Shown: positions 1-64,000 of the stretch, piece by piece
How positions within the stretch are numbered: the first letter of the stretch is position 1
How the letters are laid out: each line of letters starts with the position of its first letter
Origin: Pigmentiphaga kullae
GTDB taxonomy: Bacteria; Pseudomonadota; Gammaproteobacteria; Burkholderiales; Burkholderiaceae_B
Assembly: GCF_004216695.1 (NCBI RefSeq)
Contig: NZ_SGXC01000003.1
Span: 620,001 to 684,000, forward strand
Length of the DNA stretch: 64,000 nucleotides
Reading direction: 5' to 3'
Made by a program: the position numbers and the translations under genes
The notes under the pieces: model-generated
What the model was told of the DNA's origin: nothing
The model's database searches: none
Seen by the model: the letters and a program-made list of their open reading frames with translations, nothing else

Positions 1-664
1 TGCCGTCCACCGTGATCCGGGGCAGCTGCCAGGCGTCGTCCCCCGGCCGGGCGAGCCCGCGCTGGATGGTGGTCGCATTGCGATAGCCGGCCTCGCGCGC
101 CAGTTCGACGTGGCGTTCGTCGTAGCGTCCGTAGGGAAAGCAGAAAGCGTCGACAGGCTGGCCCGTCAGGGCCTGCAGCCGCTGCCGGGATCCGGCGATC
201 TGCGTCCGTGCCTGCTCCGGTTCCTGCCGGGGCAGGTCCACGTGGTCGGTCGTATGCGAACCGATCTCCTGGCCCGCCTCGGCCCATTGCCGCAGGTGGT
301 CGGCGGACATCAGCGGGACCTGAGGGATGCGGTGGGCGGCGTCCCAGTCGTTGGTTCCGCCCACGCGGCCGGCCACCACGTAGTTAGTCGCGCTGAACCC
401 GACCTCGCGCAGCACGGGCAGCGCGTGGCGCAGCACGTTCAGATAGCCGTCGTCGAAGGTGATGCCGAACACCCGGCCTCGCCGTTCGCCCGACAGATAG
501 GGTTGCAGGTCCCGCATCGACAGGCCGCGGTAGCCCAGCCTGTGCATCCAGCGCATCTGCGCCGCGAAGGCGCCGGGCGCGACCGTCAGGTGCCGGAAGG
601 GCATGCCAGCGGGCGGCAGCGCGTCGATCTGGTGGTACATCAGGATGGGGATGGCCCGGGTCAC
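1..664 (-). CDS. Polysaccharide deacetylase (NodB-like), C-terminus cut by window edge
   Basis: Predicted to remove N- or O-acetyl groups from the exopolysaccharide made by the genes upstream of it. The NodB homology domain is clear: metal-binding TFDDGY near residue 70, the SHTTDH histidine motif, and the CFPYGRYD substrate-groove motif. The reading frame is still open at base 1, so the end of the protein is missing. The start is taken as the GTG at 664, because its GTGA overlaps the stop of the flippase gene, the same coupling seen through this operon. An internal ATG nine residues in is the alternative. Family assignment is firm; the substrate is inferred only from the neighbours. Confidence 0.85.
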   Translation of the reverse strand, partial: MTRAIPILMYHQIDALPPAGMPFRHLTVAPGAFAAQMRWMHRLGYRGLSMRDLQPYLSGERRGRVFGITFDDGYLNVLRHALPVLREVGFSATNYVVAGRVGGTNDWDAAHRIPQVPLMSADHLRQWAEAGQEIGSHTTDHVDLPRQEPEQARTQIAGSRQRLQALTGQPVDAFCFPYGRYDERHVELAREAGYRNATTIQRGLARPGDDAWQLPRITVDG

Positions 665-1947
665 GGCAAGGCCTCCTGTGCAACGGCCGCCGTCTCGGCG
701 CGGCGTATCTCGGCGCGCGTGCAGGCCAGGACGGCGGCGATGTAGAACAGCTCGCCGCACAGCACGCCGAAGGGGGCTCCGATCGCGCCCCAGTGCAGCA
801 TCGCCGCCTGGCAGATGGCCAGCGACAGCAGCGCCGATCCCAGCGTGATGGCGGTCAGCGTGCGCAGCCGCTGCCGCAGCAGCAGCAGGAGCATCAGCGG
901 ATCCCGCAGCGACATGACCAGGAACACGGCGCCCCAGAGCTGGAACAGGATGTCGCGCTGCGCGAAATCCTTGCGCATCAGGTCGATGAAGATCCAGTCG
1001 CGCAGCAGCCAGGCGATGCCCAGGTAGATCAGCGTCATCGCCCCCAGGATGGCGGAGAACAGCACGAGGCGCCGTGCGGTCGCGCGCGGCCCGAGCTGGT
1101 GCAGCCAGCCCGAGGCGACGGGCGTCAACTGCTTCTGCACGCCGGCCGTGACCAGGTTCACGGGCATCATGACGAGCCGGGACGCGGCCAGGGCGGCTAC
1201 GGCCGCCAGGTCCAGCGTGGCCGCGGCCAGGAAGCTGTAGCCCTGGTTGAACAGCCAGTAGATGACGCCGCCCGAAGCGGCCCAGAAGCCGACGTGGGCG
1301 ATCTCGCGCATGCGGCCCGGCGGGGCGTCGGCGTCCATGTCGTCGCGCAGCGCGCGGCGCAGCAGCCGGCCGCACGCCAGCGCGGACAGCGCGGCGCCGC
1401 CCAGCGCGATGGTGGCGGCGACGGGCTGGCGCATGGCCAGGAGGCCCCCGGCGATCAGGCCCGCCACATAGACCGTGTCGGCGGCCAGGACCGCGTGCGG
1501 CCGCTGGTAGACGAGCAGGATGCCGCGGAAATATTCCCGGTAGGTCGCGGCGGCCAGCAGGGCGACCGCCGCGATGCAGACGGGCAGGGCGTCGGGCTGC
1601 AGCGCGTCCGCCGCCCAGGCCAGCCCGATGGCGGCCAGCGCCACGGCGCTGCCGGCCGCGGTCCAGCGCCGCTGGTCCCGCCACAGCCCGCCTATCCACG
1701 ACCGGCGCGCGTCGGCGTCCAGGCCGGGCAGGCGTATCACCAGCGGCGTCGAGATGAAGGTGCCTTGCAGCGTGGTGGCGAGCATCATGCCGTTGAAGGC
1801 CAGCACGTAGTACCCGTACTGGGTCTCGCTGGCATAACGGATCAGGATCAGCCCGACCAGGAAGTTGGCGCCGGACAACAGCGCCTGATCGACGATCGAG
1901 CTGCCGAACAGCCGTACCAGCCGGGACGAGAACGGCGAGTCCGTCAT
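661..1947 (-). CDS. Polysaccharide flippase, Wzx/PST type
   Basis: An integral membrane protein of 428 residues with many hydrophobic segments. It starts MTDSPFSSRLVRLFGSSI and continues with a GANFLVGLILIRY segment typical of the N-terminus of polysaccharide-biosynthesis (PST/MATE-like) flippases. Its likely role is to flip lipid-linked repeat units across the inner membrane. The ATG at 1947 overlaps the TGA of the preceding glycosyltransferase (ATGA), so translation is probably coupled, and its own TGA overlaps the start of the deacetylase. The EPS context supports the role; the exact substrate cannot be read from sequence. Confidence 0.8.
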   Translation of the reverse strand: MTDSPFSSRLVRLFGSSIVDQALLSGANFLVGLILIRYASETQYGYYVLAFNGMMLATTLQGTFISTPLVIRLPGLDADARRSWIGGLWRDQRRWTAAGSAVALAAIGLAWAADALQPDALPVCIAAVALLAAATYREYFRGILLVYQRPHAVLAADTVYVAGLIAGGLLAMRQPVAATIALGGAALSALACGRLLRRALRDDMDADAPPGRMREIAHVGFWAASGGVIYWLFNQGYSFLAAATLDLAAVAALAASRLVMMPVNLVTAGVQKQLTPVASGWLHQLGPRATARRLVLFSAILGAMTLIYLGIAWLLRDWIFIDLMRKDFAQRDILFQLWGAVFLVMSLRDPLMLLLLLRQRLRTLTAITLGSALLSLAICQAAMLHWGAIGAPFGVLCGELFYIAAVLACTRAEIRRAETAAVAQEALP

Positions 1948-3125
1948 TGTCCGTCGCGCCGGGTCTTGACCCAGCCCTGTTCCCCGCGCCGCCGCAGCAG
2001 CGCATGGAGTTTCCACAGCACGAAGAACGGCGCGCGCGCCAGGTCCAGCAGCGCACGCGGGCCCAGCGGCCCCAGTTGCCAGCCGCGCAGGATGTGCGCG
2101 CCCAGGATGATGCCCATCAGGACCGCCCAGCCCACCCAGGCCCAGGCGGCCGGCGTGACCAGCGCGGCCAGCAGCGCGAGCACCAGCAGGGCGCCGATTT
2201 CCAGCGCGACGTAGCCGATGGGCAGGGTCAGCAGGTCCAGCGCGAGATCCATGCAGATGCGGTCCGGCCGCGCCAGCCCGGCGCGCAGCAGCCTGCCGGT
2301 GTAGATACGGATCACCGCGAAGCGGCCGCCTTCCCAGCGCTGGCGCTGCGAGACCGAGGCCGATCCCGAGGCCACCAGTTCGGCATCGGCGTGGGCCTCG
2401 TCCACGTACCAGACGCGGATGCCTTCCAGGCCCAGGACGATGCCTTGTTCCAGGTCCTCGGTCAGCGAGACCGAGCGGAACGGATGGTCGCGCAGCAGCG
2501 CATGGGTGAAGCCCATGCCGTTGCCGCGCAGGCCGCAGGAGACGCGCAGGCGTTCCCGGGCACGGCCGCGGACCGCGTGGAATGCGCCATAGGCGATGGT
2601 GATGATGCGGGTGCGCCAGGAGTCGTCGGGATTGAGCACGCCGTAGTTGGCTTGCAGGGCCTGTGCGCCTTGCTCGATGCGCGCGGCGAAGGCCGACAGG
2701 AAATTGGGCGAAACCACCGTGTCGGCGTCGACCACGGCGATGGCGTCCGCCCACTGGCCGGCGGCGCTGTGGGCGATGCCATGGGCCAGCGCATAGCCCT
2801 TGCCGCGCAGCGTGTCGTCGCGGCGCTCGATCACCGTGGCGCCCGCGGCGGCGGCCAGCCGCGCGGTGTCGTCGGCGCAGTTGTCGGCGATCACGACCAC
2901 GCGCATGCGGTCGGCGGGCCAGTCGATCTGCCGCAGGCTGGCGACCGTGCGTTCGATCACGGCGGCCTCGTTGTGGGCGGGGACCAGGATGTCGAAGCGC
3001 AGCGAGCGCGATGCCGGCTGCGGCGCGGGAGCGCGCCACGACAACAGCGTCATCAGGCCCAGGTAGAGGCAGGAGATGGTGGCGGGAACGGCCGCCAGGC
3101 AAAGCAGGAAATAGATCAGTCCCAC
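1944..3125 (-). CDS. Family 2 glycosyltransferase, membrane-anchored
   Basis: A 393-residue GT2 enzyme. An N-terminal hydrophobic segment is followed by the GT-A fold with DILVPAHNEA at its start, a VVDADT metal-binding motif, TEDLEQG acceptor-side motif and a QRQRW motif, then C-terminal membrane segments. This QxxRW plus TED architecture is typical of processive or membrane-bound GT2 enzymes. The start chosen is the GTG at 3125, which has a GAGGA ribosome-binding site eight bases upstream and lies 10 bases after the previous stop. It probably transfers a sugar during repeat-unit assembly; donor and linkage are unknown. Confidence 0.82.
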   Translation of the reverse strand: MGLIYFLLCLAAVPATISCLYLGLMTLLSWRAPAPQPASRSLRFDILVPAHNEAAVIERTVASLRQIDWPADRMRVVVIADNCADDTARLAAAAGATVIERRDDTLRGKGYALAHGIAHSAAGQWADAIAVVDADTVVSPNFLSAFAARIEQGAQALQANYGVLNPDDSWRTRIITIAYGAFHAVRGRARERLRVSCGLRGNGMGFTHALLRDHPFRSVSLTEDLEQGIVLGLEGIRVWYVDEAHADAELVASGSASVSQRQRWEGGRFAVIRIYTGRLLRAGLARPDRICMDLALDLLTLPIGYVALEIGALLVLALLAALVTPAAWAWVGWAVLMGIILGAHILRGWQLGPLGPRALLDLARAPFFVLWKLHALLRRRGEQGWVKTRRDGQ

Positions 3126-3135
3126 GGATGGATCC

Positions 3136-4059
3136 TCAGGCGTATTCGCGATAATGCCAGCCCGCGAGCACGGACAGTTTGCCGGCGTTCGCGCAGGCGC
3201 GCGCGAGCCAGTGCGCGCTGCGGTGCAGGCCGGCGGGCAGCGTGACCAGGGCAAGCAGCAGCGCGGCCAGCGCCTGCGCCAGCGCGCGCACGAAGAACAG
3301 CAGCCTGCGCGCGGGCCCGAGGCCGCCGAGCTTGCCTTCCAGGAAGTGGCGGGCGTAGTCCTGGCCGCCGCGCAAGGCGCGCGCCAGTATCCATTTCAGG
3401 CGCAGGCGGGACGGCACCACGTCCTCGGTGGCCACCGCCTCGTCGCTCCAGACGATCCGGGCGCCCTGGCCGACCAGCCGCATCAGCAGGTCGCCATCCT
3501 CGCCGCCGGTCAGCCCGAACGAGGGATCGAACGGCCCCGCCGCCTCCTGGCCGGCCAGCCATCGCGCGGCGATCAAGGCATTGCCGATGCGCATGACGTT
3601 CAAGGGCACCAGCGAACCCGTCGCCATCCGGGGGCCGTCGTAGAACCCGCCCCGTCGTATCCAGGCCGGCGCGTCCGCGGGCACGACCGGCACCACGGGG
3701 GCCAGCACGCCATCGGCGGCATGGTCGCGCGCGGCGGTGTGCAGCGTGCGCAGCCACGCCGCGCCCACGCGTTCGTCGTCGTCCACGAAGGCCAGCCAGT
3801 CCGCGCGCGCGTGGGCGACACAGCGGTTGCGGGTCAGCGAGATGTTCTTTTCCGGCTGGATGTCGTAGACCAGGGGCGCCGAAAATGTCGCCCGGCGCGC
3901 TTCGACCACGGCCCGGGCGCTGCCGGCCGGATCGTTGTCCACCACGACCACCTGGACCGGCGCGAGCGTCTGGCCGGCCAGATCGCCCAGCAGCGCGTCC
4001 AGGCGCTCGGCGCGCCGGTAGGTGGCGATGCAGACCGCGATGCGGGGCGGCTCATTCAT
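3136..4059 (-). CDS. Family 2 glycosyltransferase
   Basis: A 307-residue GT2 enzyme opening with IAVCIATYRRAERLD, then a VDNDPAGSAR nucleotide-binding segment, FVDDDER (DxD-type metal site) and a GGEDGDL motif. A hydrophobic stretch near residues 255-285 may associate it with the membrane. The start at 4059 (MNEPPRI) is preferred over the ATG 39 bases upstream. It has GGAG at a good distance and overlaps the acyltransferase stop by eight bases, in keeping with the rest of the operon. It is likely a second sugar transferase of the EPS repeat unit. Confidence 0.82.
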   Translation of the reverse strand: MNEPPRIAVCIATYRRAERLDALLGDLAGQTLAPVQVVVVDNDPAGSARAVVEARRATFSAPLVYDIQPEKNISLTRNRCVAHARADWLAFVDDDERVGAAWLRTLHTAARDHAADGVLAPVVPVVPADAPAWIRRGGFYDGPRMATGSLVPLNVMRIGNALIAARWLAGQEAAGPFDPSFGLTGGEDGDLLMRLVGQGARIVWSDEAVATEDVVPSRLRLKWILARALRGGQDYARHFLEGKLGGLGPARRLLFFVRALAQALAALLLALVTLPAGLHRSAHWLARACANAGKLSVLAGWHYREYA

Positions 4060-5095
4060 GCTGGACTCCGGTGCGGCGGGCGGAGCCGCCGCGGACATAG
4101 GCCTTGCCCAGGAACAGCAGCCGGGTGATGCCCCAGCGATCGAACACGATCTCCAGCAGGATGGGCAGCAGGATGCCGGAGGCCAGGCCGCAGACGAACA
4201 GCACCACCGGTTCGTGCACGTTCAGGTGGGTGAGCAGGATGCGGCAGCCGGCGGTGCCGAACACATGGAACAGGTAGATGGAATAGGAGTAGCCGCCTAT
4301 GCGCACCAGCGGCTTCCATTGCCAGGCAAGCGAGTACAGGAAGGCGATGCTGACGGCCGAGTACAACTGCCCCGACAGGGCGTCGGCCGACAGGTGAGGG
4401 ACGTTCCAGCCGGCCAGGCTGGCCTGGTGCCAGGCGATGCAGGCGAGCAGTGCCGCCGCCGCGCAGGGCAGCCAGTAGCGCGGCAGCGAGGCGGGCGCGT
4501 CCAGGCCCGGCGTGCGGCGCAGCGCGACGCCCAGCAGGAAGTAGGGCAGCAGGTAGAACGCGCCGTTGATCGAGAACGGATTGGCGGCGAACCGGATGTG
4601 CGGCAGTATCAGGAAGGCCAGCAGCGTGACGGTCCAGAGCCAGCGGCGATTGCGGCCGGCCCCGGAAACGTCCAGGACGTAGATGACGATGAAGATCAGG
4701 AACAGCGCCTGCAGGAACCAGAAGTGGTCGTAGGCGTAGAACATGAACCGGAACCACGAGCCGCCGTGTTCGACGTTGACCTCGCCGACGTGGCGCTGCA
4801 CGTACTGGTAGACCTGTCCCACCATCAGCAGCGGCAGCAGCAGCCGCCGCACCTTGCCGCGGAAGAAGGGCACGAAATCGCCGGCCTGGGCGGGCCGGCG
4901 CATGGCATAGACATAGCCGGACAGAAAGGTGAACAGCGGCATGCGCAGGTACACCAGGCTGTCCGAGAACCACCGCAGCCACGCATCGTCCGGCAGGCGC
5001 AGGCCGCGCACGCCGTCGCCGATCACGTGGTAGGCCACCAGCAGGATGCAGGCCAGGCCGCGCAAGGTCTCGATGCGCAGGTCGCGGGAATTCAT
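4052..5095 (-). CDS. Acyltransferase family 3 (OafA/ExoZ/WcjN-like membrane protein)
   Basis: A 347-residue polytopic membrane protein. Its N-terminus has the family-3 signature of a charged stretch (RDLRIETLRGLACILLVAYHV) with the conserved RG and a histidine. Later it has LFTFLSGYVYA and the C-terminal SYSIYLFHVFG motif. Such proteins acetylate or succinylate sugars at the inner membrane. The ATG at 5095 overlaps the stop of the glycoside hydrolase gene (ATGA). The gene probably decorates the EPS, and the downstream deacetylase could trim the same type of substituent; that pairing is an inference. Confidence 0.85.
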   Translation of the reverse strand: MNSRDLRIETLRGLACILLVAYHVIGDGVRGLRLPDDAWLRWFSDSLVYLRMPLFTFLSGYVYAMRRPAQAGDFVPFFRGKVRRLLLPLLMVGQVYQYVQRHVGEVNVEHGGSWFRFMFYAYDHFWFLQALFLIFIVIYVLDVSGAGRNRRWLWTVTLLAFLILPHIRFAANPFSINGAFYLLPYFLLGVALRRTPGLDAPASLPRYWLPCAAAALLACIAWHQASLAGWNVPHLSADALSGQLYSAVSIAFLYSLAWQWKPLVRIGGYSYSIYLFHVFGTAGCRILLTHLNVHEPVVLFVCGLASGILLPILLEIVFDRWGITRLLFLGKAYVRGGSARRTGVQHE

Positions 5096-7437
5096 GGGCG
5101 GATCTCCTGTCCGGCGACGCCACGGACGATCTCGAACCACGGGCTGGATTGTTCGGGCGTGGCGTACAGGCGCACGCGTACGGACTGGTCCCCGGACGCC
5201 TCCGTGGGCAGGGGCGCCATGCGGCGCCCCGCGCCATCCAGCGGGTGGACGGCGACCGGACGGCCCTGCGTGGCGATCTCGAACTCCAGCGGATGGCGGG
5301 CAAGCCAGGTGGGACCGGCCGTGGCGCGTGGCGCCGACGGGCCGGCCGCGCCCGCATCGGGCTCGAGCGTGATCCATCCCGGTTTGCCGGGATAGGGAAT
5401 CACGCGCTTGGGGCGTGGCGGCTGGGAGCCCGGCTGCCTGCCGGCGGTGGCGCTGCCCACGGTCAGCAGCATGTGGCCGGACTCGGCCAGGGAGTGTCCA
5501 TCCAGTGGAGTCAGCAGCAGCGACACCGGGGCCGCGGGGCCGGTCGGCCGAATCGCATGGTCCGCCGCGGACAGGCGGCCGGCCAGCGGGCCGAACACGC
5601 CCCAGGCCCGGGGCGTATCGACGATGACGAGTCCTTGCGCCGCATCGTGGCGCGCCTGCCCGTCGGGCGTGGCCTGCCCGGCCGAAGGAGGAGGCGTCCA
5701 GGATGCATCGTTGGCGCCCGGCGCCTGCGCCAGGCGGAACGACCACGCATGCGCGGGCACGACGGACAGCCGGCGCTCGACGCTGCGTTCGAGCGCGTCG
5801 GCCACGGCCGACTGCGCGATGTCCAGCGCGGCGGATTCGGGCAGGGGAAGATCGAGGCTGCGCGCCAGGGGACGAACGTACTCCGAGCGGAACAGCAGGG
5901 CGCTTTGTCCGGCCAGGGCCAGCTTGCCCCAGTCTGCCGCCAGCGAGAAGCGTGTCGGCCCCTCCGGCGGCGGCCATTGGTCCGCGTAGTCGAAGAAGAA
6001 CAGCCCGTCCCAGTCCTGCAGCGAAGCGAGGGTCGCCATGATGGGGAGTATCGCGGAGCCGCCGGGGTTGGGATAGGGCTGATTGTATTCGCTGACGACG
6101 AAGGGTTTGCCGGCGTCGCGCCGCAGCGACAGCGCCAGCAGGCGGGACAGTTCGGACGAGCCCGACGCGCTCGCGGCCGTCATGCGCCAGTCGTCCGTCC
6201 GGTCTTGCGCGCCGCCGGCGATGGGATGGGCGACGTACACGTGCTCGTCCACGTAGTCCATGTCCCGCTGCGAGAAGAGATTCATGATGCCGCCGAACGC
6301 CATCTGCGTGCCGGTGACGGGCACGCGCGGGTCGGTTTCCTCGTGCACCGCCCGGCGCAGCCGGACGAAGTAGGCGGCGTCGGTGTCGGCCAGGAACTGG
6401 ACGAAATCGCGCTTCTTGCGGGGGGCTTCGACGTGCCCCCGCGCGCGGTCGACGCCCAGGCGCTGCAGCATCCGGTCCATGCGCCGGGCCGCGAGGTCCA
6501 GCGGTCCATCGGGGCCGTCCTCGTCCTCCGGCGCCGGCAGGGCGCCGGCCCAGGCGACGCCCGGGCAATGGATCCACGCGCGGCACGCGGCCTCGACCGA
6601 CCCGTGGCGTGCCGCCAGCCAAACCTGCCAGCGGCGCTCGAGCTCGGGGACATAGTGACGCTGCCTGGCCTCGGCCCAGGCGCCGCGCCGCGTCCACGAC
6701 CACAGCAGCGACGCCTCGTTGTTGATCTCCACCATGGCCAGGCCGGGGTGGTTCTTCAGGCCCAGGCGCCGGATCAACTGGCGCGCATAGGTTTCCTGGC
6801 GGTCCACCAGGGCGGGGGCGTACACGTGCAGCGGCGAGGCGATCGAAGTCGCGTCCCGGCCGGCGTCCAGGCGCGGCAGGCCATCCACCGCGGGTCGGAA
6901 CCGGTAGCCCACGTGCAGGTTCAGGTTCACGTACAGCCCTTCGCGCGTCAGGGCATCGATCAGCGCCCGCAGCCGTGCCACCGCCCCGGCGTGGAAGCTC
7001 GGGTGCGGGCCGGCGGTCAGGATGCCGATGGGCGTGCCGTCGGGGCCGGACGGCAGCGAGTCCAGGTGGTGCAGGCGGACCGCGTTGAATCCCAGCTTGC
7101 GCAGCCGCCGCGCCAGCGCGGGGGCCTGGTCGGGCGGCGGGAAGTTGGCGCCGAAACTCAGGTTGATGCCGAACAGGCGGACCCGGCGGTCGTCGTCCGT
7201 GCCCGGGATGCCGTCGGCGCCGACGGCATAGAAGTGGCCCTGCCGGGCGACGATGCGGTCGGCGCCGGACAGCGGGTGGTTCAGGGCGGACTGGTCGGGC
7301 GCGCCGCCCAGGCGATCCTCGTCGATCGCGTAGGGATAGGGCGGCGGTGCGGCCTCCCGGCCAGCGGAGGGCGCCGGTACCAGGGCAAACAGGCTGGCGG
7401 CCACCGCCCAGGCCCCCAGGCGCGGCGCCGTCATCAT
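5092..7437 (-). CDS. Secreted glycoside hydrolase, clan GH-A (GH5-like)
   Basis: A 781-residue exported protein with an N-terminal signal peptide (cleavage probably near residue 25). A TIM-barrel core follows, with GFNAVRLHH near residue 120, the acid/base region EINNE ending at E241, and VVSEYNQP with a likely nucleophile at E451. A long C-terminal part (about residues 540-780) looks like beta-rich accessory domains. The start is the ATG at 7437, whose ATGA overlaps the ligase stop. Hydrolases within EPS operons usually trim or release polymer in the periplasm. The substrate is unknown, and assignment to GH5 rather than another clan GH-A family is tentative. Confidence 0.72.
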   Translation of the reverse strand: MMTAPRLGAWAVAASLFALVPAPSAGREAAPPPYPYAIDEDRLGGAPDQSALNHPLSGADRIVARQGHFYAVGADGIPGTDDDRRVRLFGINLSFGANFPPPDQAPALARRLRKLGFNAVRLHHLDSLPSGPDGTPIGILTAGPHPSFHAGAVARLRALIDALTREGLYVNLNLHVGYRFRPAVDGLPRLDAGRDATSIASPLHVYAPALVDRQETYARQLIRRLGLKNHPGLAMVEINNEASLLWSWTRRGAWAEARQRHYVPELERRWQVWLAARHGSVEAACRAWIHCPGVAWAGALPAPEDEDGPDGPLDLAARRMDRMLQRLGVDRARGHVEAPRKKRDFVQFLADTDAAYFVRLRRAVHEETDPRVPVTGTQMAFGGIMNLFSQRDMDYVDEHVYVAHPIAGGAQDRTDDWRMTAASASGSSELSRLLALSLRRDAGKPFVVSEYNQPYPNPGGSAILPIMATLASLQDWDGLFFFDYADQWPPPEGPTRFSLAADWGKLALAGQSALLFRSEYVRPLARSLDLPLPESAALDIAQSAVADALERSVERRLSVVPAHAWSFRLAQAPGANDASWTPPPSAGQATPDGQARHDAAQGLVIVDTPRAWGVFGPLAGRLSAADHAIRPTGPAAPVSLLLTPLDGHSLAESGHMLLTVGSATAGRQPGSQPPRPKRVIPYPGKPGWITLEPDAGAAGPSAPRATAGPTWLARHPLEFEIATQGRPVAVHPLDGAGRRMAPLPTEASGDQSVRVRLYATPEQSSPWFEIVRGVAGQEIRP

Positions 7438-8735
7438 GTGCCCCGGCGGGCGAACTGTAGCCGCGCCGACACGGTGATGGACGAGAAGATCAGCACCATG
7501 TTCTGAAGCGAGACGTCCCGCAGGAACTGGCTTTCCGAGAAATTGCTGATGACCATCAGCACCAGGATGGACAGATGCAGCGCCGCCTCGTCGCGATCCA
7601 CGCGCATCAGCAGGAACAGCGATACCATGTGCCACAGCAGCAGCCCGATGAAAAGCGCGAGGCCGACGATGCCGATCTCGTTCAGCAGGTCGATGTAGCC
7701 GTTGTGGCCGTGCGAGGGCATCCAGCCGAACTCGTCGGCGATGAACTGGGCCGGCCCGCCTTCTCCGATCCAGAAGGCGCCGTAGCCGATGCCGAAGGTC
7801 AGGTGCTCCCGGGCGGCGACCAGCACCAGCCGCCAGATCTCGGTGCGGCCGGTCAGGTCGGGGCTCTTGTTGAGCAGCGTGGCGATCGGCGCGATCACGT
7901 CCTGCCAGGTGGGCAGGCGCCCGGTCGCGATATAGAAGACGTAGGTCAGCGCCAGCAGCAGGGACAGTCCGACCAGCGAGGCGATCAGTCCCGCATGGCT
8001 GTCCCGCACCCAGCGCTGGCGCAGCGCGAGATAGATGGCGATGCCGACCGCCGTCACCACCATGGACGTCGTGCTCTTGGACATGAACAGCACGAAGAGG
8101 CTGAAAAGCGTGGCCGCCACCGTGCGGCCCAGGGGCAGCCGCCGCTCCATGCATTCGCGCAGCCACAGCATCACGCACAGCCCGGCCACCGCGCCCAGCA
8201 GGTTCTTCTGCCACATGATGCCGCGCCAGGCGCCGTCCAGGAACAGATCGACGCCGATATGGGGCAGCGCCACCGCGACGAAGGCGGACACCACGACCAG
8301 CGCCGACAGGGTGCCCAGCAGGGCGTGGGAGAACTGGCGCGGCCGGGCGATGGGCGGGGAGATGACGATGCCCGTCAGCAGCAGTCCGCCCAGCAGGATG
8401 ACCCGCTTGATCGTGACGTTGGGGGCCGGCGACCAGGCGATCGAGGCCGCGCAATAGATCAGCAGCAGGATCAGGAACGGATTCATGCGCCGGAAGATAC
8501 CCAGCGCCTCGGCCGGATGCCGGTAGGCCAGCCAGCCGGCGGTCAGGAAGATGGTGCCGAACTGGATCTGCCGCAGCAGCGAGCCTTCGGCGATCTGGTG
8601 TCCCGCCTCGGGGCCGAGTTCGCCCATCTGGAACGTGGTCGGCACCAGCGAGCAGATGAAGCAGAGCGCGACCAGCGCGCCGATCAGGAAATGATCGAGG
8701 CGCCGCGCCGAGGCCGGGCCGTCCAACTCATGCAC
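7434..8735 (-). CDS. O-antigen ligase / Wzy-type polymerase family protein
   Basis: A 433-residue polytopic membrane protein. It has the Wzy_C pattern of TM helices before and after a periplasmic loop that carries the HGHNGYIDLLNEIG segment. The TGRTEIWRL motif before it is also typical of the O-antigen ligase superfamily. It is likely to polymerise EPS repeat units in the periplasm, though ligase activity cannot be excluded. The GTG at 8735 is chosen; it overlaps the kinase stop by eight bases. Longer in-frame extensions only read through the kinase gene in another frame and carry no recognisable domain. Confidence 0.78.
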   Translation of the reverse strand: MHELDGPASARRLDHFLIGALVALCFICSLVPTTFQMGELGPEAGHQIAEGSLLRQIQFGTIFLTAGWLAYRHPAEALGIFRRMNPFLILLLIYCAASIAWSPAPNVTIKRVILLGGLLLTGIVISPPIARPRQFSHALLGTLSALVVVSAFVAVALPHIGVDLFLDGAWRGIMWQKNLLGAVAGLCVMLWLRECMERRLPLGRTVAATLFSLFVLFMSKSTTSMVVTAVGIAIYLALRQRWVRDSHAGLIASLVGLSLLLALTYVFYIATGRLPTWQDVIAPIATLLNKSPDLTGRTEIWRLVLVAAREHLTFGIGYGAFWIGEGGPAQFIADEFGWMPSHGHNGYIDLLNEIGIVGLALFIGLLLWHMVSLFLLMRVDRDEAALHLSILVLMVISNFSESQFLRDVSLQNMVLIFSSITVSARLQFARRGT

Positions 8736-9630
8736 TCCGCGAACGAAGCCCCGGCTTCCATCCCGAAGCCCCGCGGGCGCCCGCGTATTCGTTGTAGACC
8801 GCGCCCAGGATCTCGACGCCGGCGCTGCGCAGCTGGCCCGTGGCTGCGCGCATGGCCTTGAGCGAGCTGCGGTGCTGGCGCGCCACGAGCACGCACGCGC
8901 CCACCTGGCCGGCGATGATCTGCGCGTCGGCCGACAGCGTCGCCGAAGGCGTATCGACGACGAAGGCATCGATACGCTGGTCGAGTGCGTGCATCAGTTG
9001 CCGCAGGGCCAGGGTGCCCAGGATCTCGGTGGGGTTGGGCGGACGCGGTCCCCGGTCGATGACCTGCAGCAGCGGGAAGTCGGGCAGGGGCGGGCTGGCC
9101 TCGGCCTCGGCGCGGCCGGCCAGCATGGTCGACAGCCCCGTGGCCTGTTGCACGCCCAGCAGGCTGGGGCGGTCCGGCCCCCGCATGTCGGCGTCGATGT
9201 AGAGCGTGCGCAGGCCGGCCTGGGAAAAAGCGATGGCCAGGCTCGCGGCCAGGTAGCTCTTGCCTTCGCCGTCATCCGGGCTGACCACGGCGAAGGCGAT
9301 CCGGCGCTGGTCGCCGAAATGCAGCGAAAGCTGGGTGCGGATTTTCCGGATGGCCTCGGCCTCGGGGCCGAAGGGCGCATGGGCGATGGACAGCATCGGC
9401 GAGACGCCGGACTGCGGCGAAGCCGAGATCGCGTAGCGGAATTGCTGGGCCAGCACGGTCCGTATCTGTTCCTCGGTCAAGAGGCCGAGCCGGATTGCCG
9501 CTTCGCCGAAGCGCAGCCCCTGTTCGGCCTGGACCGCGGCGACGCGCGTCACCTGTTCCGGCGTCAGCAGGCCGGCCTGCTGGAGCAGCTCACCCAGGCG
9601 GCCGTGGTCGTTGGAAATGGGGGGCGTCAT
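8728..9630 (-). CDS. EPS tyrosine-kinase (EpsG/CpsD-type ATPase) with MshEN-like N-terminal domain
   Basis: A 300-residue cytoplasmic BY-kinase-type ATPase. Residues 11-63 form two 24-residue motifs, RLGELLQQAGLL and RFGEAAIRLGLL, separated by five residues, which is the MshEN arrangement. Then come Walker A DDGEGKS (K124), Walker A' YIDADMR (146-150) and a Walker B-like FVVDTPS. The C-terminus has only isolated tyrosines rather than the tyrosine cluster of classical BY-kinases. It is likely to act with the chain-length protein encoded just upstream, whose stop overlaps this start (ATGA at 9627-9630). The c-di-GMP link is inferred from the motif. Confidence 0.83.
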   Translation of the reverse strand: MTPPISNDHGRLGELLQQAGLLTPEQVTRVAAVQAEQGLRFGEAAIRLGLLTEEQIRTVLAQQFRYAISASPQSGVSPMLSIAHAPFGPEAEAIRKIRTQLSLHFGDQRRIAFAVVSPDDGEGKSYLAASLAIAFSQAGLRTLYIDADMRGPDRPSLLGVQQATGLSTMLAGRAEAEASPPLPDFPLLQVIDRGPRPPNPTEILGTLALRQLMHALDQRIDAFVVDTPSATLSADAQIIAGQVGACVLVARQHRSSLKAMRAATGQLRSAGVEILGAVYNEYAGARGASGWKPGLRSRSA

Positions 9631-11015
9631 GCTTGGGCTCCGATGGTGCCGAGCACGGGCAGTCCGAGATCGTGCGTGAGATCGTCCTCGCAGCGGACGC
9701 GGCGCAACGCCAGTTCCAGCGCCAGCGCCAGCAGCAGGCCCAGGATCAGGCCGACGGGCACGCCCAGGGCCATGGATCGCAGCAAGCCGGGGTTGGACGG
9801 GGCGCTGGGCGCTTCGGCCTGGCGCAGCACGGTCGCGCCGGGCAGGGTGATGCTGCTGGCCATCAGCAGCGAGTCGTACTTTTGCATGGCGGCGTTGTAG
9901 ACCTGCTGGGCGCCCGCCAGCTGCTGGCGGTACGACGCCATCCGGTCGCGGTATTGCATCAGGTCGAAGACCTTCTTGCGCTGTTCTTCGATGGCGCTTT
10001 GCAGCGAGGCCTCCTGCAAGGCCACCCGGGAGGTGTCGCTGGCCTGGCGGTCCACCGCCGCCCGCGATTCGCGGGCCAGCTGGCCGCTCAGGTTCTGTTG
10101 CTCCTGGCGCAGGCTCTTGACCGTGGGGTGGTTGACGCCCAGCGTGGCCTGTACTTCCAGCAGCCGCTGGTTGACGGCGTTCAGGCGGTCCTTCAGCGCG
10201 TTGATGACCGGCAGGCTGCCGATCTCGGGGATCTCGTCGGGACGCATGCCGTTCCTGATCATGGCCTGCGTGGTCTGGCGCTGCGCCGCGGCCTGCTGGC
10301 GCTGGGCCTGGTATTCGGCCAGCTCGCCCTGCATCTGCCGCAGCCGCTGTTCCTCCAGGCTTTCCGAATTGGGCAGGTCGATGACGCCGGTCTCGCGCTG
10401 GTAGGCGCTGAGCTTTTCCTGGATCGCGTCCACCTGCCCGCGCAGTTGCTCGAGCTGCGCGGTGTATTGCTCGGTGCGGGAACGGGCGGCCTGGTTGGCG
10501 ATCCCCTGGCTCAGGGCGATATAGGCGTCGACCACCGCCTGCGCGTGGATGCGCGCCGATTCCGCGTTCCGGTCGGTGTACGAGACTTCCAGCACGCGGC
10601 TGCCGCGTTTGTTGGCGACTTCGGTGTTCTTGATGATCCGGGTGATCAGGCCGTCGCGCGCGCGGGCCTCGCCCACCTTGCTCGCCGCTTCGCGGAAGTC
10701 GGCGCTTTCGTCCAGGTGCAGCTGGTCCACCACCTTTTCGGCGATGGCCCGGCTCTTGAGCATGTCGATCTGGGTCTGGAGATAACTGTCGTCGAGCAGC
10801 GCGGAGAAATTGCGGCCGGCGATGGGGTCGTTCTCGCGGTAATCGACGTAGATGCTGGCCGTGGCCGACCACTTGGAGGCCTGCAGCAGCGAGATCGCCG
10901 CCGTCGCCACCAGGCAGGCGGCGGTGACGGCCGCGACCAGGGGCGCGCGGGCCCGCAGCATCGCGACGATCTGCCGGACGGACAGGAGAGGAGAAGGGGC
11001 GGATGGCAAGGTCAA
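9627..11015 (-). CDS. EPS chain-length determinant protein (Wzz/EpsF type)
   Basis: A polysaccharide co-polymerase of about 462 residues. It has an N-terminal TM helix (APLVAAVTAACLVATAAISL), a long periplasmic region rich in coiled coil (about residues 150-370), and a C-terminal TM helix before a short cytoplasmic tail. It controls polymer length and recruits the kinase encoded next. The start is uncertain. The TTG at 11015 has an AGGG site six to seven bases upstream and is preferred, whereas an ATG at 11090 would add 25 residues of unlikely composition and lacks a ribosome-binding site. It is the first gene of the EPS operon, 128 bases after tal. Confidence 0.85.
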   Translation of the reverse strand: MTLPSAPSPLLSVRQIVAMLRARAPLVAAVTAACLVATAAISLLQASKWSATASIYVDYRENDPIAGRNFSALLDDSYLQTQIDMLKSRAIAEKVVDQLHLDESADFREAASKVGEARARDGLITRIIKNTEVANKRGSRVLEVSYTDRNAESARIHAQAVVDAYIALSQGIANQAARSRTEQYTAQLEQLRGQVDAIQEKLSAYQRETGVIDLPNSESLEEQRLRQMQGELAEYQAQRQQAAAQRQTTQAMIRNGMRPDEIPEIGSLPVINALKDRLNAVNQRLLEVQATLGVNHPTVKSLRQEQQNLSGQLARESRAAVDRQASDTSRVALQEASLQSAIEEQRKKVFDLMQYRDRMASYRQQLAGAQQVYNAAMQKYDSLLMASSITLPGATVLRQAEAPSAPSNPGLLRSMALGVPVGLILGLLLALALELALRRVRCEDDLTHDLGLPVLGTIGAQA

Positions 11016-11143
11016 GTGTTTCCCTGGATGGCAGGAGGCCGGGATGCCCGGCTGGCGCCGGCGAGACGGCTGGCCGCCGAATTGTGCCATCGAAGTCCGC
11101 GGGACGGCATCCGGCGTTTATCCTTGTTTGAGGGCGGGTCCGT

Positions 11144-12088
11144 TCAGGCCGCCTCGAGCAACCCGTCCAGCTTGCGCGCGTCCGCGACGAACGCCCGTAT
11201 GCCCTCGGCCAGCTTGTCGTTGGCCATCGCGTTCTCGTTCAGCGCGAAGCGGAAATCGGCCTCGCCCAGCGGCGCCCCGGACGGCACGGTGTTGCCGGGA
11301 GGCGTCAGTTGCCGGGGCACCCCGCCCTCGGCCGCCTGCAACTGGCCCAGCAGCTCGGGGCTGATGGTCAGCAGGTCGCATCCGGCCAGGGCCAGGATCT
11401 GTCCGGCGTTGCGGAAGCTGGCGCCCATGATCTCGGTGGGGACGCCGGCGCGCTTGTAGTGGTCGTAGATGCGCCGCACCGACTGCACGCCCGGATCGGC
11501 GCTGCCGGCATTGGCCGCCTCGTCCCAGGCCGTGCCCTGGCTTTTCTTGTGCCAGTCGTAGATGCGGCCCACGAAGGGCGAGATCAGCTGCACCCGCGCC
11601 TCGGCGCAGGCGATGGCCTGCTCCAGCGAGAACAGCAGGGTCATGTTGCAGCGCACCCCCTCGCTTTGCAGCACGCGCGCGGCCTGGATGCCTTCCCAGG
11701 TCGAGGCGATCTTGATCAGCACCCGTTCGCGGGGGATGCCGGCGGCGGCGTACAGCGCCATGATGGCGCGGGCGCGCTCGACCGTGGCACGGGGGTCGAA
11801 GGACAGGCGGGCATCCACCTCGGTGGAGACCCGGCCCGGCACGATGTCCAGGATGTCCTGGCCGAAGGCCACCAGCAGGCGGTCCATCCGCTCGGCCGTG
11901 GAAGCGCCCGCGTGGTCCCGCACCACCCGGTCCAGCAGGGGCCGGTATTCGCTCTTCTGCACCGCCTTCAGGATCAGGGACGGATTGGTCGTGGCGTCGG
12001 TGGGACGGAACGCCCGCATGGCCTCGAAGTCGCCCGTGTCGGCGACGACGGCGGAATGCTGGCGCAGGGCTTCGAGCTGATTGGACAC
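11144..12088 (-). CDS. tal: Transaldolase
   Basis: Transfers dihydroxyacetone units between sugar phosphates in the non-oxidative pentose phosphate pathway. The 314-residue length fits class TalB. Visible motifs are TDATTNPSL near the N-terminus, [10 protein letters not shown] with the Schiff-base lysine, CNMTLLFS, and the [10 protein letters not shown] segment. The GTG at 12088 is the start, with GGAGG four to five bases upstream. The gene is divergent from carA and shares a 347-base intergenic region with it. EPS genes follow on the same strand, but a gap of more than 120 bases suggests they may have their own promoter. Confidence 0.96.
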
Positions 12089-12095
12089 GGTTCCT

Positions 12096-12150
12096 CCGTA
12101 TAACAGGTTCTATAAGCTATAATTGTAAGGTTTGACGTTCAAATTTCACG
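12096..12150. promoter_or_regulatory. AT-rich divergent promoter region of tal and carA
   Basis: A short AT-rich patch in otherwise GC-rich DNA, just upstream of the tal ribosome-binding site. It contains TATAAT on the plus strand (12118-12123). On the minus strand TTGAAC lies at a plausible -35 distance from TATAG-type sequences. The likely tal promoter is here; a carA promoter could also be here, which would give carA a long leader. No spacing is perfect, so the exact elements are uncertain. Confidence 0.4.
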
Positions 12151-12202
12151 TCCTCCCCTTAGCGCGTACCCCGATCCCCGCTGCTGATTCGTACAACCGC
12201 GT

Positions 12203-12225
12203 GCTGCAAAGTCATCTTTTGCAGC
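12203..12225 (+). other. Perfect 8-bp hairpin in the carA upstream region
   Basis: GCTGCAAA at 12203-12210 pairs exactly with TTTGCAGC at 12218-12225 around a seven-base loop. It lies in the 347-base gene-free stretch between tal (ends 12088 on the minus strand) and carA (starts 12436). No T-run follows, so it is not a simple terminator. It could be part of a carA leader RNA or an operator. I see no gene in the rest of this stretch. Confidence 0.45.
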
Positions 12226-12435
12226 CGTAGCCGTCGAAGGCCTGGTGCCGTCACACGATTCGCCGTCCCGTGCCCGTTTTCGGTGCCCGCAGGGCGGCGG
12301 CGAGTGGCGAGTTGGCACCGCGCCAGGCCCGCGCAGGAAGCTGCGCAAGAATGGCTGACCGGGTTGTGCCGCCCGACACCTTGCGGCGCCTGTTGGCGTA
12401 CCCTCGGGAGGAGGACTCCATTCGGAGATTCTCTC

Positions 12436-13587
<1,152 letters not shown>

Positions 13588-13595
13588 GCCGCGTC

Positions 13596-16832
<3,237 letters not shown>

Positions 16833-16869
16833 CGGCCGCCGGCCGGGGTGGCCCGGCTTGCCTATGATT

Positions 16870-16891
16870 CCAAGGGTTAACCCTTGGTTTT
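16870..16891 (+). terminator. Palindromic terminator after carB
   Basis: The perfect 18-base palindrome CCAAGGGTTAACCCTTGG (16870-16887) is followed directly by TTTT. It sits 38 bases after the carB stop. The stem and T-run fit a short Rho-independent terminator, though the T-run is only four bases, so partial read-through is possible. Confidence 0.65.
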
Positions 16892-16959
16892 CAAACGGTA
16901 AAGTTTGCCCAAGGACGCTTGCTTGTTCTCGTGAGTTTTTGGACAATCACTATTGATCG

Positions 16960-16993
16960 CCCCGGTTCCTGATCGAGCCGGGGTTTTATTTTT
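16960..16993 (+). terminator. Strong intrinsic terminator in the greA upstream region
   Basis: CCCCGGTTC (16960-16968) pairs over nine positions, one of them a G-T pair, with GAGCCGGGG (16975-16983) around a six-base loop. TTTTATTTTT follows. It lies 96 bases before the greA ATG and after a separate carB terminator. It therefore seems to belong to a greA leader transcript or a small RNA rather than to carB. Confidence 0.75.
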
Positions 16994-17088
16994 CACTTTC
17001 GCCATTCCTGGCCGCGCCCACGGCGCGGCGGGCGCCAGCTTGCGCTTTCGCGGGGATGCGAAATCCAACAGACGTAAAGGAAGTACAC

Positions 17089-17565
17089 ATGGCTGCCATT
17101 CCGCTGACCTTGCGCGGGGCCGAGCGCCTGAAGCAGGAACTGCATCGATTGAAGACGGTGGAACGCCCCGCCGTGATCACCGCGATTTCCGATGCCCGCG
17201 CCCAGGGAGACCTGTCCGAGAACGCCGAATACGATGCCGCCAAGGAAAAGCAGGGCTTCATCGAAGGGCGTATCCAGGAACTCGAGGCCAAGCTGTCGAA
17301 TGCGCAGGTCATCGACCCGGTCGAACTCGACGCGGACGGCCGCATCGTGTTTGGCGCGACGGTCGACCTCGAGGACCTGGAGTCCAGCGAGCGCGTCACC
17401 TACCAGGTGGTGGGCGACGACGAAGCGGACATCCGGTCCAACCTGATCTCGGTATCCAGCCCCATCGCCCGGGCGCTGATCGGCAAGTCGGTCGGCGACG
17501 TGGCCGAGGTGCAGGCGCCGTCGGGCATCCGGGAGTACGAGGTTTTGGACGTCCGGTATATCTGA
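17089..17565 (+). CDS. greA: Transcription elongation factor GreA
   Basis: Rescues backtracked RNA polymerase by stimulating cleavage of the nascent transcript. The 158-residue length is typical. The N-terminal coiled coil carries the conserved GDLSENAEYDAAKE tip with acidic residues, and the C-terminal FKBP-like domain ends in YEVLDVRYI. The start is the ATG at 17089 with AAAGGAAG upstream; an in-frame extension to 17056 is unlikely. It probably has its own promoter between carB and the terminator at 16960-16993. A structured repeat begins three bases after the stop. Confidence 0.96.
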   Translation: MAAIPLTLRGAERLKQELHRLKTVERPAVITAISDARAQGDLSENAEYDAAKEKQGFIEGRIQELEAKLSNAQVIDPVELDADGRIVFGATVDLEDLESSERVTYQVVGDDEADIRSNLISVSSPIARALIGKSVGDVAEVQAPSGIREYEVLDVRYI

Positions 17566-17567
17566 TT

Positions 17568-17722
17568 CCCCCTACGCCCTTCGGGCGCCCAGAATGGTGG
17601 GCCCCCAGCCGCTACGCGGCAGCCCCCCAAGGGGGCCGGGACCCGCCTTGGGGCGGCCCGGCGCCGGGTCCCCGGGGGGCGATGCGGGCGGACCGGCGGA
17701 GCCGGATCCACCGCATCCTGGG
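17568..17722 (+). repeat. Structured intergenic repeat, copy 1 (long form)
   Basis: Begins three bases after the greA stop. It has the family layout: a hairpin with a cTTCGg tetraloop (CGCCCTTCGGGCG), a C-run/G-run palindrome, and a long stem built on GCGGACCGGC / GCCGGATCCACC. It ends CCTGGG. The outer arms of the long stem are GATGCGG and CCGCATC. This copy carries about 70 extra bases of GC hairpins between the first and second elements, including CCGCTACGCGG. Other copies lie after ftsH and sixA. Confidence 0.8.
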
Positions 17723-17795
17723 CTTGAGGGGGTGGGGTTCTTTTGTCCTATTTTTGTCCTGATTCAATGTGTTGGTCTGCCCTGGAGGCTGATTG

Positions 17796-18221
17796 ATGGC
17801 TACGGTGGTGCGGCTGTTGGCGGCGCTGTGGTGTGGGGCGCTTTGGACGATCGGGCTGCTGGTGGTGCCGTTGTTGTTTTCGCAGCTCGAGCCCATGCGC
17901 GCGGCGGCGACGGCGGGGTCGTTGTTCCGGTTGCTGGCCTATGGCGGGCTGGTGGTGGCGTTGTCGATGCTGCTGCTGGACCGGTTGGGGCGCGGGTTGC
18001 CGCTGGGAGCGGCGGGGCGCCGCACCGTGCTGGTCATGGCCGTGGGAGTAGGGTTGGGGTATTTCGGCACCCGGCCCGTGATGGACTACGGGCGGGCCTT
18101 GATCGCCGCCGGCCAGGCCGTACCCGCCTGGGCGGATTTCGGGACCTGGCACGGGGTGTCGAGCGTGCTTTACTTCTTGGTGGCGGTTCTGGGTTTGCGG
18201 CTGGTGGCGGTCGTGCGTTGA
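17796..18221 (+). CDS. DUF4149 family membrane protein
   Basis: A 141-residue hydrophobic protein with four predicted membrane helices, including LLAALWCGALWTIGLLVVP, VALSMLLLDR and a C-terminal SVLYFLVAVLGLRLVAVV. This pattern fits the DUF4149 family, often found beside greA/yhbY in beta-proteobacteria. Its function is unknown. The ATG at 17796 has GGAGG upstream; a TTG three bases earlier is possible. Its 3' end overlaps the convergent yhbY-type gene by 52 bases. Confidence 0.8.
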   Translation: MATVVRLLAALWCGALWTIGLLVVPLLFSQLEPMRAAATAGSLFRLLAYGGLVVALSMLLLDRLGRGLPLGAAGRRTVLVMAVGVGLGYFGTRPVMDYGRALIAAGQAVPAWADFGTWHGVSSVLYFLVAVLGLRLVAVVR

Positions 18222-18919
18222 CCGCCCTCGGCCGGCCGGCTGCGGGCGCCGGCGCGCAGCGACAGCGCGCTGCCCGCCCGTTTTGCCGCCGGCTTGCCCG
18301 AGGCGGTCTTGCGGGCCGCGCCCAGCGTGGAGCCCAGGCCCGAGGGCCGGCGGGCCGGCGTGGTGCGCGCGGCGCCCCGGCGCGAACCGGTTTCCTCGTG
18401 GGTGGATGGCCGCTGGCGCTTGTCCGTGCCCAGGTAGCGTTCCCGGGCGGTCAGGGCGCCGTCGCCGCGCTCGGCGCGATCCTGGCGTTCCGCGCGGGTA
18501 CGGGCCGGCGCCGCGGGCTTGCCGGCCACCGCCAATTTCTTGGGCAGGTGGGCTTCGTTGGCCTTGCGCGCCCCGGTGCCCAGCGTGGACACGTCCGACT
18601 TGGGCTTGCGGGCGCCCAGCAGGCCGGCGGCATCGGGATCGCGCTCGGTCGGGCGGTACAGGATGAAGACCTTGCCCAGGTGATGGACGGGCGCGCAGGA
18701 AAGCTCGCCGCAGATCTGGTAGAGCAGTTCATCCCGCGTGGCGCGGTCTTCGCCGCCGGCGCGGACCTTGATCAGGCCGTGCGCCGAGAGGTTGCGGTCG
18801 ATTTCCTGCAGGACGGCTTCGCTCAGGCCCTTGTCGCCGATTAGGACGACCGGTTTGAGCGGGTGGGCAGCGGCCCGGAGGGCGCTGCGCAGTGTCGAAT
18901 TGATGTCTAGGACTGGCAT
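18170..18919 (-). CDS. yhbY: CRS1-YhbY (CRM) RNA-binding protein with long basic tail
   Basis: The first 97 or so residues form a CRM domain: an LRAAAHPLKPVVLIGDKGLS segment with the GxxG-type RNA-binding loop, then KVRAGGEDRATRDELL and GKVFILYRP. In Escherichia coli YhbY, of about this domain's length, associates with pre-50S ribosomal subunits. Here some 150 more residues of Arg/Lys/Ala/Thr-rich, low-complexity sequence follow, probably disordered and RNA-binding. The start is the ATG at 18919 (MPVLDINSTLRS). It is divergent from rlmE, another 50S-maturation gene, and overlaps the DUF4149 gene tail-to-tail. Confidence 0.9.
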   Translation of the reverse strand: MPVLDINSTLRSALRAAAHPLKPVVLIGDKGLSEAVLQEIDRNLSAHGLIKVRAGGEDRATRDELLYQICGELSCAPVHHLGKVFILYRPTERDPDAAGLLGARKPKSDVSTLGTGARKANEAHLPKKLAVAGKPAAPARTRAERQDRAERGDGALTARERYLGTDKRQRPSTHEETGSRRGAARTTPARRPSGLGSTLGAARKTASGKPAAKRAGSALSLRAGARSRPAEGGQRTTATSRKPRTATKK

Positions 18920-19063
18920 GGCGAGATTGTACGGGAGCCGGGCCGGCGGCGCGATGGCTCCTTTGGGTTTCGGGGGAGCGGGCCCTGGACCGCAGTATGC
19001 TCCGGATGGCGCGGCGATGCCGCATTGATTTGAATCGATACCGACCCGGATGACCGGGCAGAT

Positions 19064-19714
19064 ATGGCCAAGAACAAGTTTTCGAAGAACTGGTTGCACC
19101 AGCACATCAACGATCCCTACGTGAAGCTCGCGCAGCAGAAGGGATACCGGGCCCGGGCCGCCTTCAAGCTGACCGAGATCCTGGACACCGAGAAGCTCAT
19201 GCGGCCGGGCGACGTGGTCATCGACCTCGGTTCGGCGCCCGGCAGCTGGTCCCAGGTCGCCCGCGAGCGCCTGGCCGGTCCGCAGGGTACGATACGGGGA
19301 CGGATCATCGCGCTGGACCTGCTTCCCATGGAGCCGGTGGCCGGGGTGGAGTTCATCCAGGGCGATTTCCGCGAGGAAGAGGTGCTGCGCCAGCTCGAGG
19401 CCCTGCTGGGCAGCCAGCCGGTGGACCTTGTTATTTCGGACATGGCCCCCAATCTATCGGGGGTCGGTGCCGCGGACTCGGCGCGTATCCAGCATGTGTG
19501 CGATCTGGCACGGGAATTCTCGCAGGAGCATCTCAAGCCCGACGGGGCGCTGATCGTGAAGGCGTTTCACGGCAGCGGTTTTTCCCAGATCGTGCAGAGC
19601 TTCAAGCAGACTTTCCGCCGGGTGGTGGAACGCAAGCCCAAGGCGTCGCGGGACAAATCCTCCGAGACCTTTCTCGTGGGGGTGGGGCTGAAGAATCCCG
19701 GCGGCCGACAATAG
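19064..19714 (+). CDS. rlmE: 23S rRNA (uridine 2'-O) methyltransferase RlmE (FtsJ/RrmJ)
   Basis: Methylates U2552 of 23S rRNA in the 50S subunit using SAM. The 216-residue protein has N-terminal [20 protein letters not shown] with the first catalytic lysine, SAM motif [14 protein letters not shown], the DMAPNLSG motif with the catalytic aspartate, [10 protein letters not shown] with the second lysine, and the C-terminal glutamate near SSETFLVG. It starts at the ATG at 19064. ftsH follows about 80 bases on, the usual rlmE-ftsH pairing. Confidence 0.96.
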
Positions 19715-19792
19715 TAGAATCGGACTTAGTGTCCGATCGGGCCGGGTATTTCCGGCAGGTCGACCGATCGGCAATCAAGTAGGAGATCGACC

Positions 19793-21679
19793 TTGAACAA
19801 TATGTTCTCCAAAGTCGCGGTCTGGATGGTGATCGCATTCGTCCTGTTTACGGTCTTCAAGCAGTTCGAGGGCCGCACCCGTCCGCAGGACACCGTGTCC
19901 TACTCCCAGTTCATGGAAGAGGCCAAGGCCGGGCGCATCCAGAAAGTCGACATCCAGGGCGATGTGCTGAGCGTCACGCCTACCGACGGCCGTCCCTACA
20001 GCATCACGTCCCCCGGCGATCTCTGGCTGGTCAGCGACCTGATGAAGTACGGCGTCCAGGTGTCGGGCAAGGCCAAGGAAGAGCCCTCGCTCTTCATGAG
20101 CATCTTCGTTTCGTGGTTCCCGATGCTGCTGCTGATCGGCGTCTGGATATTCTTCATGCGCCAGATGCAGGGCGGCGGGCGCGGCGGCGCGTTCAACTTC
20201 GGCAAGTCGCGCGCGCGCATGCTGGACGAGAACTCCAACACGGTCACTTTCGCCGACGTCGCCGGCTGCGACGAGGCCAAGGAAGACGTCCAGGAACTGG
20301 TCGACTTCCTGCGCGACCCCTCGAAATTCCAGAAGCTGGGCGGCCGCATTCCGCGCGGCGTGCTGATGGTGGGCTCGCCGGGTACCGGCAAGACGCTGCT
20401 GGCGCGCGCCATCGCCGGCGAGGCCAAGGTGCCTTTCTTCAGCATCTCGGGTTCGGATTTCGTCGAAATGTTCGTCGGCGTGGGCGCGGCCCGCGTGCGC
20501 GACATGTTCGAGAACGCCAAGAAGCATGCCCCCTGCATCATCTTCATCGATGAAATCGACGCGGTCGGCCGCCAGCGCGGCGCCGGCCTGGGCGGCGGCA
20601 ACGACGAGCGCGAGCAGACCCTGAACCAGATGCTGGTGGAAATGGACGGCTTCGAGACCGGCCAGGGCATCATCGTGATCGCCGCCACCAACCGGCCCGA
20701 CGTGCTCGACCCGGCGCTGCTGCGCCCGGGCCGCTTCGACCGCCAGGTCGTGGTGCCGCTGCCCGACATCCGCGGCCGCGAGCAGATCCTGAAGGTCCAC
20801 ATGCGCAAGGTGCCGGTGTCGTCCGACGTCGACGCGACCATCCTGGCCCGCGGCACGCCGGGCTTCTCCGGCGCCGACCTGGCCAACCTGGTGAACGAGG
20901 CCGCGCTGTTCGCCGCTCGCCGCAACGGCCGCACGGTGGACATGCTGGATTTCGAGAAGGCCAAGGACAAGATCATCATGGGCGCCGAGCGCCGCTCCAT
21001 CGTCATGCCCGAGGAAGAGCGCCGCAACACCGCCTACCACGAGTCCGGCCACGCCATCGTCGCCAAGATGCTGCCCAAGACCGATCCGGTGCACAAGGTC
21101 ACGATCATCCCGCGCGGCCGCGCGCTGGGCGTGACCATGCAGTTGCCCGAGGGCGACCGCTACAGCATGGACAAGGACCGCATGCTGAACACCATCGCGG
21201 TGTTGTTCGGCGGCCGCATCGCCGAAGAGGTCTTCATGAACCAGATGACCACCGGCGCCTCGAACGACTTCGAGCGGGCGACCCAGATCGCGCGCGACAT
21301 GGTCACCCGCTACGGCATGACCGACTCGCTGGGCCCCATGGTCTATGCCGAGAACGAAGGCGAGGTGTTCCTGGGCCGCAGCATCACCAAGACGACCCAG
21401 GTCTCCGAGGCGACCATGCAGAAGGTCGACGGCGAGATCCGCCGCATCATCGACGAACAGTACGCGGTGGCGCGCAAGATCCTGGAGGACAACCGCGACA
21501 AGGTCGAGGTCATGACCCGCGCGCTGCTCGAATGGGAAACCATCGATGCCGACCAGATCAACGACATCATCGACGGACGTCCGCCGCGGCCGCCGAAGGC
21601 CTCGGATTCGGCCGGCGCGCCGCCCAACACGCCGCCCAGCACCGGCGGCGTCGCGCAGAACGCGACGGCCCCGGCGTAG
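19793..21679 (+). CDS. ftsH: ATP-dependent zinc metalloprotease FtsH
   Basis: Membrane-anchored AAA+ protease for membrane-protein quality control and turnover of regulators such as LpxC and sigma-32 (family knowledge). The 628-residue protein has an N-terminal TM helix ([15 protein letters not shown]), a periplasmic domain and a second TM near residue 110. It then has Walker A GSPGTGKT, Walker [12 protein letters not shown], the second region of homology with RPGRFDRQ, and the zinc site HESGH. The TTG at 19793 is the start, with AGGAG seven bases upstream. The C-terminal tail is Pro/Ala-rich. Confidence 0.97.
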
Positions 21680-21683
21680 GGGT

Positions 21684-21766
21684 ACCCCCCCCTACGCGCT
21701 TCGCGCGCCCCCCCCAGGGGGGCGGCACTGGCGGACCGGCGGAGCCGGATCCGCTGTGCCCTGGGG
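21684..21766 (+). repeat. Structured intergenic repeat, copy 2
   Basis: Begins about five bases after the ftsH stop. It keeps the family order: a hairpin with a TTCG loop whose stem is here CGCG-rich, a C-run/G-run palindrome, the long stem GCGGACCGGC / GCCGGATCCGC, then CCTGGG. The outer arms of the long stem are GGCAC and GTGCC, different from copy 1 but still paired. Confidence 0.8.
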
Positions 21767-21783
21767 GACCAACCGGCTGGTGG

Positions 21784-21814
21784 AGGGCGGCGTTTTGCCG
21801 CCCTTTGTTGTTTT
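21784..21814 (+). terminator. Intrinsic terminator between ftsH and folP
   Basis: AGGGCGGC (21784-21791) pairs with GCCGCCCT (21797-21804) around a GTTTT loop. TTGTTGTTTT follows. It lies after the repeat that follows ftsH and just before folP, so ftsH transcripts probably end here and folP may have reduced read-through. Confidence 0.7.
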
Positions 21815-21829
21815 ATGGCGTAAGCATGC

Positions 21830-22696
21830 ATGCAGGATTCCGTGCCAATTCATTCTGATACGCCGCCTCGGCTTCAGTGCGGTCGTTTTTCTCTTGAGTT
21901 TTCCCGGCCGCTGGTCATGGGGATCATCAACGTCACGCCGGATTCGTTTTCCGATGGAGGGAAGAATCTGGCGCTGGATGCGGGGATCGCGCATGCGCGG
22001 CAGTTGGTCGCGGAAGGGGCCGACATGCTGGATATCGGCGGCGAGTCGACGCGGCCGGGGGCGGCGCCGGTGGCGTTGGGGGACGAACTGGCCCGGTTGC
22101 TGCCGTTGATCGAGGCGCTGCGGGAGTGCGGGGTGCCGCTGTCGGTCGATACCTTCAAGCCGGCGGTGATGCGGGCGGTGCTGGACGCGGGCGCCGACAT
22201 GATCAACGACATCTACGGTTTCCGGCAGCCGGGCGCGATCGAGGCGGTGGCGCGAGGGGCGAGCGGCTTGTGCCTGATGCACATGCAGGGCGAGCCGCGC
22301 ACCATGCAGCAGGCGCCGGCCTACGGCGACGTGGTCGGCGAGGTGGCCGCTTTCCTGCGCGAGCATGCGCAGCGCCTGCTGGCGGCGGGGGTGGAGCGCG
22401 AGCGGATCTGCCTGGATCCGGGATTCGGCTTTGGCAAGACCACCGCCCACAATTACCAGCTCATGCGTAGTTTGCCCACTATCGGTGCGCTGGGATATCC
22501 GCTACTAATCGGGGTGTCCCGCAAGACCATGATCGGGGCGGTGACCGGCAAGCCCGTGGGGGAACGGGTGGCCGGCAGCGTCGCGGCGGCCCTGGCCGCG
22601 GTGGACCGGGGGGCGGCCATCGTCCGCGTCCACGACGTCGCGGCCACGGTGGACGCCCTGAAGGTCTGGCAAGCGGTACGGGCCTGGGACGAATGA
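21830..22696 (+). CDS. folP: Dihydropteroate synthase
   Basis: Condenses p-aminobenzoate with hydroxymethyl-dihydropterin pyrophosphate in folate synthesis; it is the sulfonamide target. The 288-residue TIM-barrel protein shows [25 protein letters not shown], the DPGFGFGKT loop and a C-terminal VRVHDV motif, all standard. It starts at the ATG at 21830. glmM follows 52 bases later on the same strand, the usual ftsH-folP-glmM order. Confidence 0.96.
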
Positions 22697-22748
22697 TGGC
22701 CGTGCGCTTTTCGCGCGGACAAGAACAACAAGCAGGGGGCCATCCACG

Positions 22749-24089
22749 ATGGTTGGACGACGCAAGTATTTCGGTACCGACGGCATTCGGGGCAAGGTCG
22801 GTTCAAAGGTCATCAACGCGGAATTCGCGCTGCGCCTGGGATATGCGGCGGGACGCGTCCTGACGGCGGAGCATCGCGACGGGGGGCGGCCGGTCGTCCT
22901 GATCGGGAAGGACACGCGCATCTCCGGCTACATGCTGGAATCGGCGCTCGAGGCGGGGCTGTCCGCGGCGGGCATCGACGTCCTCCTGGCCGGGCCCATG
23001 CCCACCCCGGCCATCGCCTACCTGACCCGGGCGCTGCGCCTGTCGGCCGGCATCGTGATCAGCGCTTCGCACAATCCCTATTTCGACAACGGCATCAAGT
23101 TCTTTTCGGCCACCGGCATGAAGCTGGCGGACGAGGTCGAACTGCGCATCGAGGCCGAACTGGGCGAGCCGGTCGGGTGCGTGTCGTCCGGCAAACTGGG
23201 CCGCGCCAAGCGCCTGACGGACGCGGCGGGCCGCTACATCGAGTTCTGCAAGAGCGGTTTCCCCAACGACCTCGACCTGGCCGACATGCGGCTGGTGATC
23301 GACGCCGCCCATGGCGCGGCCTACCACGTGGCGCCCGCGGTGTTCGAGGAACTGGGCGCCACCGTGAGCTGCATAGGCTGCGCGCCCAACGGGATGAACA
23401 TCAACGACGGCGTCGGCGCCACCCACCTGGACGCGCTGGCCGAGGCGGTGCAGGCGCAGAAGGCCGACCTGGGCATCGCGCTGGACGGCGATGCCGACCG
23501 CGTGCTGATGGTCGATGGCGACGGTAGGCGATACAACGGCGACGAGTTGCTGTATGCCATCGTGACGGATCGCCTGCTGGCCGGGCCGGTGGCGGGCGTG
23601 GTCGGTACGCAGATGACCAATCTTGCCTTCGAACACCGGATGCGCGACCTGGACGTGCCGTTCGCGCGGGCCGCCGTGGGCGACCGCTACGTGCTGGCGA
23701 TGCTGCGCAAGAAGGGCTGGCTGTACGGCGGCGAAAGTTCCGGCCATGTGTTGTGCCTGGATCGCCATACCACCGGGGACGGCACCATGGCCGCGCTCCA
23801 GGTGCTGGCGGCGATGCGCCGCCAGGGCAAGTCGCTGGCCGGGTTGCTGGAGCCGCTGCGGCTGTATCCTCAGAAGCTGGTCAACGTGCCGCTTGCGCCG
23901 GGCGTGGACTGGCACGGGCATGCCGGCCTGGCCCAGGCCAGGGAAGAGGTCGAACGGCGGCTGGATGGGCAGGGGCGGGTGCTGATCCGCGCCTCGGGCA
24001 CCGAGCCCAAGCTGCGCCTGATGGTCGAGGCGGCCGACGAAGCGCTGGTCGACGACTGCCTGGCCCTCCTGTCCGCCAGCCTGGCCTAG
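22749..24089 (+). CDS. glmM: Phosphoglucosamine mutase
   Basis: Converts glucosamine-6-phosphate to glucosamine-1-phosphate for UDP-GlcNAc and so for peptidoglycan and lipopolysaccharide. The 446-residue protein starts [18 protein letters not shown]. It has the active-site serine in [14 protein letters not shown], the magnesium loop DGDADR, the GESSGH sugar-binding motif and the phosphate-binding [12 protein letters not shown] near the C-terminus. Length and motifs are complete, so it should be active. Confidence 0.97.
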
Positions 24090-24156
24090 CTTCGGCGGCG
24101 CCGCGACCCTGTCAAGCCCCAGTCATGCCCCGCGGGCACAATCGGGAACTTCGATT

Positions 24157-24630
24157 ATGACCATGCAAGCATCGTCCATGAACCTGATTCTCTGGCGCCA
24201 CGCCGAGGCCGAGGACGGCCCGAACGACCTGCAGCGCGCCCTGACGCGGCGCGGGCACAAGCAGGCCGAGGCCGTCGCCGCGTGGCTCCGGGCCCATGCT
24301 CCGTCCGACCTGATGGTCATGGCCAGCCCCGCGGTGCGCACGCGCCAGACCGCCGATGCGCTGGGCTGCGACTACACCGTCGTGCCCGAATTGGCACCCG
24401 AGGCCTCGCCGGCCCATGTACTGGCCGCCACCGGCTGGCCCCTGTCGCCGCGCTCGGTCCTGGTCGTGGGCCACCAGCCCACGCTGGGCCGCGTGGCCAG
24501 CACCCTGCTGGCCGGCGACGACCTGCCCTGGAGCCTGAAGAAGGGCGGCCTGTGGTGGCTGGCCCGCCGCCAGCGCGACGAAGACTTCCAGGTCGTGATC
24601 CGCGCCGTCATCAATCCCGAGTTTGTCTAG
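24157..24630 (+). CDS. sixA: SixA-like phosphohistidine phosphatase
   Basis: A 157-residue histidine phosphatase of the SixA branch. In E. coli SixA dephosphorylates phosphohistidine signalling proteins. The N-terminal LILWRHAEAEDG has the catalytic Arg-His pair, RTRQTADAL holds the second phosphate-binding arginine, and VVGHQPTL carries the second histidine. The first ATG (24157) is used; MNLILWRHAEA at 24178 is an equally plausible start because family members commonly begin there. A repeat cluster starts directly after the stop. Confidence 0.88.
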   Translation: MTMQASSMNLILWRHAEAEDGPNDLQRALTRRGHKQAEAVAAWLRAHAPSDLMVMASPAVRTRQTADALGCDYTVVPELAPEASPAHVLAATGWPLSPRSVLVVGHQPTLGRVASTLLAGDDLPWSLKKGGLWWLARRQRDEDFQVVIRAVINPEFV

Positions 24631-24633
24631 GGG

Positions 24634-24718
24634 GAAGCCCACCCCCTACGCCCTTCGGGCGCCCCCTCGAGGGGGCGAAACCCGCGGACCGGCAAAGCCG
24701 GATCCGCGGTTTCCTGGG
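24634..24718 (+). repeat. Structured intergenic repeat, copy 3
   Basis: Follows the sixA stop. A complete unit of the family: GAAGCCCACCCCC lead, hairpin CGCCCTTCGGGCG, palindrome CCCCCTCGAGGGGG, and a long stem whose outer arms are GAAACC and GGTTTC around GCGGACCGGC / GCCGGATCCGC, then CCTGGG. It forms the left part of a 320-base palindrome-rich block before olsB. Confidence 0.8.
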
Positions 24719-24748
24719 TCTAGGGGAAGTATCTTGGACTGAAGCAAG

Positions 24749-24779
24749 GGTGCTACCGCTGGCAGCCAGCGATAGCACC
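24749..24779. repeat. Long near-perfect hairpin between repeat copies
   Basis: GGTGCTA and CGCTGG (24749-24762, with one unpaired C between them) pair with CCAGCG and TAGCACC (24766-24779, with one A between them) around a three-base loop. That gives 13 pairs and one mismatch. It sits between the forward copy 3 and the inverted copies 4 and 5. It is not followed by a T-run. Confidence 0.6.
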
Positions 24780-24808
24780 GGTGCCGCCCCCAAGAAGCAG
24801 GTACTAGG

Positions 24809-24897
24809 CCCAGGATGCGGTGGATCCGGCTCCGCCGGTCCACCCGCATCGCCCCCTTGAGGGGGAGCGGCCAAAGGCCGCTCGGGGGTGGGCTTCC
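24809..24897 (-). repeat. Structured intergenic repeat, copy 4 (inverted)
   Basis: A full unit in the opposite orientation to copy 3, from CCCAGG at 24809 to GGCTTCC at 24897. Read on the minus strand, its first hairpin is GAGCGGCC-TTT-GGCCGCTC, quite different from the TTCG hairpins but still paired. The outer arms of its long stem are GATGCGG and CCGCATC, as in copy 1. Confidence 0.8.
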
Positions 24898-24953
24898 CTG
24901 CCGGTCCGCCGGTTTCGCCCCCTGGGGGGCGCCCGAAGGGCGTAGGGGGGGGC
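24898..24953 (-). repeat. Structured intergenic repeat, copy 5 (inverted, partial)
   Basis: Abuts copy 4. It holds the TTCG hairpin, the C-run/G-run palindrome and the GCGGACCGGC half of the long stem, but lacks the second half and the CCTGGG end. It is the inverted complement of the first half of copy 3, so the two could also pair with each other over about 50 bases. Confidence 0.75.
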
Positions 24954-25007
24954 CTTTTCGTAAGCATGCGTTTCCGGCGGCCCACGGGTATTGTTTGATT
25001 CATGGTA

Positions 25008-25025
25008 CCGTCATTATTCTGTCAA
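25008..25025 (+). promoter_or_regulatory. Pho-box-like site upstream of olsB
   Basis: CCGTCAT (25008-25014) and CTGTCAA (25019-25025) are separated by TATT, the 11-base period of a PhoB tandem half-site pair. It lies 53 bases before the olsB start. This fits known phosphate control of ornithine-lipid synthesis in other bacteria, but binding is not shown here. Confidence 0.6.
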
Positions 25026-25078
25026 TGACGTGAAACGCTAAGCACCGACACTCGACTTACCTGTCAAGGAGTGTGCAT

Positions 25079-25882
25079 ATGCTCGAATTCACCCGCATCG
25101 AAGCGCGTCGCGGCCTGGCCGACGAACTTCAAGGCGGTGTCCAGACCCCCGGCCTGGTCGTGGGGTTGGCGCGTTCCTGGGAAGAAGTCCGGCAAGCCCA
25201 GCGCCTGCGTTACGAGGTGTTCACCGAAGACATGGGGGCCGTCTTCCCGACCGCCATCGACGGCATCGACGAGGACCGGTTCGACGCCTGGTGCGAACAT
25301 CTCATCGTGCGTGAACTGGATACCGGCCGGGTCGTGGGGACCTACCGCATCCTGGGGCCCGATCAGGCCCGCCACGCCGGCGGCTACTATTCCGAGTCCG
25401 AGTTCGACCTGTCCGGGCTGGGGGCCATCCGCAGCGAACTGGTCGAGTTCGGCCGTTCGTGCACCCATCGAGACTACCGCAGCGGCGCCGTCATCATGCT
25501 GCTGTGGTCGGGGCTGGCCGAGTTCCTGCGCCGTACCGGCAAACGCTATGTGTTCGGCTGCGCCAGCGTCAGCCTGCGCGACGACGGCGCGACCGCGGCG
25601 GGGGTGTACCGCTCGGTGGCGGCCGACATCGAGCAGGCCCGCGACCTGTGCGTGCAGCCGCTGCACCGGCTGCCCGTCGAGCGCCTGGACTGCAACCTGC
25701 CGACCCGCGTGCCGCCGCTCATCAAGGGCTACCTGAAAGTGGGCGCCCGCGTGTGCGGCGAGCCGGCCTGGGATGCCGATTTCAACACGGCCGACTTTCC
25801 CATGCTGCTGTCCATCGACGCGCTGGACGACCGCTACCGCCGGCATTTCGGGCTGGAATCCCAGGTCTCGAGGCGTTCGTGA
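25079..25882 (+). CDS. olsB: Ornithine N-alpha-acyltransferase OlsB (first step of ornithine lipid)
   Basis: A 267-residue GNAT-fold acyltransferase of the OlsB/hemolysin-acyltransferase family. It carries WEEVRQAQRLRYEVF near the N-terminus, GTYRILGP, and a GCASVSL core strand, the usual OlsB order. OlsB transfers a 3-hydroxyacyl chain from ACP to ornithine, giving lyso-ornithine lipid. The ATG at 25079 has AAGGAG seven bases upstream. A Pho-box-like site lies in its promoter region. No obvious olsA (second acylation) follows: the strand is occupied by a small Arg-rich frame and the convergent ppx. Confidence 0.85.
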   Translation: MLEFTRIEARRGLADELQGGVQTPGLVVGLARSWEEVRQAQRLRYEVFTEDMGAVFPTAIDGIDEDRFDAWCEHLIVRELDTGRVVGTYRILGPDQARHAGGYYSESEFDLSGLGAIRSELVEFGRSCTHRDYRSGAVIMLLWSGLAEFLRRTGKRYVFGCASVSLRDDGATAAGVYRSVAADIEQARDLCVQPLHRLPVERLDCNLPTRVPPLIKGYLKVGARVCGEPAWDADFNTADFPMLLSIDALDDRYRRHFGLESQVSRRS

Positions 25883-26070
25883 GGTCCGCGGCGTCGCCTG
25901 GCCGCCGCCTGGCGGCGGCATTCCCGCGCCCGTCGGGAACGCGGCGCAGGCGCTTGCGGTTGACGCGGCGGCTGCGCCGCACCGGGGTGAGGGTGCTGCG
26001 CCGGCTGACCCGGCGCCTGCGTTCAGAGCTCAAGCAGCTCGAACGTGAATCCCACCTTGCGCCATTCTGA
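25879..26070 (+). CDS. Candidate small Arg-rich ORF coupled to olsB
   Basis: A 63-residue frame starting GTG at 25879, whose GTGA overlaps the olsB stop. It encodes a very basic peptide with RRRRLRLTRRLRR and a mixed-charge end. The last 48 bases overlap the 3' end of ppx on the other strand. I recognise no family. High-GC DNA yields Arg-rich frames by chance, so this may not be a gene; the coupled start is the only positive sign. It could also be a decayed downstream gene. Confidence 0.25.
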   Translation: MRSAASPGRRLAAAFPRPSGTRRRRLRLTRRLRRTGVRVLRRLTRRLRSELKQLERESHLAPF

Positions 26071-27513
26071 TTCCTCGGCGCGCAGCGTGAAGTCGGTCAA
26101 CGGATGGGCGCTCATCCAGGCCGCGTCCGTCTTGACGATGACGGACGACCCCTTGACCGACACCTTGATGGGCGGCGCGGTGATGTCCTCGCGCCGCCGG
26201 TAGAGGATGGCCGCCAGGCGCAGGCACAGGATGGCGATCCACTGTTCGTGGTGGGTGACCAGGTGCTGGAGCTTGGCCAGCTTGCCCTGGTGGCCCAGCG
26301 CCAGGAGCGCGAGCAGCGCCTGGTCCTGGCGCGAGAAACCCGGCATGTCGGCGTGTTCCAGGATGTAGGCCGAGTGCCGGTGATAGGTGTTGTGGGCGAT
26401 GGACAGGCCGATCTCGTGCAGTTCGGCGGCCCAGCCCAGCACTCGGGTCAATTCCTGGTGTTCGTCGGCGGGGATGGGCACCAGCTGCTTGAACAGCTCC
26501 AGCGCCGTCTGCCGCACGCGCGCAGCCTGGGCGCGATCCACCTTGTAGCGGCTCATGAACTGGCGCACGGTGTCGTCGCGCTTGTCCAGCGAGGCGTCGC
26601 GGCCGGCCAGGTCGTACAGCACGCCCACGCGCAGCGCGCCGTCGGCCGTGCGCATCACTTCTATGTTGAGTTCGTCGAAGACCGCGCTCATGATGGCCAG
26701 CCCGCCCGGCAGCACCGAGGTACGGTCCGGCTTGATGCCCGCCAGTTGCGCGCGTTCGACGGTGCCGGCCTTGATCAGCCGGTCCTTGAGCTTGTCCATG
26801 CCGCGCCGGGTGATGCCGCCTTCCGAGAAGCCGGATTCGGTCAGGATCGCGCCCAGCGCCTTGCTCGTTCCCGACGAGCCGTAGGCTTCCTGCCATCCTG
26901 CCTTGCGATACTGCTTGGCGATGACCTCGATCTCGCGGCGGGCGGCCATTTCTGCCTGCTTCATCGTATGGGCGTCGACGATGCCGTCGGGAAAATAGGC
27001 GCGGCTGAAACTCACGCACCCCATGTACAGCGATTCCATCAGCTCGGGCTCGAAGCGCCGGCCGACGATGAACTCGGTCGAACCGCCGCCGATGTCCACC
27101 ACCAGCCGCTTGGCCGGCGAGGGCGGCAGCGAATGCGAGACGCCCGAGAAGATCAGGCGGGCCTCCTCGCGGCCGGCGATGACCTCGATGGGAAAGCCCA
27201 GGGCTTCTTCGGCCAGGGGCAGGAACTCGGCCACGTTGCGCGCCACGCGAAAGGTGTTGGTGGCCACCGCCCGCACGCGTTCCGGATGGAAGCTGCGCAG
27301 GCGTTCGCCGAAGCGGCGCAGCACCTGCAGGGCGAAATCGGTGGTCGAGGTGTCCAGCGTCTTGTCGGCCCGCAGGCCCGCCGCCAGCCGCACGGTTTCC
27401 TTGAGCCTGTCGACCGGGTAGATCTGGACGGTTCCGCCTTCGTCGACCACGCGGCCGATGACCAGACGGAAACTGTTGGAGCCAAGATCGACGGCGGCGA
27501 GCAATTGGTTCAT
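26023..27513 (-). CDS. ppx: Exopolyphosphatase / GppA family
   Basis: Releases phosphate processively from polyphosphate; members may also hydrolyse pppGpp. The 496-residue protein has the ASKHA ATPase-like fold: AAVDLGSNSFRLVIG (phosphate loop 1), ATNTFRVARN, VVDIGGGSTEF (phosphate loop 2) and GSSGTSKA. A C-terminal HD-like helical region contains ELHEIGLSIAHNTYHRHS. It starts at the ATG at 27513. It is divergent from ppk, and the 136-base gap between them carries a Pho-box-like site. Confidence 0.95.
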   Translation of the reverse strand: MNQLLAAVDLGSNSFRLVIGRVVDEGGTVQIYPVDRLKETVRLAAGLRADKTLDTSTTDFALQVLRRFGERLRSFHPERVRAVATNTFRVARNVAEFLPLAEEALGFPIEVIAGREEARLIFSGVSHSLPPSPAKRLVVDIGGGSTEFIVGRRFEPELMESLYMGCVSFSRAYFPDGIVDAHTMKQAEMAARREIEVIAKQYRKAGWQEAYGSSGTSKALGAILTESGFSEGGITRRGMDKLKDRLIKAGTVERAQLAGIKPDRTSVLPGGLAIMSAVFDELNIEVMRTADGALRVGVLYDLAGRDASLDKRDDTVRQFMSRYKVDRAQAARVRQTALELFKQLVPIPADEHQELTRVLGWAAELHEIGLSIAHNTYHRHSAYILEHADMPGFSRQDQALLALLALGHQGKLAKLQHLVTHHEQWIAILCLRLAAILYRRREDITAPPIKVSVKGSSVIVKTDAAWMSAHPLTDFTLRAEESEWRKVGFTFELLEL

Positions 27514-27574
27514 GGAATGGAAAGATGGGAGGCGAACTGCAAGAATAAGGCGCTTCGATGACAGAATGGTTGCA

Positions 27575-27603
27575 CTGTCATAAGGTAGTCATCATTTTGA
27601 CGC
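27575..27603 (+). promoter_or_regulatory. Pho-box-like tandem site between ppx and ppk
   Basis: Half-sites CTGTCAT (27575-27581), TAGTCAT (27586-27592) and a degenerate TTGACGC (27597-27603) are spaced by four bases, the 11-base PhoB period. In addition ATGACAG at 27558-27564 is the exact inverted half-site, facing ppx. The layout suggests PhoB control of ppk and perhaps of ppx. Confidence 0.6.
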
Positions 27604-27649
27604 AAAAATAACCCTCTCAGCTTCGTCCCTCCATTTTTGCGGATCCCCC

Positions 27650-29743
27650 ATGGTTGCCAGACTGCCTGCCAAAGACCTGTTCCTGAATCGCGAGCTTGCC
27701 TTGCTCAAGTTCAACGAACGGGTCCTGGCCCTGGCCGAGGACGACCGCACACCCTTGCTCGAGAGGCTGCGCTTCCTGTGCATCGTGGCCTCGAACCTGG
27801 ACGAATTCTTCGAGATCCGCGTGGCCAGCCTGCACGAGCAGGTGCGGCAGAATCCCGGCGCGCGCGGGCTGGACGGCCGCACCCCGGCCGAGGTCGTGCA
27901 GCGCGTGTCCGAGGCCGCGCATGCGCTGGTCGAACGCCAGTACGCCTTGCTGAACCGCGAGGTGCTGCCGCGCCTGCAGGCCGAGGGCATCGTGCTGCAC
28001 ATGGCGCAGAGCTGGACGCCGGCGCAGCGGGCGTGGGCGCACGAGGTGTTCCGGCTGGACGTCATGCCGCTGCTGACGCCCATCGGCCTCGATCCGGCGC
28101 ATCCATTCCCGCGCGTGTTCAACAAGAGCCTGAACTTCGCCGTCCAGCTGTCGGGCCGCGACGCCTTCGGCCGCAATGCCGCCATCGCCATCGTGCAGGC
28201 GCCCCGCGCCTTGCCGCGCCTGACCCAGATGCCTCCCGAGCTGTCCGGCCACCCGCACGGCTACGTCATGCTGACCTCGTTCATGCAGGCCTTCGTGGGC
28301 GACCTGTTCCCCGGCATGACGGTGGACGGCTGCTACCAGTGGCGCCTGACGCGCAACAGCGACCTGTTCGTCGACGACGAGGAAATCACCAACCTGCGCC
28401 AGGCCCTGCAAGGGGAACTGACCCAGCGGCACTTCGGCGACGGTGTCCGGCTGGAACTGGCCGACTCCAGTCCGCCGGAACTCGAGAGCTTCCTGCTCAA
28501 GGAGTTCTCGCTCACGCCGGCCGACGCCTACCGGGTGGACGGCCCGGTCAACCTGGCGCGGCTGATGCAGCTGGTGAACGGCATCAACCGGCCGGAACTG
28601 AAGTTCCCGCCGTTCCGGGCGGCGCTGCCGGCGCCGTTCGACCGCAGCAACCTGACGCCCGACGAACTCTTCAAGGCCATCGCCGCGCAGGACCGGCTGC
28701 TGCACCATCCCTACCAGTCGTTCCAGCCCGTCATCGATTTCCTGACCGCGGCGGCGGCCGACCCCAGCGTGGTCGCCATCAAGCAGACCATCTACCGCAC
28801 CGGCGAGGACTCCGAACTGATGCGCCTGCTGCTGGCGGCCGCGCGGTCGGGCAAGGAAGTGACCGTGGTGGTGGAGCTGATGGCCCGTTTCGACGAGCAG
28901 ACCAACATCAACTGGGCCGCGCGCCTGGAAGAAGTGGGCGCGCACGTGGTCTACGGCGTGGTGGGCCACAAGACCCACGCCAAGATGGCGCTGGTGCTGC
29001 GCCACGAACGCGGCCGCATCCGCCGCTACGGCCACCTGGGCACCGGCAACTACCACCCCAGCACGGCGCGCCTGTACACCGATTTCGGCCTGTTCACCGC
29101 CGACGCGCGCATGTGCGAGGACATGGAGCAGATCTTCTCGCAACTGACCGGACTGGGCGCGCGCCGCCATCTGAAATGCCTGCTGCAGGCGCCGTTCTCG
29201 CTGCACGAAACCATGGTGGCGCTGGTCCGCCGCGAGGCGCGCCACGCGCGCGCGGGCAAGCCGGCGCGGATCATGGCCAAGATGAATTCGCTGCTCGAGC
29301 CCTCGGTGATCGAGGAGCTGTACAAGGCCAGCCGCGCGGGCGTGCGCATCGACCTGGTGGTGCGCGGCGTATGCACCTTGCGCGCCGGGGTCCCGGGGCT
29401 GTCGGACAACATCACCGTGCGGTCCATCGTCGGCCGCTTCCTCGAGCACTCGCGAGTGTTCTATTTCCTGAACGGCGGCCAGGAGGTGGTCTACCTGGCC
29501 TCGGCCGACTGGATGGACCGGAACTTCTTCCGCCGCGTCGAAGTCGCTTTCCCCGTCTTCGATCCGGCCTTGAAGAAGCGGGTGATCGACGAATCCTTCA
29601 CCTTCGCCCTGCGCGACAACCAACTGGCCTGGCAGCAGCAGCCCTCGGGGGACTACGGGCGGGTGAAGTCGCGCCGCCGGCCGTTCAATCTCCATGCGCA
29701 CCTGATGAAGGCGCTGGGCGGTTCCGACGAAACCGCCGGCTAG
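27650..29743 (+). CDS. ppk1: Polyphosphate kinase 1
   Basis: Makes polyphosphate from ATP reversibly. The 697-residue protein shows the PPK1 N-terminal DLFLNRELALLKFNERVLALA, the FLCIVASNLDEFFEIR helix, and the two phospholipase-D-like domains with catalytic histidines in VVGHKTHAKMAL and VFYFLNGGQE. The C-terminal SADWMDRNFFRRVEVAFP is also typical. Its TAG stop shares the bases CTAG with the stop of the convergent permease gene. Confidence 0.97.
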   Translation: MVARLPAKDLFLNRELALLKFNERVLALAEDDRTPLLERLRFLCIVASNLDEFFEIRVASLHEQVRQNPGARGLDGRTPAEVVQRVSEAAHALVERQYALLNREVLPRLQAEGIVLHMAQSWTPAQRAWAHEVFRLDVMPLLTPIGLDPAHPFPRVFNKSLNFAVQLSGRDAFGRNAAIAIVQAPRALPRLTQMPPELSGHPHGYVMLTSFMQAFVGDLFPGMTVDGCYQWRLTRNSDLFVDDEEITNLRQALQGELTQRHFGDGVRLELADSSPPELESFLLKEFSLTPADAYRVDGPVNLARLMQLVNGINRPELKFPPFRAALPAPFDRSNLTPDELFKAIAAQDRLLHHPYQSFQPVIDFLTAAAADPSVVAIKQTIYRTGEDSELMRLLLAAARSGKEVTVVVELMARFDEQTNINWAARLEEVGAHVVYGVVGHKTHAKMALVLRHERGRIRRYGHLGTGNYHPSTARLYTDFGLFTADARMCEDMEQIFSQLTGLGARRHLKCLLQAPFSLHETMVALVRREARHARAGKPARIMAKMNSLLEPSVIEELYKASRAGVRIDLVVRGVCTLRAGVPGLSDNITVRSIVGRFLEHSRVFYFLNGGQEVVYLASADWMDRNFFRRVEVAFPVFDPALKKRVIDESFTFALRDNQLAWQQQPSGDYGRVKSRRRPFNLHAHLMKALGGSDETAG

Positions 29744-30981
29744 GTCCGACGCGACCGCAGCAGCGCGGGCGTGAGCACCAGCGTGGCCAGCGCCAGCCCG
29801 ACACCCACGATGAAGCTGCCGCCATAGCCCGCCAGCGCGGCCAGGGCCATCAGCGACGAGGACGCGGCCATCTCGCCCAGGTCGCGCATGCTCTGCACGG
29901 CCGTCATGTCGGTGCCGGCCTGGTCGCGCGCGTGGGCGAAGCGCATAGCGGCGGTCATCATCGCGACGGATGCGCTGCCGGCGCCGAAGCTGGTCAGCAG
30001 CGTCGCCAGCCAGACCGCATGGCCGGGCAGCGCGGGCGAGGTCCAGGCCAGCACGGTCCAGACGGCGGCCGCGATGCCGGCCGAGGCGATGCCGGCGAAG
30101 AATACCGGCCAGGTACCCAGCCGCGACACCAGCCAGGCGCCGCCGCCGCACCCCAGAACGATGGTGACGGCGCCGCCCGCCATGCCCACCTGGCCGATCT
30201 CGTCCAGTGCCCAGCCGGCATCGACCAGCAGCAGCTTGGACAGCCCATGGCAGGCCACCACCGTCACGGCCGACAGGAAGGCCGCGGCGATCAGCGCCCA
30301 GGCGTGCCGGCCCGAACGCAGGAAGCGCCACAGGCTGGCCCGCTGCGGGCGCGGCCACCGGTCGGACGGCGGGGCGGGTTCGCGCCAGGCCGCGACCAGC
30401 GCCAGGCTGAGCGCGATGGGCAGGGCCAGGAGCAGCAGTGCGCCGGTCTGGCCGACGCGCGCGTAGGCCATCAGGAACACCGGACCGCCGTAGAAAAAAC
30501 CGATCATGGTGCCGGCGACCTGGACCGCGTTGGCGGTGCCCAGCGAGCGGGTGTCGAACCGTTCGGCGACCAGGCCGTCGGTGGCGATGTCCTGCGTTGC
30601 GCTGGCCAGCGACGCGGCCACCGACAGCGCGAGCAGATAGGGCAGGGTGGCCTGCGTGACCCCGATCGCCATGACGCCCAGCAGCAGTGCCAGGACCAGC
30701 GCCTGCATGGGCAGGATCCAGCTGCGCCGACGCCCCAGGCGCGGCGACCAGTGGTTGTCCACGATCGGGGCCCAGCCGCATTTCAGCACCCAGGGCAGGC
30801 TGATCAACGGCAGATAGGCCAGGGCGCCGAGACTGGCGCCCTGGCCGCGCAGGATGGCCGGCAGCGCTTCCATCGCGAGTCCGAAGGGGATGCCTTGGGA
30901 AGCGTACAGGCAGGCGATCATGGGCCATTGCAGCAGCGTGGCGCCGCGTCGTGTCGCCCGGGTGGGGGAAAGAGAGTGCAT
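29740..30981 (-). CDS. RhtX/FptX-type siderophore permease (MFS)
   Basis: A 413-residue, 12-helix MFS protein of the AmpG-like RhtX/FptX group. Typical are SQGIPFGLAMEALPAILR, the WAPIVDN loop, GRRRSWILPMQ and ASATQDIATDG. These permeases carry ferric siderophores (rhizobactin, pyochelin) across the inner membrane. It is the last gene of the TonB receptor-PepSY-cupin-permease run. The ATG at 30981, one base after the cupin stop, is preferred; an ATG 18 bases upstream would overlap the cupin gene. Confidence 0.82.
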   Translation of the reverse strand: MHSLSPTRATRRGATLLQWPMIACLYASQGIPFGLAMEALPAILRGQGASLGALAYLPLISLPWVLKCGWAPIVDNHWSPRLGRRRSWILPMQALVLALLLGVMAIGVTQATLPYLLALSVAASLASATQDIATDGLVAERFDTRSLGTANAVQVAGTMIGFFYGGPVFLMAYARVGQTGALLLLALPIALSLALVAAWREPAPPSDRWPRPQRASLWRFLRSGRHAWALIAAAFLSAVTVVACHGLSKLLLVDAGWALDEIGQVGMAGGAVTIVLGCGGGAWLVSRLGTWPVFFAGIASAGIAAAVWTVLAWTSPALPGHAVWLATLLTSFGAGSASVAMMTAAMRFAHARDQAGTDMTAVQSMRDLGEMAASSSLMALAALAGYGGSFIVGVGLALATLVLTPALLRSRRT

Positions 30982-30982
30982 G

Positions 30983-31423
30983 TCAGGTTTCCAGGTCATG
31001 GGGGCGGTGCAGGCGGTGCTCGCTGTCGGTGGCGGGGGTGACGAACATCAGGAGGCCCGGCTGGCGCACCTCCAGCCGGTGCCACCATCCTTGCGGAACG
31101 ACGAGGGATTCGCCCGCGGCGACTTTCAATTCGCGTTCGTCGCCCGCGTCCGCGGCCAGGACGACGCGCAGCGATCCTTCCAGCAGCGTCAGGATCTCGT
31201 CGCCGCGTGGATGCCGTTCCCAGTGATTGCCGTGGACCGAGGCGGTGTCGGTGATGGGCTTGATGCCGATGATCCAGCCGGCCCGCGGCAGGCCGTCGCG
31301 CTGGAACGGCATCAGCCGGACCGTCGCGTCGGCCTGGAGGATGGCCAGCGAGGAGGACAACGCGAAGAGCCGGGGCAGGCGCGAGGCGTCGCCTGTGGGG
31401 GCGGGGAGTTTGTGTCGGGTCAT
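30983..31423 (-). CDS. Cupin domain protein in siderophore operon
   Basis: A 146-residue small beta-barrel protein with the cupin motif NHWERHPRGDEILTLLEG and a second conserved segment VPQGWWHRLEV. The His/Glu set can bind a metal. The ATG at 31423 overlaps the PepSY-protein stop (ATGA), so it is translationally coupled to the siderophore-uptake genes. Its role is unknown. In this context it might bind or modify the siderophore or its iron; that is a guess. Confidence 0.75.
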   Translation of the reverse strand: MTRHKLPAPTGDASRLPRLFALSSSLAILQADATVRLMPFQRDGLPRAGWIIGIKPITDTASVHGNHWERHPRGDEILTLLEGSLRVVLAADAGDERELKVAAGESLVVPQGWWHRLEVRQPGLLMFVTPATDSEHRLHRPHDLET

Positions 31424-33099
31424 GATGGATGGCGAGGGGAAAAACGGGCGAGCCGCCACAGCAGCGCGCCCGCCAGGATCAGCAGGAGGTTCAGGCCCAA
31501 TGCCGGCCACTCGGCGGCAAGCGGGTGGCCGGACTGGCGCGCCAGGCTGGCGAGGGCCGCCAGCCAGAGCAGCGCACCGGCGGATCGCAGCGCGGCCATG
31601 GCGCGCCGGCCGCCGTCCCCGGGCCACGCGAAGGCGGCGGCCGAGGCCAGCCAGGCACCCCAGAAGACCCACGCTTGCAGCGCCGGCCGGGTCGGCAGGG
31701 TGTCCGGCGTCAGGCTGGTGGCCGCCAGAAGGGCGCAGCACGCAAGCGTCAGCCCCAGGCAGACGCCTTGCGTTGCCCGCCGCGGCCAGGTCCGGGCGTG
31801 CTCCGGCGTGGCCCGCCGCCGCAGCCAGAGCCAGGTGCCGGAGGCGGCCAGCAGCGCGGCGGCCAGTCCCCCCGCCGCATGCACCCAACGGCTGGCCGTG
31901 CCGCCGTATTGCGCGAAGTGCAGGGGCTGGATGGCGATGAAGGCCCGGGTCCAGGGACCGCGCTGCGCCGCGCTGTCGTGGCGCAGCAGCGCGCCGTCGC
32001 GCAGGCGGTAGTGGAAGCGCTCGAACACGCCGGTGCTCAACTGGCCGGCGCCGTGGCCGCGCAGGGTGGCGTAGGCCTGCGCATCGCCCCAATGCCGGAC
32101 GGCGACGCTTTCCACCTGGAAGCCGGGATGCGCCTGCCGGTGGCGGTCGACCAGGGCGTTCAGGCTGGGCATGTCGGCGGGCTGCCCCTGCGCGGGGAAG
32201 GACGCGTTGTCCATCAGCGCCTGCATGGCCCGGCGCGGGTCGTCGGGGAAGGCGTGCGGCGCAAGGTTGACGGTGGCCAGCGCGCCCAGGCCCGAGAAAA
32301 TGCCCGTTACCGCGATCAGCAGCAGGAGCGGCGAGAGCCAGAGCCCCAGCAGCTTGTGGGCGTCGAGCGCCAGCGTCCGGACGTCCGCGCCTATGCGCAG
32401 GCGCAGCAGTCCGGGGGCCCGGCGGGGATGGTTGGCCACGCCGCCCGCGACCAGGAAGGCCAGCGCGAAGCCGAACAGGCTGACGATCACCCGCCCCGGA
32501 AAGCCCGCGTGCAAGGTGTTGTGCAGCGTGACCAGCAGGTCCGCCGCGCCGCCATGGGTGGCGGGCATGGGGCTGGCGTCGCCGGCGCGCAGGGCCAGCG
32601 CGGCCTGGCCGGCGGCCGGCCTGCCGCCGGCGGGGGCCACGATGGCATGGCGCCGCAGGCCGTCCGGCAACTGGATCGTCAGGGAAGCGGTGTCGCCGAA
32701 TCGGGCCTGGCCCGCATGCAGCAGGGCGTCCAGGTCGGGGCGCGCGGTGGCGGCCTGGCGCCCGGACGGCATTTCCCAGTAGCGGATTTCCTGCTTGAGC
32801 ACGGCGAACATGCCGGTCAGGCAGACCACGAACAGCACGAGGCCCACGACCATGCCGGCCCAGGCGTGGGTGACGGCCACGGCGCGCCGCATGGGCACGG
32901 CCGTGCGCACACCCAGGAACAGGCAGGCGCCCAGCATCAGCAACTGCGCCAGCACGCCGATGAACATGCCGGCGTACAGCCGGTCCAGCGCGTCGCCCAG
33001 CGGCGCCCGGCGCGCGATGGCGATCGCCAGGCCGATGGCGGCCGCCGGCGCGGCCAGGACGGCCAGGCCCGTGCGCAGGGGCCAGCGCGGGGCCGGCAC
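31420..33099 (-). CDS. PepSY-associated transmembrane protein
   Basis: A 559-residue inner-membrane protein with about eight helices. Helices with THAWAGMVVGLVLFVVCLTG and DAHKLLGLWLSPLLLLIAVTG are the paired PepSY_TM signatures, each with a conserved histidine, and a PepSY-like domain lies between them. Such proteins accompany TonB receptors and are thought to reduce or release ferric iron from siderophores. The GTG at 33099 lies one base after the receptor stop. It is coupled to the cupin gene. Confidence 0.82.
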   Translation of the reverse strand: MPAPRWPLRTGLAVLAAPAAAIGLAIAIARRAPLGDALDRLYAGMFIGVLAQLLMLGACLFLGVRTAVPMRRAVAVTHAWAGMVVGLVLFVVCLTGMFAVLKQEIRYWEMPSGRQAATARPDLDALLHAGQARFGDTASLTIQLPDGLRRHAIVAPAGGRPAAGQAALALRAGDASPMPATHGGAADLLVTLHNTLHAGFPGRVIVSLFGFALAFLVAGGVANHPRRAPGLLRLRIGADVRTLALDAHKLLGLWLSPLLLLIAVTGIFSGLGALATVNLAPHAFPDDPRRAMQALMDNASFPAQGQPADMPSLNALVDRHRQAHPGFQVESVAVRHWGDAQAYATLRGHGAGQLSTGVFERFHYRLRDGALLRHDSAAQRGPWTRAFIAIQPLHFAQYGGTASRWVHAAGGLAAALLAASGTWLWLRRRATPEHARTWPRRATQGVCLGLTLACCALLAATSLTPDTLPTRPALQAWVFWGAWLASAAAFAWPGDGGRRAMAALRSAGALLWLAALASLARQSGHPLAAEWPALGLNLLLILAGALLWRLARFSPRHPS

Positions 33100-33100
33100 C

Positions 33101-35236
33101 CTAGTACTCCATGCGCAGCGTCAGCGCCACGCTGCGGGGTTCGCCGTAGCGGTTGTTCCAGCTGGTGCCGGACAGGCTCTGGTAGTAGCGCCTGTCGAAC
33201 AGGTTGTTGACGTGCAGCGCCGCGCTCATGTGCTTGTTGATGCGGTAGCCGATCCGCAGGCTGGCCAGGGCATAGCCGCCCTGGCGCAGGGTCACGCCGC
33301 CGGACTGCACGGTGTAGGCGCTTTGCGCCTGGATGCCCGCGCCCGCGCTAAGGCGGCCGTCGTTCCCGGGCAGGACGGTGTTCGCCCACAGCCTGAAGAT
33401 GTGCTTGGGCGTGAAACGGGCGAAGGGCTGCCCCTGCGACTGGGCGTCCTTCAGGTACTCCGTGGCGTTGTAGGTATAGCCCAGCGACAGGTCCAGCCCC
33501 GGCATGACCCGGCCGTTGACTTCCGCCTCGATCCCGCGGCTCTCGACCTCGCCGCCGGCGATGTAGTAGCAGACGGCGCCCGCGCACGGATGCGCTGGGT
33601 CGGTCTGTGCGCGGTTGCGCTGCCGGATGTCGAAGAGTGCCACGCTGGTGTCCAGCCGCCCGTCCAGCAGGCCGCCCTTGATGCCGACCTCGCGGTTGCT
33701 GCCCTGCACCGGGTCGAGCATGCCGCCCTCCCACGTGGTCTGCGTCTGGGGCTGGAAGACCTGCGCGTAGCTGGCGTAAAGCGCCCACTGCGGGGAGATG
33801 TCCAGCACCAGGCCGCCATAGGGCGTGAACTCGCTGCTCAGGCGCGAACTGGCCGAAGCGGTGTCCTGTTTCCATCGGCTCACCCGTCCCCCCAGGATCA
33901 GCTTGAGGGGGTCGGCCAGCGAGAACCGGCCCATCGCGTAGAGGCCAGACTGGACCATGCGCGTCGGTCCGCGCGACGTGTAGGAGCCGACCGCCGGTTC
34001 GGGCACGCTGTGCGGATCCCAGTTCCAGACGTCCACCGGCACGCCGACCGGCGTCAGGAAGTTGGCCGAGAACTGCTCGGTGCGGGTGCGCAGGTGGTTG
34101 ACCCCGATCAGCGCCTCGTGCCGTCGGCCGAACAGCGTGAACGGGCCATTCAGATACCCGTCGGCGCTGGTCTGGCGGTTGTCGAACTCATAGGCGCCGC
34201 CCGTCAGGCGCGGACCGGCGCCCGTCGCGGGGTCGACCGCGCCATTGGCGCCGGCATATTTCAGGTCGGCGTCGCCGCTCAGGTGGTTGACGTTGAGCCT
34301 GGCCGTCCAGCCATTGGCGAACGCATGCTCCAGGCCGGCGAACAGCCGCGTGTTGTCCCAGTTGAAGCGGTCCCAGGCGACATCCAGGTAGGTCGAGCGC
34401 GGCAGGCCGATGTCGCGGCCGTCGCGGTAGAAGGGCACGCCGGCCATGTTGGTGATCGAACGGATGCGCTGATGGTGGACGCCCACGGAAAGCACGGTGT
34501 CGGGGCCCAGGTCGAGTTCGGCCGTGCCGTACAGGTTGGTGGATTTCTGGCCGGCCACGTCGTAGAAGAAATCGCGGTCCTCGTGGCTGGCCACCATCCT
34601 GGCGCGCAGGCTGCCGCTCTCGTTCACCGGGCCGCCCACGTCCGCCTCGGCGCGGTAGCGGTTCCAGCTGCCGGCGGTCAGCGCGCCGCGCGCGCCGAAC
34701 TGCCGCGGCGCCCGCTTGGGCACGAGGTTGACGGTGGCGGCCGGGTTGCCCGTGCCCTGGAGCAGGCCATTGGCGCCGCGCAGGATCTCCACCCGTTCGT
34801 ACATGCCCATGTCCTCCGGCGCGCCGGCCGTCTGGCCCATGAGCACGGGCACGCCGTCCTGCTGGAAAGAATCGATCTTGAAGCCCCGGGCGTAATAGCC
34901 CGTGGTGAGCTGCTGATAGGGCTGGACAGTGATGCCGGGCGCCTGCTGCAGCACTTCTTCCAGCGTCTGCAGGTTCTGTTGCTGCATGCGCTCGCGGTCG
35001 ATGACGGTGATCGATTGCGGCGTTTCCTTGGCGGACTGCGACGTCTTGAGCAGCGACGACGGCGTATCCGCGCCGCCCGTGACGGTGACCGCGGGCAGCG
35101 TGCTGGCCGGCGGCTCGGGCGCGGACTGGGCATGGACCCCCGCGCCCAGCAGCATGATGGCCGTGGCCAGGGCGGTGCGGGGCAGGCCGGGGCGCCATGC
35201 GCCCGGCCGGGAATGAAATGGCTTGCGGGTATCCAC
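33101..35236 (-). CDS. TonB-dependent siderophore receptor (FptA/FauA/FpvA-like)
   Basis: An outer-membrane receptor of 711 residues. An Arg-containing signal peptide ends near AGVHAQ, followed by a TonB box region (TLPAVTVTGG). The plug domain has QSITVIDRERMQQQNLQT and YERVEILRGANGLLQGTG, and the beta-barrel ends in the C-terminal LRMEY aromatic. The VNGLLxGxGxPA pattern is typical of siderophore receptors. The GTG at 35236 is the start, with GAGAGGG eight bases upstream and a Fur-box-like site just before it. The ligand cannot be named from sequence; alcaligin, pyochelin and xenosiderophores are possible. Confidence 0.9.
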   Translation of the reverse strand: MDTRKPFHSRPGAWRPGLPRTALATAIMLLGAGVHAQSAPEPPASTLPAVTVTGGADTPSSLLKTSQSAKETPQSITVIDRERMQQQNLQTLEEVLQQAPGITVQPYQQLTTGYYARGFKIDSFQQDGVPVLMGQTAGAPEDMGMYERVEILRGANGLLQGTGNPAATVNLVPKRAPRQFGARGALTAGSWNRYRAEADVGGPVNESGSLRARMVASHEDRDFFYDVAGQKSTNLYGTAELDLGPDTVLSVGVHHQRIRSITNMAGVPFYRDGRDIGLPRSTYLDVAWDRFNWDNTRLFAGLEHAFANGWTARLNVNHLSGDADLKYAGANGAVDPATGAGPRLTGGAYEFDNRQTSADGYLNGPFTLFGRRHEALIGVNHLRTRTEQFSANFLTPVGVPVDVWNWDPHSVPEPAVGSYTSRGPTRMVQSGLYAMGRFSLADPLKLILGGRVSRWKQDTASASSRLSSEFTPYGGLVLDISPQWALYASYAQVFQPQTQTTWEGGMLDPVQGSNREVGIKGGLLDGRLDTSVALFDIRQRNRAQTDPAHPCAGAVCYYIAGGEVESRGIEAEVNGRVMPGLDLSLGYTYNATEYLKDAQSQGQPFARFTPKHIFRLWANTVLPGNDGRLSAGAGIQAQSAYTVQSGGVTLRQGGYALASLRIGYRINKHMSAALHVNNLFDRRYYQSLSGTSWNNRYGEPRSVALTLRMEY

Positions 35237-35259
35237 GAAGACCCTCTCCCTTTTTATGA

Positions 35260-35279
35260 ATTGAGAATCAATCTCATAA
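35260..35279 (-). promoter_or_regulatory. Fur-box-like site upstream of the TonB receptor
   Basis: The core TGAGAATCAATCTCA (35262-35276) is a near-palindrome with TGAGA and TCTCA arms, resembling the Fur consensus. It lies about 25 bases before the receptor start on the minus strand. It predicts iron repression of the receptor-permease run. Confidence 0.55.
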
Positions 35280-35349
35280 ATTCTAGGGAGGGAGCCGGAT
35301 GCGAATTGGCGATTGCCGGTATCACTCTGGCGATCGAGGGTATCCGCGG

Positions 35350-36222
35350 CTAGCGGCGCAGTCCGCGCGGCGCGATGCCGAAGCGTTTCTGGAAAACCTT
35401 GGAGAAGTGCGAGTCGCTGTAGCCGGCGGCGAAGGCGGCCTGGGCCACGGTGCACTGGCCGGCGGCCAGCATGCGATAGGCGAACTCGAGGCGCTGGTCG
35501 CGCACGAATTGATAGACGCTGCAGCCGAACACGGCCCGGAACCCCCGCGTAAGCGTCGTGACGTTCAGGCCGACCTGGCGCCCCAGGGCTGCCAGGCCAG
35601 GCGGCTCGGCAAGCCGTTCGAGCAGCCGGGCGCGGGCCTCGTGCAGCGCGTCGAGCTGGCGCGGCGACAGCATGAGCGCATCGGCCTGGGCCGGCCCGGC
35701 GGCGGGCGCGAGTTCCAGGCCGGCCAGCACGGTGGCGGTCAATTCCAGGGCCTTGCCGGCCAGGTAGAGGTCGCGCAGGTTGCCGCGCAGGGGGCAGGCC
35801 AGCAGTTGCCGGCCCAGGGCCTGCAGGATCCGGTTGGCCTGCCGGTCGAGGAAGAACGGGGCATCGGCGCCGTTGCGCTGCCGGGCATGCCGGCCGATGT
35901 CGAGGTCCAGGCCTTCCTGCAGCGCTTGCTCGGGCATGCGCACGGCCACGTAGCGCAGCGGCGAGGCGGCATGGAAGGCATGGCTGACCGTGAAGGGGCT
36001 GCGGCTCAGGCTGAGGTGGACGGCGGGACCCTTCAGGCCCACCTGCCGGTGTTTTTGCATCGAATAACGCAGTTCCCCGCCCAGCAGCAGGACCAGCTTC
36101 AAGCCGGCTTCGTTCTGCTCGGTAATGGCCTGGTCGTGATCCGCGCGCAAGATACCGCCGCTGATGGACAGCGAGGCGGTCACGGCGGGGACATGCCACT
36201 GTTCGGGCACCGGAGCGGGCAT
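35350..36222 (-). CDS. AraC-family regulator of siderophore uptake (PchR/AlcR-like)
   Basis: A 290-residue regulator. An N-terminal ligand-sensing part (about residues 1-180) is followed by a C-terminal AraC double helix-turn-helix containing LAALGRQVGLNVTTLTRGF and VAQAAFAAGYSDSHFSKVF. PchR/AlcR-type proteins sense the siderophore and activate their receptor genes. It sits directly upstream of the receptor on the same strand, 113 bases away. It starts at the ATG at 36222; a Fur-box-like site overlaps its promoter region. Its co-regulation with the receptor is inferred from order. Confidence 0.85.
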   Translation of the reverse strand: MPAPVPEQWHVPAVTASLSISGGILRADHDQAITEQNEAGLKLVLLLGGELRYSMQKHRQVGLKGPAVHLSLSRSPFTVSHAFHAASPLRYVAVRMPEQALQEGLDLDIGRHARQRNGADAPFFLDRQANRILQALGRQLLACPLRGNLRDLYLAGKALELTATVLAGLELAPAAGPAQADALMLSPRQLDALHEARARLLERLAEPPGLAALGRQVGLNVTTLTRGFRAVFGCSVYQFVRDQRLEFAYRMLAAGQCTVAQAAFAAGYSDSHFSKVFQKRFGIAPRGLRR

Positions 36223-36230
36223 GGCTTTAT

Positions 36231-36254
36231 ATTGAATGAGAATCGTTCCTGATT
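36231..36254 (-). promoter_or_regulatory. Fur-box-like site upstream of the AraC regulator
   Basis: The sequence around TGAATGAGAATCGTTCC matches the Fur consensus moderately (AATGAGAAT core). It lies eight bases before the regulator ATG on the minus strand, in the divergent gap shared with pstS. Moderate match only. Confidence 0.45.
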
Positions 36255-36273
36255 TTACATGCCCGCTCCATGA

Positions 36274-36303
36274 CCGTCATGTGTGCTGTCATGGTCATGT
36301 CAT
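36274..36303 (+). promoter_or_regulatory. Pho-box-like site upstream of pstS
   Basis: Half-sites CTGTCAT (36286-36292) and ATGTCAT (36297-36303) are spaced by GGTC, the 11-base PhoB period. CCGTCAT at 36274-36280 is a third, one base out of register. The site lies about 60 bases before pstS, where PhoB activation is expected. Confidence 0.7.
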
Positions 36304-36365
36304 ATTTGCTACGTAATCTGACGCCGTCGTGAGCTTTACCTCCCACAAAAGCAGAGGACCTGCAA

Positions 36366-37406
36366 ATGTTCAAACTCGTATTCAAGCAAGTTTCGGTGGG
36401 CGTCGTGCTGGGCGTTGCCGCGTTGTCCGCGCACGCCGCCGATATCACCGGTGCCGGCGCGTCGTTCCCTTACCCCATCTACGCCAAGTGGGCCTCGGAT
36501 TACAAGGCCGCCACGGGCAACACCGTGAACTACCAGTCCATCGGTTCGGGCGGCGGCCAGAAGCAGATCATCGCCAAGACCGTGGATTTCGGCGCCTCGG
36601 ATGATCCCATGAGCGGCGCCGACCTGGAAAAGAACGGCCTGGTCCAGTTCCCCGCCGTGATCGGCGGCATCGTTCCCGTCGTCAACCTGCAAGGCATCCA
36701 GCCCGGCCAGCTGAAGTTCACCGGCGCGCTGTTGGCCGACATCTACCTGGGCAAGGTCAAGAAGTGGAACGACGAGGCCATCGCCAAGCTGAACCCCGGC
36801 GTGAACCTGCCCGCCGCCGACATCATCGTCGTCCACCGTTCGGACGGTTCGGGCACGACCTTCGGCTGGACCAACTACCTGTCCAAGGTTTCCGCCGACT
36901 GGAAGTCGACCGTGGGTGAAGGCAAGGCCGTCAAGTGGCCCGCCGGCCAGGGTGGCAAGGGCAACGAAGGCGTCGCCAACTACGTCAAGCAGTTCGCCGG
37001 CGCCATCGGCTACGTCGAATACGCCTACGCCAAGCAGAATAAGCTGTCGCACGGCCAGGTCCAGAACAAGGACGGCAAGTTCGTCCAGCCGGAAGAGGCC
37101 GCCTTCGCCGCCGCCGCCGCGAACGCCGACTGGAAGAGCGCGCCGGGCATGGGCGTGATCCTGAACAACGAGCCGGGCGAGAAGAGCTGGCCCATCACCA
37201 GCGCCACCTTCATCCTGATGCACAAGGCCCAGGACAAGCCGACGCAAGGCGCCGAAGTCCTGAAGTTCTTCGACTGGGCCTTCAAGAACGGCAAGAAATC
37301 GGCTTCCGAGCTGGACTACGTGGCGCTGCCCGACGCGGTGACGACGCAGATCCGCTCGCTGTGGAAGTCCGACATCAAGGACGCCAGCGGCAAATCGCTG
37401 TACTGA
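36366..37406 (+). CDS. pstS: Phosphate ABC transporter, periplasmic phosphate-binding protein
   Basis: Binds inorganic phosphate in the periplasm with high affinity for the PstCAB transporter. The 346-residue protein has a signal peptide ending near ALSAHAAD, then ITGAGASFPYPIYAKWA, IGSGGGQKQI and RSDGSGTTFGWTNYL, which carry the phosphate-contacting residues of the family. It starts at the ATG at 36366. A Pho-box-like site precedes it, and a terminator separates it from pstC, consistent with much higher expression of the binding protein. Confidence 0.96.
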   Translation: MFKLVFKQVSVGVVLGVAALSAHAADITGAGASFPYPIYAKWASDYKAATGNTVNYQSIGSGGGQKQIIAKTVDFGASDDPMSGADLEKNGLVQFPAVIGGIVPVVNLQGIQPGQLKFTGALLADIYLGKVKKWNDEAIAKLNPGVNLPAADIIVVHRSDGSGTTFGWTNYLSKVSADWKSTVGEGKAVKWPAGQGGKGNEGVANYVKQFAGAIGYVEYAYAKQNKLSHGQVQNKDGKFVQPEEAAFAAAAANADWKSAPGMGVILNNEPGEKSWPITSATFILMHKAQDKPTQGAEVLKFFDWAFKNGKKSASELDYVALPDAVTTQIRSLWKSDIKDASGKSLY

Positions 37407-37431
37407 TCCGCCGAGGTGCCATAGTGGCGTG

Positions 37432-37466
37432 AAACGGGGCCGGGCAGAGTCGTCCGCCCCGTTTTT
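37432..37466 (+). terminator. Attenuating terminator between pstS and pstC
   Basis: AAACGGGGC (37432-37440) pairs with GCCCCGTTT (37456-37464), with a 15-base internal region, and a run of Ts follows. It is placed in the 110-base gap after pstS. It would let most transcripts end after pstS while some read into pstCAB. Confidence 0.75.
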
Positions 37467-37516
37467 CGCGTCTCCAGGCCCCCGGGGTCGACCTGTCTCC
37501 CTTTCCGGAAACTCCC

Positions 37517-38542
37517 ATGAGCGCGGTCCTTGATAACATTTCGGGCGAGATTCGAGGAAATTCTTCCTCCGAGCCGACTACTACCGGGAATACGCCCCCG
37601 ATGAAGAAAAACCGTAACGCGGCCATGGACGCGTTGTTCAAGAACCTGACCCGGTTCTTCGCCTTTGCCGTGCTGAGCCTGCTGGCCGCCATCCTGGTGT
37701 CGCTGGTCGTGGGCAGCCAGATCACGCTCGAGAAATACGGCATCTCGTTCCTGTGGTCCTCGGAATGGGATCCGGTCAACAATGAATACGGCGCGCTGGT
37801 GCCCATCGTCGGCACGCTGGTCACCTCGGCCATCGCCCTGCTGATCGCGGTGCCCGTGTCGTTCGGCATCGCGCTGTTCCTGACCGAGCTGTCGCCCACC
37901 TGGCTGCGCCGGCCGCTCGGGACCGCCATCGAGATGCTGGCGGCGATCCCCTCCATCATCTACGGCATGTGGGGCCTGTTCATCTTCGCCCCGCTGTTCA
38001 AGCAGTACGTGCAGCCCTTCCTGATCGCCACGCTGGGCAACATCCCGGGCGCCGGCATCCTGTTCCAGGGTCCGGCCTTCGGCATAGGCGTGTTCACCGC
38101 CGGCATCATCCTGGCCGTGATGATCATTCCCTTCATCACCGCCGTGATGCGTGACGTGTTCGAGCTCGTTCCCGCCATGCTGAAGGAATCGGCCTACGGG
38201 CTGGGCGCGACCACCTGGGAGGTCGTCTCCCGCGTGGTGCTGCCGTTCACCAAGGTCGGCGTGGTCGGCGGCATCATGCTGGGACTGGGCCGCGCGCTGG
38301 GCGAGACCATGGCCGTCACCTTCGTCATCGGCAACGCCTACCGGCTGTCCGGCTCGCTGTTCGCGCCGGGCAACTCGATCGCCTCGTCCCTGGCCAACGA
38401 ATTCGCCGAGGCTTCCGACGACGTGCACCTGTCGGCGCTGATCGAGCTGGGCCTGATCCTTTTCCTCATCACCACCGTCGTGCTCGCCTGCTCGAAGCTC
38501 CTGCTGCTGCGCCTGGCGAAGAGCGAAGGCGCCCGGTCCTAA
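37517..38542 (+). CDS. pstC: Phosphate ABC transporter permease PstC
   Basis: A membrane permease of 341 residues. About 40 polar N-terminal residues are followed by six helices, with the ABC permease EAA-type loop in [30 protein letters not shown] and the [20 protein letters not shown] segment are typical of PstC. It forms the transmembrane pathway with PstA. It is co-directional with pstA, nine bases before it. Confidence 0.95.
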
Positions 38543-38551
38543 GGAGCCGCG

Positions 38552-39409
38552 ATGTCCGTCATCACCATGCAGAACACCGTCTACCGCCGCCGCCGGCTGA
38601 CCAACAAGGTCATGCTGACCCTGTCGGCGGTCGCCCTGGTGTTCGGCCTCTTCTGGCTGTTCTGGATCATCCTGACCCTGCTGTCCAAGGGCGCCGCGGC
38701 GATCTCGCCTGCGCTGTTCACCGAGATCACGCCGCCCCCCGGGCAGAACGGCGGCCTGCTCAACGCGCTGCTGGGCAGCGTCATGATGGCCGGCATGGGC
38801 ACGCTGATCGGCACCCCCATCGGCATCCTGGCCGGCACCTACCTGGCCGAGTACGGCCAGCGCGGCTGGCTGGCCCCGGCCACGCGCTTCATCAACGACG
38901 TGCTGCTGTCGGCGCCGTCGATCGTGATCGGCCTGTTCATCTACACCGTGTTCGTCGCGCGCATCCAGCACTTCTCGGGCTGGGCGGGCACGCTGGCCCT
39001 GGCCGTGATCGTGATCCCGGTCGTGGTCCGCACCACCGACGACATGCTCAAGCTGGTGCCCAACAGCCTGCGCGAAGCCTGCATCGCGCTGGGCTGCCCG
39101 CACTGGAAGATGATCACCATGGTGTGCTATCGCGCCGCGCGCTCGGGCATCGTCACCGGCATCCTGCTGGCCGTGGCCCGCATCGCCGGCGAGACCGCGC
39201 CGCTGCTGTTCACCGCGCTGAACAACCAGTTCCTGTCGTTCAACATGAACGCCCCCATGGCCAACCTGCCCGTCACGATCTTCCAGTTCGCGATGAGCCC
39301 CTTCGCCGACTGGCAACGCCTGGCCTGGGCCGGCGCGACGCTGATCACGCTGCTGGTCCTGGCCATCAACATCATTGCCCGCATCATGTTCCGCAAACAG
39401 GCCGCCTGA
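38552..39409 (+). CDS. pstA: Phosphate ABC transporter permease PstA
   Basis: A permease of 285 residues with six helices. It has [19 protein letters not shown], the EAA-type loop in [20 protein letters not shown] and the conserved [15 protein letters not shown] of PstA. It pairs with PstC, and pstB follows 24 bases on. Length and order are standard for a pst operon. Confidence 0.95.
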
Positions 39410-39433
39410 CGCCCGCGACAAACCGGACACGCC

Positions 39434-40210
39434 ATGGAAAACATCGCCAACATTTCGAATCCCAAGCTGGAAGTCAAGAACCTGAACTTCTACTACGGGA
39501 AATTCCACGCCCTGCGCAACGTCAGCATGCAGATCCCCGAGAAGCAGGTCACGGCCTTCATCGGCCCGTCGGGCTGCGGCAAGTCGACGCTGCTGCGCAC
39601 CTTCAACCGCATGTTCGAGCTCTATCCGGAACAGCGCGCCGAAGGCCAGATCAACATGGACGGCGAGAACCTGCTGACCTCGAAGATGGACATCTCGCTG
39701 ATCCGCGCCAAGGTCGGTATGGTGTTCCAGAAGCCCACGCCGTTCCCGATGAGCATCTACGACAACATCGCCTTCGGCGTGCGTCTGTTCGAGAACCTGA
39801 GCAAGGGCGAGATGGACGAGCGCGTGGAATGGGCGCTGACCAAGGCCGCGCTGTGGGAAGAGGCCAAGAACAAGCTGCACCAGAGCGGCCACAGCCTGTC
39901 GGGGGGGCAGCAGCAGCGCCTGTGCATCGCGCGCGGCATCGCGATCAAGCCCGAGGTCCTGCTGCTGGACGAACCCTGCTCGGCGCTGGATCCGATCTCC
40001 ACGGCCAAGATCGAGGAACTGATCGCCGAACTGAAGAACGACTACACGGTGGTCATCGTCACCCACAACATGCAGCAGGCGGCGCGCTGTTCGGACTACA
40101 CCGCCTACATGTACCTGGGCGAGCTGGTCGAGTTCGGCGTGACGGACCAGATCTTCATCAAGCCGACCAAGAAGGCGACGGAAGACTACATCACCGGCCG
40201 CTTCGGCTGA
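39434..40210 (+). CDS. pstB: Phosphate ABC transporter ATP-binding protein PstB
   Basis: The 258-residue ATPase of the phosphate importer. It has Walker [11 protein letters not shown]-loop [15 protein letters not shown], signature [14 protein letters not shown], Walker [14 protein letters not shown] and H-loop VTHN, all canonical for PstB. It works with PstC and PstA at the inner membrane. No phoU follows; a convergent peptidase-like gene ends 15 bases away. Confidence 0.97.
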
Positions 40211-40224
40211 GTCTTGCGCACCGG

Positions 40225-42168
40225 CTAGTAGACCAGCGTATCCAGGCTGATCCAGCCCCGCACGTCGACGATGCCCATGCGGGCGTGGGCGCCCGAGGGC
40301 AGGCGGTCGCGAGTGCCGCGGGATATCTGCTGGTTGTGGGTGACCGGTACGAACGGCACCGCCGCGCTGGCCTGCGGTGCGGCCCAGTGGCCGAGATTGT
40401 TTTCGTCCTGGGCCAGCCAGAGTGGCTGCACCGAGGCCTCGTCGGGCAGGCCCTGCGGACGCGCCACGCCGGCGGAATAGTTGTTCCCCAGGGCGTTCAG
40501 GAATCCGGTGATGCGCAGCACGCCGGGTTCGGCCGCGTCCGACACGATCAGCAAGCCTCGTTGCAGGCGGCGCGGGTCGCCGTCGGGAAGATCGTCGTCG
40601 GGGGTGTCGTTGCGCAGGGTGACGGGGACCAGGAAGTTCTCGGGGGAGTCGATGGCGAAGCGTATGCCATCCGGCAGCGCGGAGAAGTAGACCGGTGTGC
40701 CGGTATCGTCCAACTGGAACCAGCCCTGCATGAAGGACGTATCGACGAGCCGGTCGACGGTGCTTTCCGTCAGGGGCTTGAGGGCGGTGATCCATCCGTC
40801 GGCGTTCTGGACCGCGGCGAAATCCTGGGCCACCAGCGCGCGATCCACGGCGTTCAACGGTGCCTGGACCGAGGTCGGGGCCTGCGGGGTGCCGTCGTGC
40901 CAGTCGATGACGCCCAGAGTGGGCAGCGGCAGCCGGGTGTCGTCGAGGCCGATGTCGGAATGCTGCCGGATGAAGCCACGCTGGGTCGAGGAGACGAAGG
41001 ACAGCGAGGTGTAGGTGCGCGTGTCGGCCGCGGTCTCGGCCACGCGCTGCGGCAGGTAGAACGTCAGGCCCGAGAGATTGGAGAAGGCCGCGGTGTGTTT
41101 CTGGTGGACCACCGCTTGTTCCAGGGCCTGAGCCAGCCGCTCCCGCTGTCCGTCGGCCAGCCTGAGGCTGCCCCAGTCGAACATGTGCAGGTCGACCAGC
41201 TCCGCCGGTCCGGGCGACAAGAGGACGGAGCCGAAGATGAAGGCCCGGGTGCGCGCCTCGGCGATGTCGATCCAGGTTTGCACCGGATCGGCGGCCAGTT
41301 GTCCGTTCAGCGTGGCGGCGATGTCGGCCAGCGCCGCGCCCACGCCGTCTATCCGGCCGAGGTCGATCAGCGACAGCGTGGCTTCGGCGGCCGGGTCGTC
41401 CTTCAACTGCTTGGCGATGAAGGCATCGACGATGGTGCGGCCGAAGGCCGCGGTGCTGTCGGTGGGGGAGCGGGTCAGGTGCGACAGCAGCGCGGCCCAG
41501 TCCTGGCCGGCGCCGGGTTCGAGTTCCTGCGATCCGATCATGTAGTCGGCGTAGGGGGCCAGCGCCTGGGCGACCTCGACCGAGCCCATCAGGCAGGCGT
41601 CGAAGCCGACCAGCGCGAGCTTGCGTCCGGCGGCCTGCGTGGCGGGGGCGATGGCGCCGCGTATGTCGTCCAGCGACAGGGAATTGTGGGTGAAGGGATC
41701 GGCCCCTATGCCGCGATTAGGGCCGCCGCCGTGGTCCCATAGAACCAGCATGGTCCGCTCGGCCGGGTAGGTCTTCATGCCCCAGGACACGAAGTCCTGC
41801 AAGGTCTGGGCGCTGCCCATGTCCACGTTGCCCAGGTCGTCCAGCACGTCGACCTGCTGGCCGCGCACGCGCTTGCGCTGGACGGTGCGCCAGCCGTCCT
41901 TGTCGGCGGCGCCTGTGGCCAGCACGACGTTGACCCGGTCGCTGGGCGCGACGCTCCGCATCTCGTCGATGTTGCTGGTGCCCGAGCCGTCCTCGCTTTC
42001 GAGATTGGTGCCCATCATGTAGACGAGCAGGGTGACGTCGGCCTTGGCGGCGGGCTGGCTGCCGGATCCCCCGCAACTGACGACGAGCAGGGCCAGCGCC
42101 GCGATGGCGAAGGTCGATCGCAGGCGGGCCGCGAAGAGGCGGAAAGCCGGGAAATCGGGGGTGGGCAT
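40225..42168 (-). CDS. Clostripain-family (C11) peptidase-like lipoprotein
   Basis: A 647-residue exported lipoprotein: a hydrophobic signal sequence ends in LLVVSCGGS, giving a lipidated C32. The C11 fold follows, with VLWDHGGG containing the likely catalytic H146 and ALVGFDACLMGSVEV containing C192. The C-terminal half (about residues 400-647) has no family I recognise. The ATG at 42168 has AGAGGA seven bases upstream; an upstream in-frame extension is not likely. Its target is unknown. It ends convergently with pstB and is divergent from nothing obvious. Confidence 0.78.
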   Translation of the reverse strand: MPTPDFPAFRLFAARLRSTFAIAALALLVVSCGGSGSQPAAKADVTLLVYMMGTNLESEDGSGTSNIDEMRSVAPSDRVNVVLATGAADKDGWRTVQRKRVRGQQVDVLDDLGNVDMGSAQTLQDFVSWGMKTYPAERTMLVLWDHGGGPNRGIGADPFTHNSLSLDDIRGAIAPATQAAGRKLALVGFDACLMGSVEVAQALAPYADYMIGSQELEPGAGQDWAALLSHLTRSPTDSTAAFGRTIVDAFIAKQLKDDPAAEATLSLIDLGRIDGVGAALADIAATLNGQLAADPVQTWIDIAEARTRAFIFGSVLLSPGPAELVDLHMFDWGSLRLADGQRERLAQALEQAVVHQKHTAAFSNLSGLTFYLPQRVAETAADTRTYTSLSFVSSTQRGFIRQHSDIGLDDTRLPLPTLGVIDWHDGTPQAPTSVQAPLNAVDRALVAQDFAAVQNADGWITALKPLTESTVDRLVDTSFMQGWFQLDDTGTPVYFSALPDGIRFAIDSPENFLVPVTLRNDTPDDDLPDGDPRRLQRGLLIVSDAAEPGVLRITGFLNALGNNYSAGVARPQGLPDEASVQPLWLAQDENNLGHWAAPQASAAVPFVPVTHNQQISRGTRDRLPSGAHARMGIVDVRGWISLDTLVY

Positions 42169-42235
42169 GCGACGATCCTCTTGTTGATTGTTTTGGAAGC
42201 ATTTTGTAACACTATCCAAAGCAATCGGCGAGGTC

Positions 42236-43144
42236 TCAGCGTCTCGGGCGTGGCGCCTGTGCCATCGATGCCCGCGCATAGTCCACGAACGAGGCCAGGT
42301 AGTCGATGCCCGCGTCGGCCTCGCGCGTGCCCAGGAATATCTGCTTGGCGATGCCTTCCTTGCCCAGCTTCACGCTGGCCACGGGCATGCGGTCGGCGTA
42401 TTCCTCGGCCAGCCAGCGCGGCAAGGCCGCCACGCCGCGGTTGCTGGCCACCATCTGCAGCATGATGTCCGTCGTCTCTATGGTCTTGTGCCGGCGCGGC
42501 GCGACGCCGGCGGGGCGCAGGAACTGGTTGTAGATGTCCAGGCGGTCGGTCTCGACCGGATAGGTGATCAGCGTTTCGTCCACGAGCTGTTCGGGCTTGA
42601 CGTAGCGCTGCGCGGCGAAGGGATGGTCTTCCGCCACCACCAGCACCTGTTCGTAGTCGAACACCGGATCGAAGCGCAGGCCGGGACGCTTGAGCGGATC
42701 GGGTGTGACGAGTATGTCGATGTCGTAGCCGAACAGGGCGCCTATGCCGCCGAACTGGAAGCGCTGCTTGACGTCCACGTCCACGTCGGGCCAGCGCGCC
42801 AGATAAGGCGAAACCACCTTGAGCAGCCACTGGTAGCAGGGGTGGCACTCCATGCCGATGCGCAGGGTACCGCGTTCGCCCGCGGCGTACTGCTTCATGC
42901 GCGCCTCGGCGTGTTCGAACTGCGGCAGCAGCCGCTCGGCCAGCGACAGCAGGTACTGGCCGGCCTGGGTCAGCCGCAGGCTGCGGCCTTCGCGGTCCCA
43001 GATGGGCGTGCCGAGCTGCTGCTCGATCTTCTTGACGGTGTGGCTGAGCGCGGACTGCGTCAGATGCAGCGTGCCCGCGGCGGCGGTCAGCGACCCCTGG
43101 CGGTCGACTTCCCGGATGATGACGAGGTGTATGCGTTCGAGCAT
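42236..43144 (-). CDS. metR: LysR-family regulator, MetR-like
   Basis: A 302-residue LysR protein. The N-terminal helix-turn-helix has GSLTAAAGTLHLTQSALSHTVKKIE. The C-terminal part has the effector-binding fold with GMECHPCYQWLLKVVSPYL, close to MetR, which senses homocysteine and activates metE and metH. It is divergent from metE, with a perfect inverted repeat in the shared region that fits LysR/MetR operators. The name rests on this context and similarity. Confidence 0.85.
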   Translation of the reverse strand: MLERIHLVIIREVDRQGSLTAAAGTLHLTQSALSHTVKKIEQQLGTPIWDREGRSLRLTQAGQYLLSLAERLLPQFEHAEARMKQYAAGERGTLRIGMECHPCYQWLLKVVSPYLARWPDVDVDVKQRFQFGGIGALFGYDIDILVTPDPLKRPGLRFDPVFDYEQVLVVAEDHPFAAQRYVKPEQLVDETLITYPVETDRLDIYNQFLRPAGVAPRRHKTIETTDIMLQMVASNRGVAALPRWLAEEYADRMPVASVKLGKEGIAKQIFLGTREADAGIDYLASFVDYARASMAQAPRPRR

Positions 43145-43183
43145 GGGGCCTTACCGGCAATGAATGAATAAATATAATGGATA

Positions 43184-43210
43184 AATGAAATAATGCCATT
43201 TTATTTCATT
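43184..43210. promoter_or_regulatory. Perfect inverted repeat between metR and metE (candidate MetR operator)
   Basis: AATGAAATAA (43184-43193) and TTATTTCATT (43201-43210) are exact complements around a seven-base spacer. It contains the TGAA/TTCA half-sites of MetR-type operators. It lies 70 bases before metE and 40 bases before metR, so it could serve both. Confidence 0.6.
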
Positions 43211-43279
43211 GATTAATGTCCCTATCATGACTGCCTTCCCGCGTCGTTTCGCGTACTCATTCATCGGATGGCAGGTCAC

Positions 43280-45574
43280 ATGGTCACCACTCACAACCTC
43301 GGTTTCCCGCGCATAGGCGCCAAGCGCGAGCTCAAGTTCGGGCTCGAGCGCTACTGGAAAGGCGAGGCCTCGCGCGACGAACTGAAGGCGCTCGGCGCGC
43401 AACTGCGCCAGTTGAACTGGGCCAGCCAGAAGGATCTGGATCTGGCGCCGGTGGGCGATTTCGCGTTCTATGACCAGGTGCTGGACATGAGCTTCACGCT
43501 GGGCAACCTGCCCGCGCGCGTGCAGGGTTTCCATGGCGATGCGCTGGACAATTATTTCCGCGTCGCGCGCGGCCGCTCTGCCGAATCCGCGGACGCCCAC
43601 GCCGCCTGCTGCGGCGGCGTCGCCGCCGGCGAAATGACGAAGTGGTTCGACACGAACTACCACTACATCGTCCCCGAGTTCACGGCCGACACGACGTTCA
43701 CGCTGGACGCCTCGCGCTACGTCGAGCAACTGGCCGAAGCCCGCGCGCAGGGCATCAAGGCCAAGCCGGTCGTCATCGGCCCCGTCACCTACCTGTGGCT
43801 GGGCAAGGCCAAGGACGATTCGGACAAGCTCGCGCTGTTGCCGCGTCTCTTGCCCGCCTATGTCGAACTGCTGGCGACGCTGGCCGCCCAGGGGGCCGAA
43901 TGGGTGCAGATCGACGAGCCGGTGCTGGTCACCGAACTGGCCTCCGCCTGGCGCGAAGCCTTCCGCACCGCCTATGCCGCGTTCGCCGGCGGTCCGGCGA
44001 AGTTGCTGCTGGCCACGTATTTCGGCCAGCTCCAGGAGAACCTGCCGCTGGTGTGCGAGCTGCCGGTGCAGGGCGTGCATCTGGACGCGGTCAACGCGCG
44101 CGCGGAAGTCGAGCCGCTGATCGCCGGCCTGCCGGCCGATAGCGTGGTGTCGCTGGGCGTGATCAACGGCCGCAACATCTGGAAAACCGACCTGAACGGC
44201 GTGCTGGACTGGCTGGTGCCGGTGGCCGCGCAACTGGGCGAGCGCCTGTGGATAGCGCCGTCGTGCTCGCTGCTGCACGTGCCGGTGGACCTGGACAGCG
44301 AACGGAAGCTGGATCCCGAGGTCAAGCCGTGGCTGGCCTTCGCGCTGCAGAAATTGGACGAACTGAAGGTACTGGCCGTCGCGCTGCGCGAGGGGCGCAT
44401 TGCCGCGCAGACGGCGCTGTACGCCAATCGCGACGCGATCGAGGCACGGCGCGCGTCGCCACGCGTGCATAACCCGGCCGTCAAGGAGGCCGTCGCGCGC
44501 CTGACCGCCGACATGGGGCGCCGCCAGCACGCCTACGCCCAGCGGGCCGCCAGGCAGGCCGCGCTGCTGAAGCTGCCGGCCTTCCCGACCACCACCATCG
44601 GTTCGTTTCCGCAGACCGCCGAGATCCGCCAGGCGCGCAGCCAGTACAAGGCCGGCACGCTGGACGAGGCCGGCTACCAGGCCGCGATGCGGGCCGAGAT
44701 CGGCCGCAGCGTGCGCGAGCAGGAGGCCCTGGGCCTGGACGTGCTGGTGCACGGCGAAGCCGAGCGTAACGACATGGTCGAATATTTCGGCGAACAGCTC
44801 GAGGGCTACGTGTTCAGCCAGTTCGGCTGGGTGCAGTCCTACGGATCCCGCTGCGTGAAGCCGCCGATCCTGTTCGGCGACATCAGCCGCCCCCAAGCGA
44901 TGACCGTCGAGTGGATCAAGTACGCCCAGTCGCTGACCGACAAGCCGATGAAGGGCATGCTGACCGGACCGGTCACCATCCTGAACTGGTCCTTCGTGCG
45001 CGACGACCAGCCGCGCGCGGACTCATGCCGCCAACTCGCGCTGGCCATCCGCGCCGAAGTCCTGGACCTGGAGCGCGCCGGCATCAGCGTGATCCAGATC
45101 GACGAGGCCGCGCTGCGCGAAGGGCTGCCGCTGCGCCGCGCGCAATGGAGCGAATACCTGGGCTGGGCCGTGGAGTCCTTCCGCATCACCGCCAACGGCG
45201 TGCGCGACGAGACCCAGATCCACACCCACATGTGTTATTCCGAATTCAACGACATCATCCAGGCCATCGCCGACATGGACGCGGACGTGATCACCATCGA
45301 GACCTCGCGTTCCGACATGGAACTGCTGGATGCGTTCGACGACTTCAAGTACCCGAACGAAATCGGGCCGGGCGTCTACGACATCCACTCGCCCAACATC
45401 CCGACCCAGGAGCACATCGTGCAACTGATGCGCAAGGCGGCCGAGCGCGTGCCGGCCGAACGCCTGTGGGTCAATCCCGACTGCGGCCTGAAGACCCGCC
45501 AGTGGGCCGAGGTCGTCCCGGCGCTGACCAACATGGTGGCCGCCGCCCGCACGCTGCGCGGCGAAGCGAGGTAA
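43280..45574 (+). CDS. metE: Cobalamin-independent methionine synthase
   Basis: Transfers a methyl group from 5-methyltetrahydrofolate (polyglutamate form) to homocysteine. The 764-residue length is normal. It starts with [23 protein letters not shown]. Zinc-site residues are visible in HTHMCYSEF (His and Cys) and NPDCGLKT. The start is the ATG at 43280, since family members begin close to THNLGFPR. An ATG at 43268 would add four residues. A second MetE-related gene follows four bases after the stop. Confidence 0.96.
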
Positions 45575-45578
45575 GAGC

Positions 45579-46697
45579 ATGATGCCCCTGAACCCCCCGT
45601 TCCGCGCCGACCACGTCGGCAGCTTCCTGCGTCCCGCCTACCTGATCGAGGCGCGCGAACGCCATGCCCAGGGCGCGATCACGGCCGAGGAACTGCGGCG
45701 CGTCGAAGACCGCGCCATCGCCGAAATCGTCAGATTCCAGGAAGACGTCGGCCTGAAAAGCATTACCGATGGCGAGTTCCGCCGGACCTATTTCCACGTC
45801 GACTTCCTGCGCCGGCTGGGCGGCGTGTCCAGCGGCGAGCCGGTCGCGGTGCAGCGGCCCGACGGCAAGACCGAACTCGCGCCGCCCGTCATCAGCGTGG
45901 TCGACAAGGTGCGCCACCTGGCCGACATCCAGCGCGCCGACTTCGAATACCTGCACAGCCAGCTGGCACCCGGCAGCGTCGGCAAGGTGGCGATCCCGTC
46001 GCCCACCATGCTGCATTTTCGCGGCGGCCGCGCCGGCATCAGCACGCGGCATTATCCCGAGCTCGAGCCCGACTTCTACGACGACGTCGCCCGCGCCTAT
46101 GGCGACGAACTGAAATCGCTGGCGGCGGCCGGCTGCCGCTACGTACAGTTCGACGACACCAACCTGGCCTACCTGTGCGACGCCCGCATGCGCGCCGCCG
46201 CCACCGGCCGGGGCGACGACCCCGACGAACTGCCGCACCGCTACGCCCGGTTCATCAACAAGGTGGCGGCCTACAAGCCCGAAGGCATGGTCCTGGCCAT
46301 CCACCTGTGCCGGGGCAACTTCAAGAGCACCTTCGCCGCCAGCGGCGGTTACGAGCCAGTGGCCGAGGCCTTGCTGGCCGAAATGAACGTCGACGCCTAC
46401 TTCCTGGAATACGACGACGACCGCAGCGGCGACTTCCGGCCGTTGCGCTTCCTGCCCAAGGGCAAGGTCGCGGTGCTGGGCCTGGTCAGCACCAAGTTCG
46501 GGGAACTGGAGTCCAAGGATGATTTGAAGCGCCGCATCGACGAAGCGGCGCGCCACGCGCCGCTGGAGCAGCTCGCGCTGTCGCCGCAGTGTGGCTTCGC
46601 CAGTACGGTGCATGGCAACGACATCGCCGTGGCGGCCCAGCGGGACAAGCTCAGGCTGGTGCTGGAGACGGCGCGCGAGGTGTGGGGCGAAGAGTAG
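45579..46697 (+). CDS. MetE C-terminal-domain-like methyltransferase (YxjG/YxjH type)
   Basis: A 372-residue single-barrel protein related to the C-terminal half of MetE. It has FRADHVGSFLRP at the N-terminus, AIHLCRGNF and LSPQCGFAS, which contain the zinc-binding histidine and cysteines of this family. In Bacillus the YxjG/YxjH relatives are linked to methionine synthesis. It begins four bases after metE, so it is in the same operon and likely works in methionine metabolism; the methyl donor is unknown. Confidence 0.85.
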   Translation: MMPLNPPFRADHVGSFLRPAYLIEARERHAQGAITAEELRRVEDRAIAEIVRFQEDVGLKSITDGEFRRTYFHVDFLRRLGGVSSGEPVAVQRPDGKTELAPPVISVVDKVRHLADIQRADFEYLHSQLAPGSVGKVAIPSPTMLHFRGGRAGISTRHYPELEPDFYDDVARAYGDELKSLAAAGCRYVQFDDTNLAYLCDARMRAAATGRGDDPDELPHRYARFINKVAAYKPEGMVLAIHLCRGNFKSTFAASGGYEPVAEALLAEMNVDAYFLEYDDDRSGDFRPLRFLPKGKVAVLGLVSTKFGELESKDDLKRRIDEAARHAPLEQLALSPQCGFASTVHGNDIAVAAQRDKLRLVLETAREVWGEE

Positions 46698-46758
46698 GAG
46701 ACGGCTTGCCCCCACGGTTTGGCGCCCGGCGGGCGGCACGCCACCGCCGGCACATGCA

Positions 46759-46833
46759 ATGACGGAGACACGCTTGCTCCCCGCGAAGACTCAACGCTTC
46801 ATTGAGTCCTTGCGCGAGAGATCGGGCCACTGA
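46759..46833 (+). pseudogene. Possible C-terminal remnant of a LysR-type gene
   Basis: A 24-residue frame ending at 46833 reads LLPAKTQRFIESLRERSGH at its end. That is like the typical C-terminus of LysR regulators (PAKxRxFIDxLRER). The remaining gene is absent upstream. It sits at the start of the low-GC stretch, so it may mark a deletion or insertion end. Short, so uncertain. Confidence 0.3.
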
Positions 46834-46863
46834 TCCAAATCCCGACAGGAAATATTATTCTGT

Positions 46864-46890
46864 TCTGTGCAATAAAGAAGTGTGCACAGA
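46864..46890 (+). promoter_or_regulatory. Inverted repeat before the GST gene (candidate LysR operator)
   Basis: TCTGTGCA (46864-46871) and TGCACAGA (46883-46890) are exact complements with 11 bases between them, the span expected for a LysR T-N11-A box. It is about 90 bases before the GST start. It may be the operator of the LysR gene three genes downstream. Confidence 0.45.
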
Positions 46891-46979
46891 GGTTATTCCT
46901 CTAAAAATCGTTCGGCTCCACACTGGCGGCCCGGATCGGGAATTGTCCCGCTCCGATAACCCACCCCAGGAGCTGGACC

Positions 46980-47597
46980 ATGAAAATCTATCATCACCCT
47001 ATGTCGGGCCACTCCCATCGAGTGGTTCTTTTCGCATCGCTGCTTGGCTTGAAGGCCGAGCTGGTCGAAGTCGATCTCATGTCGGGGGCACACAAGAAGC
47101 CCGAGTTTCTTGCCCTCAACTCGTTCGGCCAAGTGCCGGTTCTGGATGACGACGGCGTTGTCATCTCGGACTCGAACGCCATCCTCGTCTATCTCGCAAA
47201 AAAGTCCGGCCCAAGCGGCTGGTTGCCGGAAGACGCACGTGGCGCGGCTGCCGTCCAGCGTTGGCTGTCGGTGGCTGCCGGCGAGATTGCCTACGGGCCG
47301 GCGGCGGCTCGCCTGATCACGGTGTTCGGCGCAGGCTACAACGCTGAAGAGGTAATCGGTCGCGCGCATGCGCTGCTCGCCAAACTCGAGGGCCACCTGG
47401 CCGCTCGTGAATGGCTGGCCGCCGATCATCCGACCATCGCCGATGTCGCCGCCTATAGCTACATCGCCCGCGCGCCGGAGGGGAATGTCGATCTCTCGGC
47501 GTACACCGCCGTCAAGGGTTTCCTCGGCCGCGTTGAAGCATTGCCGGGTTTTGTCCCCTTCGTCCTGACCCCGGCCGGGCTGGCCGCCAAAGCGTGA
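46980..47597 (+). CDS. Glutathione S-transferase family protein
   Basis: A 205-residue cytosolic GST. The N-terminal thioredoxin-like domain opens [18 protein letters not shown] and carries the [13 protein letters not shown] motif and the [12 protein letters not shown] glutathione-binding segment. The helical C-terminal domain has [13 protein letters not shown]. The ATG at 46980 has AGGAG upstream. It heads a four-gene co-directional group with lower GC than flanking genes. The substrate is unknown; GSTs of this kind often detoxify electrophiles. Confidence 0.85.
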
Positions 47598-47655
47598 TAG
47601 CGACTTGAGAGCGGACGCTTATGACGCTGCTCTGCTCCCAAATTGAGAGGCGAGA

Positions 47656-49725
47656 ATGGCCGAGAAACCTACTCAGTTGCCTACCTGGCACGAGGGTGAA
47701 AAATTCATCCAAGGGAAGGTCGGCGTGGCTGAACGAATGGAAGCGGTTGGCCAACGTGTCGTGCGGGATTTCATGCCCGACCAACACCGCGACTTCTACG
47801 CTCAATTGCCGTTTATCGTGCTTGGCAGCGTGGACGCGAAGGGAGATGCCTGGGCGACCTTTCTTGAAGGCAAGCCGGGCTTCATGTCTTCGCCGACGCG
47901 AACGACGCTCGATATCGCCACCCGACCGGATGCTACGGATCCGGCGGGCCGTGGGATGATCGAAGGGGCTCCGGTCGGCCTGTTGGGTATCGAAATGCAC
48001 ACGCGCCGCCGCAATCGCATGAACGGTGTGCTCTCAAGCCGCGTCGATAAGGGGTTCCGGGTCGAAGTCGATCAGAGTTTTGGAAACTGCCCGCGCTACA
48101 TACAACTTCGCGACTTCGCTTTCGACCGCGATCCGGGCACGCCCGCCGCGGTGCAGGTCGAAGAGCTTGCTGCGATTGACCCGGAGACGCGGACACTGAT
48201 CGAGAAGGCCGACGCCTTTTTCGTCGCTTCCTACGTCGAGCGCGAAGGTCGCCGTCAAGTCGATGTTTCTCATCGCGGGGGCAAGACTGGCTTCGTTCGT
48301 GTGGATCGGGACGGGACGCTCACTATCCCGGACTTCAACGGCAATCTGTTCTTCGCCACCCTTGGCAACATCCTGCTCAACGGCAAGGCGGGACTTCTAT
48401 TCGTCGATTTCGAGACGGGCGACATGCTCCAGATGACCGGCCAGGCCGAGGTCATCCTCGATTCTCCCGAAATCGCGGCATTTCAAGGCGCGGAGCGGCT
48501 TTGGACATTCCGGCCGCACAAGATCGTGCGCAGAAATGGTGGCCTGGCGCTGCGCTGGAAATTTCAGGATGGCGGCTGGTCCGAGAGTTCGTTGATGACG
48601 GGCGATTGGCGGCAAGCGGACGCGCGGTTGCGGGCGGTAGAATCAGCAAACCGGTGGCGGGCCCTCAAAGTGCGCCGAATCGTGCACGAAAGCGAGTCGA
48701 TCCGATCGTTTCATTTGTCGACGGACGATGGAGCGGGACTTCTGCCGCATTTGGCGGGCCAGTATCTGCCCATACGCATCAAGCTCGCAGGATCGGATAA
48801 GCCGGTCATTCGCACCTACACATTGTCGGCCGCACCGTCTGATGGCTACTACCGAATCAGCGTCAAGCGCGAAGGCCTGGTATCTCAGTACCTGCACGAC
48901 CACTTGCATGAGGGCGACATGATCGAAGTACGGGCGCCAGCGGGGGGGTTCACGCTCGATGCGGGGACGAGTCGCCCGGCAGTACTGATGGCAGGTGGCG
49001 TCGGGATAACGCCCATGCTTGCGATGCTGCGCCACATTGTCCATGAGGGGGTGCGCAGACAAAGTATCCGGCCCGCCACGCTGTTTTATGCCGCGCGCTC
49101 AAAGCGGGAGCGTGCGTTTGATGACGAGATTGCAGAGCTGGTTGCCGCCGCAAAAGGCGCGGTCAAAGTCATCCGTGTGCTAAGCGATATTGCCGATGCC
49201 GAGGAAGGTATCGATTACGAGGCGCCCGGTCGTCTAGACATGCCTCTTCTGCGCCGCTTTCTCGCTCTTGGCGACTGCGAGTTCTATCTCTGCGGCCCTC
49301 CGTCGTTCGCGCAGACTGTCTACGACGGCCTGCGGAACTACGGCGTCGCCGATGAGAGAATCCATGCGGAGGCGTTCGGACCGGCGTCGTTGGAACGCAC
49401 GGGCACCTCCCATGCGGTAATTCCTGTCCGCTTGTCGCCAGCCACGAAATCCGTGCCGATTGCGTTCACGAACTCGCTGAAAGAGGCACGCTGGACACCA
49501 GAGTCCGGCACGCTCCTGGAGCTTGCTGAGGCGCGCGGATTGGAGCCCGAATACAGTTGCCGTGAAGGCAATTGCGGGACGTGCCGAACCAGATTGATCA
49601 AAGGTGCGGTGACTTACGTAAAGGAACCAACCGCCAAGGTCGGCGAGGATGAGATTCTCATTTGTTGTGCTGTTCCGGCAGTTCAACGGGGCGAAAGCGA
49701 GAATCGAATCCAGCTGGCACTCTGA
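47656..49725 (+). CDS. Three-domain oxidoreductase: PNPOx-like / FNR / [2Fe-2S] ferredoxin fusion
   Basis: A 689-residue multidomain protein. Residues about 45-210 and on to about 300 are pyridoxamine-phosphate-oxidase-like (FMN-binding fold), with [14 protein letters not shown]. Residues about 335-570 form a ferredoxin reductase module: RTYTLS (386-391, flavin site), GGVGITP (447-453) and CGPP (546-549, NAD(P)H site). The C-terminal plant-type ferredoxin has C635, C640, C643 and C670 or C671 as iron-sulfur ligands. It likely passes electrons from NAD(P)H through flavin to iron-sulfur and to a PNPOx-bound substrate. The reaction is unknown. Confidence 0.88.
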
Positions 49726-49771
49726 ATATTCCCGGAGCCAGGTGCTTTTCAACCCGACAAGGAGAGTCCTC

Positions 49772-50236
49772 ATGTCTCGTTCGCCCCTTCCCCCTTTTAC
49801 CGAACAGACCGCGATCGAAAAGGTGCGCCTTGCGGAGAATGGCTGGAACAGCCGCGATCCTGCCAAGGTAGCGTTGGCTTACACCGAAGATACCCGTTGG
49901 CGAAATCGCGCTGAATTCGTTACGAGCCGAGGGGAGGCCGAAGCCTTCCTGACCCGCAAATGGAATCGCGAACTGGACTATCGCCTGATCAAGGAACTCT
50001 GGGCATTTACGGGTAACCGCATCGCCGTTCGTTACGCCTACGAATACCGCGACGATAGTGGTCAATGGTTCCGCGCCTATGGCAACGAGAACTGGGAGTT
50101 CGCGGAAGACGGTTTGATGCGGGCGCGCCATGCCAGCATCAACGAGCATCCGATCGCCGAGGCTGACCGCAAGTTCCGCTGGCCGCTAGGAAGCCGGCCG
50201 GACAATCATCCCAATCTTGGTGATTTCGGATTCTGA
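49772..50236 (+). CDS. NTF2-like protein, DUF1348 family
   Basis: A 154-residue alpha-beta barrel protein of the SnoaL/NTF2 superfamily. Family features include [20 protein letters not shown] and [10 protein letters not shown], then [21 protein letters not shown]. The ATG at 49772 has AAGGAG upstream. The NTF2 fold often binds or isomerises small hydrophobic ligands. No catalytic residue is established here. It follows the fusion gene in the same direction, so it may handle that enzyme's substrate or product. Confidence 0.8.
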
Positions 50237-50386
50237 ACAAGGGCGATAGCGCTTGCATCGGCTCGCGAGGAGCAAATCCGCCAAGATCGTCGCAGCAAGG
50301 CTGCTCTCTGCAAAAGGGCTCCGAAATGACGCATAATCCCGGAGACTCTCATGATGATCCGCCAATACGAGAGGAAGGACCAAGGA

Positions 50387-51277
50387 ATGGATCGTTGGCT
50401 GGCGATGCGTATTTTTGTAAAGGTTGCAGAAACAGAGAGTTTTGCCAAAACCGCGCGTCACATGCACATGAGCGCTCCGTCGGTTACGCGAACCATAGCG
50501 GCGCTGGAGGAATTGATTGGGGCCCGTCTATTTGTGCGTACTACCCGGTCCGTCAAGACGACGGAGGCAGGCAGTCGTTACCTGGATGATTGCCGTCGAA
50601 TCCTGAGCGACATTGCCGAAGCCGAGTCGGCCGCGGCGGGCCATTACGCCGAACCGTCTGGAGCCTTGACCATCACGGCCTCCGCCATGTTTGGGCAGAT
50701 GTACGTGCTGCCCATCGTGACGGAGTACCTCGATACCTACCCAAGCATGCGCGCGAGGACTTTCTTCCTGGATCGTCCCGTGAATATCGTAGATGAGGGT
50801 ATGGATGTCGCTATTCGCATAGGCCACCTGCCGGACTCGGGGTTCACCGCTATTCCGGTCGGTTCAGTGCGCCGAGTTATCTGCGGATCACCGGAATACC
50901 TGGATTCCCGTGGCGCACCTGCCACGCCCGGGGATCTGAAGAATCATCGCATTGTTGCGTCCAATAGTGCGTGGTCCTCTCCAGAGTGGCGTTTCGCGGA
51001 GGGTCAGAGAGTCGTCATTGACGCCGCATTGCAATGCAACACCAATGAGGCGGCTATTGAAACTGCCAAAGCGGGCCGGGGTTTGACCAGGGTACTTCTC
51101 TATCAGATTGGACCCGCATTGCTTGAAGGCACATTGCAGATTGTGCTTAGCGAGTTTGAAGAGCCTCCGCTACCTATCCATGTGCTGTATCCAGAGGGCC
51201 GGCAGGCTCCTGCGAAAGTGAGAGCTTTCGTCGACTTGGCGGTTTCCCGCCTGCGAGAGAATCCGCTCTTTAACTGA
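50387..51277 (+). CDS. LysR-family transcriptional regulator
   Basis: A 296-residue LysR protein. It starts MDRWLAMRIFVKVAETESF, with helix-turn-helix ARHMHMSAPSVTRTIAALEEL and a C-terminal effector fold. The ATG at 50387 has a GGAAGG-like site and gives the typical LysR N-terminus; an ATG at 50351 is an alternative. Codon use is less GC-biased than in neighbours. It is a plausible regulator of the GST-fusion-DUF1348 group and of the inverted repeat at 46864-46890, but co-direction makes this an inference. Confidence 0.88.
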   Translation: MDRWLAMRIFVKVAETESFAKTARHMHMSAPSVTRTIAALEELIGARLFVRTTRSVKTTEAGSRYLDDCRRILSDIAEAESAAAGHYAEPSGALTITASAMFGQMYVLPIVTEYLDTYPSMRARTFFLDRPVNIVDEGMDVAIRIGHLPDSGFTAIPVGSVRRVICGSPEYLDSRGAPATPGDLKNHRIVASNSAWSSPEWRFAEGQRVVIDAALQCNTNEAAIETAKAGRGLTRVLLYQIGPALLEGTLQIVLSEFEEPPLPIHVLYPEGRQAPAKVRAFVDLAVSRLRENPLFN

Positions 51278-51380
51278 CCATTCAAACCTGACAAGGGCCT
51301 TGGCGATTCAGCTGGCGCATGGTCGCGCCGATGCGCCCCGCCATGGGCTCGGACCTTGCGCTATTTCGTCCCAGACGCCG

Positions 51381-51424
51381 AGCAAAGAAAAAGGGCTAGC
51401 TCACCAGAAGTAAGCTAACCCTTT
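51381..51424 (-). terminator. Terminator of tRNA-Pro
   Basis: On the minus strand a 14-pair stem with two G-T pairs (arms 51410-51423 and 51391-51404) is followed by CTTTTTCTTT. It lies nine bases after the 3' end of the tRNA. Confidence 0.75.
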
Positions 51425-51432
51425 GATTTTAT

Positions 51433-51509
51433 TGGTCGGGGCGGCGGGATTCGAACTCGCGACCCTCTGCTCCCAAAGCAGATGCGCTACCAGGCTGCGC
51501 TACGCCCCG
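51433..51509 (-). tRNA. tRNA-Pro (anticodon TGG), CCA encoded
   Basis: On the minus strand the gene forms a complete cloverleaf: acceptor CGGGGCG / CGCCCCG, D arm GCGCAGCCTGGTAGCGC, anticodon loop with TGG in CTTTGGGAG, and T loop GTTCGAATC. Discriminator A is followed by encoded CCA. It is 77 bases long. It borders the low-GC stretch to its left, the side where islands often insert at tRNA 3' ends. Confidence 0.95.
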
Positions 51510-51542
51510 ACGGACCCGCATTGTACCCGATGCCAGACCCCC

Positions 51543-51668
51543 TTACTGCCCCGCCGGCCATTTCTTGAACGCAAACACCCAATAAGCCGCCAGGTTGACC
51601 AGCGGGATCGGCAGCAGCAAGGCCCACCACCCCGGAATGGCCGGTGCGCCGGGGTAATATCTTTCCAT
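51543..51668 (-). CDS. Small 41-residue membrane protein
   Basis: A frame of 41 residues starting [15 protein letters not shown] and ending FKKWPAGQ, with one predicted helix ([20 protein letters not shown]) between. The ATG at 51668 and stop at 51543 leave it fully between tRNA-Pro and the ProA-like gene, divergent from the latter. The composition (Trp/Tyr-rich ends, hydrophobic centre) looks like a real single-pass protein. I recognise no named family. Confidence 0.55.
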
Positions 51669-51730
51669 GCGGCCGGGCCGCGTCCATCCGTCGGATGGGG
51701 CGCGGCGGCAGAATGGCCAAGGAGAGCTTC

Positions 51731-53236
51731 ATGAACGAACAAGGGACCCTGGATCGCCTGGAACCGGGGATGGTGATTCCTTACGGCGGCAATCGGTATA
51801 CGCGCGTGGACGCGGAGCTGGCGCGCGCGTTCCAGGCGGGCGACCGGCTGCTGGTGGTGCAGGAAAGCGGGGCGCTGCTGCGGATTCCGGGGCAGGTGGA
51901 CGAGGTGGTCCGCGCCCGGGTGGGCGAGGCGCGCGAGGCTTTCGAGGCGCTGGCGCAGGTGCAGCCGGGCGCGGTGGACCGGTTCTACGAGACGTTCGCC
52001 GGCGCGCTGGAACGGGACGAGGTCTGGGCGCAGGTGGTGGCGGCCAACGAGGAGGACGTGCGGCGCGCGCAGCAGCGGAGCCGTTCGACGACGCGGCTCA
52101 GGGTGTCGGACAAGATGCGCGCCGCGATGATCGAAGGGCTGCGGGTCTGGCCGGGCCTGGCGGCGCAGGATGATCGGGTGCTGGGCCGGGTGGACCATGG
52201 CGACTGGCAGGTGGATGTGCTGCGGGTGCCGTTGGGCGTGGTGGCCTTCGTGTTCGAGGGCCGGCCGAACGTGCTGGTGGACGCCTGCGGCGTGCTGGCC
52301 AGCGGCAATACGGCCGTGCTGCGCATAGGCAGCGATGCGCTGGGCACGGCCAGCGCGCTGCTGCGCCACGCGCTGCGGCCGTCGCTGGAGGCGGCGGGGT
52401 TGCCGCAGGGAGCGGTCAGCCTGGTGGAGGTCGAGGACCGCGCGGCGGGCTGGGCGATGTTCAGCGACAGCCGGCTGGCGCTGGCGGTGGCGCGCGGATC
52501 GGGCACGGCGGTGATGCAATTGAGCAGCGTGGCGCGGCAGGCCGGCGTGCCGGTCAGCGCGCACGGCACGGGCGGCGCCTGGCTGGTGGCGGACCCGAGT
52601 GCGGACGGCGAGCGTTTCGAGCGCGCGGTGCGTCATTCGCTGGACCGCAAGGTCTGCAATACGCTGAACGTGTGCTGCATCGTGCGCGAGCGGGTGGCGG
52701 ACCTGATGCCGCGCTTTCTGCGCGCCATCGACGAGGCGGGGGCTGCCCTGACCGGGGCGCCGCGCCTGCATGTCACGCCTTCGGCGCAGTCTTTCGTGCC
52801 GGCGGAGCTGTTCGAACGCCGTATCCTGGTGCGGCGCGCCGAGGGCGACGTGGACGAGCCCTATGCCAGCCCGTTGCCCGAGGAGCGGCTGGGGCAGGAG
52901 TGGGAATGGGAAGAGACGCCGGAGCTGTCGCTGGTGGTGGTGGAGTCGGTGGACCAGGCGGTGGCGCTGTTCAATCGCTACAGCCCCCGTTTCGTGGCCA
53001 GCCTGATCGCCGGCGATCCGCGGGCGCACCAGCGTTTCCGGCAGCGCATCGATGCGCCGTTCGTGGGCGATGGCTTTACGCGATGGGTGGACGGGCAGTA
53101 TGCGCTGGGCAAGCCGGAGCTGGGCTTGTCGAATTGGGAACACGGCCGTCTGCTCGGCCGCGGGGGCGTGCTGACGGGCGCCGATCTGGCCGCCGTGCGG
53201 CTGGTGGCGACCACCGCGCAGGAACAGCATCGCTAG
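51731..53236 (+). CDS. ProA-like aldehyde dehydrogenase
   Basis: A 501-residue aldehyde-dehydrogenase-fold protein related to glutamate-5-semialdehyde dehydrogenase (ProA). The shared core is FVFEGRPNVLVDACGVLASGN and the cysteine-containing KVCNTLNVCC. It is longer than ProA (about 420 residues), with about 90 extra N-terminal residues, and the active-site region differs, so it may act on another aldehyde. The ATG at 51731 has AAGGAG upstream. A DMT transporter follows six bases later. Confidence 0.75.
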   Translation: MNEQGTLDRLEPGMVIPYGGNRYTRVDAELARAFQAGDRLLVVQESGALLRIPGQVDEVVRARVGEAREAFEALAQVQPGAVDRFYETFAGALERDEVWAQVVAANEEDVRRAQQRSRSTTRLRVSDKMRAAMIEGLRVWPGLAAQDDRVLGRVDHGDWQVDVLRVPLGVVAFVFEGRPNVLVDACGVLASGNTAVLRIGSDALGTASALLRHALRPSLEAAGLPQGAVSLVEVEDRAAGWAMFSDSRLALAVARGSGTAVMQLSSVARQAGVPVSAHGTGGAWLVADPSADGERFERAVRHSLDRKVCNTLNVCCIVRERVADLMPRFLRAIDEAGAALTGAPRLHVTPSAQSFVPAELFERRILVRRAEGDVDEPYASPLPEERLGQEWEWEETPELSLVVVESVDQAVALFNRYSPRFVASLIAGDPRAHQRFRQRIDAPFVGDGFTRWVDGQYALGKPELGLSNWEHGRLLGRGGVLTGADLAAVRLVATTAQEQHR

Positions 53237-53242
53237 ATCGCC

Positions 53243-54123
53243 GTGTCCAAACGTTCCCTGGATGTCGCCGCCATCGCGATGCTCGTGCTGCTTTGCGCGA
53301 GCTGGGGCGGGCAGCAGGTCGCGGTGAAGATCGCGCTGCCCGATTTCCCGCCTTTCCTGCAGATGGGCATACGCTCGGCCGGGGCCGGGCTGCTGGTGTT
53401 GTGTTATTGCCTGGCCACGGGGCGGGGCAAGCTGTTCGTGCGGGACGGTTCGCTGTGGCCGGGCCTGTTCTCGGGGCTGCTGTTCTCCAGCGAGTTCGTG
53501 TTGCTGTACCTGGGCCTGCAATGGACCGATGCCAGCCGCACCTCGCTGTTTCTGTACACGGCGCCGTTCTTCGTGGCGCTGGGGGCGACCTGGCTGCTTC
53601 CGTCGGAACGTCTGCGCTGGCCGCAGTGGGTGGGATTGGGCCTGTCCTTCTGCGGAACCGCCATCGTGATGGGCGTCCCGCGCGGGGCCACGTCGCCGCA
53701 AGCATGGCTGGGCGATCTGATGATCATCGGGGCGGCCGTGTTCTGGGCCGCGACGACGCTGGGCATCAAGGCGACCCGCCTGGCCACGGCGCCGCCCGAG
53801 AAGGTGCTGCTGTATCAACTGGCGATGTCGGCGGTGATCGGGCTGGGCGCGGGCATGGCCACCGGCGAGTCGGTGCGCGGATGGAACCTGGCGCCGGTGC
53901 TGGCGCTGACCTATCAGACGGTGTGGATCGCGGCCACGACCTTTCTGCTCTGGCTGCGGCTGTTGACGCTGTATCCGGCCAGCACGCTGCAGGCGGGCAC
54001 GTCGATGTCGCCGCTGTTCGGCGTGGCCGCCGCGGCGCTGATCCTGCATGAGCCGGTCGGGCCGATGTTCCTGCTGGCCGTGGCGCTGGTAGTGTCGGGC
54101 CTGGTGCTGGTGAACCGCCGGCG

Positions 54124-54127
<4 letters not shown>
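53243..54127 (+). CDS. DMT-superfamily transporter (EamA)
   Basis: A 294-residue inner-membrane protein with ten helices in two EamA repeats, for example ASWGGQQVAVKIALPDFPPF in the first and WIAATTFLLWLRLLTLYPAS in the second. EamA proteins export or import metabolites; the substrate is unknown. It starts with a GTG at 53243, six bases after the ProA-like stop, so the two likely form one operon. Its stop shares CTAG with the convergent lactonase stop. Confidence 0.85.
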
Positions 54128-55062
<935 letters not shown>

Positions 55063-55255
55063 GGTGCCTCCTGGTGCGGGGCGCAGGTGGGCGCGCCCGG
55101 ACGCTTCGATTGTCGGCCATCGCGGCGCGCGCCGCCAGTGCGCCGCGATGGCAGCTTCTGCGCCGCGGGCGAGTAGATTTTTCATTTCCAGGCGGGGGCG
55201 TGCCCGGGGAACGCCCGCGCGGGGCTCCTGGCACGAAGCCTGCTCGACCCTCGCC

Positions 55256-56302
55256 ATGGACTTCACCCAAGCCTCCGATTCCGCCGTGGCCGCGCTGGCC
55301 GGCAACTGCGCCGCGCCCGAACTGGTCTATGTGGACGACACCCGCCCGGGGTATGGCCGCAAGCTGTTCCGTGGCCGGTTCGTGTACGTGGACCAGCGGG
55401 GCGCGCGCATCCGCGACCCGAAGGAGATTGCCCGCATCGATGCGCTGGCCATACCGCCGGCCTATGGCGAGGTCTGGATATGCCCGGATCCCGCGGGGCA
55501 CATCCAGGCCACCGGCCGCGACGCGCGCGGCCGCAAGCAGTACCGCTACCATCCGCACTGGCAGGTGGTGCGCAACGCCGACAAGTATGGGCAACTGGCG
55601 CAGTTCGGCCGCGCGCTGCCGCGCATCCGGCGCCGGGTGCAGCGCGCGCTCGATGCGCCGGGACTGGGCGAGGAAAAGGTCCTGGCCGCGGTGGTGCGCC
55701 TGCTGGAAGCGACGCTGGTGCGGGTGGGCAACCGTGCCTATGCCCGGCAGAACCGCTCGTTCGGCCTGACCACGCTGCGGCCGCGCCACGCGTCGCTGTC
55801 GGGCACGCGGCTGCGGCTGCGTTTCCGCGGCAAGAGCGGGATCGAGCACGACGTCACCATCGCCGACCGCAGGGTGGCGCGGGTGGTGCGCCGCTGCATG
55901 GAGATACCCGGCCAGACCCTGTTCCACTACCTGGACGAGGCGGGCCAGCCGCGCGGTATCGATTCGACTGCCGTGAACGCCTACTTGCGCGAGGCGGGAC
56001 GAGGGGATTTCACGGCCAAGCATTACCGCACCTGGGCCGGATCGGTGCTGGCGCTGGAGTGGCTGCGGGGCATGCCGCGCGAAGAGGGCGCGGCCGCGCG
56101 GCAGGCGGTGGTCGAGGTGGTGAAGGCGGTGGCGCAGCGGTTGGCCAATACGCCGGCGGTGTGCCGGGCCTGCTACATCCACCCGGCCATCGTCGATACC
56201 TATCTGCGCGGCGAACTGCCGGCGACGTGGCCCGCCTCCGGCCCGCGCGGGCTGAGCGCGGCCGAGCGGCGGCTGCTGGCGTTCCTGGACGGTCCGGGTT
56301 GA
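55256..56302 (+). CDS. DNA topoisomerase IB (bacterial, poxvirus-like)
   Basis: A 348-residue type IB topoisomerase that relaxes supercoils through a 3'-phosphotyrosine. It has RRLRF-rich N-terminal DNA-binding region, the RVGNRAYARQNRSFGLTTLR core with a catalytic arginine, KHYRTWAG (255-262), and CRACYIHP with the catalytic Y307. The start is the ATG at 55256. It is a single small enzyme, as in other bacterial members. It is convergent with the liv operon, whose last gene ends four bases away. Confidence 0.92.
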   Translation: MDFTQASDSAVAALAGNCAAPELVYVDDTRPGYGRKLFRGRFVYVDQRGARIRDPKEIARIDALAIPPAYGEVWICPDPAGHIQATGRDARGRKQYRYHPHWQVVRNADKYGQLAQFGRALPRIRRRVQRALDAPGLGEEKVLAAVVRLLEATLVRVGNRAYARQNRSFGLTTLRPRHASLSGTRLRLRFRGKSGIEHDVTIADRRVARVVRRCMEIPGQTLFHYLDEAGQPRGIDSTAVNAYLREAGRGDFTAKHYRTWAGSVLALEWLRGMPREEGAAARQAVVEVVKAVAQRLANTPAVCRACYIHPAIVDTYLRGELPATWPASGPRGLSAAERRLLAFLDGPG

Positions 56303-56305
56303 ACC

Positions 56306-57295
56306 CTAGGAGCCGGCCGGCCGCGCGCGGCGCCGCTCCAGCCAGGCCCCCAGTTCGCCGACGATGCCGCGCCGGAAGGCCAGCACGCAGACGACGAAGA
56401 TCAGGCCCGTGACGATGGTGACGGCGTCGCCCAGGTTGCCGAACCACGCGATGCCGGTCATGTCCGCCAGCGCGGTGCCCCATTCGCCTATCTTGTTTTC
56501 GACCAGCACGATGATGAGCGCGCCCACCATGGGGCCGGTCAGGGTGCCCATGCCGCCCACCAGCGTCATGAGGATGACCAGGCCGGACATCTGCCAGACC
56601 ACGTCGCTGAGCGTGGCCGAGATGAACACCACCGATTTCGTCGCGCCCGCCAGCCCGGTCAGCGCGGCGGACAGCACGAAGGCCAGCAGCTTGTAGCGGT
56701 TGACGTCGTAGCCCAGCGAGGTGGCGCGCGCCTCGTTCTCGCGTATGGCTTTCAGGACCTGCCCGAAGGGCGATTGCACGGTGCGATAGACCAGGAAGAC
56801 GCCGAACAGGAAGACAGCCAGCACGACGTAGTACAGCGCCATGTCGTTGCCCAGGTCGATGTGGCCCAGCAGCGTGCCGCGCGGAATGGCCTGCAGGCCG
56901 TCCTCGCCACCGGTGAAAGGGGCCTGCAGGTAGAAGAAGTACAGCATCTGCGCGACGGCCAGCGTGATCATCGCGAAATAGATGCCGCTGCGCCGGATGG
57001 CGAGCCCGCCCATGACCAGCCCGATCGCCGCCGCGACCGCCACGCCGAACAGGATGCCCAGCTCGGTGGGCAACCCCCAGGTCTTGAGCGCATAGCCGGT
57101 GGCGTAGGCCGCGCTGCCCAGGAAGGCGGCGTGCCCGAACGACAGCAGCCCGGTGTAGCCCAGCAGCAGGTTGAACGCGCAGGCGAACAGCGCATAGCAC
57201 ATCAGCTTCATCGCGAAGATGGGATAGACGCCGAGGTAGGGCAGCACGCCCAGCCCCAGCGCCAGCGCCAGGCAGCCGGCGAGATGTCGGTTCAT
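56306..57295 (-). CDS. livM: Branched-chain amino acid ABC transporter permease LivM
   Basis: A 329-residue permease with about eight helices. The YALFACAFNLLLGYTGLLSFGHAAFLG segment and the later GGMGTLTGPMVGALIIVLVENK loop are LivM hallmarks. It pairs with LivH. The ATG at 57295 overlaps the livH stop (ATGA). It is the last gene of the livG-livF-livK-livH-livM run. The substrate is probably a branched-chain amino acid or a related amide; this is not fixed by the family. Confidence 0.9.
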   Translation of the reverse strand: MNRHLAGCLALALGLGVLPYLGVYPIFAMKLMCYALFACAFNLLLGYTGLLSFGHAAFLGSAAYATGYALKTWGLPTELGILFGVAVAAAIGLVMGGLAIRRSGIYFAMITLAVAQMLYFFYLQAPFTGGEDGLQAIPRGTLLGHIDLGNDMALYYVVLAVFLFGVFLVYRTVQSPFGQVLKAIRENEARATSLGYDVNRYKLLAFVLSAALTGLAGATKSVVFISATLSDVVWQMSGLVILMTLVGGMGTLTGPMVGALIIVLVENKIGEWGTALADMTGIAWFGNLGDAVTIVTGLIFVVCVLAFRRGIVGELGAWLERRRARPAGS

Positions 57296-58176
57296 GTGGC
57301 TTTTCCAAACAGGCCGGCCGGCCGCGCGAGCAGCACGAGGGCCATCAGCACGAAGACGACGGTGTTCGACGCCTCGGGATAGAACACCTTGGTGAAGCCT
57401 TCGATCACGCCCAGGCCCAGGCCGGTCAGGATGGAGCCCATGATGGATCCCATGCCGCCGATGACCACCACGGCGAAGACGACGATGATCAGGTTCGAGC
57501 CCATCAGCGGCGAGACCTGCTGCACGGGTGCGGCCAGCACGCCGGCGAAGGCGGCCAGCGCCACGCCGAAGGCGTAGGTCAGCGTCACCATGCGCGGGAC
57601 GTTGACGCCGAAGGCCTCCACCAGCCGCGGGTTCTCGGTGCCCGCGCGCAGGTAGGCGCCCAGGCGCGTGCGTTCGATCACGTACCAGGTCGCCAGGCAC
57701 ACCGCCAGCGACGCCAGCACGATCCAGGCGCGGTAGTTGGGCAGTATCATGAAGCCCAGGTTGGTGGCGCCCTGCAGCAGATCAGGCACCGGATAGGACT
57801 GCCCCGAGACTCCATAGAAGCTGCGGAACAGCCCCTCGATCAGCAGCGTCAGGCCGAAGGTCAGCAGCAGGCTGTACACGTGGTCGAGCTTGTACAGCCA
57901 GCGCAGCATCGTGCGTTCGATCACGATGCCCAGCAGCGCGACCGCCAGCGGGGCCAGGACCAGCATCCACCAGTAGCCCAGCCCCAGGTATTGCAGGCCC
58001 AGCCAGGCCAGGAAGGCGCCGACCATGTACAAGGCCCCGTGCGCGAAGTTGATGACGTTGAGCAGGCCGAAGATGACGGCCAGCCCCAGCGACAGCACCG
58101 CGTAGAAGGAGCCGTTGACGAGCCCGAGCAGCAACTGCCCGAGCATCGCCTGCAGCGGGACGCCGAAGATCATCAT
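57292..58176 (-). CDS. livH: Branched-chain amino acid ABC transporter permease LivH
   Basis: A 294-residue permease of the LivH family. It has NGSFYAVLSLGLAVIFGLLNVINFAHGALYM near its N-terminus and the VIGGMGSIMGSILTGLGLGVIEG loop. The ATG at 58176 overlaps the binding-protein stop (ATGA). It pairs with LivM in the transmembrane complex. Order, length and motifs are typical. Confidence 0.92.
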   Translation of the reverse strand: MMIFGVPLQAMLGQLLLGLVNGSFYAVLSLGLAVIFGLLNVINFAHGALYMVGAFLAWLGLQYLGLGYWWMLVLAPLAVALLGIVIERTMLRWLYKLDHVYSLLLTFGLTLLIEGLFRSFYGVSGQSYPVPDLLQGATNLGFMILPNYRAWIVLASLAVCLATWYVIERTRLGAYLRAGTENPRLVEAFGVNVPRMVTLTYAFGVALAAFAGVLAAPVQQVSPLMGSNLIIVVFAVVVIGGMGSIMGSILTGLGLGVIEGFTKVFYPEASNTVVFVLMALVLLARPAGLFGKAT

Positions 58177-59396
58177 GACTTCTTCAGCAACGGACACTTG
58201 GACTCGGCGGGGGTGGTGTAGACCTTGTCGCCGGGCAGCTTCTGCGCCACCTTGTAGTAGTCCCAGGGGCCCTTGGATTCCTTGGGCGTCTTCACCTGGA
58301 ACAGGTACATGTCGTAGATCATGCGGCCGTCCGCCCGCACGTAGCCGTCATGGGCGAACATGTCGTTGATCTTGTTCGACTTGAACCACTTCATGATGGT
58401 GTCGGGATCGTCGGTGCCCGTGGCCTTGACCGCCTTCAGGTAGAAGGACGCGGCCGAGTAGTCGGCCGCCTGCAGCGACGAGGGCTTGCGCTTGAGCTTC
58501 TGTTCGAACTTGGCGGCCCAGGCGCGCGACTGGTTGCTCTGGTCCCAGTACCAGCCGTCGGTCAGGTAGAGCCCCTGCGTGGCGGCCAGCCCCAGCGTGT
58601 GGATGTCGTTGATGAACACCAGCAGGCCGGCGATCTTCATGGTCTTGGTGACGCCGAATTCCGCCGCGGCCTTGGTGGCGTTGATGAAGTCGCCCCCCGC
58701 GTTCGCCATGCCCAGTATCTGTGCCTTGGATGCCTGGGCCTGCAACAGGAAGGACGAGAAGTCCGAGGCCGCCAGGGGATGTCGGATCGAACCCACCACG
58801 GTGCCGCCGGCGGCCTTGACCACCGCGCTGGTATCGGATTCCAGCGAGTGGCCGAAGGCGTAGTCGGCGGTCAGGAAGAACCAGCTCTTGCCGCCTTGCG
58901 CCACCACGGCCGACCCGGTGCCGCGCGCCAGCGCGACGGTGTCGTAGGCGTAGTGGACGATGTAGGGCGAGCAGTCTTCGTTGGTCAGGCGCGACGAGCC
59001 GGCGCCGATGACGACGTAGGGAATCTTCTTCTCGGTGGCGACCTTGGCCATGGCCAGCGCGGTCGAGGAATTGGTGCCGCCTATCAGGAGGTCCAGCCCC
59101 TGCTGGTCTATCCATTCTCGGGCGCGGGCCGAGGCGATGTCGGGCTTGTTCTGGTGGTCGGCGTACAGGACCTCGATCTTCTTGCCGTTGATCTGGCCGC
59201 CGGCATCGGCCACGGCCATGCGGATGGCGTCGGCTCCCGCAGGGCCGTCGATGTCGGCATAGACGCTAGAGCCGTCGGTGATGAAGCCTATCTTGATGAC
59301 GTCGCCGGAAATCTTCGGCGCCTGCGCCTGCGTCGGCGCGGTGGATCCCAGAACCAAACCGGCCGTGATGGCCGCTGCGAGGGCTTGCTTCTTCAT
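58173..59396 (-). CDS. livK: Branched-chain amino acid ABC transporter, periplasmic binding protein
   Basis: A 407-residue type I periplasmic binding protein with a signal peptide (MKKQALAAAITAGLVLGST) cut near TQAQA. IKIGFITDGSSVYADIDGP is followed by VLYADHQNKPDIASARAREW, LIGGTNSS and the hinge and ligand segments of the LivK family. It ends in a Cys-containing CPLLKKS. It feeds LivH/LivM. The ligand may be an amino acid or an amide, and is not fixed by sequence. Confidence 0.92.
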   Translation of the reverse strand: MKKQALAAAITAGLVLGSTAPTQAQAPKISGDVIKIGFITDGSSVYADIDGPAGADAIRMAVADAGGQINGKKIEVLYADHQNKPDIASARAREWIDQQGLDLLIGGTNSSTALAMAKVATEKKIPYVVIGAGSSRLTNEDCSPYIVHYAYDTVALARGTGSAVVAQGGKSWFFLTADYAFGHSLESDTSAVVKAAGGTVVGSIRHPLAASDFSSFLLQAQASKAQILGMANAGGDFINATKAAAEFGVTKTMKIAGLLVFINDIHTLGLAATQGLYLTDGWYWDQSNQSRAWAAKFEQKLKRKPSSLQAADYSAASFYLKAVKATGTDDPDTIMKWFKSNKINDMFAHDGYVRADGRMIYDMYLFQVKTPKESKGPWDYYKVAQKLPGDKVYTTPAESKCPLLKKS

Positions 59397-59419
59397 GCGG
59401 GTCTCCTAAGAGGTACTCC

Positions 59420-60133
59420 TCATACGCCAAGCAGTTCGTGCAGGGTGTCCTGCTTGGCTGCCAGGTCCGACGATGCGAAGGCTTCGATCACGCGGCCGTG
59501 TTCCATGACATAGAAGCGGTCGGCCAGCGGCGCGGCGAAGCGGAAGTTCTGTTCCACCATGACGATGGTGTAGTTGCGGGCCTTCAGGGCCCGGATCATG
59601 CGTGCCAGGGCCTGCACGATGACGGGTGCCAGGCCTTCGGAGATCTCGTCCAGCAGCAGGAGGTCGGCGCCGGTGCGCAGTATCCGGGCCACCGCCAGCA
59701 TCTGCTGTTCGCCGCCGGACAGCCGCGTGCCGGGGGAATGCCGGCGTTCGCGCAGGTTGGGGAACATCTCGTAGATTTCCTCGACCGACATGGCCCGCTC
59801 GCCGGTGCCGCGCAGGGGAGGGGGCAGCATCAGGTTTTCTTCGCAGGACAGCGAGGCGAAGATGCCGCGTTCCTCGGGGCAATAGCCCACGCCCAGGTGG
59901 GCGATGCGGTGGGTGGGCATGCCTATGGATTCCACGCCGCCTATGCGCACCGAGCCGCGGCGCGCGCCGGTCAGGCCCAGGATGGCGCGCAGCGTGGTGG
60001 TGCGGCCCGCGCCGTTGCGGCCCAGCAGCGTGACGACTTCGCCGCGCGCCACCTCCAGGTCCACGCCGTGCAGGATGTGCGATTCCCCGTACCAGGCATG
60101 CAGGTCCCGGATTTGCAGCGCCGGACCGTTCAT
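59420..60133 (-). CDS. livF: Branched-chain amino acid ABC transporter ATPase LivF
   Basis: A 237-residue ATPase of the importer. It has TLLGRNGAGRTTTLR as Walker A, with arginine where most ABC proteins have lysine, signature LSGGEQQMLAVARIL, and Walker B LLLLDEISEGL. The ATG at 60133 overlaps the livG stop (ATGA). It works as a heterodimer with LivG. The K-to-R change looks familiar from LivF proteins of related bacteria, so it may be normal for this subgroup. Confidence 0.9.
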   Translation of the reverse strand: MNGPALQIRDLHAWYGESHILHGVDLEVARGEVVTLLGRNGAGRTTTLRAILGLTGARRGSVRIGGVESIGMPTHRIAHLGVGYCPEERGIFASLSCEENLMLPPPLRGTGERAMSVEEIYEMFPNLRERRHSPGTRLSGGEQQMLAVARILRTGADLLLLDEISEGLAPVIVQALARMIRALKARNYTIVMVEQNFRFAAPLADRFYVMEHGRVIEAFASSDLAAKQDTLHELLGV

Positions 60134-60903
60134 GCGTGGGCTCCCTGGAGCTCGCCTTCCACCGTGCCCATGTAGGCCTGCATGACTTCCGGGTTGCGCG
60201 ACACGGCTTCGTAGGGGCCTTCGGCCAGCACCATGCCGCGCGCTAGGACCGTGATGGTGCTGGCGATGGAGGACACGACCTTCATGTTGTGCTCCACCAT
60301 CAGGATGGTGCGGCCCGCCCCGACTTTCCTGATCAGTTGCGTGACGCGGTCCACGTCCTCGTGGCCCATGCCCTGCGTGGGTTCGTCCAGCAGCATCAGC
60401 TCGGGCTCCATGGCCAGCGTGGTGGCGATTTCCAGCGCGCGCTTGCGTCCGTAGGGCAGTTGCACCGCCGGGGTGGCGGCGAATCCGGCCAGTCCCACTT
60501 CGTCCAGCAGTTCCATGGCGCGCGGATTCAGGCGGTCCAGCAGCGAGACGCTGCGCCAGAACCGGAAGGTCCCGCCTTCGCGCCGCTGCAGTCCGACGCG
60601 GACGTTTTCCAGGGCGGTCAGGTGCGGGAAGATGGCGGAGATCTGGAACGACCGGATGATCCCGCGCCGGGCGACCTGGGCCGGCGCCTCGCGGGTGATG
60701 TCGGTGCCGTTGAAGAAGATGCGCCCGGAGGTGGGCGTCAGGAATTTCGTGAGCAGGTTGAAGCAGGTGGTCTTGCCGGCGCCGTTGGGCCCGATGAGGG
60801 CATGGATGCTGCCGCGCGCCACGCGCAGGTTCACATCCTTGACCGCGACGAATCCCTTGAAGGCCTTGCTGAGGTCCCGGGTTTCGAGGATGAGGTCGCT
60901 CAT
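60130..60903 (-). CDS. livG: Branched-chain amino acid ABC transporter ATPase LivG
   Basis: A 257-residue ATPase with the standard lysine in GPNGAGKTT, a Q-loop in RSFQISAIFPHLTALENV, and LLDEPTQGMGHEDVDRV as Walker B. The signature motif region reads LPYGRKRALEIATTL, a common LivG form. It heads the liv operon. It starts with the ATG at 60903. The preceding 134 bases to tRNA-Arg hold its promoter; no clear sites are visible there. Confidence 0.93.
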   Translation of the reverse strand: MSDLILETRDLSKAFKGFVAVKDVNLRVARGSIHALIGPNGAGKTTCFNLLTKFLTPTSGRIFFNGTDITREAPAQVARRGIIRSFQISAIFPHLTALENVRVGLQRREGGTFRFWRSVSLLDRLNPRAMELLDEVGLAGFAATPAVQLPYGRKRALEIATTLAMEPELMLLDEPTQGMGHEDVDRVTQLIRKVGAGRTILMVEHNMKVVSSIASTITVLARGMVLAEGPYEAVSRNPEVMQAYMGTVEGELQGAHA

Positions 60904-61037
60904 GGTTTCCCGTATCAGGCTATGTCGCATGTGCCTGCTGCATTGTGTCGCAAATCCTTCTCTTGGGGGCCTAGGTGTTTGCCCGGAACCGATGGGCGGC
61001 CGCCGGCCGGCATGGTGGTAAACTTCCGCGCTTCGGG

Positions 61038-61114
<77 letters not shown>

Positions 61115-61197
61115 GCCTGCCCGCCTTTGGTTTCCCTTCCCCCGCCAGGTCCGCTTCTTGCGAAACGTCTTTCCGTCGTGGCTACGGAGGATGCGCC

Positions 61198-61677
61198 TTG
61201 GACTGGTCCGGAATCTTCGCCTTTTCCATTCCGCCGCTGGAAACCCTGGTTCGCGGCACGGTCATGTACTGGCTGCTGTTCCTGTTGTTCCGCTTCGTCG
61301 TCCGGCGCGACGTGGGCTCGATGGGCATCGCGGACATCCTGCTGATCGTGATCGTGGCGGATGCGGCCCAGAACGGCATGGCCGGCGACGGCAAGAGCGT
61401 GAGCGATGCGGCGCTGTTGGTGAGTACGCTGGTGGCCTGGAACATGGCCCTGGATCGCGTGGCTTTCCATTTCCCGTGGATGCGCCGCTTCGTCGATCCG
61501 GAAAAGATCATGTTGATACGCAACGGCAGGAAGCTGCGCGGCAACATGCGGCGGCAATCGATCACCGACGAGGAACTCGAGGCCAAGTACCGGCAGCAGG
61601 GCATCGAGTGCATCGAAGACGTGAAAGCGCTGTATCTGGAAGCCGACGGCAACGTCAGTGTCATCAAGCGGAAATAG
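61198..61677 (+). CDS. DUF421 / YetF-like membrane protein
   Basis: A 159-residue protein. Three N-terminal membrane helices (TVMYWLLFLLFRFVVRRD, IADILLIVIVADAAQNGM) are followed by a cytoplasmic YetF-like domain (PEKIMLIRNGRKLRGNMRRQSITDEELEA). Function is unknown. It starts with a TTG at 61198, with CGGAGG upstream. It is convergent with the trehalose-synthase-like gene. Confidence 0.85.
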   Translation: MDWSGIFAFSIPPLETLVRGTVMYWLLFLLFRFVVRRDVGSMGIADILLIVIVADAAQNGMAGDGKSVSDAALLVSTLVAWNMALDRVAFHFPWMRRFVDPEKIMLIRNGRKLRGNMRRQSITDEELEAKYRQQGIECIEDVKALYLEADGNVSVIKRK

Positions 61678-61684
61678 CGGCACG

Positions 61685-63307
61685 CTAAAGCGCGATGCGC
61701 GGCCGCAGCCAGCGATAGCCGTAGCCGCGCAGCCGCAGCCGGACCGGGTGGCCCGAGGGCGCGTCGTAGGGGCCGTCGGCCATCACGTCGGTCATGTGCT
61801 GGCAGTCGGCGTCGTGCAGGGTGAACTGCACGTCCTCCGGCCCGAGGTTGGCCAGCGTCAGCACCGCCACGCCGTCCAGCTCGTGCCGCAGCGCCAGCAC
61901 CTGCGGACATTCGATGGCGGCGGGCCGGCAGTGGCCGCCGCCTATCTCGCGCATGCCCAGCCGGGCACGGATCATCTTGCCGGTATGGGTCAGCAGCGAG
62001 TCCTCGTCCAGCGATTGCGCGTAGACGTTGACGTGCCGGTAGTCATAGGGCCCCGAGTCGATCAGCGGCACCGCCAGTTGTCCCGGACGCGCGGCCGAAA
62101 AGCCCGCGCCGGGTTCGTCCGACCATTGCATGGCCGTGCGCACCGCCAGCCGTTCTGGCAGCGACAAGTCGTCGCCCATGCCGATTTCCTCGCCATAGCG
62201 CAGGATGGGCGTGCCCGGCAGGCAGAACAGCAGCGCATGCACCAGCGCCAGCCGCCGCTTGTCACCGCCCAGCATGGGGGGCAGCCGCCGCCGGATACCG
62301 CGGTGATAGATGCGCATCTCGGGATCGGGCGCGAAGCAGTCCATGACTTCCCGGCGTTCGTCCTCGCTCAGGCGCTCCAGGTCCAGTTCATCGTGGTTGC
62401 GCAGCCATAGCGCGTACTGCGCGCCTTCGGGCGGGTCGGGCTGTCCGGCCAGCGCCCGCAGCAGAGGTTCTGCCTTGCCGCGCGCCAGCGCCAGGTAAAG
62501 GTAGTTGTTCAGCCAGAAGTTGAGCACCAGGGTCAGCCGGTCGCCCCTGCCGAAGTAGTCGACGTAGTGGCAGGGAGGCACGTCCACTTCTCCCAGCAGC
62601 ACGGCGTCGGCGCGCCGGCGGGAGACGAAGCGGCGCATGTCGTCCAGCAGCCAGAAGCCGTCGTCGGTGGGGTCGGGGGAGCGCGCGCTGTCTATCATGT
62701 GCGAGGCGGCGTCCACGCGGAAACCCGAGACGCCCAGCCGCAGCCAGAAGTCCATGATGCGTTCGACTTCGTGCCGCACCTCGGGATTGCCGAGATCGAG
62801 GTCCGGCTCGTGCGAATAGAAAATGTGCTTGTAGTATTGGCCGGCCTGTTCGTCCCAGGTCCAGACGCTGTCCTCGACGGTGGGAAAGATCGGTTTCTCG
62901 TCGGTGGGCTCGGGCGTGTCGGCCCAGACGTAGTAGCCGCGGTAGCGCGAGGTACGGTCGCGGCGGGCGGCCTGGAACCAGGGGTGGCGGTCGGAGGTGT
63001 GGTGCACCACCAGGTCGATGATCACGCGCAGCCCCAGTTCTTCGGCCTTGGCCATCAGCGCGACGAAGTCGGGCAGGGCGCCGAAGCGCGGGTCGACCGC
63101 CAGATGGTCGGTGACGTCGTAGCCGCCGTCGCGCATCGGCGAGGCATAGAAAGGCGTCAGCCACAGGCAGGTGACGCCCAGGCCGCGCAGGTATTCCAGC
63201 CTTTCCGATACGCCCGCCAGATCGCCCAGGCCGTCGCCGTTGGCGTCGCGGAACAGGCTGGGGTCGACCTGATAGATGATGGCGTTTCGATACCACAGCG
63301 GCACCAT
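61685..63307 (-). CDS. GH13 alpha-amylase / trehalose-synthase (TreS)-like enzyme
   Basis: A 540-residue GH13 protein. It has QVDPSLFRDANGDGLGDLAG, conserved region I (VIIDLVVHHTS), region II GFRVDAASH with the nucleophile aspartate, region III LLGEVDV with the acid/base glutamate, and region IV LRNHDELD. The opening YRNAIIYQVDPSLF resembles trehalose synthase and maltosyltransferase relatives. It likely acts on maltose, trehalose or glucans. The ATG at 63307 is three bases after the next gene's stop. It is paired with a second GH13 gene upstream. Confidence 0.85.
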   Translation of the reverse strand: MVPLWYRNAIIYQVDPSLFRDANGDGLGDLAGVSERLEYLRGLGVTCLWLTPFYASPMRDGGYDVTDHLAVDPRFGALPDFVALMAKAEELGLRVIIDLVVHHTSDRHPWFQAARRDRTSRYRGYYVWADTPEPTDEKPIFPTVEDSVWTWDEQAGQYYKHIFYSHEPDLDLGNPEVRHEVERIMDFWLRLGVSGFRVDAASHMIDSARSPDPTDDGFWLLDDMRRFVSRRRADAVLLGEVDVPPCHYVDYFGRGDRLTLVLNFWLNNYLYLALARGKAEPLLRALAGQPDPPEGAQYALWLRNHDELDLERLSEDERREVMDCFAPDPEMRIYHRGIRRRLPPMLGGDKRRLALVHALLFCLPGTPILRYGEEIGMGDDLSLPERLAVRTAMQWSDEPGAGFSAARPGQLAVPLIDSGPYDYRHVNVYAQSLDEDSLLTHTGKMIRARLGMREIGGGHCRPAAIECPQVLALRHELDGVAVLTLANLGPEDVQFTLHDADCQHMTDVMADGPYDAPSGHPVRLRLRGYGYRWLRPRIAL

Positions 63308-63310
63308 GTC

Positions 63311-64000
63311 TCAGTCCCCCGGTTCGAGCATCACGGCGTGGTCGCCGGCCAGTTCCCCGCCGAAGGCGGTGCCCGGCGCCTGGCCGTCGCTGCACAGCGC
63401 GATGCGCCAGTTTCCCGGTGGCGCGAAGCGCCGCGGCTGCGCGGCGAAGTTCACGCACACCAGGCGGACGTCGTCGCTCCGGCGGCGGCGAAAGGCCAGG
63501 ACCTCGGGCGGGGATTCTAGTTCTTCCCAGTCGCCCAGCCTGAGCGCGGGACTGGCCCGGCGCAGCGCCAGCGCCTGCCGATAGAGATGGAGGATGGAGC
63601 CCTGGTCGGCCCATTGCCGTTCAGCCGCCTGCCGCGCCGGATCCGGCGGGAAGGGCAGCCAGGGCGTGGCGCCGGTCCAGCCATGGGGCGGCGCCTCTTT
63701 CCAGGGAAGGGGCGCGCGGCAGCCGTCCCGTCCGCCCGGATCGACCTGCCGCCGCGGATCGATGCGGGCATCTTCCAGGCCCAGTTCCTCGCCCTGGAAC
63801 AGGAACGGGGTGCCGCGCAGCGACAGCAGCAGGATCGCGGCCGCGCGCGCCCGGCGCAGCGAGCCGTCGTAGCGGGTGCGATGGCGGACGTTGTCATGGT
63901 TGGACAGCACCCAGGTCGGCCAGGCGTCGGCCGGGCGCAGCAGGGCATCGACCTCGCGTATGCAGGTGCGGAAGACGACCGGATCCCAGGGCGCGTCCAG
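63311..64000 (-). CDS. GH13 alpha-glucosidase-like protein, N-terminus cut by window edge
   Basis: The last 229 residues of a GH13 enzyme, still open at base 64000. The visible part starts LDAPWDPVVFRTCIREVD, holds region IV VLSNHDNVRHRTRY, and has the GTPFLFQGEELGLED motif of alpha-glucosidase/oligo-1,6-glucosidase relatives, then a beta-sandwich C-domain. The catalytic nucleophile and acid/base lie outside the window. It is four bases before the TreS-like gene, so the two are co-transcribed. Confidence 0.83.
   Translation of the reverse strand: MDAPWDPVVFRTCIREVDALLRPADAWPTWVLSNHDNVRHRTRYDGSLRRARAAAILLLSLRGTPFLFQGEELGLEDARIDPRRQVDPGGRDGCRAPLPWKEAPPHGWTGATPWLPFPPDPARQAAERQWADQGSILHLYRQALALRRASPALRLGDWEELESPPEVLAFRRRRSDDVRLVCVNFAAQPRRFAPPGNWRIALCSDGQAPGTAFGGELAGDHAVMLEPGD

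Follow-up and report, generated by a model that had tools for sequence, protein, structure and literature searches.

REP-like repeats have long been described, and opinions differ on whether to see them as parasites or as functional elements of mRNA. The Bor repeats of Alcaligenaceae are given, in the parts of the paper available to us, as 26-30 bp stem-loops near coding regions, with N and R among the letters of their consensus (Petrillo 2006, PMC1590033), and a table for Bor-1, typed as intergenic, has the entries 117 and 196(92) for B. bronchiseptica and 93 and 128(78) for B. pertussis (Cozzuto 2008, PMC2267715), which we take to be length and member counts. Accessible excerpts report that REPINs in Pseudomonas carry compensatory changes and have a preferred paired spacing (PMC3116915), that GTAG REPs often give flanking ORFs a TAG stop codon (PMC3733652, PMC3116915), and that E. 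coli REPs no more than 15 nt from stop codons lower translation (PMC12306157, citing its ref. 17). A ribosome termination structure (RTS), as its authors outline it, is a stable mRNA structure just past the stop codon that is proposed to hinder re-initiation (Chemla 2020, PMC7518266).

Here we describe a three-hairpin repeat in a 64,000-nucleotide stretch of Pigmentiphaga kullae DNA (the window), which is probably related to the Bor repeats of Bordetellae. We interpret it as a REP/BIME-like, modular, non-coding Burkholderiales family whose sense copies past stop codons would act as stop-proximal mRNA structure, a reading that we hold to be about as likely as not. A literature search, with most subscription papers outside its reach, found no publication that treats the repeat in either Pigmentiphaga or Achromobacter.

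A three-hairpin repeat family

The repeat unit is about 80 nt long and consists of a C-run, hairpin 1, a C/G palindrome and a long bulged stem, with the core sequence GGACCGGCRRAGCCGGATCC and several classes of long-stem outer arms; units are found singly or in tail-to-tail inverted pairs. Of the five copies in the window (Table 1), which the preliminary description had placed in one common order, those it gave at 21684-21766, 24634-24718 and (inverted) 24809-24897 follow that order, while the other two, at 17568-17722 and 24898-24953, depart from it. The first of these, copy A, has an alternative GC-rich module (approximately 17590-17674) between hairpin 1 and the long stem, a 20-nt piece of which occurs 27 times in the genome, and the second, copy E, breaks off inside the long stem (...GGACCGGC), lacking both the 3' arm and CCTGGG. 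The differing but paired outer arms are present in the full copies just as had been reported. Hairpin 1 of copy D is formed by GAGCGGCC/GGCCGCTC. The inner stem is matched exactly at 17690, 21733 and 24686 (+) and at 24822 (-), and the first-hairpin pattern at 17568, 21688 and 24642 (+) and at 24928 (-), where 0.01 chance matches are expected at up to three mismatches.

Table 1. Repeat copies and associated features in the window.
Feature	Coordinates	Strand	Composition	Long-stem arms	R1 model match
Copy A	17568..17722	+	hairpin 1 with C-run 17568-17589, inserted module, long stem 17681-17717, CCTGGG	GATGCGG/CCGCATC	partial, 17657-17725
Copy B	21684..21766	+	hairpin 1, C/G palindrome, long stem 21724-21760, CCTGGG	GGCAC/GTGCC	83.3 bits
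Separate intrinsic-terminator-like hairpin	21785..21809	+	GGGCGGC..GCCGCCC then TTTGTT; read from sequence		
Copy C	24631..24718	+	leader GGGGAAGCCCA, hairpin 1, palindrome, long stem 24677-24713, CCTGGG	GAAACC/GGTTTC	95.4 bits
Spacer of tail-to-tail pair C/D	24719..24804	strandless	TCTAG...TCTTGG... from C side, its like from D side		
Copy D	24805..24897	-	inverted partner; long stem 24814-24850	GATGCGG/CCGCATC	79.5 bits
Copy E	24898..24953	-	hairpin 1, palindrome, 5' half of long stem only		36.8 bits

Copies A, B and C each adjoin a stop codon, as first noticed, although not all at the three to five bases then given. The C-run lies 2 nt past the greA stop in copy A and 5 nt past the ftsH stop in copy B, and in copy C the leader directly abuts the sixA-like stop (a gap of 0 nt), the first CCC following 7 nt on. 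Pfam matches support the gene calls (GreA_GreB for greA, FtsH_ext and Peptidase_M41 for ftsH, and His_Phos_1 for sixA, here called a sixA-like phosphatase). Because a terminator-like hairpin lies downstream of copy B, this copy would sit within the 3' untranslated region of ftsH; both relatives have a similar hairpin.

The window count alone is weak evidence, with four inner-stem matches at up to three mismatches against 1.43 expected and four of 100 shuffles reaching four, and it is the genome scan that settles the reality of the family. Genome-wide there are 237 inner-stem matches at up to two mismatches, compared with 11 for the reversed control pattern, and a covariance-model scan, which the preliminary description had proposed as a place where the family might fail, returned many further copies (at least 150 matches, the weakest among those listed having an E-value of 6.1e-12). 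The repeat is thus real and extends far beyond the window, with about 240 copies in this genome, which its nearest named folP matches mark as Pigmentiphaga-like. The repeat is carried by seven of 11 related genomes (its own included), and its distribution is patchy, with 0 to 260 pattern matches per genome among 11 same-genus genomes. An Rfam search of the whole window found two tRNAs only and no family matching the repeat, a relaxed search of 24600-25000 gave seven matches, every one under its gathering score, and the phage records searched contained no match.

Conservation of pairing and wobble asymmetry

Pairing in the stems is kept through change both within the genome and across genera, in agreement with the selection on structure originally suggested. 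Among 38 copies of this genome, nine of 25 pairs show double changes; among 31 copies from several genera the number rises to 16 of 26, and the changes take many different combinations. The covariation test advised at the outset gave a strong signal across genera (0.313, versus 0.102 after shuffling and 0.077 or less after sliding). All six of the column pairs that rank highest for covariation are structural; five belong to the long stem and one to hairpin 1, the register of hairpin 1 being unreliable there. Extraction of hairpin 1 recovered 242 of 343 copies, many in a shifted register, and evidence on this hairpin is therefore drawn from the 38-copy and 31-copy alignments. At least 14 of the 16 long-stem pairs are kept in 194 of 201 own copies, although pairing is imperfect, pair 46-72 being T.T in 58 of 293 copies. 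Predicted fold energies for the three complete simple copies range from -51.8 to -61.0 kcal/mol (z -2.9 to -4.0).

A further candidate, a conserved closing helix between the 5' C-run and 3' TGGG, was rejected: it folds in 149 of 200 folded copies (out of 239 extracted), yet shows no covariation. Its duplex energy is -7.50 as observed and -7.54 with the 3' tails swapped, and 125 of 200 permutations are as low or lower.

Among the site rows listed, shared sites show turnover between relatives. The sixA-like site is empty in NML080357, with no evident target-site duplication at this one clean empty site. At the ftsH and C3:721764 sites the arm class has switched between relatives as a block, the ftsH copy of NML030171 lacks the outer 3' arm, and the interior of pair C/D appears inverted relative to NML030171. 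Near C3:711500 both relatives have pairs where the P. kullae genome has a remnant. We suppose that units arise through insertion and that their turnover may proceed through conversion, inversion and deletion.

Some of the joint stem change seen within a single genome is whole-stem replacement. It is quite unlikely, however, that replacement between subfamilies, or palindrome repair, accounts for the co-variation with no selection on pairing. The block-wise switching of arms and the apparently inverted pair interior are what such exchange would give, but the cross-genera double changes come in many combinations, nearly all own copies retain the long-stem pairs, and the closing helix, equally foldable, lacks such a signal.

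Imperfect pairs may point to structure that is kept in RNA. In five Pigmentiphaga genomes (the P. kullae genome, G003, G007, G041 and G042), stop-adjacent copies with at least 11 pairs have 17 G.U and six A.C on the gene strand, compared with 10 and 17 in the rest (Fisher p 0.012). Inverted partners have six A.C and one G.U, which is six G.U versus one A.C on the partner's strand, and combining them with the stop-adjacent copies gives 23 versus 7 (p 0.005). The excess is small, the combination was made partly after the first result was seen, and it weakens over all genomes, with a Fisher p of 0.14 when no filter is applied, 0.083 when at least 11 pairs are required and 0.048 when at least 13 are. 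From the wobble counts, copies that kept under 11 of the 16 pairs were dropped (11 of 291 in one count and 13 of 356 in the other), pair 46-72 was left out since common classes carry T.T or T.G, and a best-register filter replaced a loose core search (up to five mismatches) that gave off-register palindrome matches. Transcription-linked C-to-T mutation could also be a source of the G.U excess. The asymmetry offers a cheap test, on any repeat family, of selection on RNA or DNA hairpins.

Placement at gene ends

Stop-codon adjacency is much stronger than the window alone could show. Gene ends were taken from an open-frame plus GC3-GC2 rule and not from annotation, except in three plasmid cases; for the co-directional placement test, flanks were usable in 184 of 198 own copies, and 27 of these copies were left out because a heuristic ORF spanned them. 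Single copies between co-directional genes are predominantly sense (49 versus 11 antisense), and 40 of the 49 sense copies start within 9 nt past the stop codon, against 12.8 expected under uniform placement. A coding-like stop lies no more than 80 nt before the core in 109 of 201 own copies, of which 102 start within 9 nt of the stop and 32 without any gap; in a further 12 of the 201 the element itself closes the reading frame, with a TGA in a hairpin loop. Of the 11 antisense copies, five also begin no more than 9 nt from the edge of the neighbouring gene, where 1.4 would be expected (p 0.009); this edge is a gene start, with start positions uncertain. Divergent genes flank only five of 92 single copies, and 42 of 198 own copies have neither an adjacent stop nor a tail-to-tail partner. 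A similar placement recurs in a set of 30 loci drawn mainly from other genera, 24 of which have a stop codon 30-84 nt before the core, and on annotated plasmids of Mitsuaria, Variovorax and A. pestifer the C-run begins 0, 4 and 3 nt past the annotated stop.

In a Methylibium region, the repeat lies inside an annotated transposase CDS.

A tail-to-tail partner is found within 330 nt of 75 of 198 own copies, and a head-to-head partner of one. Spacings concentrate at 110-119 (37), 70-79 (17) and 130-139 nt (12), with nine others. Paired units precede opposite-strand genes more often than singles do (25 opposite and 15 same versus 23 and 57, p 0.0007).

Scattered copies, stop adjacency and jointly changing stems together give the appearance of a mobile RNA structure carried at gene ends. 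There is some chance, lower than that of our favoured interpretation, that the repeat is instead a selfish mobile palindrome which inserts preferentially into, or survives only in, post-stop DNA, brings the host no gain, and owes its hairpins to the needs of a mobilising enzyme acting on DNA. Its high copy number and patchy presence, the tail-to-tail pairs with quantised spacing, and the empty sites and arm-class replacements all fit this, and Pseudomonas REPINs, in the available text, likewise combine compensatory changes with preferred spacing (PMC3116915). A requirement for DNA hairpins alone does not predict the sense bias or the gene-strand G.U asymmetry. Moreover, the REP-associated transposase whose search had been recommended is absent: this genome has no RAYT gene (Y1_Tnp, PF01797), and the 11 same-genus genomes yield one short match (31 of 121 positions), in a genome with only two pattern matches. 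Insertion targeting rather than function could also produce the stop adjacency. Stops adjoining elements are TAG, TGA and TAA in 46, 38 and 25 cases (background 129, 215 and 44), with TAG and TAA raised (p 0.0002), and no simple target motif was found by eye next to the elements.

If the repeat does serve as stop-proximal mRNA structure, a sense unit directly past a stop would be transcribed together with its gene, and the terminating ribosome would meet the structure at once. This may hinder re-initiation and reading on into the next gene, and may block 3'-to-5' exonucleases upstream of any real terminator. Of the roles named in the preliminary description, 3'-end protection or a binding site is possible, and that of terminator is not supported. 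A T-rich stretch 3' of the stem is present in only five of 198 copies. Among 81 single stop-adjacent copies, 22 have a separate terminator-like hairpin within the next 160 nt, as after ftsH, compared with 3 of 81 when the sequence is shuffled; the repeat as an intrinsic terminator is rejected on these grounds. We regard termination of any kind, by single units or in both directions between convergent genes, as very unlikely, even though the units are stem-loops and pairs are enriched before opposite-strand genes.

A tentative alternative, about on a par with the selfish palindrome, is that in Rho-terminated transcripts the hairpins act as a trimming barrier and set stable mRNA 3' ends after exonuclease digestion. 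The very stable predicted folds, the position directly past stops and the 193 of 198 copies without a T-rich stretch are consistent with this, but such a barrier would be redundant wherever a terminator-like hairpin follows closely. An unlikely but broader extension of the stop-proximal reading is a mobile stop-codon insulator, spread through the Burkholderiales by a non-RAYT route that senses the stop codon or is coupled to it, and kept for host use as a ready-made structure for ribosome termination and 3' ends. Genes would then gain 3' regulation by insertion, and the 12 copies with an internal TGA would even supply their own stop.

These copies form a natural replicate set of about 200 similar structures, about half at a near-identical place relative to a stop, both as singles and in pairs. 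Together with close relatives in which the same gene either has a copy or lacks one, they make the question of parasite or function testable gene by gene.

Comparison with known systems

The repeat and Bor or Bor-1 are all stem-loop repeats near coding regions. The repeat has a fixed module order, stop-codon anchoring and covariation, none of which appears in the accessible Bor descriptions. In the four Bordetella genomes searched, R1 gives six matches in B. ansorpii and none in B. hinzii, genomosp. 1 or genomosp. 7.

With the REP, BIME and REPIN elements of E. coli and Pseudomonas, so far as the available sections describe them, it shares high copy number, extragenic location, palindromic structure and a place downstream of genes (PMC3733652, PMC3116915), and with REPINs also inverted pairs, preferred spacing and compensatory changes. 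It differs in being an 80-nt three-hairpin unit, where a REP is described as a 20-40 bp palindrome, and in residing in a genome without RAYT. By eye, most of the Pigmentiphaga copies shown have CTAC, which reads GTAG on the opposite strand, ahead of hairpin 1, and in many Achromobacter copies CGAA, CGAG or CGGA takes its place. This CTAC lies at the opposite hairpin foot from the tag of E. coli REPs, an arrangement that appears to differ from theirs.

Like the RTS, the repeat places a stable (here predicted) structure directly 3' of a stop codon. The RTS is a generic folding signal, presented in the available text with no mention of a repeat family, whereas here a dispersed repeat would supply the structure. 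Finally, E. coli REPs and this family are both hairpin repeats close to stop codons, within 15 nt for the REPs in the citing text and more tightly here, mostly 0-9 nt among stop-adjacent copies.

The repeat unit and its range

Read directly from 5' to 3', the repeat consists of a C-run, a first hairpin of five pairs with a loop of 3 or 4 nt, a C/G palindrome, a long stem and, usually, CCTGGG. The inner part of the long stem, or core, is GGACCGGC-NNN-GCCGGATCC with a bulged A, and the sequence of the outer arms depends on the class. Five copies had been described in the window, and direct reading shows three to be full, one to be composite and one truncated (see Table). A second GC-rich module, CCGCTACGCGGCAGCCCCCC...CGGGACCCGCC..CCGGGTCCC, occurs at 27 places in the genome. 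In a minority of copies, the greA copy included, it lies ahead of the element's usual first part or takes its place. A junction of GGACCGG with (A)AGGGAAGCCCACCCC, joining half an element to a full one, is found in the window and at nine other loci (L008, L022, L032, L057, L064, L066, L073, L078 and L079), and its recurrence at so many sites suggests that the dimeric composite was spread in one piece. Many copies, in genomes of genus g4 and at Achromobacter loci, have GCCGGCTCC in place of GCCGGATCC, with C for the bulged A, and possibly form a subfamily.

Elements and associated features in P. kullae and at syntenic sites of two Pigmentiphaga relatives
Feature	Coordinates	P. kullae	NML030171	NML080357
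Copy after greA		Composite
Second GC-rich module in greA copy	window, about 17590-17674
Copy after ftsH		Full; GGCAC class	Outer 3' arm lost	GATGCG class
Copy after sixA-like gene		Full; site filled	Filled	Empty directly after TAG
Inverted copy	window, 24809-24897	Full
Inverted copy	window, 24898-24953	Truncated
Junction of half and full element	window, about 24890-24910
Site of a gene we take to be argF-like	contig 3, near 711500	Mere remnant	Pair	Pair
Copy	contig 3, 721764	GAAACC class	GGCACT class
Copy	contig 3, 750279	C-G pair		Double change to T-A
Tandem repeat of T-run and GC-rich unit (GCATATTTTTTGCCGCCGGGCCGCCCCCAAGGCAAAAAGCGCCCCC...), downstream of an element (L326)	contig 3, about 750350	Fewer units	About four units (G041:C57)

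Many further copies are present in the 6.22 Mb P. kullae genome, whose contig 3 contains the window at bases 620001-684000. The inner-stem pattern with up to two mismatches gives 237 matches (114 + 123) against 11 (7 + 4) for the reversed pattern, and a covariance model built from 38 copies (R1) yields at least 150 hits. R1 also finds the repeat in nine of ten other genomes of the genus, six of them with at least 114 hits each. In a scan of 268 genomes of the family at one mismatch, seven of the 11 same-genus genomes (P. kullae included) have 175-260 matches and the other four have 14, 10, 2 and 0; 85 of the 268 have any match, many no higher than the reversed control. Searching 21 named genomes with R1 gave hits in 11: two Pigmentiphaga (at least 150 each), B. 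ansorpii (6), six Achromobacter (3-23), Albitalea (13) and Leptothrix (18); there were none in B. hinzii, B. genomosp. 1 and 7, Neopusillimonas, Advenella, Alcaligenes, Candidimonas, Oligella, Corticimicrobacter or Thiomonas. The ftsH copy partially matches, over 46-75% of its length, eight plasmid records (two from Variovorax, and one each from Methylibium, Mitsuaria, Comamonas, Burkholderia, Achromobacter and, oddly, Nonomuraea), and no phage record searched matched the repeat.

The preliminary description had raised a REP-associated transposase, but PF01797 (RAYT) is absent from the P. kullae genome, and from ten of the 11 same-genus genomes, including all seven that are copy-rich. The 6.2 Mb same-genus genome G010 has zero copies by either R1 or pattern, while its relatives have up to 260 pattern matches, and this contrast should be helpful in finding the mobiliser.

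Covariation and exchange of stems

Pairing is maintained through sequence change. The 38 P. kullae copies were chosen by inner stem, a choice that favours invariance of the inner pairs but not of the outer arms. In this set 98.6% of cells are paired and double changes are seen at nine of 25 pairs, with a covariation score of 0.257 compared with 0.095 in shuffled and at most 0.068 in slid alignments. A cross-genus set of 31 copies, 28 from other genomes and 25 of those from outside the genus, is 97.2% paired with double changes at 16 of 26 pairs, and scores 0.313 (0.102 shuffled, at most 0.077 slid). RNAalifold without a supplied structure recovers the same three helices (25 pairs), and the top six column pairs in a redundancy-weighted mutual information ranking are all structural. 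The C/G palindrome is nearly invariant and is evidence neither for nor against pairing, and pair 46-72 is frequently T.T or T.G. A closing helix involving CCTGGG is unsupported.

How the arm classes arise is illuminated by two relatives, NML030171 and NML080357, which give the closest named folP matches (94% and 92%) and whose syntenic sites are mostly 89-96% and 78-94% identical, respectively. In addition to the class switches in the Table, the interior of the pair at the sixA-like site is apparently inverted between P. kullae and NML030171, with the GAAACC and GATGCGG stems exchanged. The switches and the inversion indicate that joint stem change within one genome is partly block replacement. 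Across genera, by contrast, double changes occur in many combinations.

Position relative to stop codons

Of 201 P. kullae copies, 121 are preceded on their own strand by a coding-like stop codon no more than 80 nt from the core. The first CCC follows the stop within 9 nt in 102 copies (directly in 32) and later in seven, and in 12 the upstream frame runs into the element and ends at an internal TGA, in the hairpin 1 loop of those displayed, such that the repeat supplies the stop codon. In the opposite direction the distances scatter widely, and we attribute a local peak at 180-189 nt to paired copies.

Between co-directional genes, 49 single copies are in gene orientation and 11 are against it (p = 8e-7); 40 of the 49 are within 9 nt of the stop, where 12.8 are expected if uniform (p = 7e-16). 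Of the 11 antisense copies, five come equally close to the start side of the neighbour, against an expectation of 1.4 (p = 0.009), although start calls are uncertain there. Convergent gaps have 16 of 27 single copies within 9 nt (3.9 expected), and divergent gaps contain five single copies. Among 31 loci examined in relatives, one of which lacks a core, the stop is 30-84 nt before the core in 24 of 30; three of the 30 are from the same genus, four are from unnamed members of other genera of the family and the remainder are from named organisms, and a few are near-identical copies from one contig. On annotated plasmids the annotated stop is separated from the C-run by 0 nt in Mitsuaria (ahpF), 4 nt in Variovorax and 3 nt in A. 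pestifer.

Possible roles and closest published families

A role as a terminator, one of the suggestions made initially, is not borne out: a T-rich stretch follows only five of 198 P. kullae copies, and a separate terminator-like hairpin lies within 160 nt beyond 22 of 81 single stop-adjacent copies, including that of ftsH, compared with three of 81 when shuffled. Imperfect long-stem pairs suggest selection on RNA of the gene strand. In five Pigmentiphaga genomes these are 17 G.U and six A.C in stop-adjacent copies, but ten G.U and 17 A.C elsewhere (Fisher p = 0.012). The difference is less marked when all genomes are counted, at p = 0.083 with the pairing filter and p = 0.14 unfiltered. The 54 inverted partners have six A.C and one G.U in their own orientation, A.C there being G.U on the opposite strand, and stop-adjacent copies and inverted partners read together on the gene strand give 23 to 7 (p = 0.005), a combination decided upon after a first look. 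Because the numbers are small, the combination is post hoc and strand-biased mutation could produce the same asymmetry, these pairs are only suggestive of selection on gene-strand RNA.

The preliminary observation of a repeat family stands, with its details corrected, and the repeat is best filed with the REP-like kind. Judged by their descriptions, the closest published families that we found are the Bor (PMC1590033) and Bor-1 (PMC2267715) repeats, to which this repeat may belong, and a later survey names REP-like repeats without a tag in Bordetellae as awaiting investigation (PMC3733652). The idea of a stop-proximal structure has precedents in a ribosome termination structure, as outlined in PMC7518266, and in the E. 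coli REPs near stop codons cited in PMC12306157. The feature that sets this repeat apart is its anchoring to stop codons in gene orientation.
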